NCBI RefSeq assembly: GCF_002007565.1
Contig: NZ_CP015625.1
Coordinates: forward strand, 2,741,501 to 2,805,500
Direction of reading: 5' to 3'
DNA: 64,000 nucleotides
Source: Ditibartonella choladocola
Lineage (GTDB): Bacteria; Pseudomonadota; Alphaproteobacteria; Rhizobiales; Rhizobiaceae
In this document: positions 1-64,000 of the stretch, piece by piece
Layout: the number at the start of each line of letters is the position of its first letter
Numbering within the stretch: the first letter of the stretch is position 1
Position numbers and translations under genes: made by a program
Notes under the pieces: generated by a model
What the model was told of the DNA's origin: nothing
Seen by the model: the letters and a program-made list of their open reading frames with translations, nothing else
Database searches by the model: none

Positions 1-447
1 ACCGGTCGACATCGGCTCATGAACCGATTTACGCGGGATAATTCCGGGAGCCTTCACATCAACGCGGCGGCGTTCTTTGGCATTGATCGGGCCTTTGCCA
101 TCAATCGGGTTACCCAAAGCATCGACGACACGGCCAAGAAGTTCCGGACCGACAGGAACATCAACGATGGTTTTTGTGCGCTTGACCGTATCACCTTCAC
201 AAATATCGCGGTCCGAGCCGAAAATAACAACACCGACATTATCAGTTTCGAGGTTGAGCGCCATACCGCGCACACCACCGGGAAATTCGACCATTTCACC
301 GGCCTGAACGTTATCCAGACCATAAACACGGGCGATACCGTCACCCACAGACAGAACCTGACCAACTTCGGAAACTTCGGCTTCCTTACCGAAATTTTCG
401 ATTTGATTTTTCAGGATTTTAGATATTTCCGACGGTTTAATATCCAT
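1..447 (-). CDS. atpA: ATP synthase F1 subunit alpha (partial, N-terminal part)
   Basis: This is the catalytic-core subunit alpha of the F1 part of ATP synthase, a nucleotide-binding but non-catalytic partner of beta on the cytoplasmic face of the membrane. Only about the first 149 residues are in the window; the gene runs off the left edge. The reverse-strand protein starts [12 protein letters not shown] and continues through the beta-barrel domain, with [10 protein letters not shown] and [20 protein letters not shown], both typical of alpha subunits. The ATG at 447-445 shares one base with the TGA of atpH (TGATG), so the two are translationally coupled in the usual atpHAGDC order. Identification is certain; the 3' end is not visible. 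Confidence 0.97.
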
Positions 448-1022
448 CAGCCGACCTCTTTCAGTGCAAGCTTAAGCGAAGACAATTTCGATAAAAGTGA
501 CGTATCAATCTGACGCGAACCGAGTCGGACGATAAGACCACCCAATATATCCGGATTTACAGTTGTATGCAGGGTTACATCTTTACCTGCTACACCTTTC
601 AATGTTGCTTTCAGCTCTTTTTCCTGAGCTGAAGTCAATTGTTGTGCCGAAACAACTTCCGCTGATATTTCTCCGCGGAATTTGGCTGCCATAGCATGGT
701 AGGCCGAAACAATGGCCGGCAATACAAAAAGCCGCCGGTTGGATGCTACAACACATAAAAAATTGGCGACATAACGACTGGCCTTATTTTTGTCCATTCC
801 TGCTTCTTTGCACAAAGCAGCCACTGCTTTTTCCTGTTCGACAGATGAAAAAACCGGACTGAAAACCAGACGTTTTAAATCGTCATTTGATTCGATTGAT
901 GAAAGGCATGAAGATAGTTCTTTTTCTACAGCATCGACACAGTCGGATTCATGTGCCAGATCAAAAAGTGAAGCAGCATAACGTTCGGCTACTGCAGATG
1001 TAAGCGAAGACGACTTTGACAC
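447..1022 (-). CDS. atpH: ATP synthase F1 subunit delta
   Basis: This 191-residue protein is the delta subunit that joins the F1 head to the peripheral stalk of ATP synthase. It begins [20 protein letters not shown], the usual alpha-helical start of the family, and has the C-terminal [19 protein letters not shown] segment typical of delta subunits. Length fits the family. The start codon is GTG, preceded by AGGA about six bases away. It is the first gene of the visible ATP synthase operon and overlaps atpA by one base. The roughly 195-base spacer upstream (1023-1217) should hold the operon promoter. Confidence 0.96.
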
Positions 1023-1157
1023 TCTATCCTGTCTTTCCCCTTAGCAGAGAGCTGACATAAAAACTGCCAACTCGGTGATGCCAGATAACTTTTCACGTTG
1101 TCGGTATGCAACCGCTATTTAAATATTAAAAAGTTGATAGCCATCTAGCATACACAA

Positions 1158-1170
1158 TTGCGACTCGCAA
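1158..1170. promoter_or_regulatory. Palindrome TTGCGACTCGCAA upstream of atpH
   Basis: A perfect 6-1-6 inverted repeat lies in the spacer about 136 bases upstream of the atpH start. Its size and symmetry suit a dimeric repressor or activator site, but no regulator is identifiable from this window. A chance palindrome of this length is possible, so the call is tentative. Confidence 0.25.
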
Positions 1171-1217
1171 CACCGCAACAGGCTGCTTTTTAAAACTATG
1201 CCTTATTTTTTTAATAT

Positions 1218-1610
1218 TTAAGCTACAAAACCGAAAGCATAAACAAAACTGGCTAATGCAAACACTATTTCGATCAATAGCGCAATGACATTAAAGCCAG
1301 AAAAGCTTTTGTCAATTATAAATGAAGCAAGCCTTCCTACAATGCAAAAAAATGCTGCTAAAAACAGTGCAATCGCAAGAAATGGCTGGGCAAATAACAG
1401 GTAACTTATCCCCAGACCAATTGGTAGGCCGCCCATATTTCCCCTTATTGCCGCAAGAAGTGATGCTGATTCTTGTTGCGGGTAGGTCCAGAACATACGC
1501 ATTGCGACTTTCGGCCAGAAAAAATAGAACAAGCCGACAATCACATATCCCCACGCCACAAGCCAGGCAAGCCATTCTCCGCAAGTTTGGGGAAAGTATA
1601 GTTCAATCAT
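1218..1610 (-). CDS. Small four-helix membrane protein, DUF4345-like
   Basis: A 130-residue integral membrane protein of unknown function. Four hydrophobic segments are visible, at about residues 12-31, 60-78, 79-98 and 106-128, separated by short polar loops. A conserved-looking patch, FWPKVAMRMFWTYP followed by IRGNMGGLPIGLG, recalls the DUF4345 family of small alphaproteobacterial membrane proteins; I judge this from memory of the pattern. The start at 1610 follows GGAGG at good spacing. It sits on the same strand as atpH but 195 bases away, so it is probably transcribed separately. No catalytic residues can be named. Confidence 0.6.
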   Translation of the reverse strand: MIELYFPQTCGEWLAWLVAWGYVIVGLFYFFWPKVAMRMFWTYPQQESASLLAAIRGNMGGLPIGLGISYLLFAQPFLAIALFLAAFFCIVGRLASFIIDKSFSGFNVIALLIEIVFALASFVYAFGFVA

Positions 1611-1720
1611 GATTACCTGCCTCCAGATCCTGTAAAGCCCGAATTGTGCTTCATTTCCTATAATACCTGCGTTACGATTCTATATGCATGCTTTCGCAAA
1701 AAAGAAAACGGGGACAATGA

Positions 1721-2359
1721 TTATTGGGCTGATGGTACAATGAAATTCTCTTCCCCCGACGGATCTTTCAGGCAATTTTCTTGCAACATTTTTTCAATAT
1801 CCTGAGGAACGGACTTTATTTTTGCAGTATTTGTTTCCCTGAAAGTATCAAATGCCGAAGATGCAACAGTATCGCCCGTTTCAATGAGTGCCTTATCCAT
1901 TAAAGCATCGTTGTTTTCCATGCGCCCTTCCACGACCTCGGAAGAAAGATCGAGTGCACGTGCAGTTTCCATCATATCGCGACGTTCACTCAATGTTTTT
2001 GCCATGCGCGTGGCTACGGGACCAGGTTCTGCCTTGCCATTGATACTCAGCCCCTTTTCCAGTTGATAAATTTCCTTGAGAATATGGTCGTATTGCTGGA
2101 CAATATTCATATAGACCCATTGTCTTGCCTTACGGGAAGGCTTTTTACAGATCTTCAGCATATTGTTTGCCGGTTCTTCAATCATCGGCATAAACACTTT
2201 GTCCGATTCTTTGAGCATACTATAGGCAAAAACAAAAACCGTAACATCGGCACTTTTTTTGTTATTCTGGCTATCGTGGCCAATAACGTCGGAAACAGAT
2301 TGAGAAAAAACTGTGCTTGTCGAAAGCAGCAAGGCTGATAATACCAATAAAAAACGCAT
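1721..2359 (-). CDS. Hypothetical exported protein
   Basis: I do not recognise this protein. From the ATG at 2359, preceded by a GGGG-containing ribosome site, it has 212 residues and begins MRFLLVLSALLLSTSTVFSQ, a typical Sec signal peptide with probable cleavage after Ser-Gln or just before it. The mature part is polar and mostly helical, with three Cys-poor segments and a C-terminal LQENCLKDP motif. A longer reading from 2428 would put 23 extra residues before the signal peptide, so I reject it. The predicted location is periplasmic. It lies between a small membrane protein and priA, all on the minus strand, without obvious functional link. Confidence 0.6.
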   Translation of the reverse strand: MRFLLVLSALLLSTSTVFSQSVSDVIGHDSQNNKKSADVTVFVFAYSMLKESDKVFMPMIEEPANNMLKICKKPSRKARQWVYMNIVQQYDHILKEIYQLEKGLSINGKAEPGPVATRMAKTLSERRDMMETARALDLSSEVVEGRMENNDALMDKALIETGDTVASSAFDTFRETNTAKIKSVPQDIEKMLQENCLKDPSGEENFIVPSAQ

Positions 2360-2467
2360 TATCCCGATCCCCTGGATACGATTTGGAACGCCCAAGCTCG
2401 ACATCTTTTCAAATTCACGCGTTTTCAAACTTACGCGGCTTTCCCTTTTGATGCCGAAGCACCAACA

Positions 2468-4660
2468 TTAAATGAAACTTTGTGGATCAATGTCAACCTG
2501 CACACGTATTGTACCACGGATTTTCGGCCCCTTGGCAATCATTGCACGAATGAAAGATTGCATATCGGCACGGCGGCTTCCATGAACAAGCAGCCGGAAG
2601 CGATATCTTCCGCGTACCAATGCCAATGGTGCTTCGGCAGGCCCCAGAACCGATATTTCATCTGCCGATGGCGCAGCCTGACGCAAACCGCGTGCATGTG
2701 CTTCAGCGGCACTCCGGTTTTCCGATGAAACGATAAGTGCAGCCAGACGCCCGAAAGGCGGAAGGTTATGCCGTGCCCTTTCGTCAATCTCTCTTTTGTA
2801 GAAAGCTTCACTATCGCCCGAAATAATAGCCTGCATAACGGGGTGATCGGGCTGATAGGTTTGGATCAATCCCTGACTTTTCAATCCGGTACGGCCTGCG
2901 CGACCGGTGACTTGCGACAAAAGTTGAAATGTTCTTTCGGCTGCACGCGGATCGCCATTGGCAAGTCCGAGATCGGCATCAACCACGCCAACCAGTGAAA
3001 TTCCGGGAAAATGGTGACCTTTGGCAACCAATTGCGTTCCGATGATAATATCGACTTCACCTTTTGCAATTGTTTCAAGCTCCAGCCGCAGTCTTTTGAC
3101 ACCCCCTATCAAATCGGTCGACAACACCAGAATGCGTGCCTCAGGAAAAAGCTTCAACGTTTCCTCGGCAATTCTTTCCACCCCCGGACCACAAGCAACC
3201 AGATGATCGAGTGTGCCGCATTCGGGACAAGCTTCCGGTATAGGTTCATGATAGCCGCAATGGTGGCACATAAGTTGTCCGCGAAAGCGATGTTCCACCA
3301 ACCAGCTTGAACAATTCGGGCATTGGAAACGGTGACCGCAGACACGACATAATGTCAAAGGAGCATAACCACGTCGATTAAGAAAAATAAGGGATTGTTC
3401 TTTGCGCTCGATCACCTCGCGCATAGCCAATTCGAGCGGCGGTGACAAAAACCGGCCAGACGGAGGTGCATTTTTGCGCATATCGATAGCGCGCAAATCC
3501 GGCATTGCCGCCTGTTTGAAACGGGATGGAAGATGAACAGCGTGATAGCGTCCCTGAAGGGCATTGACCTTGCTTTCCACCGACGGTGTAGCGGAAGATA
3601 AAATAACCGGAAATTTTCCGAAAGAACCGCGCGCAACTGCCATATCACGCGCATTATAAAAGACACGATCTTCCTGTTTGTAAGCAGTGTCATGTTCTTC
3701 ATCGACAATAATCAGTCCAAGATTTTCAAAAGGAAGAAACAGAGCAGAACGGGCACCGGCAATAACCCGCACCCGACCTTCGATTACCTGTCGCCAGACA
3801 TGCTCGCGTTGTTTCGGTGTGAGATCGGAATGCCATTCTGCCGGTGGTGCACCGAAGCGGCTTTCAAACCTGTCAAGAAATTGCTGGGTTAACGCTATTT
3901 CCGGCAAAAGAATAAGAACCTGTTTGCCTTTTTTAAGCGTTTCTGCAACCGCTTCAAAATAGACTTCCGTTTTTCCCGAACCTGTCACACCATCCAGCAA
4001 TAAGACTTTGAAACAATCCGCCTCGACGGCATTGATAAGTTCATCAGCGGCCAATTTCTGTGCTGTTTCCAATGACGGACGGGCATAATCGGGATCGGGA
4101 CAAGCGACCACAGGGGGTGGCGGCATTTCTATTTCTTCAAACAGACCGGAATTTTTCAACCCTTCGACAACACTTGTCGACGTGCCGGCAGCATGGGCAA
4201 GCCCCGATTTGGTCCAGGCCATGCCATTTTGTGCAAGTTCCAGAACGCGTTTGCGTGCAGCCGTCATTTTTTCGACTTTGCCACCACAATAACGCAAGCC
4301 CGGAATTGCCGGTTCGGGATCAAATGCCGCCGGAACCCGTAAAACCATACGAGCCACCATCCCCGGAGGGGACAAAGTATAATCCGAAACAAAATGGATA
4401 AAGCGCATCATATCCGCAGAAAGTGGCGGACAATCGAACAATCGGGAAATCGGCCGCAATTTTTTTGCCGCCACTTTGTTACTGCTGTTTGCTTCATCGG
4501 TCACGAGACCGGCCACTTCCCTTGGCCCCAAAGGTACACGAACAATCGATCCGGCAGTTACATTCATATCGTCGGGCACAGAATAGCTATAAGCTGTTTC
4601 TGCCGGCATCGGTACCAACACTGAAACGGTTTTTGGTGTCTTTGATTCGTTTTTTATCAT
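2468..4660 (-). CDS. priA: Primosomal protein N' (replication restart helicase PriA)
   Basis: PriA is the 3'-5' superfamily 2 helicase that recognises stalled forks and reloads the replisome. The N-terminal DNA-binding domain begins VSVLVPMPAETAYSYSVP. The helicase core has Walker A GVTGSGKTE, Walker B VDEEHD and the GRAGR motif (QVTGRAGRTG). The zinc-binding insert has the expected cysteine pairs: CRVCGHRFQCPNC, CHHCG and CPECG. About 730 residues, normal for PriA. Several in-frame starts exist; 4660 is chosen because the homologous part begins just after it and a GAG-containing ribosome site precedes it, while 4672 and 4732 are possible. The transaldolase gene is divergent. Confidence 0.95.
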   Translation of the reverse strand: MIKNESKTPKTVSVLVPMPAETAYSYSVPDDMNVTAGSIVRVPLGPREVAGLVTDEANSSNKVAAKKLRPISRLFDCPPLSADMMRFIHFVSDYTLSPPGMVARMVLRVPAAFDPEPAIPGLRYCGGKVEKMTAARKRVLELAQNGMAWTKSGLAHAAGTSTSVVEGLKNSGLFEEIEMPPPPVVACPDPDYARPSLETAQKLAADELINAVEADCFKVLLLDGVTGSGKTEVYFEAVAETLKKGKQVLILLPEIALTQQFLDRFESRFGAPPAEWHSDLTPKQREHVWRQVIEGRVRVIAGARSALFLPFENLGLIIVDEEHDTAYKQEDRVFYNARDMAVARGSFGKFPVILSSATPSVESKVNALQGRYHAVHLPSRFKQAAMPDLRAIDMRKNAPPSGRFLSPPLELAMREVIERKEQSLIFLNRRGYAPLTLCRVCGHRFQCPNCSSWLVEHRFRGQLMCHHCGYHEPIPEACPECGTLDHLVACGPGVERIAEETLKLFPEARILVLSTDLIGGVKRLRLELETIAKGEVDIIIGTQLVAKGHHFPGISLVGVVDADLGLANGDPRAAERTFQLLSQVTGRAGRTGLKSQGLIQTYQPDHPVMQAIISGDSEAFYKREIDERARHNLPPFGRLAALIVSSENRSAAEAHARGLRQAAPSADEISVLGPAEAPLALVRGRYRFRLLVHGSRRADMQSFIRAMIAKGPKIRGTIRVQVDIDPQSFI

Positions 4661-4768
4661 CGCTCGTAACATGTTGGACTTGCTTTTACATAAAACAATG
4701 GACCATAACAGCAAAATCATAGCAATTGCCAAATGCCGGATCGTACCGGAAAACTTGGGAGTCTAAAC

Positions 4769-5422
4769 ATGAAATTTTTTGTTGATACTGCTATTATCGA
4801 AGAGATTTCGGAACTCAATAATCTCGGACTTGTTGACGGTGTCACAACCAACCCTTCCCTTATTTTGAAATCCGGTCGGGATATTATCGAAGTAACAAAA
4901 GAGATTTGTGCACTCGTAGACGGGCCTGTATCAGCGGAAGTGACCGCCACCGATTTTGACGGAATGATGAAACAGGCGCAAATATTGGCAAAAGTTGCCG
5001 ACAATATTTGCATCAAACTTCCGATGACATTTGACGGATTGAGAGCCTGTAAGACTCTGGCCGGAAAAGGACTGAAAACCAATATGACTTTATGTTTTTC
5101 AGCCACTCAGGCATTGCTTGCAGCCAAAGCCGGTGCAACCTATGTTTCACCTTTTATCGGAAGGCTTGACGATATCGGATTGAACGGCATGGATCTGATT
5201 GGTGAAATCCGTACAATTTTTGATAATTATGATTTTAAAACCCAAATTCTTGCCGCCTCTATCCGCACGGTCAATCATGTCAAGGAAGCCGCCCTTATCG
5301 GTGCCGATGTCGCGACAATTCCACCTTCAATTTTGAAATTGCTGATAAAACATCCACTAACCGATAAAGGTCTTGAAATTTTCATGAATGATTGGAAAAA
5401 AACCGGCCAGACCATTGCCTGA
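4769..5422 (+). CDS. tal: Transaldolase, small (fructose-6-phosphate aldolase-like) type
   Basis: This 217-residue protein belongs to the short TalC/FSA family of class I aldolases. It starts [13 protein letters not shown] and has GVTTNPSL, the catalytic-lysine segment NICIKLPMT, and [20 protein letters not shown], followed by [11 protein letters not shown]. Rhizobial and bacillar members of this length act as transaldolases in the non-oxidative pentose phosphate pathway, moving a dihydroxyacetone unit between sugar phosphates; the choice of transaldolase over aldolase is inference. The start at 4769 follows GGGAG; an upstream in-frame ATG at 4733 would add 12 residues. A strong terminator follows at 5478. 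Confidence 0.9.
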
Positions 5423-5477
5423 ACCACTATTCCAACAAAAGACAAATAACAATTGAAAGCCCGATTTGCGGCCAAAC

Positions 5478-5516
5478 AAAAGCATTGGAAAAAGCGATTT
5501 TCCAATGCTTTTATTT
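5478..5516 (+). terminator. Rho-independent terminator after tal
   Basis: A perfect 15-base inverted repeat (5478-5492 paired with 5498-5512; arm AAAAGCATTGGAAAA) with a five-base loop sits 56 bases after the tal stop and ends in T-rich sequence. The A/T flanks would make it work in both directions. Confidence 0.85.
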
Positions 5517-6035
5517 TATCCGGTTTATATTATCCGCTAACATGAAAAATGCGATCCATCCGATTTTGAAACCCGTTTTATGAACGATTGTTTGAGTCCT
5601 TGACCAAACATATGATTGAATAATCGGGCTTTTTCCTGTTCATATCATATATTGTCATCCGGATATTTCTTTAAAAAAACAACAACCCGAATGAACCGGA
5701 AGATGATTATATCCGCCATGACATATAAGACCGCATGGCACATAAGACCGTTTAATCAAACCGGTATACTCGCACATGTTGCACATGGCTCTATAAGTGT
5801 GGGTATAAATGAGTGCATCCGGTTAAACGAATAATTCCACAAAATATTAACCAAGGAAAACGCGTCGGTTTTTCGTCAATCTCTTCAACACTTACGATAG
5901 AAGCGGATAACGCCAATCCAAAAAGTTAAAAAATTATCGAATTCAACAGAACAACAAGAGCGCTCGAATTCCGGATGGCGATTTACAATAGAACAGTGTT
6001 TCGCGATGATATGAAACAAAACAAACGGAATAGAA
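5517..6035. other. Intergenic region, no gene seen
   Basis: An AT-rich spacer between the converging tal and lptE genes. Short open frames here have no recognisable domain, poor ribosome sites and no codon bias. A small imperfect direct repeat, ATAAGACCG, occurs twice near 5725-5750. I see no RNA gene. Confidence 0.5.
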
Positions 6036-6070
6036 TTAAAAAATTCCGGCAGATTTTTCACCTGCCGGAA
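6036..6070 (-). terminator. Rho-independent terminator after lptE
   Basis: A nine-base stem (TTCCGGCAG at 6044-6052 with CTGCCGGAA at 6062-6070) followed on the minus strand by a run of six T. It begins only about eight bases after the lptE stop and closes the leuS-lptE operon. Confidence 0.88.
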
Positions 6071-6077
6071 CAACGAA

Positions 6078-6653
6078 TCACTTCAACTTCGATACGTCCT
6101 GAGCCAGAGACAGGAAGATCTGTTCGGCAAGCTCTTCTGCTGCACGCTTCTTGGCATCCTCTTCGGCTTGCAAGTTTGCATATTCCTGACGAGGACGGTC
6201 AAACGAGGCACTGACAGTCCGTGTGCGTTTGGCAAGCGGTTTATTCTTCATATCTTTAAGAACATAGCTTGAACGGCCATCAATAGCACCGGCAGATGCA
6301 CGGCCCGTACGATCGGTCGAATCGCCAATATCCATCTGGACAGCCGTACGAACAGAATAACTTGTTCCAAGCGACAGTTGGTAAGTCGGCGCGGATGGCT
6401 CACCTGCTCCACCATTTAACAAGAAAATCAAGCGGTTACGAACCAACTGGTTAAACCGGTCGGTTGGTGCGTCAATAATAACGCCGGACAATTTCGAGCG
6501 GATAGACGGCGAAACATTAAGTTGCGCCGTACCATTCGCGTCGCCGTGATAGAGCGGCTGGACAGTACAAGCCGATATAGCAAGCGTTGTCCCCAATAGT
6601 ACAGCAGTTGTTAAAGGTCTGATGCTATGTAGAATACGGTCAGGCAACAACAT
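6078..6653 (-). CDS. lptE: LPS-assembly lipoprotein LptE
   Basis: LptE is the outer-membrane lipoprotein that plugs the LptD barrel and helps deliver lipopolysaccharide to the cell surface. The 191-residue product has a lipoprotein signal ending LAISAC with the acylated Cys at residue 29, followed by TVQPLYHG, the usual start of mature alphaproteobacterial LptE. The C-terminal part is charged and helical ([23 protein letters not shown]). It overlaps the end of leuS by 14 bases, the arrangement expected in Rhizobiales. In many relatives holA follows; here a terminator follows at once instead. Confidence 0.88.
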
Positions 6654-9252
6654 TGACGATCCTTTGTGGAACTACAATTATTTTCTTCGGCTTCTTGCCT
6701 GCCAGATTTGATTGCACAAAATCGAGCGCAAGAACAGCCTTTTCGATAGTAGATTGATCCGCATTGCGGGCAATTGTCAAATCGCCACGCTTTTTCCCGT
6801 TAATCTGGATCGGGATAGTTATCTCGTTATCCACAATTAAAGCAGGGTCGTAGTGTGGCCAGGACATTTTGGCAACCAGATCGGTCTCTCCCAAAGCAGC
6901 ATGACATTCTTCCGCCAGATGCGGAGTCATTGGCGAAATCATGATGATGAAGAAATCCAGAGCCTGTCTGAGTGCCGACCTCTTTTCGTCATCGGCTTGT
7001 TCCAGATTCTGTAACTCCGGAGCGAGTTTATTGACGAGTTCATAAAGGCGCGCCACAGCGCGGTTGAAAGCAAGCTTTTCAATGTCATCGGCCACTTTCG
7101 CAAGTGTGCGATGCGCCGCTTTGGAAATATCAAGTGCTGCACCCTTTGTTCCGGCTTGCGGTTTGACATGCGCCAATATTTCGGCACTTGACGAAATCAA
7201 CCGCCAGACGCGTTGTACAAAACGGTGGGCACCTTCTGCTCCTGCTTCGGTCCAGATAACATCGCGTTCGGGCGGTGAATCGGACAGCATGAAAAGCCGT
7301 GCCGTATCAGCACCATAGGAAGAAATAATATCATCGGGATCGACGACATTTTTCTTCGACTTCGACATTTTTTCGATTGAACCGATTTCTACCGGACTGC
7401 CATCGGAGAGAAGTGTAGCACGACGCACACCATCCTTTTCTACAATCCGGATATCGGCAGGTGCAACCCAACCTTCCTTGTTATGATAGGTCTCGTGAAC
7501 CACCATGCCTTGCGTAAATAGCCCTTTGAACGGCTCGTCAACATTGACGTGGCCGGTCATTTTCATTGCCCGCATGAAAAAGCGCGAATACAACAAATGC
7601 AAAATCGCGTGTTCGATGCCACCGATATATTGGTCGACCGGCAACCATTTCCTGATCGCCTCCCTGTTTGTCGGTTCATTTTCCCGTGGTGCGGTAAAGC
7701 GGGCATAATACCACGAGGAATCAACGAAAGTATCCATCGTATCGGTTTCCCGCCGTGCGGGCTTGCCACAATGCGGGCATTTGACAAATTTCCACGTCGG
7801 GTGGCGATCAAGCGGATTACCGGGTTTGTCGAATGTGACATCATCGGGCAATTTTACCGGTAAATCGGCACGCGGAACCGGTACATCCCCGCAATCATCA
7901 CAATGGATAATCGGGATCGGGCATCCCCAATAACGTTGCCGCGAAATACCCCAGTCACGCAGGCGGAATTGAACTTTCCGCTCGGCTTGCGGACGACCAT
8001 TCAACATCTGGCCTGACAAGTGTTTGAGGACTTCTTCAAATGCGGCTTTCGGCTTTAATCCGTCAAGAAAACCGGAATTAATCATAACGCCGTCTTCAGT
8101 ATGGGCTTCTTCCGTTACAACAAAACTGTCGGGATCCGCACCTTCTGGCAAAACAACCGGACGTACCGGCAATTCATATTTATTGGCAAAATCAAGATCG
8201 CGTTGATCGTGGGCAGGACAGCCGAAAACCGCACCCGTTCCATATTCCATCAAAACGAAATTGGCGACATAAACGGGTATTTCCCATTTATCATCGAATG
8301 GATGAACCACTTTCAAACCGGTGTCGAAGCCTTTTTTCTCGGCTGTTTCAATCTCGGCTGTCGAAGTTCCCTTGCGGTGACATTCGTCGATAAAATCTTT
8401 CAGTTTCGCATTTTTTTCGGCAAGTTTGCGGGCAAGCGGATGATCGGCAGCAATAGCGATAAACGAAGCACCGAATATTGTATCGGGGCGGGTTGAAAAA
8501 CACTCGATTTCACGGAAACCGTCTATCGGCGTTTCCTTGGCGATTTCCCAACGCAACAGCGCACCTTCGGATTTGCCAATCCAGTTGCGCTGCATAACAC
8601 GCACTTTTTCCGGCCATTCATCAAGACCGTTCAAACCATCCAGAAGTTCCTGACTGAATTTGGTGATTTTGAAAAACCACTGTGTAAGCTCCCGCTGTTC
8701 GACCAAAGCACCCGAACGCCAGCCGCGCCCGTCAATGACTTGCTCGTTTGCAAGCACCGTATGATCGACCGGATCCCAATTGACCTTGGATGTTTTACGA
8801 TCAACAAGTCCTTTTTCATACATATCGAGAAAAAGCATCTGCTGGCGATGATAATATTCGACATCGCAGGTTGCGAATTCGCGCGACCAGTCGAGAGAAA
8901 GCCCCATGGATTTCAGTTGCTTTTTCATGGAAGCGATGTTCTGGTAAGTCCAGTCTTTCGGGTGGACTTTGTGTTGCATAGCGGCATTTTCTGCCGGCAT
9001 GCCGAAAGCATCCCACCCCATCGGGTGCAAAACATTAAATCCGCGGGCGCGTTTATAACGGGCAACCACATCCCCCATCGCATAATTGCGCACATGCCCC
9101 ATGTGGATGCGTCCTGAAGGGTAGGGAAACATTTCCAACACATAGTATTTCTCACGCGGGTCATTATTATCGGTTTTGAAAACTTCTTTTTCGCCCCAGA
9201 TTGACTGCCATTTCTGTTCAGTCGCGCGTGGATTGTAGCGTTCGGTTGCCAT
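6640..9252 (-). CDS. leuS: Leucyl-tRNA synthetase
   Basis: A class I aminoacyl-tRNA synthetase that charges tRNA-Leu in the cytoplasm. From the ATG at 9252 it has 870 residues, the normal size, and starts [16 protein letters not shown]. The HIGH-type signature is [12 protein letters not shown] (HMGH at residues 50-53) and the second ATP motif is KMSKSKKN. The CP1 editing domain with its threonine-rich loop ([10 protein letters not shown]) and the C-terminal anticodon-binding region are intact. A longer reading from 9306 adds 18 non-homologous residues and is rejected. It forms an operon with lptE. Confidence 0.98.
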
Positions 9253-9371
9253 TACAATTATACTCTTGCAAAATGTGGTCAAAAAACTCAATACGTGCTT
9301 CACCACGGATTAAGGAAAGCGTCAACCATTTCTATGCGCTTTTATTCATTAAAATTGATGAAGAAGGGAAA

Positions 9372-10058
9372 ATGACTATGGATGCGGTTATTGCACAATG
9401 GCAAAAAGTCAAAGAGAATATCGTCAAAGCGTGCCATGATGCAAAACGTGCGGCTGATGACGTTCAGCTTATCGCTGTGTCAAAAACTTTCGGAGTTGAA
9501 GATATTCACCCGCTTCTTGAAGCTGGACAACGTGTTTTCGGCGAAAACCGTGTTCAGGAAGCAGAAAGCAAATGGCCGCAATTGCGCGACGAATTTCCTG
9601 ATCTCAAACTCCATCTCATCGGGCCTTTGCAATCAAATAAAACAAAAGAAGCGGTTCAGCTTTTTGACGTGATCGAAACGGTTGACAGAGAAAAAATTGC
9701 AAAATTTCTTCAAGAAGAAATGTTAAAACAAAACCGGAAGCTCGCCTGCTATGTGCAGGTCAATATCGGGGAAGAGCCACAAAAAGCCGGTATCGCTCCG
9801 AACGAGGCAGTCGAGTTTGTCAAACATTGCAAGAACGACCATCATCTCGATATTGTCGGCTTGATGTGTATTCCGCCGGTTGGTGAAAATCCCGGCCCCT
9901 ATTTTGCCCTTCTTGCAAAATTGGCAAAAGAGGCGGGAGTGGAAAAACTGTCAATGGGAATGTCGGCGGATTATGAAACAGCCATTGCCTTCGGTGCCAC
10001 GAGTGTGCGCGTCGGTTCGGCAATATTCGGTCATCGTCCGCCGATTTCTCACCAATAA
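9372..10058 (+). CDS. PLP homeostasis protein, YggS/PLPBP family
   Basis: A 228-residue member of the YggS/PROSC family, a single-domain alanine-racemase-like barrel that binds pyridoxal 5'-phosphate and keeps the vitamin B6 and amino-acid pools in balance rather than catalysing a known reaction. The PLP lysine lies in LIAVSKTFGVEDI. FGENRVQEAESKW, LHLIGPLQSNKTK and LSMGMSADYETAIAFGATSVRVG, the phosphate-binding end, are all classical. The start at 9372 follows GAAGGG; reading further upstream would run into the divergent leuS start. Its stop abuts the stop of the SDR gene on the other strand with no spacer. Confidence 0.93.
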   Translation: MTMDAVIAQWQKVKENIVKACHDAKRAADDVQLIAVSKTFGVEDIHPLLEAGQRVFGENRVQEAESKWPQLRDEFPDLKLHLIGPLQSNKTKEAVQLFDVIETVDREKIAKFLQEEMLKQNRKLACYVQVNIGEEPQKAGIAPNEAVEFVKHCKNDHHLDIVGLMCIPPVGENPGPYFALLAKLAKEAGVEKLSMGMSADYETAIAFGATSVRVGSAIFGHRPPISHQ

Positions 10059-11051
10059 TCAGCTATCCATGCCGATTCCACCGGCCGCACCAAAGACCTG
10101 GCCTGAACAATAGCTCGCTTCCTCTGATGCCAGCAAAACATAAAGTGGCGAAATTTCAACCGGCTGGCCTGCACGCTTCAAAGGTGTTTCGGAGCCGAAT
10201 TGCGGCAAGGCGTTCATGAGCTGGCCACCGGCAGGTTGCAATGGTGTCCAGAAGGGACCGGGGGCAACAGCATTGACGCGAATGCCTTTCGGAGCCAGTT
10301 GTTTTGCCAGCGATTTGGCAAAAGCAACATTGGCAGCCTTGGTTTGTGCATAGTCAAACAAGATTGCAGACGGGTCAAATGCCTGAATCGAAGATGTAAT
10401 AATGATGGAACCACCTGCCGGAATGTGTGGCAATGCAGCTTTTGTTACACGGAAAGGTGCGTAAATGTTGGTTTTCATCGTCTTGTCAAAAGATTCGTCT
10501 GTGAGATCGGCAAGAGCTTCCACCGCCTGTTGACGGCCGGCGTTATTCACCAGAATATCAAGGCCGCCCAGTTTTTGGACTGCTTCCTCGACCAATTTTT
10601 CGCAAAAATGCCGATCGGTCAGATCTCCGGGAATTGCAAATCCTTTGCGCCCTGCCTGTTCGATAAGTTCGATAACCTCTTGCGCGTCTGATTCTTCTTC
10701 TTTCAGATAATTGATTGCAACATCGGCACCTTCACGCGCAAAAGCTATTGCTACCGCCCGCCCGATGCCGCTGTCACCGCCGGTAATCAAGGCTTTTCTA
10801 CCTAAAAGTTTACCCGACCCTTTGTAAGTTTTTTCGCCATGATCGGCGAGCGGTGTCAACTTTGATGCAAGTCCGGGAGCTTGTTGTTTTTCCGTCGAAT
10901 AGGGCGGGCGTGGATAGGCATCCAGCGGATTTTTCAATTGAGCCTTTGAAGCAGATCCGGTTGCTGTCTGATGACCTGATTTTTGTGATGAACCATCGGT
11001 TCCACTTTTTAATGCCTCTTCGCGCGAGAGTATCAGCTTTTCATCCAACAT
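10059..11051 (-). CDS. SDR family oxidoreductase with N-terminal extension (YghA/YhdF-like)
   Basis: A 330-residue NAD(P)-dependent short-chain dehydrogenase. The Rossmann motif is ALITGGDSGIGRAVAIAFA, the structural motif NNAG is present, and the catalytic Ser-Tyr-Lys are in ITSSIQAF and YAQTKAAN. Before the domain lies an 85-residue polar extension with YPRPPYSTEKQQAPG and a TYKGSGKL linker, a layout shared with YghA, YhdF and the general-stress-type SDRs; these are often annotated as glucose or aldehyde reductases but their substrates are unsure. The stop codon directly adjoins that of the convergent yggS-like gene. Family is certain, substrate unknown. Confidence 0.9.
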   Translation of the reverse strand: MLDEKLILSREEALKSGTDGSSQKSGHQTATGSASKAQLKNPLDAYPRPPYSTEKQQAPGLASKLTPLADHGEKTYKGSGKLLGRKALITGGDSGIGRAVAIAFAREGADVAINYLKEEESDAQEVIELIEQAGRKGFAIPGDLTDRHFCEKLVEEAVQKLGGLDILVNNAGRQQAVEALADLTDESFDKTMKTNIYAPFRVTKAALPHIPAGGSIIITSSIQAFDPSAILFDYAQTKAANVAFAKSLAKQLAPKGIRVNAVAPGPFWTPLQPAGGQLMNALPQFGSETPLKRAGQPVEISPLYVLLASEEASYCSGQVFGAAGGIGMDS

Positions 11052-11362
11052 AGCATTTTCCTTTCAAATACCGAACACAACATGAAGTGCCACGACTTCA
11101 TTGTTTTTAACTACTGCCCGGTCTTTCAAAATCGATGCCTTGGCGAATATTTTCAGTAAAAAAGAAACAAAAATTGACAATTTCTAATTATTTTACTTCG
11201 ATTTTTTCTAATCATTCACGATAAGTTTTTTAAAAACATCATTTTAAGACTTCCAAGAAGCCGGCGATACCATTTAATGTAAATATCAAATACCCATCAC
11301 AAATGGATATTTCATAAAGAAAGTGTTGCGTGAGGAGAATTGCAGCACGAAAGGAGGAGAAG
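11052..11362. other. Divergent promoter region between SDR gene and acs
   Basis: AT-rich spacer between two divergent genes, which must contain both promoters. A seven-base inverted repeat, AAATATC with GATATTT, lies at about 11282-11312 just upstream of the acs ribosome site and could fold into a weak hairpin in the leader. Nothing else is identifiable. Confidence 0.4.
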
Positions 11363-13318
11363 ATGTCGGATAAAGTCTATCCTGTATCTAGTAATATCAA
11401 GAAAAATGCCCTGATTGATCGTGAAACATATCTTCAATGGTATGATGAAAGCATAAAGGATCCGGATGCATTCTGGTCGAAACATGGCCGGCGCATTGAC
11501 TGGTTCAAACCTTTTACAAAGGTAAAAAATACAAGTTTTCGCGGACGCGTATCAATCAAATGGTATGAAGACGGCGTCACAAATGTAACCTATAACTGCA
11601 TCGACAGGCATTTGAAAAGTCGTGGCGATCAGGTTGCCATGATCTGGGAAGGTGACAACCCCTATATTGATAAAAAAGTCACCTATAAAGAGCTTTACGA
11701 CAATGTTTGCCGCTTCGCCAATATTTTAAAAAAACGCGGCGTAAAAAAAGGTGATCGGGTTACAATCTATCTCCCCATGATCCTTGAAGCTGCTTATGCA
11801 ATGCTCGCCTGTGCACGTATCGGCGCTGTCCATTCAGTTGTTTTTGCAGGCTTTTCGCCGGAAGCGCTTGCCGGACGTATTGTCGACTGCGAATCGACCT
11901 TTATCATTACGGCCGACCAAGGCGTACGTGGTGGCAAGCCCATTCCTTTGAAAGAAAATGTCGACCACGCGATAGACATTGCCGCACGCCAATATGTTCT
12001 GGTCAATCAGGTGATGGTTGTACGCAGAACAGGCGGCAAGATCGGCTGGGCGCCCGGTCGCGATTTCTGGTATCACGAAGAAATGGCCAATGCGAAACCC
12101 GAATGCCCGCCAGCGCGCATGAAAGCCGAAGACCCGCTTTTTATCCTTTATACATCCGGTTCGACAGGTAAACCGAAAGGTGTCCTTCATACAACCGGCG
12201 GTTATCTTGTTTATGCAGCAATGACGCATGAATATGTGTTCGATTATCATGCAGGCGAAGTTTATTGGTGTACTGCCGATGTCGGTTGGGTGACCGGACA
12301 TTCCTATCTGGTTTACGGGCCGTTATGTAATGGCGCGACAACCCTTATGTTTGAAGGCGTACCCAATTTTCCCGATCAGGCACGTTTCTGGGAAGTTGTC
12401 GACAAACACAAGGTCAACATCCTCTATACAGCTCCGACAGCCATACGTGCATTGATGGGAGCCGGTGACGAATATGTCGAACGGTCAAAACGGACGTCGT
12501 TGCGCATTCTTGGTTCGGTTGGCGAACCGATCAATCCTGAAGCGTGGAACTGGTTTTATAATAAAGTCGGTGACGAGCGTTGCCCGATTGTCGACACATG
12601 GTGGCAAACCGAAACCGGTGGTCACATGATTACGCCTTTACCCGGTGCAACCGATCTCAAACCGGGATCGGCAACACTTCCGTTTTTCGGTGTCAAACCC
12701 CAACTGGTTGATAATGAAGGTGAAGTACTGGAAGGCGAAAATGACGGTAATTTGTGCATTATCGATTCGTGGCCCGGCCAAATGCGAACCATTTATGGCG
12801 ATCATAACCGGTTTGTCGAAACCTATTTTTCTACCTATAAGGGGAAATATTTTACCGGTGACGGTTGCAGGCGGGATCATGACGGATATTACTGGATAAC
12901 CGGTCGTGTCGATGATGTTCTCAATGTCTCTGGCCATCGCCTTGGAACAGCCGAAGTCGAATCGGCACTTGTTTCCGATCACAGCGTTTCCGAAGCTGCG
13001 GTTGTCGGTTATCCGCACCCGATCAAAGGACAAGGAATTTATTGCTATGTAACATTGATGGAGGGTGTTGCACCCACTGACGAATTGCGCCAGCACCTTG
13101 TCAAACATGTCAGAAACGAAATCGGACCGATCGCCACACCCGATAAAATCCAGTTTGCACCGAGTCTCCCGAAAACGCGTTCAGGCAAAATCATGCGAAG
13201 AATTTTACGCAAGATCGCCGAAGACGAATTTGAAAATTTAGGCGACATTTCAACACTTGCCGAACCACAAGTTGTTGAAGATCTGATAGCCAACCGTTTG
13301 AACAAGAAGCCGGTTTAA
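11363..13318 (+). CDS. acs: Acetyl-CoA synthetase
   Basis: AMP-forming acetate:CoA ligase that activates acetate to acetyl-CoA through acetyl-AMP, the high-affinity scavenging route. The 651-residue protein is full length and begins MSDKVYPV. The adenylate-forming signature is [14 protein letters not shown], the acetate-pocket and hinge regions are intact ([32 protein letters not shown]), and the C-terminal [17 protein letters not shown] carries the catalytic lysine usually controlled by acetylation. The ATG follows a perfect AGGAGG at ideal spacing, so it should be well translated. A hairpin two bases after the stop ends the transcript. ackA converges from the right. Confidence 0.98.
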
Positions 13319-13320
13319 AA

Positions 13321-13350
13321 CAATATCACCGGATAATTCCGGTGATATTG
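13321..13350 (+). terminator. Hairpin directly after acs
   Basis: A perfect 13-base inverted repeat (13321-13333 with 13338-13350, arm CAATATCACCGGA) with a four-base loop begins two bases after the acs stop codon. It lacks a clear T run, so it may stabilise the 3' end or act as a weak or factor-dependent terminator. Confidence 0.7.
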
Positions 13351-13516
13351 ACCACAATCGCTCACGGGCGTACCAATTGGCTGAATAGCAACACTTTTTT
13401 CGCCCGTGGCGGTTAAACGCACTTGAGTATCGCGCGCATTGTATCGCCTGTGGCGCTTGCACTTGCATATCCCCTTCATTGTATCGCTTGCGCACATAAT
13501 ATCATTTACACAAATT

Positions 13517-13588
13517 GTGTTCTCTTGCGCGCATTGTATTCTCTTTCGCGCATTGTATTCTCTGGCATATTGTATTCTCTGGCACATT
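13517..13588. repeat. Short tandem repeat, 17-19 base unit, four copies
   Basis: Four adjoining copies of a unit that reads GTATTCTCTTTCGCGCATT in its 19-base form and GTATTCTCTGGCATATT in its 17-base form. Degenerate relatives starting GTATCGC extend left to about 13441. Copies differ by substitutions and two-base deletions. Confidence 0.75.
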
Positions 13589-13892
13589 GGCAGCAGATCT
13601 GTATTGCAACATAACCTTCTATTAACGGACAAAACCGGTCATAAATGCGCAAAATTCATAGCAGAATGCAGAGCCTGCGAAATAGTCACGCTTTTAATTT
13701 CAAAAAGATATGAAGTGCATGGGCGGCTGAAAATTCGCTTATTGATTTTCATGAAACCATCATCCGGAAATGATCCCCGTGAACGTGTCGATCCGGTTCA
13801 ATTTTTAAAAAAATCGAAAGTTATAAAATGCACAAAAAGCCGGTAACGCCAACACGATTTCATGCGCGCAATTCAATCTTCGACATTGCCGG

Positions 13893-13986
13893 TTATATCC
13901 GAAATCGAAGACCATGTTTTAAATTGAAGATTATATCTGGAATTTACGCTTATGTCTGAAATTGACGGTGTTGTCTGAAATTGAAC
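13893..13986. repeat. Degenerate tandem repeat, unit about 19 bases
   Basis: Four or five diverged copies of a unit resembling TTATGTCTGAAATTGACGG. The last two copies agree over GTCTGAAATTGA. Unrelated in sequence to the array at 13517-13588 in the same spacer. Confidence 0.6.
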
Positions 13987-14111
13987 AAGGCCATTACTAT
14001 TTAAAACAGCCTATGTCCGGTTTTGAATAATTGTTTTGTTGTTCAACACATCAAACACACATAGCGACCGAAGTCGTGCTTCAAAAAAAACGTTTTACCA
14101 AAAAATCGGCG

Positions 14112-15296
14112 TCACTTTTTTCCATTTTCCGTCATAAGGCGGGCTGCATCGTCGGCAATGCGTTGTTCCTCATCCGTGGGAATTATGAACGCGGCAATAG
14201 GGCTATCAAGCGTTGTTAGCCGTGATTGATTGGCATTATTGGCTTGATAGTCAATCTCGATGCCCATCCATCGCAATTGTTCCAAAACCGCTTCGCGAAT
14301 TTCAGGTTGGTGTTCACCAATACCGGCGGTGAAAATAATTGTATCCAACCCTTCCAAAGTTACCGCTAAACGTGCGATTTCCTGCGCAATACGCAAGGTA
14401 AAAACATCAAGAGCCTGTTTTGCCTGTTCCAATTTCGACGCCACCAGATCACGACAATCGGCACTGATACCGGACATACCGAGTAGGCCGCTCGAATGGT
14501 AAAGCATATATTCCATGTCACTGACACTATGACGCTTGTTACGCAAGAGATGGATGAGAACCCCCGCATCCAACGCCCCACAACGCGTTGCCATAGGCAC
14601 ACCGTCAAGCGTTGTAAAACTCATGGTCGTTTCGGCACTTTGTTGATTTTTCAATGCGCAAAGACTGGCACCGCTTCCAAGATGTGCCACAACGACATTT
14701 TTTATTCTGACATCTTTTGGCAATTTTGGCAGTTGTTCCGAAATATAGTGGTAGGAAAGCCCATGGAAACCATATTTCTTGATGCCGCGGTTATGCAGAA
14801 TGCGGGGAATGGCAAAACGTCTCACCCTGTCACTCTGCCCCTGATGAAAGGCTGTATCGAAAGAGGCCGTTTGCATAAGTGAGGGATAAAGTTTTTTAAC
14901 AAGATAAATCAGCCGGAGATTTGCCGGTTGATGAAGCGGTGCAAGCGGAATAAGTGATTCCATATAATCAAGCGTCTTATCATTAACGATACAGGCATCC
15001 CTGAAAATATCGGCCCCATGAACAATCCTGTGACCGACCGCTTTAATATCTCCGATGTCCATTCTTTCGGTCAGCCAACCGAAAACACGGCCGAGCATTT
15101 CTTTATCATCGGCTTTTTCAGGAAGCGGTGAAGCCGCTATTTGTTCGCCGGTTTTTTCAATACGAAAAGAAAAGCAATTGCGCCTGAGATCAATAGAACC
15201 TTTACCCAACCGTTCCGCGTGGCCATTATTATTTTCATAAAGCCCCACCTTCAAGGATGAAGAGCCGGAATTGAACGTTATGATCCGGTTATTCAT
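14112..15296 (-). CDS. ackA: Acetate kinase
   Basis: Transfers phosphate between acetyl phosphate and ADP, giving acetate and ATP. The 394-residue protein begins MNNRIITFNSGSSSLKVGL, with the Asn of the substrate site, and has VGHRIVHG, VVAHLGSGASL (phosphate-binding loop) and IIFTAGIGEHQPEIR (adenosine site). The central motif reads MATRCGALDAG where the classical one is MGTRSGDLDPG; the substrate arginine is kept and the change looks like clade variation. The start at 15296 is chosen because homology begins there; it overlaps the end of pta by eight bases, so the two are an operon. Confidence 0.95.
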   Translation of the reverse strand: MNNRIITFNSGSSSLKVGLYENNNGHAERLGKGSIDLRRNCFSFRIEKTGEQIAASPLPEKADDKEMLGRVFGWLTERMDIGDIKAVGHRIVHGADIFRDACIVNDKTLDYMESLIPLAPLHQPANLRLIYLVKKLYPSLMQTASFDTAFHQGQSDRVRRFAIPRILHNRGIKKYGFHGLSYHYISEQLPKLPKDVRIKNVVVAHLGSGASLCALKNQQSAETTMSFTTLDGVPMATRCGALDAGVLIHLLRNKRHSVSDMEYMLYHSSGLLGMSGISADCRDLVASKLEQAKQALDVFTLRIAQEIARLAVTLEGLDTIIFTAGIGEHQPEIREAVLEQLRWMGIEIDYQANNANQSRLTTLDSPIAAFIIPTDEEQRIADDAARLMTENGKK

Positions 15297-16233
15297 GATG
15301 CGCCTTCTCCAACTTGAACCGCCGCTCGACCATGATTTTTGCAAGTGCTGCAGACGCAAGCCGCACGGCCACTTTATCCGATCGGCTGGTAAGAATAATG
15401 GGAACACGCGCACCGAGAACCAGTCCGGCCGCACCGGCATCGGCAAAATACATCAATTGTTTGGCAAGCATATTTCCTGCTTCAAGATCCGGCACCAAAA
15501 GAATATCGGCTTTACCGGCCACCGGTGAAACAATGCCTTTTATTTCGGCGGCCTTCAAATTGATTGCATTGTCGAATGCCAACGGCCCGTCAACAATGGC
15601 GCCGGTGATTTGTCCGCGCATCGACATAACAGTCAAAGCTGCCGCGTCAAGTGTAGCGGGCATTTTTGAATTGACCGTTTCTACCGCAGCAAGCACAGCT
15701 ACCAGAGGTTTTTCAAGCCCCAGAATGCGCATGAGATCAACTGCATTCTGGATAATATCGCGTTTGTCATCAAGATCGGGACGAATATTGATTGCCGCAT
15801 CGGTAATAAGAAGCGGTTTGGGATAAGCAGGAATATCCATTGCATAAACATGACTGATACGACGCTCTGTCCGTAACCCGGATTGTGCGCTTACCACAGC
15901 GCCCAAAAGTTCATCGGTGTGAAGCGACCCTTTCATCAGCGCCTGAACTTTTCCACCTGCTGCCATTTCAACCGCTTTCTGGGCTGCCGCGTGGCTGTGC
16001 TCGGTCGGTACTATTTCCAAGCCTTCAATTTCAACACCGGCTTCTTTTGCGGCATTACGAATTTTAGCTTCCGGCCCGACAAGAACCGGTTCCAGAAATT
16101 TTTCCTGCCAGGCCTCGATGGCTGCAAGCATTGCTTCTTTTGAACAGGGATGAACGATAGCCGTTTTAATAGGAGGAAGGTTACGTGCCTGTTCGAGATA
16201 AGAATCATAACGTCCGTGTTTTTTTGTTACCAT
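15289..16233 (-). CDS. pta: Phosphate acetyltransferase, short form
   Basis: Interconverts acetyl-CoA and acetyl phosphate, partner of AckA. At 314 residues it is only the catalytic PTA/PTB domain, like the C-terminal half of the MaoC-Pta fusions and phosphate butyryltransferases, without the N-terminal regulatory domains of enterobacterial Pta. Typical segments are ALMKGSLHTDELLGAV, ITDAAINIRPDLDDK, DGPLAFDNAINLKAAEIKGI and ADILLVPDLEAGNMLAKQL. The ATG at 16233 follows GGAAGG; a TTG two codons earlier is less likely. Coupling to ackA argues for acetyl rather than butyryl substrate. Substrate specificity is an inference. Confidence 0.9.
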   Translation of the reverse strand: MVTKKHGRYDSYLEQARNLPPIKTAIVHPCSKEAMLAAIEAWQEKFLEPVLVGPEAKIRNAAKEAGVEIEGLEIVPTEHSHAAAQKAVEMAAGGKVQALMKGSLHTDELLGAVVSAQSGLRTERRISHVYAMDIPAYPKPLLITDAAINIRPDLDDKRDIIQNAVDLMRILGLEKPLVAVLAAVETVNSKMPATLDAAALTVMSMRGQITGAIVDGPLAFDNAINLKAAEIKGIVSPVAGKADILLVPDLEAGNMLAKQLMYFADAGAAGLVLGARVPIILTSRSDKVAVRLASAALAKIMVERRFKLEKAHHE

Positions 16234-16239
16234 TTTCAA

Positions 16240-17301
16240 ATCCTTCCACTACAGAACGCCACTTTTGAAACAGTCACAATTGTCTGCGGTGCAATGACCA
16301 AAGAACAAGATCGGACTTTGATCTGCCGTTTCTTTTTATAACTTCAAACTCAACATGCGTAAGCTCTATTGTCAAACATATTAGCAGAGTTTCACTATTT
16401 ATATTTGGCAATAAAAACAAACGTATGAAAAACAATTCCCGTATATAAGGATAAGAATTCAGGCCGCTTTATGTTATTTTCAAGCCTGATAAATTGTCAC
16501 TTCCCCGATGAGCGACTACCCGAATGTCAAGCAAATCGGGATTTTTTCCGGATGAGAGAGAACGCAAAGGTTTTGCCTGCCGGTGGCGACGGGTTACATT
16601 GTTGCGCGAAAAATGATCGCGTTCATTCGCTATTAAACGATGAGAAGTTGATGCCATTTGTTTCATCGACAATATTGTTACCAATGTTGCAATAATCATG
16701 ATGATGTTGAACAACATTTACATGTTTCAACTTGTTGGCGACAAATACACTCTCTATGCGGATCGTCGAAAAAATGATAATCGCACCGGCACTAAAAATT
16801 TGAATTCATTCTTATATAAAATATAAAATGTTATTTATATAATATAAAATTCCTATTTATTTTTAATTCTGTAAAAAACAAAATATTTATACATAATATA
16901 TATTTAAATTGTTTAAATTTACAAAATTTTTACAATAAAGAATGATATATGTTTTATCAATTCAATACTTTCAAATAAAATCAAAAATAGAAATATAAAC
17001 ACTATAAGAATCAAAAAATATTAATTTTTTCCGGAAGAAGCTGAATTGAAAATTGCAAGGGGGACAGAACCTATCCGGTGAATTTACACTGCGTCTTTCA
17101 GCCGGTAACCGACAAATAGCCTTTAATAAGTTATCTGTCTAAATTTTTATCATTGATTTTCAAATAAACTCGCATGATAAACAGTTAACAAAGCTGCTAT
17201 TCAATGATATAATTTTTCATGGGAAAAGCGGGATGACGCTAAAGACCTTCAGGTACATGATTGTATTTTCGGGTTATTGAAACGGAGTCTGTGTAATCAC
17301 G
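16240..17301. other. Long AT-rich spacer, no gene seen
   Basis: About 1 kb between divergent pta and the sensor kinase gene. The stretch from about 16790 to 17030 is extremely rich in A and T with many TATA and AATATA runs, unlike its surroundings. Open frames at 16469-16717 on either strand lack ribosome sites and known motifs. The region must hold both promoters. It could also be a remnant of deleted or foreign DNA. Confidence 0.5.
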
Positions 17302-18675
17302 ATGAAACGTGTTGAAAAACAGGAGTGGCGTAACCAACTTATTCTCGACAATGCCTTGGATTATGCAATATTGACAGCGGATATGAATGGGCTGATTGTG
17401 AGCTGGAGTCCGGGTGCAGAAAAACTGTTCGGCTGGAAACCTGGAGAAGTAATCGGTCAGCCGCTGGACATTCTCTTCACCGAAGAAGACCGGCTGAACA
17501 AGCTTCCCGAAACCCGCCAACAAATGGCGAGTCTTCATCGGATTGATGCCGTTGAACGTTTCCACCAAAGAAAAGATGGTACGACTTTCTGGGCATCGGG
17601 TGACCTGCAAGCTCTTTATAGCGATGATGGAAAACAACAAGGTTTTTTAAAAATTGTCCGTGACCGGACCGACGAACAATTACATTCCGAATCATTGCGT
17701 CTGAGTGAAGAACGTCTACGACTGGCTCAACAGGCAGCCGGTATTGGCGCATTTGAAATTGATCGTGATCGCAATATGATCGAGGCGACACCGCAATTTT
17801 TGAAGCTACTCGGTTTTAAAGAAAGTTCCGAACTTCCACTCGATGACTTTTATTCTGTGATCGTCGATAGTCCACGACAAATTGCAAAGCAGATGTTGCA
17901 AACACGGCAGGACGAAAGCCTGATTACGCATCTGGAGTTCCAGATCAAAAGGGCTGATACCAAACAATTACGCTGGATCGGCTATTGGGCAGAAGCCGCA
18001 CCTAAAGATGTCGGCAAGTCTATGAAACACCGGATCTTGGGCGTTTTGCAAGATATTACCGAAAGACGGGAAGCGCAGGAAAAGCAGGCAATTCTTTCCA
18101 GCGAGCTTGCCCATCGGGTTAAAAATATTTTGGCAATTGTGCAAAGCATTGCCAATCAGACGCTGACCGAAGCAACATCAATGACAAAAGCTTTGCAGGA
18201 TTTTTCTGTGAGGCTGAATGCACTTGCACATGCGCAGGATATTTTGACGCAAGGCGCAACCAATAGTGCCGACCTCAAACAAATTGTCGAAAGCAGCCTT
18301 GATATTCACGACAAAACCAAAAACCGGTTTGTTGTATCCGGCCCACCGGTTGCCTTATCACCACAAACAGCTCTTTCCATGGCTTTGGCACTTCATGAAT
18401 TGAGTACCAACGCCGTCAAATATGGGGCACTTTCGTCAAAAACCGGAATTATAGAAATTATCTGGACACTTGATAAAAACGAGTTCCATTTTTCCTGGCG
18501 CGAAAGAGGTGGTCCGACAGTTCATGCGCCAACCAAATTGAGCTTCGGTAGCAAATTGATTACACGGCTTTTGCCCGCCCGTTTTAATGGACATGCCAAT
18601 CTGAGTTATGCTCCCGAAGGTTTTTCCTTCGAGCTTTCAGCGCCCCGTACACCGGATAATTTCCCTCCTCAATAA
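17302..18675 (+). CDS. PAS-domain sensor histidine kinase, HWE family
   Basis: A soluble 457-residue sensor kinase. Two PAS domains lie at about residues 12-125 (SPGAEKLFGWKPGEVIG, then KDGTTFWASGD) and 138-255 (ending ILGVLQDITERR). The kinase part has the phospho-accepting His 271 in SELAHRVKNILAIVQSIA, the N-box ALALHELSTNAVKYGAL (residues 361-377) and WRERGGP at 399-405, the Trp-x-Glu signature that defines the HWE class common in Rhizobiales. There is no transmembrane segment, so it senses something in the cytoplasm, perhaps light or redox. No response regulator is nearby, so its partner is unknown. Confidence 0.92.
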   Translation: MKRVEKQEWRNQLILDNALDYAILTADMNGLIVSWSPGAEKLFGWKPGEVIGQPLDILFTEEDRLNKLPETRQQMASLHRIDAVERFHQRKDGTTFWASGDLQALYSDDGKQQGFLKIVRDRTDEQLHSESLRLSEERLRLAQQAAGIGAFEIDRDRNMIEATPQFLKLLGFKESSELPLDDFYSVIVDSPRQIAKQMLQTRQDESLITHLEFQIKRADTKQLRWIGYWAEAAPKDVGKSMKHRILGVLQDITERREAQEKQAILSSELAHRVKNILAIVQSIANQTLTEATSMTKALQDFSVRLNALAHAQDILTQGATNSADLKQIVESSLDIHDKTKNRFVVSGPPVALSPQTALSMALALHELSTNAVKYGALSSKTGIIEIIWTLDKNEFHFSWRERGGPTVHAPTKLSFGSKLITRLLPARFNGHANLSYAPEGFSFELSAPRTPDNFPPQ

Positions 18676-19123
18676 AGGGAACACATAAAAATCAACAATT
18701 ATTCGGGTAAAACTTCAAAATCGCTTGGTGAACAGGATAACAACGTCATTGCTTCCGCCGTCTGAAACTTCTTCAAATGATGTTTCGCTCACTTCATCAT
18801 TTTTATTCCGCCAAAATCTTTCAACAACAATTGATTCTTGCGAGGCTTAAAAAACGGTTTGTAGCCTTCAAGTGCATTTATATCCGGCTCTCGAATACCG
18901 GTCGTTACGCATGAAAGCTCGTTAAAACCGGACAATTCGCTAGAGTGTGTTTAGTCCGAATCATAAAACAAATGATTTTCTGACGAAATTCCGAAAGCCG
19001 TAACCGGAAGATAACTGCAACGTTTACTAGAAGACACTGACTGCCAGAACTTTTGAAAATCAGGCAGATTTTTCCTTGAGCCACCGGTTTTGTGTGAGCG
19101 CTTCAATTTTCTCGATGCAATCA
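18676..19123. other. Spacer between kinase gene and hpt
   Basis: Convergent 3' region without a secure gene. It contains a minus-strand open fragment at 18789-18950, listed separately. No terminator with a T run is obvious. Confidence 0.4.
18789..18950 (-). pseudogene. Possible 3' fragment of a gene
   Basis: A 53-codon open stretch on the minus strand between two stops with protein-like composition, including REPDINALEGYKPFFKPRK and LLLKDFGGIKMMK. It has no ATG start or ribosome site near its beginning, so if real it is the tail of a decayed gene. I do not recognise the family. A chance open frame is equally possible. Confidence 0.2.
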
Positions 19124-19672
19124 CTATTTTTGAAGCACCCCGACATAAGGCAACTGGCGAAACGCATGGCCGGCATCCATTCCATATCCGACAACAAATT
19201 GATCGGGACAAGAAAAGCCGACAAAATCCGCCTCTATATCGGCTTTGCGCCGCATGGCTTTGTCCAGCAAAGCAGCGATAAAAATACGCCCTGCACCGCG
19301 AGTTTTCAAAAGATCCCGCACGAATTTGAGTGTCTTTCCCGATTCCAGAATGTCGTCGATCAAAAGAACATCACGCCCCGTAATATCGCTATCGAAATCG
19401 TGCAAAAGCTTTATTTCTCCACTTTCCTGACCGGCTCCATAACTTGAAATTGTGATAAATTCCACAGACGAACTGACACCGGCGCGATGAAGCTCTCTGA
19501 TAAGATCGGCAGCAAAAATAAATGACCCTTTCAAAATCGGTAACACCAACAGGTTTACCGGCTTCTTTCCGGCAATTTCATTTGCTATGATGCGGTTACG
19601 GTTGGCAATCTCTTCTTCCGAAAAAAGAACTTCGATCGACTTTCCATCAATTACGGGCATTTTATTATCCAT
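19124..19672 (-). CDS. hpt: Hypoxanthine phosphoribosyltransferase
   Basis: Purine salvage enzyme that joins hypoxanthine (and often guanine) to PRPP to give IMP or GMP. The 182-residue protein has the PRPP-binding motif VLLIDDILESGKTL, the early NLLVLPILKGSFIFAADLI segment with the Leu-Lys-Gly cis-peptide, and VGFSCPDQFVVGYGMD at the purine pocket. Length is standard. The start could be 19672 or the ATG four codons later at 19660. It is divergent from ftsE, and a CtrA-like site lies between them. Confidence 0.94.
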   Translation of the reverse strand: MDNKMPVIDGKSIEVLFSEEEIANRNRIIANEIAGKKPVNLLVLPILKGSFIFAADLIRELHRAGVSSSVEFITISSYGAGQESGEIKLLHDFDSDITGRDVLLIDDILESGKTLKFVRDLLKTRGAGRIFIAALLDKAMRRKADIEADFVGFSCPDQFVVGYGMDAGHAFRQLPYVGVLQK

Positions 19673-19739
19673 ATAAAAATTTATGGCCGCGGGGTAACAC
19701 AGACGCTTCTACCAAGAAAGCTGTTGCCAATAATAAATT

Positions 19740-19756
19740 TTAACCGCGACTTAACC
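19740..19756 (+). promoter_or_regulatory. Candidate CtrA site upstream of ftsE
   Basis: The sequence TTAACCGCGACTTAACC matches the alphaproteobacterial CtrA consensus TTAA-N7-TTAAC exactly. It lies 145 bases before the ftsE start and 68 bases before hpt. FtsE/FtsX act in cell division, which fits control by the cell-cycle regulator CtrA. Binding itself is inferred. Confidence 0.5.
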
Positions 19757-19900
19757 ATATTCGTTAAGGATAGGAAAAAGAGTGGCGTCAGGTCAAGATA
19801 CCTTTCCACGATCAATCAAGATTGCCATTAAGGCGGTTACCAACATTTAAAAAAGAAAAACCGGATAAATATTTGTGCGGGCAGAATAGGTTAATTAACA

Positions 19901-20560
19901 GTGATTCGTTTTGAAAATGTAGGCTTGCGTTATGGCATGGGGCCGGAAGTCCTCCGTGATATAAGCTTTTATATTCCGCACGGGTCATTCCAGTTTTTGA
20001 CAGGCCCTTCCGGTGCGGGTAAAACCACATTATTGCGTTTGATGTTTCTGGCATTAAAACCGACACGCGGTCTTATCAATATATTCGGCCACGATACCGC
20101 GCTTTTAAAACGGCATGATATGCCGAAATTACGCCAACGAATCGGAATCGTTTTTCAGGATTTCCGCCTGCTCGATCATATGACAACCTATGAAAATGTT
20201 TCGCTTCCCTTACGCGTGAGGGGGCGTGAAGAAGCAACCTATCGTGCCGAGGTCGAAGAACTTCTTCAATGGGTGGGGCTCGGCGAACGGATGGATGTGT
20301 TGCCCCCTGTACTTTCCGGCGGGGAAAAACAACGCGTGGCAATTGCCCGCGCATTGATCGACCAGCCGGAAATATTGTTGGCGGACGAACCGACAGGCAA
20401 TGTCGACCCTGTTCTTGCGCGCAGATTATTGCGCTTGTTTATCGAACTCAACCGGTCGGGAACTGCTGTGGTGATCGCCACCCATGATGTCAACCTGATG
20501 GAGCAGATTGATGCTCGCCGGATGATACTCAATGACGGAAGGCTCGAACTCTATGACTGA
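19901..20560 (+). CDS. ftsE: Cell-division ATP-binding protein FtsE
   Basis: ATPase subunit of the FtsEX complex, which couples the division ring to peptidoglycan hydrolase activation in the periplasm. The 219-residue ABC protein has Walker A GPSGAGKTT (residues 35-43), Q-loop FQDFRLLD, signature LSGGEKQR (138-145), Walker B ILLADEPTG and the switch His in IATHDVN. The start codon is GTG; the nearest AGG is about 11 bases upstream, so translation may be modest. It overlaps ftsX by eight bases. Confidence 0.95.
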   Translation: MIRFENVGLRYGMGPEVLRDISFYIPHGSFQFLTGPSGAGKTTLLRLMFLALKPTRGLINIFGHDTALLKRHDMPKLRQRIGIVFQDFRLLDHMTTYENVSLPLRVRGREEATYRAEVEELLQWVGLGERMDVLPPVLSGGEKQRVAIARALIDQPEILLADEPTGNVDPVLARRLLRLFIELNRSGTAVVIATHDVNLMEQIDARRMILNDGRLELYD

Positions 20561-21527
20561 GCTTTCCCCATCCCCGAATTCACGAAAATTGTGGCAAGGT
20601 CGAAACGTTTCCGGACAAACGTCAATTGTTCCGGCGAGTGATGTCGCAGGGCAAGCGCTTGTTGTTGTCATTGCGATCATGACACTGCTTGCTTCCCTGT
20701 CGATTGGCGGGGTTGACCTGATCGGCTATTCGGCACACAACTGGGAAAACCAGATTTCACGCGAAGCAACAATTCAAATCCGGCCGACCGACGGACTGGA
20801 TATTGAAAAAACTCTGAATTATGCTGTCGAACTTGTGCAAGGTTTTCCGGGCGTCAAATCAGCTCAGATCATTGACCGCGCTCAAACCGAGCGCTTGCTT
20901 GAGCCTTGGCTTGGAACCGGTTTGGAACTGAAGGAACTGCCTATTCCACGTCTTGTCGTCGTGACCCTCGATGATACCAATAAAGCCGATTTCGGTATGA
21001 TTAGCGATGCCGTTGCAACACAAATTCCCGGTGGCAGTTTCGATGACCACCGCAATGCGATCAATCGCCTTGTTACAATGGCGCACGCAACGATCATTAT
21101 CGGAGTAATCATATTGGCACTTGTCATTTCTGCATTGACGCTCACCATCATATTTGCAACGCGCAGTGCTCTTTCAGCCAATGCCCACATTGTCGAAGTG
21201 CTCTACTTTATTGGTGCCGAAGCCGGTTTTATTGCCCGCCAATTCGACTTCCATTTTTTCAAGACCGGTCTGAAGGGCGCATTTTTGGGCGGTTTTACAA
21301 GTATCGTTATTTTTATCGTTTTTTCGTTCTGGACGCGTTTTGCTGCCGGAACACCCGGAAGCGATCAGGCTTCGGCATTATTCGGACATTTCAGTCTTGG
21401 GCTTTCAAGCTATATCAAGATTTTCATTTTAATCGGCTTTGTTGCATTGTTAACTATGGTCACAAGCCGCCTGACAATTCTAAGCCAGTTGAAATCCATC
21501 GACCGCAAGGAAAGTGATCTGTTCTGA
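20553..21527 (+). CDS. ftsX: Cell-division protein FtsX
   Basis: Membrane partner of FtsE. The 324-residue protein shows an N-terminal membrane helix (ALVVVIAIMTLLASLSIGGV), a periplasmic domain of about 110 residues and three C-terminal helices (IIIGVIILALVISALTLTII; FLGGFTSIVIFIVFSFW; YIKIFILIGFVALLTM), the FtsX fold. LVVVTLDDTNKADFGMI and the LSANAHIVEVLYFIGAEAGFI loop fit the family. The ATG at 20553 is chosen because GGAAGG precedes it; 20532 is an alternative. Operon with ftsE and, two bases downstream, the ydcF-like gene. Confidence 0.93.
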   Translation: MTELSPSPNSRKLWQGRNVSGQTSIVPASDVAGQALVVVIAIMTLLASLSIGGVDLIGYSAHNWENQISREATIQIRPTDGLDIEKTLNYAVELVQGFPGVKSAQIIDRAQTERLLEPWLGTGLELKELPIPRLVVVTLDDTNKADFGMISDAVATQIPGGSFDDHRNAINRLVTMAHATIIIGVIILALVISALTLTIIFATRSALSANAHIVEVLYFIGAEAGFIARQFDFHFFKTGLKGAFLGGFTSIVIFIVFSFWTRFAAGTPGSDQASALFGHFSLGLSSYIKIFILIGFVALLTMVTSRLTILSQLKSIDRKESDLF

Positions 21528-21529
21528 CA

Positions 21530-22201
21530 ATGAGCGAATACACTTTATACGCACAAATTTCCGATCCGGAACCGGAGCACAAAAGCTTAAGCCGGATAAA
21601 ATTGTTGCGTTGGAAAAGACGGTTTTTCAAACATCTTCCACCTGTCAGCATTTTTATTCTCGTTTGTATTATTCTGTTCGGTAGCGGTTTTTTCTATTTC
21701 AGCGAAAAAGTATCGCGTCTTGCGCGGCCTGATCCGTTACCAGAGGCTGATGGAATAATTGTGTTGACCGGCGGCGAAAGTCGCATGGAAGCGGGTCTTG
21801 ACCTGCTTGCCAAGGGATTGGGTCGACGGCTTCTCATCAGCGGTGTCAATCCTTCAACCAACAGTCAGGCCTTGATACGTGTGACCCACAGCGACCCGCA
21901 ACTCTTTCAATGCTGTGTGGATCTCGGACGGGAAGCAATCAATACAATGGGCAATGCGGAAGAAGCAACAGACTGGATCCGGAAAAATCACTATCAAAAG
22001 GTTTATATTGTCACCAACGATTATCATATGCCGCGTTCTTTACGCGAATTGAATCGCTTGATGCCCGATATCGACTTTATCGCCTATCCGATCAGCGAGG
22101 GAACCGGTGAACAAAGCCTGCTCAGGCAATTGGGTGAATTACGACTGCTTGCAAGCGAATATATCAAATTTATCGGTGCGGAGTTGCGAGCCTATTTCTG
22201 A
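21530..22201 (+). CDS. YdcF family (DUF218) membrane-anchored protein
   Basis: A 223-residue inner-membrane protein with one helix near residues 38-55 and a periplasmic or cytoplasmic DUF218 domain. Typical signatures are ADGIIVLTGGESRMEAGLDLL, LLISGVNP, and TMGNAEEATDWIRKNHYQKVYIVTNDYHMPRSL. Related proteins (YdcF, SanA, ElyC) affect envelope and peptidoglycan precursor handling, but the reaction is unknown. It begins two bases after ftsX, so it is part of the ftsEX operon, which suggests a role in envelope work at division. Confidence 0.85.
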   Translation: MSEYTLYAQISDPEPEHKSLSRIKLLRWKRRFFKHLPPVSIFILVCIILFGSGFFYFSEKVSRLARPDPLPEADGIIVLTGGESRMEAGLDLLAKGLGRRLLISGVNPSTNSQALIRVTHSDPQLFQCCVDLGREAINTMGNAEEATDWIRKNHYQKVYIVTNDYHMPRSLRELNRLMPDIDFIAYPISEGTGEQSLLRQLGELRLLASEYIKFIGAELRAYF

Positions 22202-22277
22202 TAGAAGCGATTTTCATTTAAGCCTATATGTTCAACAATTGGCAAAATGATATTGGGTGACAATCTATCGTCATTGT

Positions 22278-22751
22278 TCAGCGTTTGAAATCGGCAACTT
22301 TTGCTGAAAGGACATTGATCGCATCTGTCGAACGCAGCTTCACCTGAAAACCGCGGCCGCCACCATTGATATAAATTTTATCGAACAATTCGGCCGTTTC
22401 TTCAAAAACCGTAGGCAGATGCCGCCTTTGTCCGAAAGGCGATATACCCCCTACTTTATAACCGGTGAGCTTTTCAGCTTCTTCAACACTCAACATTTCG
22501 GCATGTTTTCCACCGAAAGCGGCAGCAAGCTTTTTCATATTGGCTTCCTGATCGGATGGTAAAACCGCAACATGGGGTTTGCCATCGACGCTCACCATCA
22601 GCGTTTTAAAAACCGTTTCGGGATCTGCTCCGACTGCTTCGGCAGCCTGCAACCCAACGCGGTCTGCATGTGGATCATAATGATAGGTAATGAACTCGTA
22701 GGCGATATGATTGTGATCGAGAAAGGCGGTTGCCGGAGTGGTTTTTGACAC
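22278..22751 (-). CDS. ybaK: Cys-tRNA(Pro)/Cys-tRNA(Cys) deacylase, YbaK/EbsC family
   Basis: A 157-residue trans-editing factor that removes cysteine wrongly attached to tRNA-Pro. Diagnostic segments are EAVGADPETVFKTLMV with the family's lysine (FKTL), VLPSDQEANMKKLAAAFGGKHAEM and YKVGGISPFGQRRHLPTVF, the Gly-Gly-Ile-Ser-Pro-Phe-Gly motif of the substrate pocket. Length is normal. Monocistronic, on the minus strand between ydcF and macB. Confidence 0.92.
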   Translation of the reverse strand: MSKTTPATAFLDHNHIAYEFITYHYDPHADRVGLQAAEAVGADPETVFKTLMVSVDGKPHVAVLPSDQEANMKKLAAAFGGKHAEMLSVEEAEKLTGYKVGGISPFGQRRHLPTVFEETAELFDKIYINGGGRGFQVKLRSTDAINVLSAKVADFKR

Positions 22752-22809
22752 TTTTGACTTCCTTCAAGTTCCAATATTTATCAACCCGATCCATTCCCCA
22801 TCGGCTAAA

Positions 22810-24789
22810 CTAATCGCGAGCGAGAGCGGCCACAGGATCGAGTTTTGAAGCATTACGAGCGGGCAAAAAGCCGAATCCGATGCCAATGAGGGTTGAAAAG
22901 ATGAACGCTATAATAATCGAACCTGTCGAGTAAACAAGTTTAAACGGCGCACCGCTTACTGCAAAAATCCATCCGACAGAAAGTCCTAATAAAATCCCCA
23001 AAGCCCCGCCGATGAGACAAACAAGCACAGATTCGATCAGAAATTGTTGGAGAATATCGCTCTGTCGCGCGCCCACTGCCATACGAACACCGATTTCATT
23101 GATGCGCTCGGATACTGTGACGAGCATAATATTCATAACGCCAATTCCCCCGACCAGAAGAGAAATCAAAGCGATGGAGGCAACAAGCAAAGTCAGAACT
23201 TGCGTGCTTGCAATGACTTGTTCACGAAATTCTTCCGAATTGCGAATAAAGAAGTCTTCAGTGCCATGCCGCATGACGAGGAAGCGTTTGACGGCCTCTT
23301 CCGCAAGACGTGAGTCAACATTATCGGCAACTTTCAACGTAATCGAGCGAACAGTATTATTGCCGAGAAAACGCGTCTGCACCGTGGTATAAGGCAAATA
23401 AAGTTGCAAAGTATCGGATGGTGGCCCCATTTGCTGCAACTCGATAACACCGACAATACGGGTGGGAACTTTTCCCACCAGAACCACCTTGCCTATCGGG
23501 CTTTCATGGCTATCGGGAAAAAGCGTTGGCACGGCCTGCTTTTCAACCACAAGATCGGTTGCACGCGAAGCCACACTTTCCGAATCGAACAACCGCCCTT
23601 CAACAAGTTTTGCTCCTTGTGCTTTGAAATATTGGTCGCTCACGCCATAGACTGTGACGTTCGATTCAATCGACCCGTAGCGGACAGTGGACGACGTTGT
23701 AACAGTCGGCGTTACCGCATCGGCATAAGGTTGTTCGGAAAGTGCTATTGCATCGGAATCAACCAGTGTCGTGACTTTACCCGAACGCATATCGGCAAAG
23801 CTTTTTCCGGCAAAGATATTCAATGTATTGCTTCCCAGACTGTTGATATTTTCAAGAATCTGTTTTTGCGTACCGTTTCCCAAAGCAACCATCGAAACCA
23901 CGGCGGCAATACCGATAATAACACCAAGCATCGTCAAAAACGTCCGCATACGATGGGCGTTCATTGACAACAAGGCCATGCGGAAAGCTTCATGGAAGCG
24001 GTCAAAAAAAGATCTCAAGAGTCCGATTTTTTTGTTGCTGACAACTTCTGTTGCGACTTCGTCTGCATGGCCGGTGGCTACTTCTGTCGGCTGGTTGGGT
24101 TTATCCGACAAAATCTCCCCGTCGCTGATTTCGATAATCCGTTCGGCTTTTTTGGCCACCGACATATCGTGTGTTACGATAATGATCGTGCGCCCTTCTG
24201 CGTGAATTTCCTCCAGAATACGCAACACTTCTTCGCCGCTATGGCTGTCCAGTGCGCCTGTCGGCTCATCGGCAAGGATAACCTCGCCATTATTCATCAA
24301 TGCGCGGGCAATAGACACGCGTTGTTGCTGGCCGCCGGAAAGTTGTCCGGGACGGTGGGTAATGCGCTCGCCCATACCGAGACGTTCCAATAGCGCTGTT
24401 GCACGCTTTTCCCGTTCGGCGGGGGAACGCCCCGCATAGATCGCCGGAATTTCCACATTGTCGAGTGCTGTCAATTCCCCCAGCAAATGGTAACGCTGGA
24501 AAATAAAACCGAAATGATCGCGCCGGAGCGCAGAAAGTTCGTCAGCAGAAAGTTGCGAGGTTTCTTTGCCCGAAACCTTGTAGCTTCCCGAACTTGGCCG
24601 GTCGAGACAGCCGAGAATATTCATCAAGGTCGATTTTCCCGACCCCGATGCGCCAACGATTGCCACCATCTCGCCCCGATGGATGGTGAGATCAATTCCT
24701 TTCAAGACACGTACATTGGTTTCGCCCGCGGGAAATTCGCGGATAACGTCTTTAAGCACAATGACCGCATCTTTGTGAGTGTTTTCCAT
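22810..24789 (-). CDS. macB: MacB-type ABC transporter, ATP-binding and permease protein
   Basis: Inner-membrane engine of a MacAB tripartite exporter (macrolides, toxins, siderophores or glycolipids in known cases). The 659-residue protein fuses an N-terminal ABC domain (Walker [11 protein letters not shown] at residues 45-54, signature LSGGQQQR, Walker [11 protein letters not shown]) to a MacB_PCD/FtsX module: one helix near residue 285 ([20 protein letters not shown]), a periplasmic domain of about 230 residues, and three C-terminal helices. The substrate cannot be told from sequence. macA lies four bases upstream and the outer-membrane factor before that, giving a complete export operon. 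Confidence 0.94.
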
Positions 24790-24792
24790 AGC

Positions 24793-25992
24793 TTAGAATG
24801 GCCCCACACGATGACGGTTTCCGGATGTAGAAGGCATAGTGCCGTTGCTCACTCCGGTTACAACGGTTTCGCCTTCTTCAAGTCCTGAAACCACCTCGAC
24901 CATGACTTTGTTATTCAATCCGGTTTCAATGTCGCGGGCTTCGACGTTGCCATTCTTGTCAAGAATATTGACCACAGCTTTGTTGCCCGAAACATCATTC
25001 AACGCGTCACTCGGTATAAGCAGCACTTTTTGAGCGCGCCCCAGAATAATATGGACTTCCGCAGTCATATAAGTGCGCAAAACACCATCATCATTCGGCA
25101 CATTGAATGTGCCATTATAATAGATGGCCTGTGACGTTGACGAGCTCGAAGAAGCAGTCGACGACGAATTGAAACTGATGTCATTGCGGATGGATTCAGG
25201 CGCCGGTTCAATTTTTTCCAAGCGGCTTTCATAGTGTCGCGTACGATTGCCTAAAACATTGAAATAAAGGTCCTGACCGGGTTTGACATTGATAACATCG
25301 GCTTCGGATATTTCGGCACGAACAGTCATCACCGACAAATCGCCGAGAATAACAATCGTCGGAGCCGACTGGACAGCATTGACGTTTTGCCCTTCCTGAA
25401 CGACTGTGGCGAGAACTGTACCATCGGACGGTGCTGTTACGCGTGTATAACCGAGATTGACTTTGGCTGTCTCGACATCGACTTCCGCTTGAACAATCTG
25501 GGCTTTCAACTGGTCGATCTGTGCCGCACGGATTTTGACTTGCGCATCGGCATCATCGAAATCGGCTTTGGAAACCGCATGGGACGAAATCATCGTTTGC
25601 TGGCGGGTCATATTCTGCTTGGCAAGAACGAGTTGCGCTTCCTGCTCGGCAAGCTTGCCACGATAATTGGCAAGCGCTGCTTCCTTGCTTTTCAAATCGT
25701 TGGTCTGCGTTGTCGGATCGATTTCGGCAAGCAGATCGCCTTCTTTGACAACACTGCCCGGTTTTACTTTCAAAGAAATAATACGACCCGTCGCGCGTGC
25801 ACCCACAGCGACAAGACGGTGCGGTTTTATCGTGCCATTTGCAAGAACGCTGACTTCAATATCTCCCCTTTTGACTTTGGATGTCATGTAAGTCGGCGCA
25901 GCCGTGGTGAAAAAGACCGAATGGATAAATATCAAAAGCACGATCAGTGCAATCACAGCAATAATAATGGTGACTGTTTTTTTTGCTTTCAT
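24793..25992 (-). CDS. macA: MacA-type periplasmic adaptor (HlyD/RND family)
   Basis: Membrane-fusion protein linking MacB to the outer-membrane channel. The 399-residue protein has one N-terminal membrane helix (residues 7-29), a lipoyl half-motif (GRIISLKVKPGSVVKEGDLLAEID), a long coiled-coil hairpin at about 95-178, the second lipoyl half (YTRVTAPSDGTVLATVVQEGQNV), and beta-barrel and membrane-proximal domains. A Ser-rich stretch at 276-288 (TASSSSSTS) falls at a surface loop of the beta-barrel region and is unusual. It overlaps the upstream outer-membrane factor gene by four bases, implying coupled translation. Confidence 0.93.
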   Translation of the reverse strand: MKAKKTVTIIIAVIALIVLLIFIHSVFFTTAAPTYMTSKVKRGDIEVSVLANGTIKPHRLVAVGARATGRIISLKVKPGSVVKEGDLLAEIDPTTQTNDLKSKEAALANYRGKLAEQEAQLVLAKQNMTRQQTMISSHAVSKADFDDADAQVKIRAAQIDQLKAQIVQAEVDVETAKVNLGYTRVTAPSDGTVLATVVQEGQNVNAVQSAPTIVILGDLSVMTVRAEISEADVINVKPGQDLYFNVLGNRTRHYESRLEKIEPAPESIRNDISFNSSSTASSSSSTSQAIYYNGTFNVPNDDGVLRTYMTAEVHIILGRAQKVLLIPSDALNDVSGNKAVVNILDKNGNVEARDIETGLNNKVMVEVVSGLEEGETVVTGVSNGTMPSTSGNRHRVGPF

Positions 25993-27479
25993 CGCGTTTT
26001 GCTCTCTGCTTCAACTTTTCTGATGTGAGGACCTGTATAGCCGTCAACAATTTCAGGTTTTTTATCGTCAACCGCACCATTCCATCCGCCACCCAATGCT
26101 TTCATGAGCGAAATATAGTCTTTGGTAATCGAAACGCGGCTTTCAATCAGCGACTGTTCGGATGAATAATGGGAACGTTCTGCATTCAACAGTTCAAGAA
26201 AACTGGTATTGCCGCTTTGGTAAAGCGAGCGTGATAAACTCAATGCTTTGGCATAGGAATTGGCGGCAATGGCAAGTTTAGCCGAGCGCTGTCTTTCTTT
26301 GCTCATGGATACGAGTGCATTTTCGACATCTTCCAATGCCGTCAACACGCTGCTTCGATAATTGATAAACGATTGGTCACGCTGGGCACGGGCAACCTCT
26401 ACAGCAGCCATTCTCTGCCCGCCTTCAAAAATCGGTATGCTGACACCCGGACCTGCCGACCAACTGATCGAAGAACTTTTTCCGAGTTCACCCGGCTGGG
26501 TCGCAGCCGTTGAAATATTGCCGGTCAATGTCAATGAAGGATAACGGTCGGCTTCCTTCTGGCCGATACGGGCAGTTGCTTGCGCATATTGCCGCTCGGC
26601 CAGACGAACATCCGGACGCGTCAATAATATATCGGCAGGAACACCTGCCGGAATCGGCCATTTCGGTTCAGGGATTTTATCCGCTTTTGCCATGACATCA
26701 TTAAGGGCTGTCGGGCTTTGTCCTGTCAGAACCGATAAACGGTGGATTGTTGTTGCAAGATTGGCCTGCATTTGCGGAATACCGGCTTCGGTGGTGGCAG
26801 CCTGACCTTCGGCATTCGAGACATCAAGCTGGGAAACCGCACCGGCGGCAAATTTATCTTTCGTCAATTGTGCGGTGCGCCGTTGGGCAATTGCCGTGCG
26901 TTGAGCCAATGCTATTTGTTGTTGTAGCCCGCGTATTTCCGCATAATTGGTTGCAACATCTCCAATCAGGGTCAGCATTGTCGCACGCATATCTTCTTTG
27001 GCACCATCAAGACCGTATTTTGCAGCTTCAACAGCCCGCCGGTTGGCACCGAAAAGATCAATTTCCCAACTTGAATCAAGACCGCCGCGATACTGGCTGC
27101 GCTCAGGCCCGCCTGCAGATTTATTGCGATTGGCAGAAGCCGAGCCGTCGATACTTGGCAATAATGTGCCGGTCGTCTGCCACAAGCTTGCTCTTGCTTC
27201 GCGAACTTTTGCTTTTGCCGACTGGACATCATTGTTACCGGCAATGGCATCCGTCACAAGTTTATCAAGCAAGGGGTCATTCAGTCTTTGCCACCAGTTT
27301 GCCAGTTCCGGCGGTGATGAAGGTGTTTCACGGGAATCGGAACTCCACTTGGCATCAAGTTTGAAAACAGGCTTTTGATAGTCAGGGCCGACAAGACAGC
27401 CCGAAAGCATTGCCCCTCCGGCAAGAATAACCAGTAAAAGAGCTGATCGGCCGACAGTTTTCAAACGGCATTTGCGCAT
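25989..27479 (-). CDS. Outer-membrane efflux lipoprotein, NodT/OprM family
   Basis: TolC-like outer-membrane channel of the MacAB-type exporter. The 496-residue protein begins with a lipoprotein signal ending AMLSGC (Cys 28), followed by LVGPDYQKP, the hallmark of the NodT/OprM branch. Two outer-membrane efflux repeats follow: WWQRLNDPLLDKLVTDAIAGN and, in the second half, LTRPDVRLAERQYAQATARIG. FLELLNAERSHYSSEQ near the end is typical. The start at 27479 is taken because it begins the signal peptide; the longer frame from 27515 adds 12 residues. First gene of the mac operon. Confidence 0.93.
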   Translation of the reverse strand: MRKCRLKTVGRSALLLVILAGGAMLSGCLVGPDYQKPVFKLDAKWSSDSRETPSSPPELANWWQRLNDPLLDKLVTDAIAGNNDVQSAKAKVREARASLWQTTGTLLPSIDGSASANRNKSAGGPERSQYRGGLDSSWEIDLFGANRRAVEAAKYGLDGAKEDMRATMLTLIGDVATNYAEIRGLQQQIALAQRTAIAQRRTAQLTKDKFAAGAVSQLDVSNAEGQAATTEAGIPQMQANLATTIHRLSVLTGQSPTALNDVMAKADKIPEPKWPIPAGVPADILLTRPDVRLAERQYAQATARIGQKEADRYPSLTLTGNISTAATQPGELGKSSSISWSAGPGVSIPIFEGGQRMAAVEVARAQRDQSFINYRSSVLTALEDVENALVSMSKERQRSAKLAIAANSYAKALSLSRSLYQSGNTSFLELLNAERSHYSSEQSLIESRVSITKDYISLMKALGGGWNGAVDDKKPEIVDGYTGPHIRKVEAESKTR

Positions 27480-27624
27480 TATTTTTCTGCTCCGATCAAA
27501 AAACCATACAGTCAAAAAACGTTTTTCCCGCGCTTCTTATTTCATAAACAGAAACGAAAATCTCGTGAAATTTTGTTCATGTTCAACCAAATCAATGGAC
27601 TTTATAGAAACAATTCCCGTTTTT

Positions 27625-28431
27625 TCAAGCAAGGTCGAAACGCATGATAACCGGCACATGATCGGACGGCTTTTCCATTCCTCTTGCCTCGGTCAATATT
27701 TCCATTTCCTGCATATGTGGTACAAGATCCGGCGATGACCAGATATGATCCAGTCTGCGCCCGCGATTTGATGTCTCCCAATCCTTGGCCCGATAGCTCC
27801 ACCATGTAAAAATTTTTTCCGGTTCGGGAATTTTCTTGCGCATCAAGTCAACCCAACCACCTTGAGAACAAAGTTCAATCAATGTTTTTGTCTCTATCGG
27901 CGTGTGACTGACAATTTTCAAAAGTTGTTTATGTGACCACACATCATTTTCATAAGGTGCTATATTGAGGTCGCCTACAAGAATGCTTGAAAGCCCGTCG
28001 CCCATATCGGCTTTGACGGCTTTCATTTCTTCCAGAAAATCAAGCTTATGACGGAATTTGGGATTGATTTCGGGATCCGGTTCATCCCCGCCTGCCGGAA
28101 CGTAGAAATTATGTATACGGATATGTTTGTCACCAGCCTTTATGACGACAGCAACATGCCGGCAATCATGCTTGTTACAGAATTCCTTTTTCTCGACCTC
28201 CTCGAATGGCCGCAACGATAAGGTTGCCACACCGTGATAGCCTTTTTGCCCATGAACAGCGATATGTTCATAACCTGCCGCACGCAAGGCCTTATACGGG
28301 AATTTATCATCGGGACATTTGGTTTCCTGCAAACACAAAACATCCGGCTTTTCCTTTTGCAAAAGTTGAAGCACAAGAGGCAAACGCAAACGAACCGAAT
28401 TGATATTCCATGTAGCAATTGAAAAACTCAT
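27625..28431 (-). CDS. xth: Exodeoxyribonuclease III (AP endonuclease)
   Basis: Base-excision repair enzyme that cuts at abasic sites and trims 3' ends. The 268-residue protein shows the exonuclease-endonuclease-phosphatase fold: WNINSVRLRL, VLCLQETKCPDD with the metal-binding Glu, YNF-type NFYVPAGG, LVGDLNIAPYENDVW with catalytic Asp and Asn, RLDHIWSS, and PSDHVPVIM with the catalytic Asp-His. Length is normal for XthA. It lies 145 bases upstream of the mac operon on the same strand and probably has its own transcript. Confidence 0.95.
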   Translation of the reverse strand: MSFSIATWNINSVRLRLPLVLQLLQKEKPDVLCLQETKCPDDKFPYKALRAAGYEHIAVHGQKGYHGVATLSLRPFEEVEKKEFCNKHDCRHVAVVIKAGDKHIRIHNFYVPAGGDEPDPEINPKFRHKLDFLEEMKAVKADMGDGLSSILVGDLNIAPYENDVWSHKQLLKIVSHTPIETKTLIELCSQGGWVDLMRKKIPEPEKIFTWWSYRAKDWETSNRGRRLDHIWSSPDLVPHMQEMEILTEARGMEKPSDHVPVIMRFDLA

Positions 28432-28870
28432 TACACTTGAACCTTGATTGAGAAATAATGCGGTTACCGGTTCTTTAAGCGCAAAACGAGATAAAATCCA
28501 GTTTTAGCCTGAACCATATTGTTTCCTGAATTTTCTTGACCGGAAGTAGGCCATGAATTCCGGCCATTCCGGAAAATTATTTCCGTGATAGGGAGCGACT
28601 TTTCAAAACAGGTAAGACTTTTAATAAATAAATATCAGGTCTTATTTTTAATGAATCAATATAATAAAAATAATTCAAAACTATATTTATTAAATTCATA
28701 GTGCAATATTCAAAAAAATTTAAATAAAAACTTGTTATACTTAATTTTAATTAATTTTTATTCTGTATTTTTGTAGAATGGATATGTCCGTTTTTACATA
28801 AATTATAATAAGATTTATAAAATCAGGTTATATATTTTGACTGTCCGGCTTTAACTTATCAAAGTTAATT
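28432..28870. other. AT-rich spacer upstream of xth
   Basis: Between xth and the end of lolA. The part from about 28620 to 28840 is almost wholly A and T. A six-base inverted repeat, CCGGAA (28540-28545) with TTCCGG (28558-28563), sits about 110 bases before xth and could be a small hairpin or operator. No gene or RNA is recognised. Confidence 0.45.
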
Positions 28871-29515
28871 TCAGTTCCTTTTCATAGAAATTCTTTGATA
28901 GGGAATATCGAACATTCCTTTGGCAAATCTGACGCCTTTACGAACATTGGTAATCTGTACTGTTGTCTCAAGATTTTGTTTGTCGACAATGGTCCATTGC
29001 AAAAGTTCATAAGTTTTGGAATCAAAAATCATACGAATTTGCCCTTTGCCCAATGTCTTATCGGCAAGAATAATTGTCGTTGACCCTTGATCCTGACTGA
29101 CACTCAATAATTTGCCATCTGACAGATCAATTTTTGTATCGAGCAACATCTTCATGGGTGTCTGCGACAATTGGTAAAGATCCCATGTATCAAGTTTACG
29201 GTTATTGATCGCTACCGATTTGCCATCTGTAATCACGCGCACCGGCGAATTTTTATAACTGAAGCGAATTTTACCGGGTCTTTCGAGATAAAATGTTCCT
29301 TCGGTCATTTCGCCTTTCGGACTGAATTGTATAAAATCACCGGTCATTGTCTGGATTGCAGCAAAATGATTTGCAATATCCTGTGCATGGGCAGCCAAAT
29401 TGGTGTTCTGGGCAAAAGCTGGCGGTGTCATGATAGTAGCCGTCGTGACTGCGGCTGTTGCAAGAGCAATAGCAGTATAAAAAACTTTGAAAGTGGATGC
29501 GCATGTTTTTGTCAT
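28871..29515 (-). CDS. lolA: Outer-membrane lipoprotein carrier protein LolA
   Basis: Periplasmic chaperone that shuttles lipoproteins from the LolCDE complex to the outer membrane. The 214-residue precursor has a signal peptide ending TPPAFA before QNTNLAAHA. The mature part has the unclosed beta-barrel pattern typical of alphaproteobacterial LolA: MTGDFIQFSPKGEMTEGTFYLERPGKIRFSY, then ITDGKSVAINNRKL and GTFDIP-like GMFDIPYQ at the end. It follows ftsK on the minus strand with a 94-base gap, an arrangement conserved in Rhizobiales. Confidence 0.92.
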   Translation of the reverse strand: MTKTCASTFKVFYTAIALATAAVTTATIMTPPAFAQNTNLAAHAQDIANHFAAIQTMTGDFIQFSPKGEMTEGTFYLERPGKIRFSYKNSPVRVITDGKSVAINNRKLDTWDLYQLSQTPMKMLLDTKIDLSDGKLLSVSQDQGSTTIILADKTLGKGQIRMIFDSKTYELLQWTIVDKQNLETTVQITNVRKGVRFAKGMFDIPYQRISMKRN

Positions 29516-29609
29516 TCATTATCTCCTGCATTTATTCTTGCAGTAACCTGTGGCGTCACTATGACATTGGCGGCGAGCGGCAACGCGCCCGCAACTTAAA
29601 ACAAATATT

Positions 29610-32054
29610 TTAAAAATGTTCACCTTCTTCAGGAACCAGAATTTCGCGCTTTCCGGCGTGATTGGCAGGGCTTATCAAGCCCTCTTCTTCCATCCGCTCG
29701 ACGATTGTAGCGGCGCGATTATAACCAATGCCAAGCCGGCGTTGGATATAAGAGGTTGATACGCGACGATCTCTCAAAACGACTGCAACCGCCTGATCGT
29801 AAGGATCTTGCGAATCCTCGAAATGACTTGTGCCGCCGGAAACGCCATCATCACTGTCGTCGTCACTTTCTTCTGTGACGGCATCAAGATAGTCTGGAGC
29901 CCCTTGCGTTTTGAGATGCTGGACGATTTGTTCAACTTCCTCATCCCCGACAAAAGGCCCGTGAACACGTTGGATACGGCCCGCCCCCATCATGAAAAGC
30001 ATGTCGCCTTGCCCCAGCAGATGTTCTGCACCCTGTTCGCCAAGAATGGTACGGCTATCAATCTTTGAAGTAACCTGAAACGAGATACGCGTCGGGAAAT
30101 TGGCCTTGATTGTACCGGTGATAACATCGACCGATGGACGTTGCGTTGCCATGATAACATGAATACCGGCAGCGCGTGCCATTTGTGCCAGACGCTGGAC
30201 AGCGCCTTCAATATCCTTGCCCGCAACCATCATCAAATCAGCCATCTCGTCTATAATAACGACAATATAAGGCATGGTTGCAAGATCAAGCGTTTCAGTC
30301 TCGTAAATCGGCTCTCCCGTTTCGTGATCGAAGCCGGTCTGGACTGTGCGCGAAAGTTGCTCGCCTTTACGTTCGGCTTCTCTCACCCGTTCATTAAAAC
30401 CGTCAATATTCCTGACGCCGACTTTAGCCATCTTGCGATAGCGTTCTTCCATTTCACGAACCGCCCATTTCAGCGCAACAACGGCTTTTTTGGGATCGGT
30501 GACGACCGGAGTCAAAAGATGCGGGATTCCGTCATAAACTGATAATTCCAGCATTTTCGGATCAACCATAATCATCCGGCATTGTTCCGGCGTCATCCGG
30601 TAAAGAAGCGAAAGGATCATTGTATTGATTGCCACCGACTTACCGGAACCGGTCGTACCGGCGACCAGCAAATGCGGCATTTTGGCAAGGTCGGCAATCA
30701 CTGCTTCGCCACCGATTGTCTTGCCGAGAGCAAGACCGAGTTTGGCTTTGTTTTCATAAAAATCACGTGTTGCAATGATTTCACGCAAGTAAACGATCTG
30801 GCGCTTCGGGTTAGGTAATTCAATACCGATAACATTGCGCCCCGGCACAACAGCAACGCGCGACGATATGGCACTCATCGAACGGGCAATATCATCGGCC
30901 AATCCGATGATGCGTGACGATTTTATGCCCGGTGCCGGTTCAAATTCATAGAGGGTCACAACCGGCCCCGAACGCGCATTGATAATCTGCCCTTTGACAC
31001 CGAAATCTTCCAATACGCTTTCCAATTGACCGGCTCGTTCTTTCAAAGCTTCGGGCGTGAGGAGGTCACTTTTGTCGATCAGTTCCGGTTCGGCTAAAAA
31101 GTCGACATTTGGCAATTCAAACCCGTTTGCCTGATGCAACTTCGTTTTGCGTTTGGCTTCAGGCGGAACAGCGGCTTCTTCTTCCGGATCAGACCATGGC
31201 ATTTCGTCCGGTTCGCTATCGGGCGCAGAAAAATCCGGTTCAATCCGGCCTCTTGACGAAGAGCCGTTGCCAAAATTATTCGGCACAGGGGGAAACATAG
31301 GCTCCTTGCGATGAAACAACCGGCCGATTTCAGCCCTGAGCAAATAGAACAGGTGCATCGTTCCGCCAAGAACCGTCACCATTAACGAGGCGCGAGCCGG
31401 TTCTTCATCTTCGTTCATTTGCAGGCGGTTTTCCTGTTTGCGTCTGGATTTTGCTTTTTTCTTGCGATTACGACGCCCTACAACGCCTCCCGCAATAGCT
31501 GCCGTCCAGAATGCCAAAGGCCCTAAAACCGCAGCAATAATCGAGGTTGAAACAACAGCCGGAAGCGATCCTAAAAACAGATAGGCAAAATTCAGAATTT
31601 TATCGCCAAAAACACCCCCAAGCCCGATAGGCATCGGCCAATGTGCGAAAGGCGGAACCAGAGCGATAACGCCTGCAAAACAGAAAGCGGAAATCAACCA
31701 GAAGAATATACGGTGTACGAGCCTTCCTATATCTTTTTGGGCAATAAGAAGTACTGCCCAGAAAAATGGGGGAAGGAGAGCCGCGACACTTGCAAGCCCG
31801 AAAAATTGCATAGCAATATCGGCAAAGACGGCACCCGGCCATCCCATGATATTTGTAACCGGATTGTCATTGGCATAACTCAAACAGGGGTCGGCAACAT
31901 TCCATGTTGCGAGAGCCGCCGCCGCAAGCCCGATTAAAATCAATATGCCGATGCCGATAAAAGATCCGATCTGTCGGGAAAACATCTCCACCAGATGCGG
32001 GCTTTGATAAGCTCCATCTGTGGTTAAATCAAAAGGGGATGATTCCTGACGCAT
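29610..32054 (-). CDS. ftsK: DNA translocase FtsK
   Basis: Septal DNA pump that clears and aligns the chromosome termini during division and activates XerCD recombination. The 814-residue protein has four or five N-terminal membrane helices (residues about 27-190), a charged linker with a Pro/Glu-rich section, the FtsK alpha-beta motor with Walker A VAGTTGSGKSVAINTM and Walker B VVIIDEMADLMM, and a C-terminal winged-helix gamma domain (YIQRRLGIGYNRAATIVERMEEEGL) that reads polar KOPS-type sites. The linker is short compared with E. coli FtsK, as in other alphaproteobacteria. A CtrA-like box lies 67 bases upstream. Confidence 0.96.
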   Translation of the reverse strand: MRQESSPFDLTTDGAYQSPHLVEMFSRQIGSFIGIGILILIGLAAAALATWNVADPCLSYANDNPVTNIMGWPGAVFADIAMQFFGLASVAALLPPFFWAVLLIAQKDIGRLVHRIFFWLISAFCFAGVIALVPPFAHWPMPIGLGGVFGDKILNFAYLFLGSLPAVVSTSIIAAVLGPLAFWTAAIAGGVVGRRNRKKKAKSRRKQENRLQMNEDEEPARASLMVTVLGGTMHLFYLLRAEIGRLFHRKEPMFPPVPNNFGNGSSSRGRIEPDFSAPDSEPDEMPWSDPEEEAAVPPEAKRKTKLHQANGFELPNVDFLAEPELIDKSDLLTPEALKERAGQLESVLEDFGVKGQIINARSGPVVTLYEFEPAPGIKSSRIIGLADDIARSMSAISSRVAVVPGRNVIGIELPNPKRQIVYLREIIATRDFYENKAKLGLALGKTIGGEAVIADLAKMPHLLVAGTTGSGKSVAINTMILSLLYRMTPEQCRMIMVDPKMLELSVYDGIPHLLTPVVTDPKKAVVALKWAVREMEERYRKMAKVGVRNIDGFNERVREAERKGEQLSRTVQTGFDHETGEPIYETETLDLATMPYIVVIIDEMADLMMVAGKDIEGAVQRLAQMARAAGIHVIMATQRPSVDVITGTIKANFPTRISFQVTSKIDSRTILGEQGAEHLLGQGDMLFMMGAGRIQRVHGPFVGDEEVEQIVQHLKTQGAPDYLDAVTEESDDDSDDGVSGGTSHFEDSQDPYDQAVAVVLRDRRVSTSYIQRRLGIGYNRAATIVERMEEEGLISPANHAGKREILVPEEGEHF

Positions 32055-32120
32055 AACCTAACCTGAAAACCCGAAAACGACCGAAAGATAATTTTTAAAC
32101 GTGACTATAAAACGAGAGAG

Positions 32121-32137
32121 TTAACGGGCTATTAACC
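32121..32137 (-). promoter_or_regulatory. Candidate CtrA site upstream of ftsK
   Basis: The plus-strand sequence TTAACGGGCTATTAACC has the CtrA form TTAA-N7-TTAACC. It begins 67 bases before the ftsK start. Together with the like site before ftsE it suggests cell-cycle control of division genes; binding is inferred. Confidence 0.5.
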
Positions 32138-32156
32138 AATCGAAAAAACGACAGGC

Positions 32157-32187
32157 AAAATAAAAAGCCCGCTTTTTGAAGCGGGCC
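32157..32187 (-). terminator. Rho-independent terminator after amtB
   Basis: Stem of eight bases (GCCCGCTT with AAGCGGGC, 32167-32174 and 32179-32186), four-base loop, followed on the minus strand by TTTTTATTTT. It lies about 30 bases after the amtB stop. Confidence 0.9.
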
Positions 32188-32215
32188 AAAAGTTCGGGTT
32201 GTTTTTAAGAAAATT

Positions 32216-33532
32216 CTACTGGATTGTTTCGCCGTGGAGGGAAATATCCAATCCTTCGATTTCCTGTTGTTTGGTCGGGCGCAAACCGATGACAGCTTTG
32301 ACCACGTAAAGAATAATAGTGGTTACAATTGCAGTATAGATCATCGCCACGATAAGACCGAAACCCTGATTGAGCACTGAAACTTTTGCATAGGCTTCCG
32401 GATCGGTAAAGAAAATATCGGAAGCAAAATAGCCTGTGAGCAGCGCTCCTATAATGCCACCAACACCATGGACACCGAAAGCATCGAGCGAATCGTCATA
32501 TCCCAATGCACGTTTGACGAATACTGCAGCAAAATAGCAAACCGGTCCGGCAATGATGCCGATAATGATAGCACCGCCCGGTTCGACAAAACCGGCCGCC
32601 GGCGTAATGGCAACAAGTCCGGCAACTGCACCTGAAATAATTCCCAGAACCGAAGGCTTTTTGGATACTGCCCACTCGGCTATCATCCAGCATAAAGCAC
32701 CGGCAGCAGTGGCAATTTGCGTATTCAACATTGCAACGGCTGCAACTTTGTTTGCTGCACCGGCAGAACCGGCATTGAAACCGAACCAGCCGATCCACAA
32801 TAATGAAGCACCAATCATAGAAAGAGTAAGATTGTGCGGTGCCATATTGACCGTGCGATAACCCTGCCGTCTGCCAAGAACAAGAGCGGTAATCAAACCG
32901 GCGACACCGGCGTTAACGTGAATGACTGTACCACCGGCAAAGTCGAGGACACCATCTTTTCCGAGAAAGCCGCCGCCCCAGACCCAATGGCAAATTGGCG
33001 CATATACCAAAATCGACCACAATCCCATAAACCACAACATTGCAGAAAACTTCATTCGCTCGGCGAATGCGCCGGTAATCAATGCCGGTGTGATAATGGC
33101 AAAGGCCATCTGGAAAGTAACCCAAAGATAGGTCGGAAATGTTCCGTTAAGGTCGTCAATCGAAATACCTTTCAAGAACAAGAGTGAAAAATCTCCATAA
33201 TATGGATTTTTTCCGGAAAAAGCGAAGGAATAGCCCACAACAAACCAGATCACGCTGACAAGACAGCATATTGCAAAGCTCTGCATCATTGTTGAAAGAA
33301 CATTTTTCTTACGCACCATGCCGCCGTAAAAAAGTGCAAGACCCGGTATTGTCATGAGCAGAACAAATGCAGTTGAAACCAGCATCCATGCCGTATCGCC
33401 AGAATCTATCTTTGCCGGAATTTCGGTGACAACTTCCGTCACCGTTTCTACTTCCTGTGCGAAAGCTGCATCCGCTCCGATTAACGCAAATGCACCGACC
33501 GCCATTGGAACCAATTTTTTTAAACTCGCCAT
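32216..33532 (-). CDS. amtB: Ammonium transporter AmtB
   Basis: Inner-membrane ammonium channel. The 438-residue protein has a cleavable signal-like N-terminus ending AAFAQ, then eleven membrane helices. Signatures include DTAWMLVSTAFVLLMTIPGLALFYGG at the start, the pore His in HVNAGVAGL, the twin-His partner in FGVHGVGGIIGALLTG, and GRRQGY after the fifth helices. The cytoplasmic C-terminal tail is short (LRPTKQQEIEGLDISLHGE) and fits GlnK docking. It lies 171 bases after glnK on the same strand, the usual glnK-amtB pair. Confidence 0.96.
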   Translation of the reverse strand: MASLKKLVPMAVGAFALIGADAAFAQEVETVTEVVTEIPAKIDSGDTAWMLVSTAFVLLMTIPGLALFYGGMVRKKNVLSTMMQSFAICCLVSVIWFVVGYSFAFSGKNPYYGDFSLLFLKGISIDDLNGTFPTYLWVTFQMAFAIITPALITGAFAERMKFSAMLWFMGLWSILVYAPICHWVWGGGFLGKDGVLDFAGGTVIHVNAGVAGLITALVLGRRQGYRTVNMAPHNLTLSMIGASLLWIGWFGFNAGSAGAANKVAAVAMLNTQIATAAGALCWMIAEWAVSKKPSVLGIISGAVAGLVAITPAAGFVEPGGAIIIGIIAGPVCYFAAVFVKRALGYDDSLDAFGVHGVGGIIGALLTGYFASDIFFTDPEAYAKVSVLNQGFGLIVAMIYTAIVTTIILYVVKAVIGLRPTKQQEIEGLDISLHGETIQ

Positions 33533-33703
33533 AAAACCTCTCCATTTGGAAAAGAACGTGCACCACGTTCGGTTATTTCAATATCTAACAAGTTTCATGC
33601 CAATTGCTTTGAACCGTTATTTATGCGTGAAAAAACGCACATATGATAATCATTTTATTATTTTGCATATTTTTTAGGCAACTTGCTTCCGATTTACTGT
33701 CAT

Positions 33704-34120
<417 letters not shown>

Positions 34121-34254
34121 TCATGCCAATTGGGGTAGAGACCGTAAAAAATTCGGGATTTGATGGTTCGTCGGGAAGAAAGACACCGAAAAGAAGAGAG
34201 CAATGGCTGCTCCGGTCAAGCCAAAATATTTAACAAAATATAGTGGAAGCTGTT

Positions 34255-34271
34255 TCAGGTTTTAAACCTGA
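34255..34271. promoter_or_regulatory. Palindrome TCAGGTTTTAAACCTGA upstream of glnK
   Basis: Perfect 8-1-8 inverted repeat about 213 bases before the glnK start. Its form fits an operator for a dimeric regulator; no known family consensus is matched from memory. Chance occurrence is possible but unlikely at this length. Confidence 0.35.
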
Positions 34272-34446
34272 TAGAATATGCAATTTGCCCGATCTTCCGG
34301 ATTGAAAAGTTGTGGGGGGAGAAACGCCTTGTTGAAGTCGATAAAACAGCTTTTTTTAAAAAACCATTTCGGAATGGCGGCTTTAGAAGCTGCCATTATT
34401 TTTGGCAATATCATTCGCTAAAATATTGCCATTCAATAAAATAAAA

Positions 34447-34498
34447 CCGGAAAATAATGCCGCAAAATAATACCGGAATATAATGCCGCACCGGCAAA
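34447..34498. repeat. Imperfect 26-base tandem duplication
   Basis: Two adjacent units of 26 bases share CCGGA, then ATAATGCCGCA with one difference between them. The flanks add further CCGGC pairs. Small, degenerate and without coding sense. Confidence 0.45.
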
Positions 34499-34673
34499 CC
34501 GGCTTTAACGGGCGGAATTTCCCACCCCGTATCGCAAATGGATAAGGTCGATAAATCACAACGGAAATCTGTTCTTTCCCGACCGGAACAATCAATGGCC
34601 GGTTCAAAGGACACAAATGAAACCGGCCTTTTTGCTTATGGTTTAATAGCTGCTGCACCCGTCTTTCTATTTT

Positions 34674-35546
34674 TTATGATTTTGGCTCCACAAGGCGGAT
34701 AAGCCCTTCTTGTGCGACACTTGCAATCAATTTTCCGTCGCGTGTGTAAATATAACCCTGAGCCAAGCCGCGTGCCCCGTTGGTGTTAGGGCTTTCAATA
34801 TCATAAAGCATCCAGTCATCAAGGCTGAAAGGACGGTGGAACCACATAGAATGGTCAAGACTTGCCGGAATAAGACCGGGGGTAAAAATGGATAATCCAT
34901 GAACGATCAGCGACGTATCAAGCAACGTCATGTCGGAAAGATAAGCAAGAAGAGCAGAATTGAGACTTCTTGTACTGTCGACTTTTCCGTTAAGTTTGAA
35001 CCAGCAGCGTTGTATCGGCCGGTGTTTGTCGCGATTGAGATAATCTTCAAGATCAATCGGGCGAATTAAAAACGGACGTTGCTGGTTCCAATAATTGCGG
35101 ATGGTTTCCGGTGCCGATTCAAGAATAGCCTGATCGATGGCCTGGTCGCCACTCAATATTTCCGGTTCCGGCAAATTTTCTGGCATCGGGCGTTGATAAT
35201 CAAGTCCCGGTTCATCAATCTGGAAAGAAGCTGAAAACGAAAGAATGGCAACGCCATTCTGCTTGGCAACCACACGCCGAACAGAAAAACTTCTTCCGTC
35301 ACGTAGCGGCTCGGCTTCGTAAATAATTGGACGATCCGGGTCACCAGGGCGAATAAAATAGGCATGAAGCGAATGGATAAACCTGTCCGGCGCGACACTG
35401 CGATGGGCAGCAACCAATGCTTGCGCGATAACGTGGCCGCCAAAAACGCGTTGCCAGCGTGAATTTCCACTTTGACCACGAAACAAATTCTGGTCAATTT
35501 TTTCTAAATCCAGTATGGATAACAGATGTTGAAGTCGATCGGACAT
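34674..35546 (-). CDS. tesB: Acyl-CoA thioesterase II
   Basis: Double hot-dog thioesterase that releases free fatty acid from acyl-CoA. The 290-residue protein has the expected N-terminal FRGQSGNSRWQRVFGGHVIAQAL and the catalytic Asp-Thr-Gln set: Asp in LAYLSDMTLL with the Thr/Ser of DTSLIVHG, and Gln in ARGLAQGYIY. SLDHSMWFHRPF and GKLIASVAQEGLIR near the end are typical TesB. It lies between the glnK region and the divergent FAD monooxygenase, in the order common in Rhizobiales. Confidence 0.94.
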   Translation of the reverse strand: MSDRLQHLLSILDLEKIDQNLFRGQSGNSRWQRVFGGHVIAQALVAAHRSVAPDRFIHSLHAYFIRPGDPDRPIIYEAEPLRDGRSFSVRRVVAKQNGVAILSFSASFQIDEPGLDYQRPMPENLPEPEILSGDQAIDQAILESAPETIRNYWNQQRPFLIRPIDLEDYLNRDKHRPIQRCWFKLNGKVDSTRSLNSALLAYLSDMTLLDTSLIVHGLSIFTPGLIPASLDHSMWFHRPFSLDDWMLYDIESPNTNGARGLAQGYIYTRDGKLIASVAQEGLIRLVEPKS

Positions 35547-35652
35547 GAGCCATATTCACCTAAATGGTTGAACGAAACCGATTAGGTGAAACAGGAAAGC
35601 TGATGATTGTCAACAACCATTAAGCTCATACATATTTACGAAAGGAAGCTAT

Positions 35653-36894
35653 ATGTCTTCTTCGGCAACCCCCACCGATAAAATTCTGGATCTCGTCATT
35701 GCGGGAGGTGCCTATGTCGGTCTTTCACTGGCTGTTGCTATCAAACAGGCTGTTCCTTCCCTGAAAATCGCGGTAATTGACGCCGCCCCAAAGGATAGCT
35801 GGAAAACCGACCCGCGTGCTTCTGCAATTGCTGCAGCTGCCATTCGTATGCTTCGACAGCTTCAATGTTGGGATGAAATAGAACCATTATCACAACCGAT
35901 CAATGACATGATTATTACGGACTCACGCAATAGTGATCCTGTAAGGCCGGTTTTCCTTACCTTTGAAGGCAATGTCGCACCCGGTGAACCATTTGCCTAT
36001 ATGGTCGAGAACAAATATCTGAATGCATCACTCCACCGCCGTGCTGAAGAATTGGAAATAGCTGTTCTGGAAGAGCTGAGTGTCGATAATTTTACCAATA
36101 ATGGCAACGAAATGCTCATTGATTTGAGCAATGGGAAAACATTGCAAAGCCGTCTTCTTGTCGCAGCCGATGGCGTGCGCTCGAAACTCCGTGATATTGC
36201 AGATATTAAAACCGTTTATTGGCCTTATGGACAAATGGGCATTGTTTGTACTGTCGAACATGAACGGCCGCACAATGGACGTGCCGAAGAACATTTTCTT
36301 CCCGCCGGTCCTTTCGCTATTTTGCCGCTGAAAGGCAATCGCTCTTCGCTTGTCTGGAACGAACGCGAAAACGACGCAAAAAGGCTTATGGCTGCCGATG
36401 ATATTGTTTTTGAAGCCGAACTCGAAGCCCGTTTCGGACACCATCTCGGTGCTTTGAAACTTGTCGGCGACAGACGTGCTTTTCCGTTCGGACTTACGCT
36501 CGCAAGAAGTTTTGTGAAGCCACGTTTTGCACTTGCCGGTGATGCGGCCCACGGCATCCATCCCATTTCTGGTCAGGGTTTAAATCTTGGGTTTAGGGAT
36601 GTTGCAGCACTGGCTCAAATCATTGTTGAAACTGCCCGTCTCGGACTCGATATTGGTTCAATTGTGGGACTGGAACGCTATCAGGCTTGGCGCAGATTCG
36701 AGACAGTGCGTATGGGGATAACAACAGACGTACTCAACCGCTTGTTTTCCAATGATATTTCGCCAATACGCTTGTTGCGCGATGTCGGTCTCGGTCTGGT
36801 CGAACGGATGCCGAGAATGAAAAATTATTTCATTCAGGAAGCTGCCGGAATTACTGACGGAGCGCCTAAACTCCTTTTAGGGGAAGCACTTTAA
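35653..36894 (+). CDS. UbiH/COQ6-family FAD-dependent monooxygenase
   Basis: A 413-residue class A flavin monooxygenase of the kind that hydroxylates the ubiquinone ring. The N-terminal dinucleotide motif reads VIAGGAYVGLSLAVAIK, where the usual second Gly-x-Gly is GGAYVG; DPRASAIAAAAIRMLRQLQCW is the UbiH/COQ6 family segment, LLVAADGVRSKLRD is the DG motif, and FALAGDAAHGIHPISGQGLNLGFRD is the FAD ribityl motif. It could act at ring position 5, 6 or 8 of ubiquinone; which one is not decidable here. Downstream lies a long inverted repeat. Confidence 0.9.
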   Translation: MSSSATPTDKILDLVIAGGAYVGLSLAVAIKQAVPSLKIAVIDAAPKDSWKTDPRASAIAAAAIRMLRQLQCWDEIEPLSQPINDMIITDSRNSDPVRPVFLTFEGNVAPGEPFAYMVENKYLNASLHRRAEELEIAVLEELSVDNFTNNGNEMLIDLSNGKTLQSRLLVAADGVRSKLRDIADIKTVYWPYGQMGIVCTVEHERPHNGRAEEHFLPAGPFAILPLKGNRSSLVWNERENDAKRLMAADDIVFEAELEARFGHHLGALKLVGDRRAFPFGLTLARSFVKPRFALAGDAAHGIHPISGQGLNLGFRDVAALAQIIVETARLGLDIGSIVGLERYQAWRRFETVRMGITTDVLNRLFSNDISPIRLLRDVGLGLVERMPRMKNYFIQEAAGITDGAPKLLLGEAL

Positions 36895-37873
36895 AACCTC
36901 TAATAAAAGTCTTTCAGGTGACCAGAATTTAAGGCATATGGAATTTTCAATCAGACCTTGCCGTTAAATAGATGCTATTTTGTTAGTGGCAGGTCTGATT
37001 GTGAAAGGCCGATTTAAAAATGTTCGATTTAAAAGGCCGGATTTCTATTTCGTCTGAAGAATGGGTAAGCCCGTCGCCTAAATATGCGCGAATTTTTGTG
37101 AACTGATGCTATGCCACAATCGGGAGCGCTCCGGACACTGTTTCCTCGGATTCCCGAAATCCGGATTACCTGAGCGGAAGCGGTTCGGTTTTCTATATGT
37201 TCTTCATACCCTTTAAAAAAAACGATTATGAAATTCGCGATCATTGATCGTTCGTCGTTCCTTGTCATCATTACTCTCGGCAATCAAACGGAATAGACTT
37301 ACAGGTATAAAATCCTGCCCGAATTGCTGCTTACCCTTAAAACGATCTATGACTACCTGATAAAAGAGCCACTGAACCATAGCGGTGCTGACGGTGAATA
37401 ACATTAAAACCTGATTACCGTTGATAATCGTCGGGAAAGGAAATAATCCGGATAAGCCCGACGAGACGGTTTCGCATGCCAAGCCCTTCTATCAAAGCAA
37501 CGGAATGGCAAAAACATCTGTCATGTCATTATCTCGAACCTGAAAATAATTGAACATTTATAATCGGAAGAGAACGTAACAAGAGAATATAAGCCCGATC
37601 CATTTGGCGATTCTAAAAATTGGCTCGGAGAAAACAATTAGTGCCGTCTCACGGCAAGCAATCCAACCATGAATCGCAAGTTGCTTTTGCGGATTTCCAT
37701 CCACACAACCCGATCGAACGTAATTGGAAATGTGGTGATTGGCGTGATTTCAACCACGAAGGGCGATATTGGCACGGCTTACCCATGGGAAATTCATCCT
37801 TATTCACACAACGAAAGATCGAACTATTTTCATTAAAGCGCAAAAAGCTGTCAGTGCCGGTAGAATTGAAAAC
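36895..37873. other. About 1 kb spacer, no gene supported
   Basis: Between the converging monooxygenase gene and sdhB. It contains a long inverted repeat (36949-37000) and a ten-base direct repeat, CGATTTAAAA, at about 37010-37036. Open frames of 80-100 codons at 37029-37482 (minus) and 37620-37913 (plus) have no recognised domain and no convincing ribosome site; the latter runs through the sdhB terminator. Decayed genes are possible. Confidence 0.45.
36949..37000. repeat. Long inverted repeat downstream of the monooxygenase gene
   Basis: AATCAGACCT (36949-36958) pairs perfectly with AGGTCTGATT (36991-37000), and an inner GCC/GGC extends the stem across one unpaired base. The loop is about 25 bases. 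There is no T run, so it is not an ordinary terminator. Confidence 0.65.
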
Positions 37874-37905
37874 AAAAAAGCCGTGTGGCTGTCCCACACG
37901 GCTTT
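37874..37905 (-). terminator. Rho-independent terminator after sdhB
   Basis: Stem GCCGTGTGG/CCACACGGC (37880-37888 and 37894-37902) with a five-base loop, extended by A-T pairs and followed on the minus strand by six T. It ends the sdhCDAB operon about 30 bases after the sdhB stop. Confidence 0.9.
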
Positions 37906-37936
37906 CAAAATAAACAAATTCGCAAAAATGTTTTAG

Positions 37937-38716
37937 TTAGACGCGCCGTTCAATCATCAATTTCTTGATTTCGGCAATAGCCTTTGCAGGGTTCAACCCC
38001 TTCGGGCATGTTTGCGCACAATTCATGATGGTGTGGCAACGATAGAGCCGGAATGGATCTTCCAGATTGTCAAGCCGTTCACCCTTGGCTTCGTCGCGCG
38101 AATCGGCAATCCAGCGATAGGCCTGCAATAAAACAGCCGGTCCCAGATAACGATCGCCATTCCACCAATAGCTTGGGCAAGATGTCTGACAACATGCACA
38201 AAGGATACATTCATAAAGTCCGTCCAGTTTCTGACGGTCTTCATGGCTCTGCAACCATTCTTTTTCCGGCTCCGGCGAAACCGTATGCAACCATGGCTCG
38301 ATCGAGCGGTGTTGAGCGTAAAAGCGGTTGAGATCCGGCACCAGATCTTTTACCACCGGCATGGATGGTAATGGATAAATCTTGATCGGATGTTTGACCT
38401 CGTCCATACCTGTAATACATGCAAGAGTATTGGAGCCGTCAATATTCATCGCGCACGAGCCGCAAATACCTTCACGACATGAACGACGCAATGTCAAAGT
38501 CGGGTCAACATGGTTCTTGATGTATAGAAGCCCATCAAGAATCATTGGTCCGCAAGAATTGCGATCGACATAATAAGTATCGAGACGCGGATTCTGGTCG
38601 TCATCCGGCGACCAGCGGTAAATGTGGAATTCGGTCAATTTCGAGGTGTCAGCCGGCTTCGGCCAGACCTTACCCGGCTTGATTTGCGAATTCTTGGGAA
38701 GCGCCATATGAACCAT
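37937..38716 (-). CDS. sdhB: Succinate dehydrogenase iron-sulfur subunit
   Basis: Electron-transfer subunit of complex II. The 259-residue protein binds three iron-sulfur clusters: [2Fe-2S] in [15 protein letters not shown] with a distal Cys, [4Fe-4S] in [12 protein letters not shown], and [3Fe-4S] in [17 protein letters not shown]. The quinone-site Pro-Ser/Trp region ([11 protein letters not shown]) is intact. The start at 38716 has GGGGAG seven bases upstream; the ATG three codons later is an alternative. Last gene of the operon, 15 bases after sdhA. Confidence 0.97.
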
Positions 38717-38731
38717 TATCAATATCTCCCC

Positions 38732-40576
38732 TTAGTAAACGCGCTTCTTGGGCGCAATTTTCTTGAGCGAAATGCCACCGTCTTCCTCTTTGGTTAACGG
38801 GTCGAGGTGGACACCACGATAGGAAAGCGTAACTTTCCCGTCTTGTGACAAGCGCGAAAGCGTGTGCTTGCGCCAGTTCTTGTCATCACGCTCCGGGTAG
38901 TCCTCACGTGCATGGGCACCACGGCTTTCATGGCGGGCTTCTGCCGAATAAACCGTCGATATTGCGTTGGCCATGAGGTTTTCCAGCTCCAATGTTTCCA
39001 TCAGATCGGAATTCCAAATGAGCGAACGATCAGTTACCTTTACGTCCGGTAATTCATTCCAGATTTCCGAAATGCGTTTGCATCCCTGACGAAGCGATTC
39101 TTCGGTACGGAAAACCGCCGCATCTTCCTGCATGGCACGCTGCATCTTTTCACGCAGCTCGGCCGTCGGTTTGGCTCCATTGGCGTAACGGATACGGTCG
39201 AAACGATCCATAATCTTTTCGACAGCCTGTTCATTGATTGGCGGAATTTCCGACTTGCGGTCGATAACCTCGCTCGCGCGGATAGCTGCTGCACGACCGA
39301 ATACCACAAGATCAATCAACGAGTTGGAACCGAGGCGGTTAGCACCGTGAACGGATGCGCATCCCGCTTCACCAACAGCCATCAAGCCCGGCTGGACACG
39401 ATCGGGTTCATCTTCCGTCGGGTTTAACACTTCACCAAAATAATTGGTTGGTATACCACCCATATTATAGTGAACCGTCGGAATAACCGGTATCGGGTCT
39501 TTGGTGACATCAACGCCGGCAAAAATACGGGCGGATTCGGAAATTCCCGGAAGCCGTTCGTGCAAGATTGCCGGATCAATATGGCTCAAAACCAGATAGA
39601 TGTGATCCTTTTTCGGTCCGACGCCACGTCCTTCCCTGATTTCAATCGTCATACAACGCGAAACAACGTCACGCGAAGCAAGATCCTTGAACGAAGGAGC
39701 ATAGCGTTCCATGAAACGCTCGCCTTCCGAGTTGATGAGGTAGCCACCTTCACCACGCGCACCTTCGGTAATCAGACACCCCGAACCATAGATACCGGTC
39801 GGGTGGAATTGGACAAATTCCATATCCTGTAACGGTAAACCGGCACGGGCAATCATGCCGCCGCCATCACCTGTACAAGTGTGGGCAGAGGTTGCCGAAA
39901 AATAGGCACGGCCGTAGCCACCGGTTGCCAGAACAACCATTTTTGCCGAAAAACGGTGAATGGTTCCATCGTCAAGATTCCAGGCCACAACACCTGTGCA
40001 AACACCATCTGTCATGATGAGGTCGAGTGCATAATATTCAACAAAAAATTGCGCATTATGCTTCAGACTTTGACCATAAAGTGTATGCAGGATCGCGTGT
40101 CCTGTACGGTCGGCGGCTGCACATGTACGCTGAACGGGCGGACCGGCTCCGAAATCGGTGGTATGTCCACCAAACGGGCGCTGATAGATTTTACCATCTT
40201 CGGTACGCGAAAACGGCACGCCATAATGTTCAAGTTCGTAAACAGCAGCAGGCGCATTGCGTACCAGATATTCCATGGCATCCATATCACCGAGCCAATC
40301 AGACCCTTTGATTGTGTCATACATATGCCACTGCCAATTATCAGGCCCCATATTGGATAGGGATGCGGCAATACCGCCTTGCGCCGCAACAGTATGTGAA
40401 CGGGTCGGGAAGACTTTGGTGATACAGGCTGTTTTCAAGCCATGTTCGGCCATTCCCAATGTTGCCCGCAATCCCGAACCACCTGCACCGACAATAACAA
40501 CATCGAATTTGTGATCGACATAATGATAGGCTTTTCCACTTTGCGAAGTGGACTGAGTTGAAGAAGTGGTGACCAT
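38732..40576 (-). CDS. sdhA: Succinate dehydrogenase flavoprotein subunit
   Basis: Catalytic subunit of complex II, oxidising succinate to fumarate on the cytoplasmic side. From the ATG at 40576, after GGGAGG, it has 614 residues. The FAD motif is [16 protein letters not shown], the covalent-FAD His lies in [11 protein letters not shown], and the active-site segments [24 protein letters not shown] and the catalytic Arg region [16 protein letters not shown] are all present. The 22 residues upstream in frame are non-homologous. Five bases after sdhD. Confidence 0.97.
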
Positions 40577-40581
40577 AGAGA

Positions 40582-40968
40582 TCAACCTCCCAATGAAATT
40601 TTTAGAAGGGCGAGAAGCAGACCGGCACCAATAGCGTAACAAAAGAACGTATTGAGTGACAACATCAGGATGCGTGTTGCTTCATTCGGAAGATAATCTT
40701 CCAATATGACCTGCATACCCAGTTTCATATGATAGATGCCCGAGAGAATCATCAATGCCATCACGACGGCCACAACCGGATTTGCCAAAGTTGCATGAAC
40801 CGTTGCATAATCCTTGCCGACAAGAGAGACAACAAGCACGATAAAAAAGATGAATAACGGGACATTGGCAAGCGCTGTCATACGCTGGGCCCAAAAATGG
40901 CTTGTTCCTGTATGCGCAGCTCCCCAGCCCCGAACTTTTCCAAGCTCTGTTCTGAAATCTTTTTTCAT
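40582..40968 (-). CDS. sdhD: Succinate dehydrogenase membrane anchor subunit SdhD
   Basis: Membrane anchor that, with SdhC, holds heme b and the ubiquinone site. The 128-residue protein starts [21 protein letters not shown], after AGGGAG, and has three helices (about 34-53, 63-80, 97-120). The [16 protein letters not shown] and [14 protein letters not shown] segments are typical of alphaproteobacterial SdhD, with the His of HMKLG as probable heme ligand. The 54-codon upstream extension of the frame overlaps sdhC and is rejected. Confidence 0.93.
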
Positions 40969-40984
40969 AAATATCTCCCTGCCA

Positions 40985-41386
40985 TTAACGGACGCAATAA
41001 CCGACGATCCAGATAAGAAGCGTCGCGATAATGGAAATAAAGACCGTGGCCCAAGCCGTTTTGGTCGCGCAATGTTTTTCAAGGAGATAGGTTCTTGTAT
41101 CCCAGAAAAAGTGCCGCACACCGCCAACAAGGTGATGAACTAGAGCCAATGTATAAAGAAACAGAATGCAGCGGCCGATAAATGAATTAAACAAGCCGTT
41201 TACTGTCTCGAATGCTCCTTCACCGGAGGCAGCCGCCATCAGCCAAGCTGCAAGAAACAAGGTGCCAACATAAAGAGCACCTCCAGTGATACGGTGGGCA
41301 ATAGACATTGCCATCGTAATGGGCCAGCGATAAATGCTGACATGAGGTGAAAGAGGACGTGTTTTTGTCGTTGTCGTATCTGTCAT
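40985..41386 (-). CDS. sdhC: Succinate dehydrogenase cytochrome b556 subunit SdhC
   Basis: First gene of sdhCDAB. The 133-residue cytochrome b subunit starts MTDTTTTKTRPLSPHVSIYRW, after AGGGAAG, and has three membrane helices. RPLSPHVSIYRWPITMAMSIAHRITGG-type N-terminal sequence with the quinone-site Ser and Arg, and the heme-ligand His in LVHHLVGGVRHFFWD, are the family's hallmarks. The promoter should lie in the 41387-41868 spacer. Confidence 0.95.
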   Translation of the reverse strand: MTDTTTTKTRPLSPHVSIYRWPITMAMSIAHRITGGALYVGTLFLAAWLMAAASGEGAFETVNGLFNSFIGRCILFLYTLALVHHLVGGVRHFFWDTRTYLLEKHCATKTAWATVFISIIATLLIWIVGYCVR

Positions 41387-41868
41387 AGGCTTCCCTGACC
41401 TGGATTTGACTGCGGATATGGATAACCATTCCCGCCATTCCTCCCGTCTGTTCTGCATTTTTGCACTGCAAACAGGTTGGAAATAACTCTCAATGCATTG
41501 GAACGATAATTTTCCTCCAATACTACAGGCCGGCCATTTCAGTTGGCGGATTAAAGGTCACACCCAAAAACAACCGAATGTTCACTAGCTAAACTATAGA
41601 ACGTATTCTGTTCTAATGCGGATTTTATTCCGCGTCAAAGCAGTAAAGCATATTCTTGTCATCAAATCATTGGGATTGAGTAAAGTTTTTATCTTAAAAA
41701 CGGTTTTAATCGGTTAAAAAACATGATAAAAACAATCATATTTCCACTTTATGAGCGCTTTTATTCCGGCGTCACGGACACGGATTGATTCTCGGACTGA
41801 TTCTTAACCGGTCGCTTTCCTGACCGGCTTTTGCAAAAATTTTCTATGCTTGACAATCTGCATTTGAC
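41387..41868. other. Upstream region of sdhCDAB
   Basis: AT-rich spacer that should carry the sdh promoter. A short imperfect inverted repeat (GGTTTTAATC next to GGTTAAAA at about 41701-41720) is the only structure noted. No gene is seen. Confidence 0.4.
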
Positions 41869-41906
41869 AAAAGGCCGTTTTTGCAAAAAATGCAAAACGG
41901 CCTTTA
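41869..41906 (-). terminator. Terminator after the GNAT gene
   Basis: A stem of about 15 bases (AAAGGCCGTTTT, then TGCA, pairing across a short A-rich loop, with one bulged T) lies about 55 bases after the acetyltransferase stop; T/A-rich ends on both sides allow either direction. Confidence 0.8.
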
Positions 41907-41960
41907 TAAATCTGTTTTTTCAACAAACGCTTTTATCGCGTCCTGCTTGATTTTCGCATC

Positions 41961-42428
41961 TCAATCGAAGCGGATGATATAACCTGTCCAGTCGCCTTTG
42001 GCAGCAATCTGTTCGTAAAGCTTGCGCCCGTCTTCCGGAATACGCGGTGCATTCAAAATCAATTTGGTCCAGCCACGCTCTTCGGCCTTATCACAAAGCA
42101 GATCAATCATGGCTTTGGCAATACCTTTACCCTGATAGGCATGGTGAACATGGATATGATCGACCTGTCCTGCCCGCAAACCGGAAACAGGTTCCGGATG
42201 GTCATAGAAGATAACAAAGCCGACAAGCTCGCCATCGACATGTGCGCCCAATACTTCTGCCGTACGATCCTGCAACAATTGTTCGGCATAATATTCATCG
42301 GGACGACGTGGCGCACCACGTTTCAACGCCTGGGTATAACTTGCAAGAAGAGGAGCAAGTAAACGTGCATCCTTCAAATGTAAGAGGCTGATTGCAACAT
42401 CATGCCGGTCTTCTTTATTATCTGTCAT
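41961..42428 (-). CDS. GNAT family N-acetyltransferase
   Basis: A 155-residue single-domain acetyltransferase. The acetyl-CoA-binding loop is AYQGKGIAKAMIDLL (Gln-x-x-Gly-x-Ala pattern), preceded by the beta-4 strand DHIHVHHA and followed by GWTKLILNAPRI. LHLKDARLLAPLLASY and DEYYAEQLL form the variable acceptor side. The acceptor is unknown; such small GNATs modify amines, antibiotics or protein N-termini. It stands alone between leuC and the sdh region. Confidence 0.85.
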   Translation of the reverse strand: MTDNKEDRHDVAISLLHLKDARLLAPLLASYTQALKRGAPRRPDEYYAEQLLQDRTAEVLGAHVDGELVGFVIFYDHPEPVSGLRAGQVDHIHVHHAYQGKGIAKAMIDLLCDKAEERGWTKLILNAPRIPEDGRKLYEQIAAKGDWTGYIIRFD

Positions 42429-42533
42429 AACACCCGAACTCCCTTTGTTGGGTTTTTAACTTGAACTATGTTTAAAGTGACCGGATCAAAACGTAAAGAG
42501 TTCTTGTTTAATGAACTCGATTTTGACGCAAGA

Positions 42534-43943
42534 TTATTTCCAGTCCCTTATATCGACAAAGTGACCGGCAATTGCAGCCGCCGCAGCCATGGCCGGAGAA
42601 ACCAGATGCGTGCGTCCTTTATAGCCTTGGCGACTTTCAAAATTGCGATTGGATGTCGAGGCACAGCGTTCGCCCGGCTCCAGCCTGTCATCATTCATGG
42701 CAAGACACATGGAACATCCCGGCTCCCGCCAGTCAAAACCGGCTTCCTTGAAAATTTTATCAAGGCCTTCTTTTTCCGCCTGTTCTTTGACAAGCCCCGA
42801 TCCCGGTACAACCATTGCCGAAACGGTGGGTGAAACCTTTTTCCCTTTAACCATTGCGGCCGCTGCTCTCATATCTTCAATGCGTCCATTGGTGCAAGAA
42901 CCGATAAAGACCCGATCAATTTTAATATCGGTAATTCTGGTTCCGGCCTTCAGCCCCATATATTCGAGCGCCCGCATTTTCGATGCGCGTTTGGTTTCAT
43001 CGTCAATTTCTTCCGGATCCGGTACAACACCGGTAACCGGAACAACATCTTCAGGCGATGAACCCCATGTAACCGACGGCACAAGCTCGTTTGCTTCAAG
43101 TGTGACGACAGTATCGTAATGGGCTCCTTCATCCGATTTCAAGGTTTTCCAGTAAGCGATCGCCTTTTCCAGCATTTCACCTTTCGGCGCACGCGGGCGG
43201 CTTCTGATATAATCGAAAGTGGTCTCGTCCGGTGCAATCAAACCGGCACGTGCGCCTGCTTCGATCGACATGTTACAGACAGTCATGCGACCTTCCATGG
43301 AAAGCCCGCGAATAGCCTCGCCGGCAAATTCGATCACATGACCGGTTCCACCGGCTGTGCCGATCTTTCCGATAATGGCCAGCACAAGATCTTTTGCCGT
43401 TACACCTTTTGGTAAACTGCCATTGACCTGAACCAGCATATTTTTCGATTTTTTCTGGATCAATGTCTGGGTGGCAAGAACATGCTCCACTTCAGACGTG
43501 CCAATACCATGGGCAAGCGCACCGAAAGCACCATGTGTCGAGGTGTGGCTATCGCCACAGACTATCGTCATTCCGGGCAGTGTAAAGCCCTGTTCCGGAC
43601 CGATAATATGAACAATGCCCTGCCGTTTATCATTCTGGTCGAAATATTCTATGCCAAATTCGGAGGTATTTTTTGCCAGAGCTTCGACCTGTGTCCGGCT
43701 TTGTTCGTTCTTGATCCCTTTCGCCCGATCCGGTGAAGTCGGAATATTATGATCGACAACAGCCAATGTTTTTTCAGGGTGGCGCACAGGACGGTGCGCT
43801 ATGCGCAAGCCTTCAAAAGCCTGGGGGCTGGTCACTTCATGAACAAGATGACGATCAATATAAAGTAGGCAGGTTCCGTCTTCCTGACGGTCTACAATAT
43901 GATCTTCAAAAATCTTGTCATAAAGCGTACGCGGGGCACTCAT
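42534..43943 (-). CDS. leuC: 3-Isopropylmalate dehydratase large subunit
   Basis: Large subunit of isopropylmalate isomerase in leucine synthesis; needs LeuD, which is not in this window. The 469-residue protein of the aconitase family has the three cluster cysteines in [13 protein letters not shown] and [10 protein letters not shown], plus [32 protein letters not shown]. Full length, beginning [17 protein letters not shown]. leuC next to rplS is typical in this group. Presence of leuC implies leucine prototrophy if the rest of the pathway is elsewhere. Confidence 0.97.
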
Positions 43944-44115
43944 TTTTTTGTCCTTGGATATTATGATTTAAGTGTTTTCAACTTTTAAACGGCTCATTAT
44001 TCTACGATCATTCTAAAAGTCAATTCACTTGACAATAGATAAGAATAAACCGTGAAATTTACAAAGCCACAAAGCCGATAAATCGGATTCGATATAATAA
44101 ATTTGAATCCGGAAT

Positions 44116-44143
44116 AATAAAAAAGCGGCTTGAAAGCCGCTTT
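44116..44143 (-). terminator. Rho-independent terminator after rplS
   Basis: Nine-base stem AAAGCGGCT/AGCCGCTTT (44122-44130 and 44135-44143) with a four-base loop and a following T run on the minus strand. It ends the rimM-trmD-rplS operon. Confidence 0.9.
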
Positions 44144-44167
44144 AATCTCGCATCAACCGAAACGGCT

Positions 44168-44629
44168 TTATTCGGACTTTTCTCCGGATTCCGGTAGCGG
44201 TGCAGCAACTGTTTCAACAGTGACAGTTTCGGCCACACCTGTGCTCGGAACATCAAGCGATTTCTTGCGGTAATCTCTTTTTTCAGAAATGCGGGCAGCT
44301 TTACCGGTAAGGCCACGCAAATAATAGAGCTTGGCACGACGAACATTACCGCGACGAACAACCTCGACACCCTCGACAAGCGGAGAATAAACCGGAAATA
44401 CGCGCTCTACACCCTCGCCATAGGAAATCTTGCGAACAGTAAATGTCTCGTTAAGGCCACCACCCGAACGGGCAATGCAAACACCTTCATAAGCTTGCAC
44501 ACGTGTACGTGTACCTTCAGTCACACGAACCAGAACACGTAATGTGTCACCGGCCTGAAAAGCCGGAAGTTTGCGCTTTTCTTCAATTTTTGCGCGCTGC
44601 TCGGCGTCGAGCTGTTGTATAATATTCAT
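44168..44629 (-). CDS. rplS: Ribosomal protein L19
   Basis: Large-subunit protein at the 30S-50S interface. The 153-residue product contains the L19 core, [45 protein letters not shown], and [18 protein letters not shown]. It is longer than the E. coli protein by a C-terminal Thr/Val/Glu-rich tail of about 35 residues, a common feature in alphaproteobacteria. Third gene of the rimM-trmD-rplS cluster, separated from trmD by 178 bases. Confidence 0.96.
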
Positions 44630-44807
44630 CTCATCAATCCTTCATGTTCTTCTCGAACAGTCAGAGCGCTCGACTCTTGCCCTAGAAACCTTGTTCCTCC
44701 GGCTATGCCTTGCGGCAGGAGCGGGTTCACCATCCATTAATTTCCGGATGCAGATGACGTACCATCTGAAAACGTGGTTTGCCCATTACACTATCATGAA
44801 AACTGAA

Positions 44808-45506
44808 TCAAGCTTTCCTGTTATTTTTCTCGTAAATCGCGTAAAGATCAGGTCGTCTCGAGCGTGTTATTTCTTCAGACCGGTCTTTACGCCATTTTTC
44901 TATTGCCTGATGATTTCCCGATGTCAAAACGTCGGGAATTGCTCTTCCCTCGAATATTTGCGGCCTTGTATATTGCGGATATTCAAGAAGTCCGGCCTCG
45001 AAACTTTCCTGTTCGCCCGACTGGCTGTTTCCCATCACACCGGGTAAAAGCCGCACAATCGAATCAAGCACAACAAGTGCCGCTCCTTCACCACCGGAGA
45101 GTATATAATCCCCGATCGAAACCTCGATAAGATTTCTGGCTTCAATTACTCGTTCGTCGATACCTTCAAAACGCCCGCAGACAAGTGTGACCCCGCCACG
45201 ATCTTTCAAGTCATGCGCCATTTTCTGGTTAAACGGGCGCCCGCGCGGGCTCATCAACAATCGCGGATATTGATTATCGACACTATCTATGGCTCTGGCG
45301 AGCACATCAGGTTTCATGACCATTCCTGCACCACCGCCTGCCGGTGTGTCGTCGACACTGTGGTGGCGATCATTGGCAAAATCCCTGATTTGAATGGCTT
45401 CAAGTGACCATATTCCATTTTCCAATGCCCGTCCGGCCATAGAATAGCCGAGGAAGCCCGGAAACATTTCCGGATAAAGAGTGAGGACAGAAGCCTTGAA
45501 GCCCAT
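44808..45506 (-). CDS. trmD: tRNA (guanine-37-N1)-methyltransferase
   Basis: Methylates G37 next to the anticodon of several tRNAs, preventing frameshifts. The 232-residue SPOUT enzyme starts [17 protein letters not shown] and has [33 protein letters not shown] and the trefoil-knot SAM site [15 protein letters not shown]. The catalytic Asp of [11 protein letters not shown] is intact. Its ATG shares one base with the rimM stop (TAATG), so the pair is coupled. Confidence 0.97.
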
Positions 45507-46054
45507 TAACTTTCTCCACCTTCAACATCTGTTTCGTCTGCAACAAGTCCTGCTGCAACCCGATCAATGCCGATGAACCCCTTTTCAATATTGATTTCGG
45601 GGACTGCCGCTTTCGAGAACGGAATGAATTTCAGCCCCTCGCCCTCAACCTTCAATTCAAGAATATCACCACCGCCAAAATCGAAAAAAGCATTAACCTT
45701 GCCGATTATTCGGCCATTCCCGTCCCTGACATCCAATCCGATAAGATCGGTCTGATAAAACTCGTCTTCTTCCAGATTATCCGGTAATTGTTGCCGTTCG
45801 ATATAAAGAGCTGTTCCATTGAGTGCCTCGGCACTATTGCGATCATCAACACCGGAAAAATGCACAATAATGGCGTGACCGGCTTTTCTTGAATTTTCAA
45901 TTTTGAAGGCTCTGCCATTTTCGTCGAATAGCCTGTCATAAGACAAAATTCCCAAGGGGTCGGCGGTAAATGTGATAAGTTTTACGTCCCCCTTGATACC
46001 ATGAGCGGCCGCAATGGTAGCAAGTTGAACCAAATTATTTCCATTTTTTTCCAT
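45506..46054 (-). CDS. rimM: Ribosome maturation factor RimM
   Basis: Assists maturation of the 30S head by binding S19. The 182-residue protein starts [26 protein letters not shown] and has the PRC-barrel half with [16 protein letters not shown] and [12 protein letters not shown]. An in-frame TTG at 46072 could add six residues, but ATG at 46054 is preferred. The upstream sequence consists of three 19-base repeats, each carrying GGAACATATG or a variant; the ribosome site and start codon are part of the last copy. The usual rpsP/ffh upstream partners are absent. Confidence 0.93.
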
Positions 46055-46108
46055 ATGTTCCGACTTTTCCAATATGTTCCGGTTTTTCCCATATGTTCCG
46101 GTTTTGCC
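46052..46108. repeat. Three 19-base tandem repeats over the rimM start
   Basis: Three contiguous 19-base units (46052-46070, 46071-46089, 46090-46108) differ by only a few bases; the second reads AATATGTTCCGGTTTTTCC. On the minus strand each ends in GGAACATATG or GGAACATATT. The first copy includes the chosen rimM start codon. Confidence 0.85.
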
Positions 46109-46379
46109 TATTTTACAGTTCTCCGGATACGCAATTTGTCAGGATGATTCAATGATCCCGTCCGGTTTATTTTTATCATGCTGATTTTTCAAAAATTGTT
46201 CGAGACTTTTAATTATGCTTGCCCAAAATTCAAGATAATCACGCCAACGAGGTTCAATTGCCACATTCTATACGCTATTAGATGTAGCGTCGAATCAGAC
46301 TGGAAAAGCAAAAATGGCGGCTTTGGGGTCAATATATTGCAAAACGTAGCCATTTAAAAAATCTTTTAGGAGGATACCT
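46109..46379. other. Promoter region between rimM and the sapC-like gene
   Basis: Spacer between divergent genes. Apart from the adjoining 19-base repeats and the strong AGGAGG site before the sapC-like gene, nothing is recognisable. Confidence 0.4.
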
Positions 46380-47192
46380 ATGCCAACAGTTATGCTTTTT
46401 TATAAAAACATCGTCCCCATTTCACGCGAAATACACAAAAAGCTCAAATTCCATGCACCGAAGAACCTCGATTTTGCAGCCAATACCCACTGGGTTCCTC
46501 TGGCCGGCGAAGAATTCTATCAGGCCGCATTGAACTATCCGATATTGTTTATGGGCGCCGAAGATAAGGATAAAAAAATCACCTATACCGCGGTTGCCAT
46601 GCTCGGTTTGGCAAACGAAGAAAATGATTATCTCGATCAGGAAAAAAAGTGGCGTGCGGATACCTATATTCCGGCATTCATCCGCCGTTATCCATTCGTA
46701 TTGGCAGGAGCACCCGACCAGAAAGAATTGACAGTCTGTTTTGACTCCGAATCGGGCATGTTCAACGAAATAGAGGGGATTGATCTCTTTAACAGTGACG
46801 GCAGTGTTTCGCCTTTTATGGAAGACCGGATCAATTTCCTGAACGCTTTCAAAAACAGCATGGAACGGACAAGCAAATTTTTGGAAACCGTTGCCAAAAT
46901 GGGTCTGTTTAAAAAACAATCTATCGACATACGTGCGCAAACCGGACAAACCGCGAGACTGGAAAATTTCTGGATCATCGACACTGAAAAATTCAACAAG
47001 TTAACCGGCGATCAACTTGCCAAACTTCATAAACAAGGTTTCCTCGGCTGGATTTTTGCGCAATTGATGTCGATGAACAATCTGCCCAGTCTTATGGGGC
47101 TACATCTTGCCCATATGAAAAATGCATTGAATGCACCGAAAGCTGACGAGTCGGATAAAAAAGACAATTCCACCTCGAAAAAAGCCGATTAA
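46380..47192 (+). CDS. SapC family protein
   Basis: A 270-residue protein of the SapC family, named after an S-layer gene-cluster protein of Campylobacter but widely found in alphaproteobacteria without S-layers; its function is unknown. Typical features are FAANTHWVPLAGEEFYQAALNYPILF near the start, AFIRRYPFVLAGA, and ENFWIIDTEKFNKLTGDQL. There is no signal peptide or membrane helix. The C-terminal tail is Lys/Asp/Ser-rich and disordered. The start has a perfect AGGAGG. It lies 56 bases before xerC with no evident link. Confidence 0.82.
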   Translation: MPTVMLFYKNIVPISREIHKKLKFHAPKNLDFAANTHWVPLAGEEFYQAALNYPILFMGAEDKDKKITYTAVAMLGLANEENDYLDQEKKWRADTYIPAFIRRYPFVLAGAPDQKELTVCFDSESGMFNEIEGIDLFNSDGSVSPFMEDRINFLNAFKNSMERTSKFLETVAKMGLFKKQSIDIRAQTGQTARLENFWIIDTEKFNKLTGDQLAKLHKQGFLGWIFAQLMSMNNLPSLMGLHLAHMKNALNAPKADESDKKDNSTSKKAD

Positions 47193-47248
47193 GGCCAAGC
47201 GATTATCAGGAAACTCTATATTAAACTCTGTCATGATAAATATTTGTC

Positions 47249-48202
47249 ATGACAGAGATGACCGCCCGCAATATTCCTTTATTGGAAGCTTCACCTGCAC
47301 TTCTCGATGCACGCAAAGATTGGCTTGCACAGTTGGAAAAAACTCGCAGGGTCGCCAAACTCACCGTCGAAGCCTATGAAAGAGACAGTCGTCAATTTTT
47401 AAGCTTTCTTTGTCAGCATCTGGGACATATTCCCGACATTTCCGATCTTTCGGACTTGCGTGTTGCAGATATAAGATCATTTCTCGCCTATCGACGTAAT
47501 GAAGGGGTCAGTTCCCGTTCACTCGGTCGCGGACTGGCAGGAATCCGTTCATTTTTCCGATATTTGACGCGCGCGGGGCTTGCCAACATTCCCGCGGCAC
47601 GTGTTGTGCGCACTCCCAAACAACCGAAATCATTGCCAAAACCTCTCAATATTGCCGACGCGCTCCATATTGTCGATAAAAACACCCAGCTTGACGAAGA
47701 ACCTTGGGTTGCATCCAGAAACGCCGCCATTCTCACTCTGCTTTACGGATGCGGCCTGAGAATATCGGAAGCTTTGGCATTGACACCGGCAGATTTTGCC
47801 GACAAAGCCACAACCAGCATTTATGTGACAGGAAAAGGCGGAAAAACCCGCCTTGTTCCGGTTATTCCCGCAGTTCATGATGCGGTCAATGATTATCTTT
47901 CCTGCTGCCCCTTCATTCTACCACCCGAACAACCTTTATTTCGTGGTGTGCGCGGCGGAAAATTACACAGGGCAATTGTCGAACAGGCTGTGCAACAATT
48001 GCGCTCAAGTCTCGGCCTTCCCGATAGTGTCACACCACATGCGCTCAGGCATTCTTTTGCCACGCATCTTTTATCACGTGGTGGAGATCTTCGTACCATT
48101 CAGGAATTGCTTGGTCATGCCAGCCTGTCAACAACGCAAATCTATACAGGTGTTGATACTGACCGCTTGATGGAAGTTTACAAAAAAGCACACCCAAGAT
48201 AA
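47249..48202 (+). CDS. xerC: Tyrosine recombinase XerC
   Basis: Site-specific recombinase that, with XerD, resolves chromosome dimers at dif, activated by FtsK. The 317-residue protein has the N-terminal SAM-like core-binding domain (LAQLEKTRRVAKLTVEAYERDSRQFLSFL, in part) and the catalytic Arg in LYGCGLRISEAL, Lys in TGKGGKTR, His-x-x-Arg in HALRHSF, His in LGHASLSTTQIY and the nucleophile Tyr in the last. Length and TGVDTDRLMEVYKKAHPR tail fit XerC rather than XerD. It shows no sign of belonging to an integrated element. Confidence 0.93.
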   Translation: MTEMTARNIPLLEASPALLDARKDWLAQLEKTRRVAKLTVEAYERDSRQFLSFLCQHLGHIPDISDLSDLRVADIRSFLAYRRNEGVSSRSLGRGLAGIRSFFRYLTRAGLANIPAARVVRTPKQPKSLPKPLNIADALHIVDKNTQLDEEPWVASRNAAILTLLYGCGLRISEALALTPADFADKATTSIYVTGKGGKTRLVPVIPAVHDAVNDYLSCCPFILPPEQPLFRGVRGGKLHRAIVEQAVQQLRSSLGLPDSVTPHALRHSFATHLLSRGGDLRTIQELLGHASLSTTQIYTGVDTDRLMEVYKKAHPR

Positions 48203-48379
48203 AGTAAATATCAAGTTATAAAATACCGGTTACGTCAAATAATATGGAATTATGCTTTTTATTGACATCAAGCATTGTCTTCCAAAATTCTGTGTAATTA
48301 AAAAAGACAATTCGCCCGTGATTTATATTACGAAATAAGAACTATATTAACATCTGTTACGACAAAATGGGAGACCGAT

Positions 48380-49249
48380 ATGACAAAACCGAAAACAATC
48401 CGGCTTGTTATGCCGCAATGGCAAGGTGGCAATAATCCGCTTTATCACCTTGGTGCGGAATTATTGGAATTTCTGGCTCCCCATACAAATGTTCCGTCCT
48501 TTACCGTTCCCGTTACAAAACCGGACATGCCCCTCAAAAATGAAAACGGTATTGTGGAAAGAAAAGAAGTCGTTAAACAGCTTCAAAGCGCCTATGCGAT
48601 TATCAACAGTGAAAAACCGGATAAAATTGTCATGTTCGGTGGTGATTGTCTGGTTGATCTGGCGCCTTTTTCCTATCTCGGCACAGTTTACGGAAAATCT
48701 TTCGGCATATTGTGGATAGATGCCCACCCCGACGTTATGACACCGGAACAATTTGCCAATTCTCATGCGCATGTGCTCGGAGCACTTATGGGAAATGGCG
48801 ACCCCGACCTCGTCAAAGATGTCAAAACACCGGTGCCAGCAGAAAGGGTGATGATTGCCGGCATCCACCACCCGACAGACTATGAAAAACAGTTTTTACA
48901 AGATCACCAGATTTCCACCGTTTCGCCGGAACAGTTAAAAACGTCCGATCAACCTGTTTTGGATTGGATAAAAAAACAGAATATCGAATATCTCGCTATT
49001 CATCTCGACCTTGATGTCCTCGATTTTCATCTTTTTCATGCATTATTGATGGCCGAACCGGGTGTAAGTGCCGATAAATATGCCGGCATTGCCGAAGGTC
49101 GTTTGACAATGGATGACGTTATCAAGCTTGTAAATGATGTTAATGAAGCGACCACAATTGTCGGTATCGGAATTGCCGAACACCTGCCGTGGGATGCGCT
49201 TCATCTTAAAAATATGCTCGCCGGATTACCGCTTGTAAACGGAAACTGA
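48380..49249 (+). CDS. Arginase/agmatinase-fold protein with altered metal motif
   Basis: A 289-residue member of the ureohydrolase fold, whose known members cut guanidino groups with a binuclear manganese site. The usual GGDH is GGDC here (residues 87-90), so one His ligand is replaced by Cys; WIDAHPDV (112-119) is normal; the last motif is HLDLDVLDF (208-216) rather than Asp-x-Asp-x-x-Asp-Pro. The end reads TIVGIGIAEHLPWDALHL. It is not a clear arginase, agmatinase or formimidoylglutamase. GGGAG precedes the ATG. It stands alone between AT-rich spacers, so later acquisition is possible. Activity is uncertain. Confidence 0.8.
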   Translation: MTKPKTIRLVMPQWQGGNNPLYHLGAELLEFLAPHTNVPSFTVPVTKPDMPLKNENGIVERKEVVKQLQSAYAIINSEKPDKIVMFGGDCLVDLAPFSYLGTVYGKSFGILWIDAHPDVMTPEQFANSHAHVLGALMGNGDPDLVKDVKTPVPAERVMIAGIHHPTDYEKQFLQDHQISTVSPEQLKTSDQPVLDWIKKQNIEYLAIHLDLDVLDFHLFHALLMAEPGVSADKYAGIAEGRLTMDDVIKLVNDVNEATTIVGIGIAEHLPWDALHLKNMLAGLPLVNGN

Positions 49250-49285
49250 TTTTGTCTTCGGAGCGGAATATCGTTCAGAGACCTG

Positions 49286-49333
49286 AAAACCCGCCCTGTC
49301 CTTTTGAACCGGACGGTTTTCGGGTTTTATGAT
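49286..49333 (+). terminator. Hairpin terminator after the arginase-fold gene
   Basis: AAAACCCG (49286-49293) pairs with CGGGTTTT (49321-49328), and an inner GTCC/GGAC stem lies between. A T-rich tail follows. It could also end bolA transcripts from the other side. Confidence 0.7.
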
Positions 49334-49366
49334 TTTTGCAATAAAAACGAACGATCATTTTTTCTT

Positions 49367-49648
49367 TTATTCGGCCTTGGCTTCGATTGCCAAAGCATGA
49401 ATGCCACTTTCGAGTTCATGCTTGAGAACGTGGTTTATTGCACGGTGGATGTCGACACGTTTCATGCCTTTGAAAGCTTTAGCGGTAATTTTGACACGAA
49501 AATGCGTTTCACCAGTGCCATCAAAGCTGCGGCCATCATCATGCTGATGGCCAGCGTGGAGGTGACTTTCATTAATAATTTCAATAGCGGACGGAGAAAA
49601 CGCAGCTTGTAGCTTTTTCTCGATTGTTTCCGCGACTGTGCTGGACAT
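49367..49648 (-). CDS. bolA: BolA family protein
   Basis: A 93-residue BolA-type protein (from the ATG at 49648) that works with monothiol glutaredoxins in iron-sulfur handling and stress responses. The core is IEIINESHLHAGH, then THFRVKITAKAFKGMKRVDIHRAINHVL and the end SGIHALAIEAKA, matching the BolA helix-turn-helix-like fold. In-frame ATGs at 49666 and 49732 give longer forms that lack homology. It is divergent from the J-domain gene, a pairing conserved in Rhizobiales with cobS and cobT downstream. Confidence 0.9.
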   Translation of the reverse strand: MSSTVAETIEKKLQAAFSPSAIEIINESHLHAGHQHDDGRSFDGTGETHFRVKITAKAFKGMKRVDIHRAINHVLKHELESGIHALAIEAKAE

Positions 49649-49787
49649 TTTCTTTTTTAATCCCATATGTGAGCAGTAAGTTTGAGCCGATTCTGCAATT
49701 TTGCGAAACCGGTTATAAACATGTGGGAACAAAAATCCCGAAAGTCAATTCTTGTCAAACATGTATGTTTTACATTAAGTCGGAAAC

Positions 49788-50405
49788 ATGACGACCACAT
49801 CGAAATTATTTGACTCTATCCGCATCAGTTCCAACAGAAAAAAGAAAGTGGAACCTGAGGTTCCACAATGTCAGTGGGAAGGATGCACCAAACCCGGCAC
49901 ACATCGCGCACCGGCAGGGCGCGATCACGAGGGACAATATCTTCATTTCTGTCTTGAACATGTGCGCGAATATAACAAGAATTTCAATTACTTCACCGGT
50001 TTGAAGGACGATGAGATTGCGAAATTCCAGAAAGATGCCCTGACCGGCCACCGCCCGACATGGAAATCCGGTGTGAATGCTGCGGCCGCCAAGCCTGCGG
50101 CCGATTTTTCCCGCATCCGTTCGGGATCTGCTGCCTATCAGAACCGGGTCAATGACCCGCTCCATATGTTTAGCCAGCAGAGTCGGGCAGCTTCTGCACC
50201 CCGAAAACTGAAAACTCTTGAAGCACGCGCTTTCATGACATTGGGGCTTGAAGCCAATGCGACGAGCCGTGACATCAAGGCCAAGTATAAAGCGCTCGTA
50301 AAACTTCATCATCCTGATGCAAATGGTGGTGACAGATCTTCGGAAGATCGTTTGCGTGAAGTATTGCAGGCATACAATCTTTTAAAAAATGCGGGTTTTT
50401 GCTGA
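49788..50405 (+). CDS. J-domain protein (DnaJ-like, C-terminal J domain)
   Basis: A 205-residue protein with its J domain at the C-terminus (about residues 146-203): ARAFMTLGLEANATSRDIKAKYK, then KLHHPDANGGDRSSEDRL with the HPD motif that stimulates Hsp70. The N-terminal part has two Cys (CQWEGCTKPGTH) plus a His/Cys pair (FCLEHVREYN), probably a small zinc-binding module, and a NYFTGLKDDEI segment. This architecture is typical of the alphaproteobacterial protein between bolA and cobS. It presumably recruits DnaK to an unknown client, perhaps the neighbouring CobST complex. Confidence 0.9.
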   Translation: MTTTSKLFDSIRISSNRKKKVEPEVPQCQWEGCTKPGTHRAPAGRDHEGQYLHFCLEHVREYNKNFNYFTGLKDDEIAKFQKDALTGHRPTWKSGVNAAAAKPAADFSRIRSGSAAYQNRVNDPLHMFSQQSRAASAPRKLKTLEARAFMTLGLEANATSRDIKAKYKALVKLHHPDANGGDRSSEDRLREVLQAYNLLKNAGFC

Positions 50406-50573
50406 CGCTAATTTGAAGACGAAAAGACAATTCTTTTCGATAGATCATTGAAATTCTTGTCCATTAGTCTGATAAGAGAGGGAAGCTTATAGCTCTTCAA
50501 AAGAAAACAGATTATAGACGTAGAGTGCGTTAATATTTAATTCGGACAGCGGTTTATCCCGTATGGAGGCATG

Positions 50574-51560
50574 ATGACAAAGGATGATCTGGGTATTGAT
50601 AATGTGCCGGATATAACGGTTTCGGCACGTGAACTTTTCGGTATTGATACCGATATGCAAGTTCCTGCATTCAGCGAGACAGATCCCAATGTACCTGAAC
50701 TTGATCCGGATTATCTATTTGATCGGGAAACCACTTTGGCGATTCTCGCCGGTTTTGCCTTCAATCGTCGTGTTATGGTTTCCGGTTATCACGGTACCGG
50801 AAAATCCACCCATATCGAGCAAATTGCTGCGCGGTTGAACTGGCCTTGTATCCGTGTCAATCTTGACAGTCATGTCAGTCGTATCGACCTTGTCGGTAAA
50901 GATGCAATTGTGATTAAAGACGGAATGCAGGTAACCGAATTTCAGGACGGGATCCTGCCATGGGCCTATCAGCGGAATGTTGCACTGGTTTTTGACGAAT
51001 ATGATGCCGGTCGTCCTGACGTGATGTTCGTTATCCAGCGCGTACTTGAATCATCGGGTCGTCTGACATTGCTTGACCAAAGCCGCGTTATTTCGCCACA
51101 TCCGGCTTTCCGCCTGTTTGCCACCGCAAACACGATCGGTCTGGGTGATACAACCGGCCTTTACCATGGAACCCAGCAAATCAATCAGGCGCAAATGGAC
51201 CGCTGGTCGATTGTAACAACTTTGAACTATTTGCCGCATGACAATGAAGTCAACATTGTTCTGGCAAAGGCTAAAAGCTTCCGCACCGAGGAAGGCCGCG
51301 AAACTGTTTCCCAAATGGTGCATGTCGCGGATATGACGAGACAGGCTTTTATCAATGGCGATCTTTCGACAGTCATGAGCCCGCGTACCGTTATTACATG
51401 GGCTGAAAACACCGAAATTTTCAAAGATCTGGGATTTGCATTCCGCCTTACATTCTTAAACAAGTGCGACGAGTTGGAACGCCCGATTGTTGCCGAATTC
51501 TATCAACGGGCTTTTGGCAAGGAATTGCCGGAATCACTCGCAAATTCGGTTCTGTCATAA
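50574..51560 (+). CDS. cobS: Cobaltochelatase subunit CobS (AAA+ ATPase)
   Basis: AAA+ ATPase that with CobT forms the motor of aerobic cobaltochelatase, which inserts cobalt into hydrogenobyrinate a,c-diamide through CobN. The 328-residue protein has Walker [18 protein letters not shown], Walker [14 protein letters not shown], sensor [14 protein letters not shown] and the long [17 protein letters not shown] end. The ATG at 50574 has GGAGG four bases before it; the ATG at 50571 would be too close. cobT follows 13 bases later. No cobN is in the window. Confidence 0.94.
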
Positions 51561-51573
51561 GGAAAACAGCTTT

Positions 51574-53442
51574 ATGACCGCAAAATCAGGAGACAATATA
51601 CGCGAACGGCCTTCCGGACTGATTGACAGTGAACCCTTCAAACGGGCAACCACTGTTTGTATGCGTGCTGTCTCCGGCGATCATGAGCTTGAAGTCGCAT
51701 TTGGTGATGATCGCCCGTCAATTGTCGGCGGTCATGCCAGACTTCCCGACATACCGCGCCATCCGACTTTCAACGATTTTGCTGTTACCCGTGGTCTGGC
51801 CGATTCCATGGCGCTGCGTCAGGCCTGGCATGATAGCGAAATCCATTCCAATCTCGCGCCGCAAGTTCCTGAAGCGCGTGCGATATATGATGCAGTCGAG
51901 CAAGCCCGTGTCGAAGCAATCGGCACATTGGCTATGGAAGGCATGGCGGAAAATCTTGGTGCCATGCTTGCCGACAAATATAAAAGAGCAAATTATCAGG
52001 CAATCACCACAAAGGAAGAAGCACCGCTTGAAGAAGCGCTTGCACTTGTTGTTCGTGAAAAAATTACCGGCCGCAAACCACCTGAAGAAGCCGGTCCCGT
52101 CGTTGATTTATGGCGCGACTGGATTGAGGAAAAAGCCGGAAAAGATCTCGATGATTTGGCAAAAAATGTCAATGACCAAGACAAGTTCGCTCGTATTGTC
52201 AGAAGCATGTTGGCCTCTATGCAGCTTGCCGACAACCTCGAAGATAACGAAACGGATAGCGAAGGCGAGAGCGAAGACGAAAATAACGAACCTCAGGAAA
52301 ACGAGGACGGAGAATCAAAAGAACAGGAAGGTTCCGACAAGACAGAAAGCGAACCTTCTGATGACGTTGACGAAAATGCCGAAGACGGAGACATGGAAGC
52401 TTCTGATTCGGCCGATGATGATGGCAGCGATTCCGAAGAAATAGATACCGAACAAACACCCGGCCAGACAAAACGCCCGCAGCCGCCATTTTCCGATATG
52501 GATCAACTCGGAGATTATAAAGTCTATACGCGAGAATTTGACGAGGAAGTTGAAGCTTCAGAACTCTGCGATATGGACGAGCTTACAAAATTACGTGCAT
52601 TTCTTGATAAACAGCTCACCAATTTGCAAGGCGCTGTTGGCAAACTGGCCAACCGTTTGCAACGGCGTTTAATGGCACAACAGAACAGATCATGGAATTT
52701 CGATCTTGAAGAAGGCTATCTTGATTCGGCAAGGCTGCCACGCGTTGTCATTGATCCGACACAGCCACTTTCTTTCAAACAAGAACGTGATACCGATTTT
52801 CGCGATACGGTTGTTTCGCTGGTCATTGATAATTCCGGTTCGATGAGAGGCCGTCCGATCACGGTTGCGGCAACATGTGTCGATATTCTGGCAAGAACAT
52901 TGGAACGTTGCGGTGTCAAAGTCGAAATTCTGGGCTTTACGACAAAAGCCTGGAAAGGTGGCCAATCACGCGAAAAGTGGCTTGCCAACGGAAAACCTGC
53001 CAATCCGGGTCGGCTTAACGATCTCCGCCATATTATTTACAAAAGTGCCGATACGCCTTGGCGGCGCGCCAAACGCAATCTCGGTTTGATGATGCGCGAG
53101 GGACTGCTTAAAGAAAATATTGATGGCGAAGCCTTGATATGGGCTCACCAACGGTTACTTGGCCGGCGTGAATATCGGCGCATTCTGATGATGATTTCCG
53201 ACGGTGCACCCGTTGACGATTCTACGCTTTCCGTCAATCCCGGTAATTATCTGGAAAAACACCTTCGCGCCGTTATTGACGAAATCGAAACACACTCTCC
53301 GGTCGAACTCATTGCAATCGGCATTGGCCATGATGTCACCCGCTATTACCAGCGCGCCGTTACAATTGTCGATGCAGAAGAACTTGCCGGTGCCATGACC
53401 GAACAATTGGCAAGCCTGTTTGATGATAAAAAAACCGACTGA
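51574..53442 (+). CDS. cobT: Cobaltochelatase subunit CobT
   Basis: Partner of CobS in the MoxR/VWA-type chelatase motor. The 622-residue protein has an N-terminal helical domain, a very acidic Glu/Asp/Ser region at about residues 222-293, and a C-terminal von Willebrand A domain with the metal-ion site [10 protein letters not shown] (Asp 419, Ser 421, Ser 423) and [17 protein letters not shown]. Starting at 51574 after AGGA; the longer frame overlaps cobS and is rejected. The acidic segment is longer than a plain linker needs and probably binds metal or a basic partner. Use in cobalamin synthesis depends on cobN elsewhere. Confidence 0.94.
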
Positions 53443-53827
53443 CGAGATAATAAACCGTCATTTATGAAAGTGCCGATTATAAGAAAATTGATCTTTGAAA
53501 GAAAATCCGGAACTGTTCTATCAATTCGTTTAAAATATAATGACTTTGTTGCTTGAACTTGATTAGTTTTGATTCGTTTTTTATTTTATTTATTTAGTCT
53601 ATTAAACGCTTTACCCGATTTTAAAATTATATTTCAATCGTATTATACATGTCTATATTATCATAACTGATAATTCTATATTCAATATTGTTGAAATCTC
53701 ATTGTATTTTTTATTCTAATGATACGATTTTTATCTGGATAATATGAGCGCTTATGAGTGAAGCTTGAAGATATGCTTATCTTGGTCATTTGCGCCCGTC
53801 ATGTTTTGCGAACGGGAAAAAATTTCC

Positions 53828-53896
53828 TTCTGACAATCACGGCAATGTATTGCTTAAATGCGGCAATGTATTGCTTAAATGTAGCGATTGTCAGAA
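53828..53896. repeat. Exact 21-base tandem duplication inside an inverted repeat
   Basis: Two identical 21-base units (53840-53860 and 53861-53881), beginning CGGCAATGTATT, are flanked by TTCTGACAATC (53828-53838) and its exact complement GATTGTCAGAA (53886-53896). The transcript would fold into an 11-base stem with a large repeated loop. Confidence 0.85.
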
Positions 53897-53956
53897 AGAG
53901 CAAATAAACACCCCAACGCCTGCCCGACATGATTGCAGGCATAATCGTTGTTAAAG

Positions 53957-53985
53957 AAGCCGGCGTTGAAAAACAAAACCGGCTT
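53957..53985 (-). terminator. Possible terminator after the queuosine-precursor transporter
   Basis: AAGCCGG (53957-53963) pairs with CCGGCTT (53979-53985) around a 15-base loop about 75 bases after the transporter stop. The following T run is short, so this is tentative. Confidence 0.45.
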
Positions 53986-54058
53986 TGTTGAATGCAGCGG
54001 GGTAAAAAAGCGAATAATTATAAGATAATATGGAGATTGGAAATAAATAGACCGTTCC

Positions 54059-54709
54059 TCAGACAGCCTGATCGCCCTTTTCTTGACTTTTGCCATGATA
54101 AATATCCGGCATAAATATTGCCAAAATCGCTCCATAGGGCAAAAGCATGAAAACGCCCATAAACAATTTCACGCCGAAATCACCACACGATAATGAAAGC
54201 CAAACCGGCACTTCAAGCCCCAAAAGATTTGTCATGGTGGGAATGGAGCTATCGCTATAACCGGTGAGTTTGTCGATAAACGAAAAATGGCTGGAAAAAG
54301 CGACAGCGAAAAACCATACGGTATCAAGTGCCGAACCGGTTATCGCAGCCGCAAGCGGTGCAATCCACCATGTTTTACGCCGTAAAGGATTGAATACCAG
54401 AATATCCAATAATTGGGCAAACAAAAATGCTGTACCGGATGCGATCGCCAATCGCGGACTGGCCAGAATCCACGAAACCACAAGCCCGGCAACAAAACCG
54501 GCATAAACAATGCGCCTTGCGGCATGGGGGCCGTAACGCCGATTTGTAAGGTCGTTGATAAGAAAAGCGAACGGATAGGTAAATGCGCCATAGGTCAGAA
54601 GGTGTTCCAATCCGAACCAATGAAACGGATATTGCACCAAAACGTTGGACGCCGTCACCGCGACGCACATTGCAAAAACTGCAAAAATAAGATGCCGGGT
54701 CTTTTTCAT
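54059..54709 (-). CDS. yhhQ: Queuosine precursor transporter (YhhQ/VUT family)
   Basis: A 216-residue inner-membrane protein with six hydrophobic segments. It imports preQ0/preQ1 (or queuine) for queuosine modification of tRNA. The typical segments are YPFAFLINDLTNRRYG, the conserved Asn-Asp-Leu-x-Asn motif, ASGTAFLFAQLLDILVFNPLRR and GSALDTVWFFAVAF. It lies 76 bases after rpmB, separated by the rpmB terminator. I saw no preQ1 riboswitch between them. Family assignment is firm; substrate is by family. Confidence 0.88.
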   Translation of the reverse strand: MKKTRHLIFAVFAMCVAVTASNVLVQYPFHWFGLEHLLTYGAFTYPFAFLINDLTNRRYGPHAARRIVYAGFVAGLVVSWILASPRLAIASGTAFLFAQLLDILVFNPLRRKTWWIAPLAAAITGSALDTVWFFAVAFSSHFSFIDKLTGYSDSSIPTMTNLLGLEVPVWLSLSCGDFGVKLFMGVFMLLPYGAILAIFMPDIYHGKSQEKGDQAV

Positions 54710-54734
54710 TTTTTTAACCTGGGTGATGGAACCA

Positions 54735-54760
54735 GAAAAAAGGGCCGAAGACCGGCCCTC
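54735..54760 (-). terminator. Rho-independent terminator after rpmB
   Basis: AGGGCCG/CGGCCCT stem (54741-54747 and 54753-54759) with a five-base loop and TTTTTT following on the minus strand, about 25 bases after the rpmB stop. Confidence 0.92.
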
Positions 54761-54785
54761 AAGACGAATCGTTTATCGAAAAGAA

Positions 54786-55079
54786 TCAGGCTGCGTTTTC
54801 AGCGAGTTTCTTTTCAATCTGGCGCTTCAACAAGCGTGCCCGTTGCGACAATTCTTTGTCACCGGACTTCAAAAGAAATGCATCAAGACCACCACGATGT
54901 TCGACAGAGCGCAAAGCATTTGCCGAAATACGCAAACGATAGCTTTGTTCAAGCGCATCGGAGATCAGAGTAACATTGCAGAGATTTGGCAAAAAACGGC
55001 GACGCGATTTGTTATTGGCGTGGCTGACATTATTGCCATATTGGACTGATTTTCCAGTCAATTCGCAGGCGCGGGACAT
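54786..55079 (-). CDS. rpmB: Ribosomal protein L28
   Basis: A 97-residue large-subunit protein. It begins [33 protein letters not shown], the classical L28 start, and has the zinc-less alphaproteobacterial form, with [35 protein letters not shown]. The ATG at 55079 follows AAGGTG; a GTG three codons upstream is less likely. It is a single gene with its own terminator. Confidence 0.96.
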
Positions 55080-55289
55080 AGATTTCACCTTTAAATTCTA
55101 ATACAGAAGCAATCAATAAGCGTGCTAAAAATCCAATGAACACGCGCATGGATCGGCTTCCCAAAAATTGGTAAGTTGCGTTTCTATAGGGGGCTTAGGC
55201 AAAAAGGTCAAGAGTTTTCGTGTGCGGTCAGAAGGTTAAAACGTAAGAAATCTGTTTTTTTAGCCGCAAGCTATGATAAAAGAAATATT

Positions 55290-56063
55290 ATGATGAGTGA
55301 AGCTAAAACAGATCCCAAGCCAGCGCATGGCCGTTCCCCGATATTTTTGGGAATTTTCGGTTTTTTATGCCTGTTCTTTTTTTGCGCTTTTTGTTCGTTG
55401 GGTGTCTGGCAAGTCGAGCGACTTGGCTGGAAAGAAAATCTGATTAAAAATGCAAATGAACGTGTCCATCTCGCACCGGTTCCGGCACCTGCTAAAAGCG
55501 AGTGGAGCAAGGTGAGTTACGACAAAGACGAATATCGCCCCGTCACCCTCAAAGGGCATTTTTTAAATGATAAAGAAGTTCTGATAACGGCTGTTGCAGA
55601 CGAGACAACCGGTTATTGGGTTCTCACTCCGATGCAAACAGAAGACGGAGCGATCACATTTATCAATCGGGGATTTGTGCCGATGGATAAACGCGACCAG
55701 AAAACACGGGCAGCCGGACTTGTCGAAGGTGAAACAACGGTTACCGGTCTTTTGCGTATGAGTGAAGGGGGCGGTTTTTTCCCTCGTAAAAATAATCCCG
55801 ATAGTAATTTGTGGTATACACGGCAATTGCCTGCTATGGCTAAAAAAGTCGGGCTTGTTGATGTTGCCCCTTATTTCATTGATGCTGACAGAACGCCGAA
55901 TATAGGTGGATTACCGATCGGTGGTTTAACTATTGTGAGCTTCCCGAATAACCACTTGAGCTATGCAATTACCTGGTTTACTTTGGCCGCCGGCGTATTT
56001 GCTGCATCTATATTTTTAATCATTTCCGAAAGACGGCGTCGACGCGGAATTATCTATGAATAA
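55290..56063 (+). CDS. SURF1 family protein (cytochrome oxidase assembly)
   Basis: A 257-residue membrane protein involved in heme delivery to cytochrome aa3-type oxidase. One helix near residues 19-39 carries FCALCSLGVWQ-like FCSLGVWQVERLGWKENLI, the SURF1 N-terminal signature; the C-terminal helix (about 222-242) is preceded by FPNNHLSYAITWF, the second signature. GYWVLTPMQTEDGAITFINRGFVP is also typical. The start is the first of two adjacent ATGs. Cytochrome oxidase genes are not in this window. It overlaps the transporter gene by eight bases. Confidence 0.92.
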   Translation: MMSEAKTDPKPAHGRSPIFLGIFGFLCLFFFCAFCSLGVWQVERLGWKENLIKNANERVHLAPVPAPAKSEWSKVSYDKDEYRPVTLKGHFLNDKEVLITAVADETTGYWVLTPMQTEDGAITFINRGFVPMDKRDQKTRAAGLVEGETTVTGLLRMSEGGGFFPRKNNPDSNLWYTRQLPAMAKKVGLVDVAPYFIDADRTPNIGGLPIGGLTIVSFPNNHLSYAITWFTLAAGVFAASIFLIISERRRRRGIIYE

Positions 56064-56943
56064 AGCAACAGGAATAGGTTTTCTGGCAATCCTTATGTGG
56101 TCGCTATTGGCGACTTTAACGGCATTTTCCGGAAAAGTTCCTTCGCTCCTGTTAACGTCTATGACTTTCCTCATTGGCACGCTTCCGGGCGTAGTGATCT
56201 GGATTAAACATCCTGAAACACTCAAAGATCTGAAACAGCCGCTCATTGTGTGGGTTGTGGGCATTGGCGGCCTCTTCGGCTACCACTTCCTTTATTTCAC
56301 AGCGTTAAGAAATGCCCCGCCTGTTGATGCCGCCCTTATCAATTATTTGTGGCCGTTATTCATCGTTCTCGGTTCCGCACTGATGCCGGGGGAAAAATTG
56401 CGCTGGTTCCACGTTCTTGGCGCTTTGTTGGGTTTTTCCGGAATGGTGCTGGTTATCGCCGGTAAAGGCGGATTTGTGATTGATGAAAAAAACAGCTTTG
56501 GCTATCTCGTTGCATTGGGCAGTGCTTTTGCATGGGCGGCCTATTCACTTCTTTCCCGCCGATTGGCAAAAGTGCCCACAACTGTTGTCGCAGCGTTTTG
56601 CCTTGTAACATCTATTCTTGCATTTCTGTGCCACTTTATTTTTTCCGAACCTTTCATTCTGCCTGAAAACGGCGGACAATGGCTATCGGTTTTATTGCTT
56701 GGTCTTTTTCCCGTCGGGCTTGCTTTTTACTGTTGGGATTTCGGTGTTAAACGTGGCAATATCCAGCTTTTGGGTGTCGCCAGTTATAGTGCCCCACTGC
56801 TTTCTACCCTTATTATGGTGGCAACCGGTCTTGCAGAACCGTCATGGCGGCTACTGGCAGCATGTCTTCTCATTACAGGCGGTGCTGTTCTCGCTTCCAA
56901 AAATCTGATCTTTAAACCAAAACCAGAAGCCGTCCGCGAATAA
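56056..56943 (+). CDS. DMT-superfamily exporter, YddG-like
   Basis: A 295-residue inner-membrane carrier with ten helices in two EamA repeats. HFLYFTALRNAPPVDAALINYLWPLFIVLGSAL and PVGLAFYCWDFGVKRGNIQLLGVASYSAPLLSTL-type motifs are shared with YddG, an exporter of aromatic amino acids and related small molecules. The real substrate is not known. Translation is coupled to the SURF1 gene by an eight-base overlap, although no functional link is known. No clear terminator follows. Confidence 0.87.
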   Translation: MNKATGIGFLAILMWSLLATLTAFSGKVPSLLLTSMTFLIGTLPGVVIWIKHPETLKDLKQPLIVWVVGIGGLFGYHFLYFTALRNAPPVDAALINYLWPLFIVLGSALMPGEKLRWFHVLGALLGFSGMVLVIAGKGGFVIDEKNSFGYLVALGSAFAWAAYSLLSRRLAKVPTTVVAAFCLVTSILAFLCHFIFSEPFILPENGGQWLSVLLLGLFPVGLAFYCWDFGVKRGNIQLLGVASYSAPLLSTLIMVATGLAEPSWRLLAACLLITGGAVLASKNLIFKPKPEAVRE

Positions 56944-57432
56944 ATAACCGGATACGTTCACCGGCATTTCTTCATCGGCTTGCCGGTAAATTCACTATTT
57001 TCACGTGCATCTTCACGAGCGACAGAGCAAAGGCCTGTTGTCCAACTGCTTTAAAAACGAACTATTGTTTGAACAATGCAAGCTTGACTTTAAGAATTGT
57101 TGAATTGATGTGGCTGTTAGCAAAAGACTGAAAAAACAGTTTGATTGCCTGGTGTTTCAGCCTTGGTTCACCCCGCCAAATGATATTGATAACTATTTTC
57201 TTGTTCCGGAAGCTAATCGTCACCGTCTTGAAGAAATATCAAACGGTTTTATTTAAGCAATAAAATGTTTTGGTTCGCCTGTCTTTTTTTCGTTCTTTTA
57301 TCATATGGTATTTTTTAAAGGCGCGAAAAAAGGCTTGAGAAAGCAAAATAAATTTATGGCGATGGGCTGAAACTTGCCGTCACATATCTACCGACAATCA
57401 AAATCAGGTAAAAGCGGGTTGAAAGGTCAAAA
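56944..57432. other. Spacer between the two DMT genes
   Basis: About 490 bases. A weak inverted repeat ACCGGC/GCCGGT near 56962-56990 follows the first transporter. A short open frame with protein-like codons lies at 57110-57256 and is listed separately. The promoter of the second transporter should be in the right part. Confidence 0.4.
57110..57256 (+). pseudogene. Possible small ORF or gene remnant
   Basis: A 48-codon frame beginning with GTG and reading SKRLKKQFDCLVFQPWF, then PPNDIDNYFLVPEANRHRL and EEISNGFI. Its composition and codon choice look like real protein, and the same frame is open for another 30 codons upstream apart from one TGA. There is no good ribosome site and I do not recognise the family, so it may be the tail of a decayed gene or chance. 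Confidence 0.3.
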
Positions 57433-58302
57433 ATGTTCTACGGGGTTTTCCTTTCATTTGCTTCTTACGCCGCCTATGCCGTGAGCGATGCGTGTGTCAA
57501 ATTTATTGATGGCGCATTGCCACCTTATGAAACGGCATTTTTCGGAGCTTTAATCAGCATCATTGTCATTCCATTTTTGAAAAACCGTGACAATAAATGG
57601 ATAGACATTATCCGCTCGCAGAACTGGCCAATGTGGTTTTTACGGACAGTTTCCGGTGCTTTCGGAGTTATCGGCAGCGTTACTGCTTTTACACATCTCT
57701 CAATGGCAGAAGCCTTCACATTGATATTCTTGCAGCCCCTCTTTGTCAGCATTCTTTCTATGGTATTTTTAAAAGAAGCCATCGGATGGCGGCGTTGGTC
57801 GGCCATCATCATCGGCTTTATCGGTGTGCTTGTCGTTTTGCGACCGGGTTTCCGTGAACTTAATATCGGACATGTTGGGGCTGTTTTTGCCGGTTTGAGC
57901 GGCGCTATTTCTATCATTATTGTACGTCATATGGGCGGTCGCGAAAAACGCATTACACTTTATTCAAGTGGCATTATCGGTTCGATTATTATTTGCGGTT
58001 TGTTGAGTTTACCCGGCTATGTCGAACCGCATGGTTTTGAATGGCTCTATCTTTCCGGTTACGGGTTACTTGCAGCTCTTGGTGCACTTTTTCTTATGGC
58101 GGCTGCGCGCCGCGTTCCCGCAATTGCTATTGCCACCCCGCAATATAGCCAGATGATCTGGGCGATATTGTTCGGTTATTTCATTTTCAACGATCATCTT
58201 GACCTCCCGATGGCCGTTGGCATTATCCTTATCATGGCCTCAAGCCTTTTAACTTTTATGCGCGAAAAGCATCACCGGAACCAAACCACACCACAGAAAT
58301 AA
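57433..58302 (+). CDS. DMT-superfamily transporter (EamA)
   Basis: A 289-residue inner-membrane protein with ten predicted helices in two EamA halves, the first with FASYAAYAVSDACVKFIDG and MAEAFTLIFLQPLFVSILSMVFLKE, the second with AARRVPAIAIATPQYSQMIWAILFGYFIFND. It is the S-adenosylmethionine/RhaT-like branch of EamA carriers often annotated only as DMT transporters; substrate unknown. An AGG lies at suitable distance before the ATG. It is distinct in sequence from the YddG-like gene upstream, so the two are not a recent duplication. Confidence 0.87.
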   Translation: MFYGVFLSFASYAAYAVSDACVKFIDGALPPYETAFFGALISIIVIPFLKNRDNKWIDIIRSQNWPMWFLRTVSGAFGVIGSVTAFTHLSMAEAFTLIFLQPLFVSILSMVFLKEAIGWRRWSAIIIGFIGVLVVLRPGFRELNIGHVGAVFAGLSGAISIIIVRHMGGREKRITLYSSGIIGSIIICGLLSLPGYVEPHGFEWLYLSGYGLLAALGALFLMAAARRVPAIAIATPQYSQMIWAILFGYFIFNDHLDLPMAVGIILIMASSLLTFMREKHHRNQTTPQK

Positions 58303-58408
58303 TGAAATTCCCCCTCCCTCGCGTTTTAAGAATTCTTCGCTTGAAAAGAACAGCTCAAGTTGAAAATGCCGAAAATCGAAAGAACGCGCGATATTAAAAT
58401 AACTGCCT

Positions 58409-58438
58409 AACCGGCGGAATTGCCGGTTTGTGTTTTTG
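58409..58438 (+). terminator. Rho-independent terminator after the second DMT gene
   Basis: AACCGGC/GCCGGTT stem (58409-58415 and 58422-58428) with a six-base loop and a TGTGTTTTT tail, about 105 bases after the stop codon. Confidence 0.8.
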
Positions 58439-58646
58439 AAGAAAATTTCTGGCAGTTTTTGGCATTATCGCCAGCGAGAGATCGGAGTGCCAATCTCATA
58501 AAAGGAAAGATTTTCCCGCAAAGTCCGAGCGGAAAAACCTCGCGAGCTTTTAGCGTGCGATAATTCAAAACCACTGGATACGGGAATGAAGCAGATTTTT
58601 GCCCACATCGCAAAATAAGCGTTTCGATCAAGGAAACGAAATAACA
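58439..58646. other. Spacer before the tandem repeat array
   Basis: No gene is seen. It contains GCGAGCTTTTAGCG near 58544-58557, which is repeated at the 3' end of the DUF1127 gene, and an eight-base inverted repeat, AAGCGTTT (58617-58624) with AAACGCTT (58646-58653), at the edge of the repeat array. Confidence 0.45.
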
Positions 58647-59064
58647 AACGCTTGGCTTACGGGCGGAGGCAGCAGACGTTGCAAAAGAAAACCTCAAGGG
58701 AAGGAAATAAAGGGAAGGAAATAAAAACGCGTGGCTCGCGGGAGGGGGCTGCAGACGTTGCAAAGAGGTAAGCCCCAAGGGAAGGAAATAAAAACGCTTG
58801 GCTTACGGGAGGGGGCAGCAGACGTTACAAAAGGAAAGCCTCAAGGAAACGAAATAAAAACGCTTGCCTCGCGAGAGGCGGCAGCAGACGTTGAAAAAGA
58901 AAAGCCTCAAGAGGAGGAAATAAAAGGAATAAAATAAAAACGCTTGGCTCGCGGGAGGGGGCAGCAGACGTTGCAAAAAGGTAAGCCCAAGGGAAGGAAA
59001 TAAAAACGCCTGCTGCGGGAGGGGGCAGCAGACGTTACAAAAGGAAAGCCTCAAGGGAAGGAAA
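58647..59064. repeat. Six-copy tandem repeat, unit about 66 bases
   Basis: Six contiguous copies start at 58647, 58726, 58793, 58859, 58939 and 59005, with lengths of 79, 67, 66, 80, 66 and about 60 bases. Each opens with AACGCTTGGCT or a variant, has GGCAGCAGACGTT in the middle and ends GGAAGGAAATAAA. The longer copies have an extra AGGGAAGGAAATA-like or AAAGGAATAAAAT insert near the end. The third and fourth units form one 22-codon-periodic plus-strand frame (REGAADVTKGKPQGNEIK, then REAAADVEKEKPQEEEIK), but other copies break it. The array lies between a transporter terminator and the 3' end of a DUF1127 gene. Confidence 0.93.
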
Positions 59065-59075
59065 GGCTTTCCACC

Positions 59076-59100
59076 CAGAGCCTGAGGGGAAAAGGCTCTG
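59076..59100 (-). terminator. Hairpin after the DUF1127 gene
   Basis: CAGAGCC (59076-59082) pairs with GGCTCTG (59094-59100) around an 11-base loop, eight bases after the stop. The sequence that follows on the minus strand is GGTGGAAAG, so the T run is lacking; a T run lies within the loop. Confidence 0.55.
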
Positions 59101-59107
59101 CGAGCTT

Positions 59108-59251
59108 TTAGCGCGCTGTACGGCGAGCGATTGCCGCGATCTCTGAACGGGTAATACCGAGATCATTCAATTCATGAGTAGAAAGGCGGCTCAATTCATT
59201 ATAAGTTGTACGATAACGGCGCCATTTATTAAAACTACGAAGAAGATTCAT
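59108..59251 (-). CDS. DUF1127 small basic protein
   Basis: A 47-residue protein of the DUF1127 (YjiS-like) family: MNLLRSFNKWRRYRTTYNE, then ELSRLSTHELNDLGITRSEI, ending AAIARRTAR. In Rhizobiales such small Arg-rich proteins affect phosphate and carbon metabolism and RNA turnover, and some bind RNA; the role here is unknown. The start at 59251 follows AGGTGAG at good spacing; the longer frame to 59332 lacks homology. Its 3' flank borders the six-copy repeat, and a CtrA-like box lies about 340 bases upstream. Confidence 0.88.
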   Translation of the reverse strand: MNLLRSFNKWRRYRTTYNELSRLSTHELNDLGITRSEIAAIARRTAR

Positions 59252-60003
59252 GACACTCACCTGATTGAATATATTATGTTGGAATTTGTTGAGGCGTATA
59301 TAGACTTGACCCCCCGCATTGAGGAGTGACAAGATTGCATAGCTGCTGTGCAGCGATTAAGCATTTTGTATATTTTTTAGTCACAATTCATTAAGAATTG
59401 GCGATATTTCGCCTCATTTCGTAACATTTGGCCTTATTCAGGAAATAAAACGATATTTTTCGCCATAATTTTTGTGAAAAATCGCGTGGAAATTGTTTTG
59501 AAATGATGCAAATTTCAAATTTGAAAGAAAGAAATTCTATTTACCTTTAAAAACAACTTGCAGGATAAGGTTATTTTCTAACACAACTCTTAAATCATGG
59601 TTAATTTTTCGTTTAGCGCAACCCGCTTCACGGAGATGAAATATATTGTTGGCGGGGGCAAATAATTTTTTGGCAAGCGCTATTGTTTATTCCCGCTATT
59701 CTTTGCTGTCGCGATACTGTCTCAGCCAGAAAAATTCTTATCTGTTTCAATCAATTGCGGCATGTCTATTGCAATTATCCCTTAAGGATTTCCAATGCCA
59801 TACGCTTCATAGACACCACGCTATTCGAGAAAAGTGTTCAATCTCGTAAAAATCTCCGCTAGATCTATCGAAACAAAGCTCGGCCGGTTTTAAAAATATT
59901 TTAGCCCGAACAATCACTATTCTTCTCCGGCGCTTCCATTTTGAAGCTTGCTCAACGTGTCTTCCAATCAATTCCCGCAAGTATCGGAAACTGTAGTAGT
60001 ATT
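59252..60003. other. AT-rich upstream region of the DUF1127 gene
   Basis: About 750 bases without a supported gene, between divergent transcription of the DUF1127 gene and the purH terminator. A GGCGATATTTCGCC hairpin lies near 59400. A CtrA-like motif is at 59590-59604. A small RNA gene could hide here, but I see no signature of a known family. Confidence 0.45.
59590..59604 (-). promoter_or_regulatory. CtrA-like motif upstream of the DUF1127 gene
   Basis: Plus-strand TTAAATCATGGTTAA, or TTAACCATGATTTAA on the gene's strand, is TTAA-N7-TTAA. It lacks the extra C of the full consensus and is about 340 bases upstream, in AT-rich DNA where such matches arise by chance, so it is weaker than the ftsE and ftsK sites. 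Confidence 0.25.
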
Positions 60004-60037
60004 AAAAAAAGCTGCCGGAATTGATCCAGCAGCTTTT
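60004..60037 (-). terminator. Rho-independent terminator after purH
   Basis: AAAAGCTGC (60007-60015) pairs with GCAGCTTTT (60029-60037), with an inner GG/CC extension, and is followed on the minus strand by a run of seven T. It lies about 33 bases after the purH stop. Confidence 0.9.
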
Positions 60038-60069
60038 CCTTGTATGAAATCTTTGTTCTTTCCATCCAT

Positions 60070-61686
60070 TCAGTGACGGAAATGGCGCATACCGGTAAAG
60101 ACCATTGCGATATTGTTTTCGTCGGCTGCTGCAATCACTTCATCATCGCGGATAGAACCGCCAGGCTGGATGACCGCTGTCGCGCCCGCTTCCACCGCTG
60201 ACAACAACCCATCGGCAAACGGGAAGAAAGCGTCGGATGCGACAACCGAACCTTTGGTCAAAGGCTCGCTAATACCGGCGATTTTAGCTGCATCCAGCGC
60301 TTTATGAGCGGCTATACGGGCTGAGTCCACGCGGCTCATCTGACCGGCACCGATACCGACTGTTGCATTATCCTTCACATAGACAATGGCATTCGATTTC
60401 ACGTGTTTGGCAACCTGAAATGCAAATTTGAGATCACGCATTTCCGCTTCGGTCGGTTGGCGTTTTGTAACCACTTTCAAATCGAGATCGTCAATCACAC
60501 CATTATCACGCGTCTGAACCAACATGCCGCCCGATACGGTTCTCATTGTCAAACCGGGAGCGCGCGGGTCAGGCAGACCACCGGTAATCAGAAGACGCAG
60601 ATTTTTCTTCCTGGCAATGATTTCGCGAGCCGTTTCTGTAGCGTCCGGTGCGATAATAACTTCGGTAAAAATTTTGGTAATTTCGGTGGCGCAATCTTCG
60701 TCAAGCGGACGGTTCAGCGCAATAATACCACCGAAAGCCGAAACAGAATCGCAAGCCAAAGCTTTAAGATAGGCTTCTTTCAACGTTTTGCCTTTGGCAA
60801 CCCCGCAAGGATTTGCATGTTTGATAATGGCGACCGCTGCAGTCTTTTCCGGATCGAATTCGGCAACGGTTTCAAAGGCTGCGTCCGTATCATTGATATT
60901 ATTATAGGAAAGCTGTTTTCCCTGTAAAACCTGTGCGGTTGATACACCGAAACGCTTTTCACCGGTCAGATAAAAACCCGCTTTTTGATGCGGATTTTCG
61001 CCATAGCGCATAATCGTTTCAAGTTCGCCGCCAATTGCGCGCCATTTCGGCGTATCAATTTCAAGTGCCTCGGCAAACCAGTTCGATATTGCTGCATCAT
61101 ATGAAGCTGTACGGGCAAAAGCACGGGCAGCCAGCATGCGACGGAAGGAAAGCTTCAGACTGCCTTCATTTTTATCAAGTTCGGCCAATACCAGATTATA
61201 ATCATCCGCATCTGTCACAACTGTAACATAAGCGTGGTTCTTTGCAGCGGCACGAATCATTGCCGGGCCGCCAATGTCGATATTTTCGACAATGGTTTCA
61301 TTATCGGCACCGGAAAGTCTTGTTTCCTCGAACGGATAAAGATTGACAGCAACAAGATCAATGCCGACAATTCCGTGTTTTTTCATTGCGGCCTGATGTT
61401 CCGGATCATCACGGATTGCAAGTATGCCTCCATGAATTGCCGGATGCAGAGTTTTGACCCGACCATCCATAATTTCCGGAAAACCGGTAACTTCGGAGAC
61501 ATCTTTGACAGGCAAACCGGCTTCAGCCAGAGCCTTTGCAGTACCGCCTGTCGAAATAAGCTCGACGCCATATTCATGAAGGCGCGTTGCAAAGTCGATA
61601 AGGCCGGTTTTATCCGATACGGAAATAAGAGCCCGACGCACCCGAAGCAAATCGGGCGCGGGAATGTGTTTCGATGTCACAGTCAT
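60070..61686 (-). CDS. purH: Bifunctional AICAR transformylase/IMP cyclohydrolase
   Basis: Catalyses the last two steps of purine synthesis, formylating AICAR and closing the ring to IMP. The 538-residue protein has the N-terminal MGS-like cyclohydrolase domain ([42 protein letters not shown]) and the C-terminal transformylase domain with the catalytic Lys-His in [14 protein letters not shown] and [11 protein letters not shown]. Full length. A strong terminator follows, and the heparinase-like gene lies 155 bases upstream on the same strand, the typical rhizobial order. Confidence 0.97.
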
Positions 61687-61841
61687 AGCATTGTTCCTGA
61701 AATTTACGCAGAAGAAATAACCTTAACTGCCATAGCACAGGAAGTTGAAAAAAACACTCTATGAAAAGAAAAGTGAACGGTTTTGACTTGAAACTTTTAG
61801 ATAAGCTCTTTTCAAAATACCTTCATTTCCAGCTCAATTAC

Positions 61842-63533
61842 TTAGCTTGCTCCGGTAATACGTGTAAAACGCCAACGGATTTTTTCGGTGAGAACCGGCC
61901 GAAAATTCAAGACAATCTGACGTGTTCTTCTTGGACCGCTCGGATCTGCAAAGTCGATTGAATCTTCAAGCTGTATATCGGCATCGGGAGAAATAAAATT
62001 CCACGCATCTCCCTTCAAAACTTCCAGACGCAAGCTGTTACCATCATGGCTCACCTCGACATGGGGATGAAGATGGAACCGCACCGCTACATTGTCACGA
62101 CCATCGCTTTTGATGGATTTTCCGGCAGGTGCGAAAAAGGAGTCATAGCCGTCGATAATATTGCCATTGGATGTAAGCAGCAATCCACGCTCGTGAATCA
62201 TATTGAATGATGCGAGATAGCCGTTATGACTTGCAACAAAACCGACACGGTCCGGTTCTTCAACGCGTTTGATATTGACAATTGTCGGGCCGCTTATGAG
62301 TGCGGCGCGGCTATTGCCTTTGCGCTTATGGAATTTACCGGAAGATGTATCGTTCAGTGTTGCCGTCGAATGGGCTGCGGTTGCCCGCGCCATCAAAGCA
62401 TAATCGTCCGGTCCATAGGGGTCGATTCCCGCATTGATAATGAAACGGTCGGCACCTGAGGACATTTCAAAGGAAAGGCAACCTGCGGCCGCTTGATAGG
62501 AAACCTGACGCGGTGGAATTGTTCCGGTATCGGCAATGATGGTTGTATTATTCGCGTAAAGTCTCTGATAGCCGGAATAAGGCGCATGTGAAAAAGGCAT
62601 ACCGGCTGTCTCGTCAAGTTTCAAAACAACTGCCAACCTTTCCGGCAAAACCGGCCCCACTCCGTTAAAATGGGCAAGCGTCTGATCCTGATGAACAAAA
62701 AACCGCAAAGCCGGTAACATGCGTTCAACCGAATCAACCAATATTCTGGGTGCAGTCTCTTTGCTATGGGCATAAAGGTGACGCAATGCGATAAGATCGG
62801 TCAACAGGGAAAGCAATGTTGCGGGATTGCGCGAAATATGCCCACCATCCGGCAAGATTTGCCGCGCCAAAGACCGCGCAAGCTGCATCTGGGAAGCCTT
62901 TTTCATGGAAGGTGATACAGGCAAAGAAACAGAAGCAAAACATAAAGCGATAGCGGCTTGGAGACGGTTTTCATCCTCATCCATATTGCGGATAGCCGTT
63001 CTTAGAAACCGTGCATGAAAGCCTAACGCACGCAAAAACCGGCGCTCGAAATTTTCATTTGCGCCATCAAGCAACATTCGTGCATGGCAAAGCCATGAAA
63101 TCAGCCTGCGCGCTGCAACATCAGGGCGCCATGCCAAACCTTTGACATGTTTTCCGGATTGTTCAAGCCAGTCGTTAAGCAAGGAACGGGCATGGGCATT
63201 GGCAAGCGGCGTACGCGCTGCATCAAGATGCCGGAGCCAACTGAAATCGTTAAGCGCTGCTTCCCAAGCAGGCGTTGGTGGCTCGACCGCAAAAGGTGAA
63301 ATTGAACCGGTTTGCACAATCCTTCCGGCAAGCGCAAAACGGCCATGATAGAATTCATGCGCCATTTCCGGATCGGCCAAATGAAGATCGACAGGTTCAG
63401 CCAGAATACGTTGCGGACGAAAACCGGAAAACCGCCAGCGAAATAACGGTCCGACACACACACGCCGCAACAAACGCATCGCAGCATAAAGCGCTGGCGA
63501 TGTTTTATATTGCTGATCGATTGTGGTGGCCAC
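61842..63533 (-). CDS. Heparinase II/III-like family protein
   Basis: A 563-residue protein with an N-terminal alpha/alpha toroid and a C-terminal Heparinase_II_III beta-sandwich. Visible parts are FRPQRILAEPVDLHLADPEMAHEFYHGRF-type start, FSWLRHLDAARTPLANAHARSLLNDWL, DGGHISRNPATLLSLLTDLIALR with the central His, and a C-terminal AAHSTATLNDTSSGKF region. There is no signal peptide, so it acts in the cytoplasm. Members next to purH are universal in Rhizobiales but their substrate is unknown; a polysaccharide lyase role is inferred from the fold. The start is GTG, with GGAG eight bases before. Confidence 0.87.
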   Translation of the reverse strand: MATTIDQQYKTSPALYAAMRLLRRVCVGPLFRWRFSGFRPQRILAEPVDLHLADPEMAHEFYHGRFALAGRIVQTGSISPFAVEPPTPAWEAALNDFSWLRHLDAARTPLANAHARSLLNDWLEQSGKHVKGLAWRPDVAARRLISWLCHARMLLDGANENFERRFLRALGFHARFLRTAIRNMDEDENRLQAAIALCFASVSLPVSPSMKKASQMQLARSLARQILPDGGHISRNPATLLSLLTDLIALRHLYAHSKETAPRILVDSVERMLPALRFFVHQDQTLAHFNGVGPVLPERLAVVLKLDETAGMPFSHAPYSGYQRLYANNTTIIADTGTIPPRQVSYQAAAGCLSFEMSSGADRFIINAGIDPYGPDDYALMARATAAHSTATLNDTSSGKFHKRKGNSRAALISGPTIVNIKRVEEPDRVGFVASHNGYLASFNMIHERGLLLTSNGNIIDGYDSFFAPAGKSIKSDGRDNVAVRFHLHPHVEVSHDGNSLRLEVLKGDAWNFISPDADIQLEDSIDFADPSGPRRTRQIVLNFRPVLTEKIRWRFTRITGAS

Positions 63534-64000
63534 GATAGGAACTCCATGAAAATGAACTTGAACCTATTTTCATGGATTAAGGTGAATGATTGGTTAATTT
63601 TGGTAAAAAACCCGCAATAGAACATCAAGATCAAATGAAGTGGTTGTCATCCATTATACCGGCAAAAAAGGCTTAAAGCTTGATAATGTGCTGGGGCATA
63701 AACCGCTATAGTGGCGCTTGAACTTTTAACTTTTTAAAATGCGTTCGGGCTTTTATTTTTAAAACCAAACTTAAATATTCTGCCAATTTTATGCGTCCCG
63801 CCTTGAAATATCGGCGTTAAAAATTCCGGATGCTGCCCATCAGCCATTTAAAATTCGCAAAACAAGCATTCAAAAAACTGAAGGTTTCAGTGCCCCTTTT
63901 CTCTTTTGTCAGGACAAAGCGGCATGAAAATTGAAAATAATAGCGAGGTTACGAAAGGCTTAAGCAATACGTTTGAATCTCGCTGCAAAAAAGCCGTCCA
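63534..64000. other. Right end of the window, no gene seen
   Basis: Upstream region of the heparinase-like gene. An overlapping frame reaching 63634 is a shadow of that gene. In relatives an rRNA methyltransferase gene (rsmB) lies on this side, but none is visible within the window. Confidence 0.4.

Follow-up and report, generated by a model that had tools for sequence, protein, structure and literature searches.

A probable DUF1127-linked ar14-type small RNA locus with presumably decaying tandem copies of its 3' flank in Bartonella

The tandem array at 58645-59064 of the window (the whole 64-kb stretch of DNA analysed here) is, with a probability of about 0.78, the repeatedly duplicated 3' flank of a locus that consists of a DUF1127 gene and an ar14-type small RNA in the so-called CIN1 arrangement, units 2-6 being decaying copies. 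This reading is carried by homology, by the conserved structure of unit 1, by differences in copy number along the phylogenetic tree and by a shared promoter-region element.

Organisation of the locus

The six tandem units proposed in the initial annotation were recovered by repeat analysis and by Tandem Repeats Finder. They are best read on the minus strand, start at positions 58646, 58725, 58792, 58858, 58938 and 59002 (spacings of 79, 67, 66, 80 and 64) and share considerably more than the half of their bases first noted, the pairwise identity in the aligned columns of the six units being 0.80-0.92. The length classes of 66/67 and 79/80 bases had been seen correctly, while a third class of 64 bases had been missed. 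The top row of Tandem Repeats Finder (score 698, 58628-59064, period 213, 2.1 copies) implies that a block of three units occurs twice. The identities fit this block loosely: the pairs 1/4 (0.92), 2/5 (0.89) and 3/6 (0.84) follow it, and the pairs 1/5 (0.89), 4/6 (0.89) and 1/3 (0.84) cut across it. The features of the region are the following, the z values referring to the minus-strand fold:

59108..59251, minus strand: DUF1127 protein gene, 47 aa, ATG start (PF06568, E 3.6e-17, 62.3 bits)
58998..59110, minus strand: unit 1, intact three-hairpin ar14-type small RNA (Rfam match, fold, orthologues, covariation)
58937..59000, minus strand: unit 2, truncated copy without hairpin A and the left arm of B, right arm of C mismatched (alignment; z +0.6)
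58857..58936, minus strand: unit 3, truncated copy, longer by about 14 nt (alignment; z -2.2, equalled by 4/200 shuffles; weak terminator-like site)
58791..58856, minus strand: unit 4, truncated copy, nearest to unit 1 (0.92) (alignment; z 0.0)
58724..58790, minus strand: unit 5, truncated copy, nearest to units 1 and 2 (0.89 each) (alignment; z -1.7, equalled by 10/200 shuffles)
58645..58723, minus strand: unit 6, truncated copy, longer by about 14 nt, nearest to unit 4 (0.89) (alignment; z +0.05)
58471..58552, minus strand: additional, decayed copy of the longer unit (28.5 bits and E 2e-8 with model R1)
58409..58428, plus strand: probable terminator of the plus-strand EamA gene, at the far edge of the region (terminator-like site with an 8-bp stem)

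The DUF1127 gene, whose presence beside the array was borne out by the Pfam match, reads into the array on the same strand; of the three hits that the genome gives, no other lies above the Pfam cut-off. The coordinates first given, 58647-59064, cover the array but leave out the conserved stretch 59065-59110, the promoter-region element at 59336-59352 and the decayed copy at 58471-58552. Adjoining this decayed copy, positions 58542-58558 resemble positions 59100-59116 at the 3' end of the DUF1127 gene (a 17-nt repeat, 94%).

Based on the neighbouring EamA gene, the nearest named loci are those of Bartonella apis, Bartonella apihabitans, Bartonella sp. M0177 and Bartonella metagenome assemblies, with an EamA protein identity of 93-96% for the five closest of the 19 loci. 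B. apis and B. apihabitans are inhabitants of the honey-bee gut. Other short tandem repeats, with periods of 13-26 bases, are present in the window at 13514-13589, 13893-13985, 34438-34490 and 46045-46105.

Unit 1 as an ar14-type RNA

The Rfam search of 57300-60100, run at E up to 5, matched the ar14 family (RF02344) at 59001-59110 of the minus strand over the full length of the model (positions 1-123), with 55.1 bits and E 1.2e-8. The gathering score of the family is 58.8 bits, which unit 1 does not reach, and no Rfam match in the 64-kb window passes the gathering thresholds. The match spans the array unit nearest to the gene and a further 46 bases through the DUF1127 stop codon (59108-59110), which overlaps the start of the modelled RNA. 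On the minus strand, unit 1 and its flank fold into three hairpins (z -6.7, 0/200 shuffles as good), and the full-length, three-hairpin form that characterises ar14 is supported for all three helices on 13 sequences:

59074-59102, minus strand: hairpin A (fold of unit 1)
59043-59072, minus strand: hairpin B (fold of unit 1)
59005..59036, minus strand: hairpin C, 12-bp stem, loop CCCCUCCC and then a U run, probably the intrinsic terminator of unit 1 (fold and terminator scan)

Hairpin C has the longest stem among the four terminator-like sites in 58300-59400 (shuffle mean 1.6 sites), and its energy is -20.3 kcal/mol, whereas the corresponding stretches of units 2-6 range from -5.1 to -12.6. The CCUCCUCCC loop, 'ultraconserved' in ar14, is absent from hairpins A and B of unit 1 and is present with one mismatch in C. 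Unit 1 is thus close to ar14 by structure and lacks two defining features of the family, the score and CCUCCUCCC in all three loops. The shorter motif CCUCC, which unit 1 retains in C alone, is found in hairpin C of 11 of the 13 loci and in loops A and B of none (0/13). Loop B, UCCUUCCCUU, is identical in all 13 loci (L084-L096), though its stem covaries, and may be a changed target-binding seed. CcsR1 (RF02791) was matched neither in 57300-60100 at E up to 5 nor in the 13 loci at E up to 0.1.

Pairs of a DUF1127 gene and a CcsR-like RNA are called the 'CIN1 locus' in the available part of PMC10253847, whose definition is used here and not that of the 2015 paper cited there for the name. A short DUF1127 gene directly followed by a same-strand aSD-loop RNA is what the locus holds, and unit 1 is, as far as its sequence tells, a divergent relative of ar14 that scores under the threshold and stands in an arrangement of the CIN1 type. 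The initial annotation, which knew of no named element matching the repeat, had therefore overlooked the resemblance to RF02344 and to the DUF1127-CcsR arrangement. Its idea of a structured RNA array proved right in that a structured RNA exists, but this is one intact minus-strand unit with five truncated, mostly unstructured copies. As the locus lies just under the curated Rfam score, it is likely to escape annotation in these Bartonella genomes.

Conservation in Bartonella and the family

Model R1, built from 10 DUF1127-linked Bartonella units, was matched in 14 of the 71 genomes of the genus sample (the window's own included), and a DUF1127 gene precedes the unit in all 14. The 13 loci that were fetched, again including our own, all hold EamA, DUF1127 and one ar14-like unit directly after the stop codon, with Rfam ar14 scores between 46.7 and 57.7 bits, below the gathering score in 13/13. 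The fourteenth genome (G212) has DUF1127 and then one R1 match on the same strand with 41.3 bits (Rfam 28.6 bits).

The analysis of the 13-row alignment, which was fitted to model R1, showed that 98.8% of the 416 pair cells pair and that 14 of the 32 pairs change on both sides, a covariation that separates largely two clades and hence represents few independent events. On four of five measures 0/500 shuffles were as high, and the slid controls gave at most 4 two-sided pairs. The fifth measure, further pair types, gave 22 against a shuffle mean of 27.9, and 500/500 shuffles were at least as high.

The ar14 model RF02344 was matched in 146 of the 151 genomes of the family at E 0.01 (137 above the cut-off; controls 0/14) and in 40 of the 71 genomes of the genus at E 0.1 (14 above the cut-off; controls 1/14, below the cut-off). 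Beyond Bartonella, R1 also matches ar14 sites elsewhere in the family. The six top-scoring of these matches (L025, L029, L027, L032:1924, L010:1070 and L022) are each located directly after a same-strand DUF1127 gene, and 22 of the 30 family loci, one per genome (L005-L034), hold a DUF1127 gene.

Weak ar14 matches of 34.8-50.3 bits were recorded in 16 other Bartonella loci (L068-L083), with no DUF1127 gene found in the locus of about 3.1 kb. In genome G206, an extra weak R1 match of 24.8 bits (G206:C1:113664-113790) lies away from the two ar14-type loci of that genome.

Promoter region and second ar14 gene

The region upstream of the DUF1127 gene holds two features:

59336..59352, minus strand: 17-base promoter-region element TGCACAGCAGCTATGCA (pattern TGCAYNNCAGCTATGCA), candidate LsrB/VtlR site (genome pattern search and alignment)
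59298..59303, minus strand: possible -10 element CTATAT (read from the sequence)

The hexamer CTATAT also occurs in the NfeR1 promoter (PMC10746234, available part); here no clear -35 element was seen near it, and the consensus promoter scan did not list it. All 13 syntenic loci, when aligned, carry the 17-base element. A genome search with the pattern TGCAYNNCAGCTATGCA, in which up to one mismatch was allowed, gave two sites, both perfect, at 59336-59352 and at G000:C1:234583-234599 (L113, L112), and the latter lies upstream of a second, stand-alone ar14 gene at C1:234637 (L057:1501-1618). This second gene reaches 87.2 bits, above the cut-off, has three CUCCUCCC-type loops and shows a weak CcsR1 match (28.0 bits, cut-off 65.3). 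Among the 71 genomes of the genus, 30 perfect sites were found in 16: two in each of 14 genomes, the same 14 that have an R1 match, and one each in G091 and G191. A comparison of positions placed 30/30 sites upstream of a same-strand ar14-type match, and the reversed pattern gave 0 sites in the 71 genomes.

The reverse complement of the element contains the VtlR box GCAT-N3-TG-N3-T published in PMC7486931 (available part); the box alone is common, with 11 occurrences in the 64-kb window. According to the accessible sections of the respective papers, LsrB binds and activates the NfeR1 promoter (PMC10746234), and VtlR positively regulates three DUF1127 genes in Brucella (PMC12595884). The distribution of the sites suggests that the two ar14-type loci may form a tiny two-site regulon of LsrB/VtlR, as a candidate. 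The genome also contains trxB, a LysR gene and an ar15 RNA (RF02345, 54.2 bits, above the cut-off) in a row (L121:1141-1259 and 1793-3770). We take ar15 to be the AbcR family. The order trxB-LysR-ar15 is the arrangement described for VtlR/LsrB in Agrobacterium (PMC7486931), and smrC15 is AbcR2 (PMC7143759), both in the portions of text available. Among the 25 NCBIfam families listed for the LysR gene, no match attains the cut-off of its family; by its neighbourhood the gene is a candidate VtlR/LsrB.

Proposed expression and action

From these data and from the related systems, we infer how the locus is transcribed, processed and regulated, what it targets and in which order its duplications took place. 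The DUF1127 gene and the three-hairpin RNA would most likely share one promoter and one transcript, with the LysR-type regulator LsrB/VtlR as the probable activator. The RNA would end at hairpin C as an intrinsic terminator, and RNase E would probably release it from the messenger's 3' end, as happens to CcsR1-4 in Rhodobacter, where the CcaF1-CcsR1-4 precursor is cleaved by this enzyme (PMC10253847, available part). The C-rich loops of the RNA would pair with purine-rich ribosome-binding sites, by which translation would be blocked. The aSD loops of NfeR1 silence ntrB (PMC10746234, available part), and by analogy the product of unit 1 is most likely a small RNA that blocks ribosome-binding sites. 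The target pattern AAGGGAAGG followed by 2-11 bases and ATG was found at two genome sites versus one in the reversed control, which is uninformative.

The copies would go back to an ancestral event in which the 3' end of DUF1127 was duplicated together with the RNA, and then to tandem copying of a truncated piece within the lineage, including the duplication of a three-unit block.

Truncated copies

In units 2-6 the sequence starts near loop B, which leaves them without hairpin A and without the left arm of B. The right arm of hairpin C in these units is like GCGAGCCAAGCG, compared with GCAGCAGGCG in unit 1, and the left arm is nearly unchanged, so that the terminator stem is mismatched. Differences from unit 1 amount to 1/60 in the left arm of C, 4/40 in the loop and 15/60 in the right arm, and the C-rich loop is exact in units 1, 2, 4 and 5. 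The earlier claim that each unit can fold is mostly not upheld: the z value of unit 1 with its flank is -6.7, whereas those of the other five lie between +0.6 and -2.2, three of the five being no better than shuffles. For the plus strand, on which three stretches were tested, z was -2.9 for unit 1 with its flank, -0.7 for unit 2 and -0.1 for unit 4. Units 2-6 gave no ar14-level match and no stable three-hairpin fold; the best Rfam match, which spans units 2 and 3, has 14.2 bits (E 3). Because units 2-6 follow a strong terminator, that of unit 1, and retain little of the structure, they are probably little transcribed and decaying.

By eye, GCGAGC, the changed right-arm sequence in units 2 and 5 (58937-59000 and 58724-58790) could pair with GCUCGC at about 59100-59105, by the DUF1127 stop codon.

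Copy number, which the initial annotation had proposed to compare between strains, does differ among the 14 related genomes, from one to six units, a series that may illustrate how tandem small-RNA clusters grow and decay. Copies beyond unit 1 are present in eight of the 13 aligned loci, and the remaining five, as well as G212, show one unit. The eight multi-copy loci form one clade (97/99; 96% of 200 bootstrap trees) in the 13-row tree, which rests on one gene and has mostly weak inner forks. With five short copies and one remnant, the window has the highest copy number among the loci compared. The downstream content is smallest in L084, where only remnants are found (best 10.9 bits), and L090 has two full-length but weakened downstream copies (50.8 and 54.5 bits). 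The best extra copy in the related genomes reaches 54.5 bits versus about 140 bits for unit 1, and the longer remnants start, by eye, with a stretch like the DUF1127 3' end. The description of the repeat as amplifying is therefore valid locally, as copy number differs between related species at one locus, and not elsewhere.

Six of the other seven multi-copy loci have, by pattern search, a right arm containing GCCAAGCG downstream of their first unit, and this arm is therefore probably older than the split of the multi-copy loci. A loose pattern for hairpin-C right arms was discarded, as it missed known copies and hit the single-unit locus L091. Most right-arm differences are common to the copies and hence old, the right arm GCGAGCCAAGCG being shared by the downstream copies. 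The better-kept left arm and loop of hairpin C could hint at some constraint and not pure decay. Taken as a whole, the extra copies point to lineage-specific duplication and decay, with a tail that is probably decaying.

Alternative explanations

All six units could be working small RNAs like CcsR1-4 of Rhodobacter, forming a dosage-amplified cluster cut from a long 3' tail. DUF1127-linked tandem CcsR RNAs are established in Rhodobacter (available parts of PMC10253847 and PMC8625941), and the exact C-rich loops of four units as well as a copy number above that of all other loci compared agree with such a cluster. However, the strong terminator of unit 1 precedes the other units, which are without hairpin A and half of B and of which three fold at shuffle level; the extra copies in relatives remain far under unit 1; and the terminator of the Rhodobacter cluster is located at the operon end (PMC10253847, available part). 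We consider this explanation unlikely. It is rather improbable, too, that the truncated copies form a read-through-transcribed, unstructured multi-seed RNA, whose exposed CCUUCCC and CCCCUCCC would titrate or silence many purine-rich ribosome-binding sites; if true, the tail would be a hairpin-less anti-Shine-Dalgarno RNA expanding by tandem duplication in bee-associated Bartonella.

A tail that acts on the stability or termination of the DUF1127 messenger, as a 3'-end buffer and not as trans-acting RNAs, would fit its position directly downstream of the gene and its pyrimidine-rich, mostly unpaired sequence. Such a role is very unlikely for a tail that sits past an apparently complete terminator and is absent in six of the 13 other genomes keeping the DUF1127 gene.

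The variation of copy number between species would also be expected of a mobile or self-amplifying intergenic element, as the initial annotation had suggested. The search of the host genome with the 66-base unit gave seven matches, namely the six array units and one 15-base chance match, so that the unit occurs at one locus only. The blastn search at E 1e-5 found no match in 72,556 plasmid and 50,697 phage records, from which records near to the own genome were possibly left out. No transposase was found among the six neighbouring genes tested, and the multi-copy genomes form one clade with one locus. A mobile element is thus highly improbable.

The least credible reading is a plus-strand repeat-protein gene, intact or decayed: although an open plus frame with a GTG start (58731-58937, 68 aa) does span the middle copies, as had been noted, and the GGGAAGG stretches look like Shine-Dalgarno sites, a look that follows from the anti-Shine-Dalgarno character of the opposite strand, the frame is no longer than in shuffles, unit lengths of 64, 67, 79 and 80 break it, six of the 13 other genomes have no extra units and the remaining ones have different units, and the conserved signal is a minus-strand RNA structure. 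In the 550 nt that follow DUF1127, no plus frame stays free of stops for more than 70 codons, against a mean of 72.7 in mononucleotide shuffles (148/300 at least as long), and in the same test of the eight multi-copy loci only L087 was unusually long (101 codons, 6/300 shuffles).

Comparison with known systems

The preferred reading, a DUF1127 and ar14-type RNA locus with a duplicated 3' flank, brings the locus close to RF02344 ar14/NfeR1 (SmelC397, Smr14C2) and the SmelA075 group, with which it shares three hairpins, C-rich loops and variable stems, more than one copy per genome and a candidate LsrB-type promoter element (PMC3927594; available parts of PMC10746234 and PMC7143759). It differs from them in loops A and B without CCUCCUCCC, in the CCCCUCCC of hairpin C and in a score below the cut-off, and also in its direct linkage to DUF1127 and the truncated copies that follow. 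Likewise, CcsR1-4 with ccaF1 of Rhodobacter sphaeroides consist of a short DUF1127 gene and then same-strand aSD-loop RNAs, but there four RNAs precede one terminator, whereas here one intact three-hairpin unit is followed by the terminator (PMC10253847, available part). RS0680a, a related RNA, has two stem loops (PMC3927594).

The VtlR/LsrB-activated DUF1127 genes and AbcR RNAs of Agrobacterium, Brucella and Sinorhizobium are similar in the box before DUF1127 and in the trxB-LysR-ar15 adjacency, both known here from sequence. The literature search found no paper joining Bartonella, small RNA and DUF1127, and a broader one gave none whose title concerns this locus, an earlier description of Bartonella cuckoo RNAs (Reinkensmeier and Giegerich 2015) being possible. 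The leader attenuator of a Sinorhizobium DUF1127 gene, described in the available part of PMC12218461, has no bearing on the 3' flank studied here. The Brt RNAs of Bartonella henselae are likewise Bartonella small RNAs 'in tandem with DNA-binding proteins', although their partner, by the description in the accessible part of PMC5387305, is a DNA-binding protein and not DUF1127.
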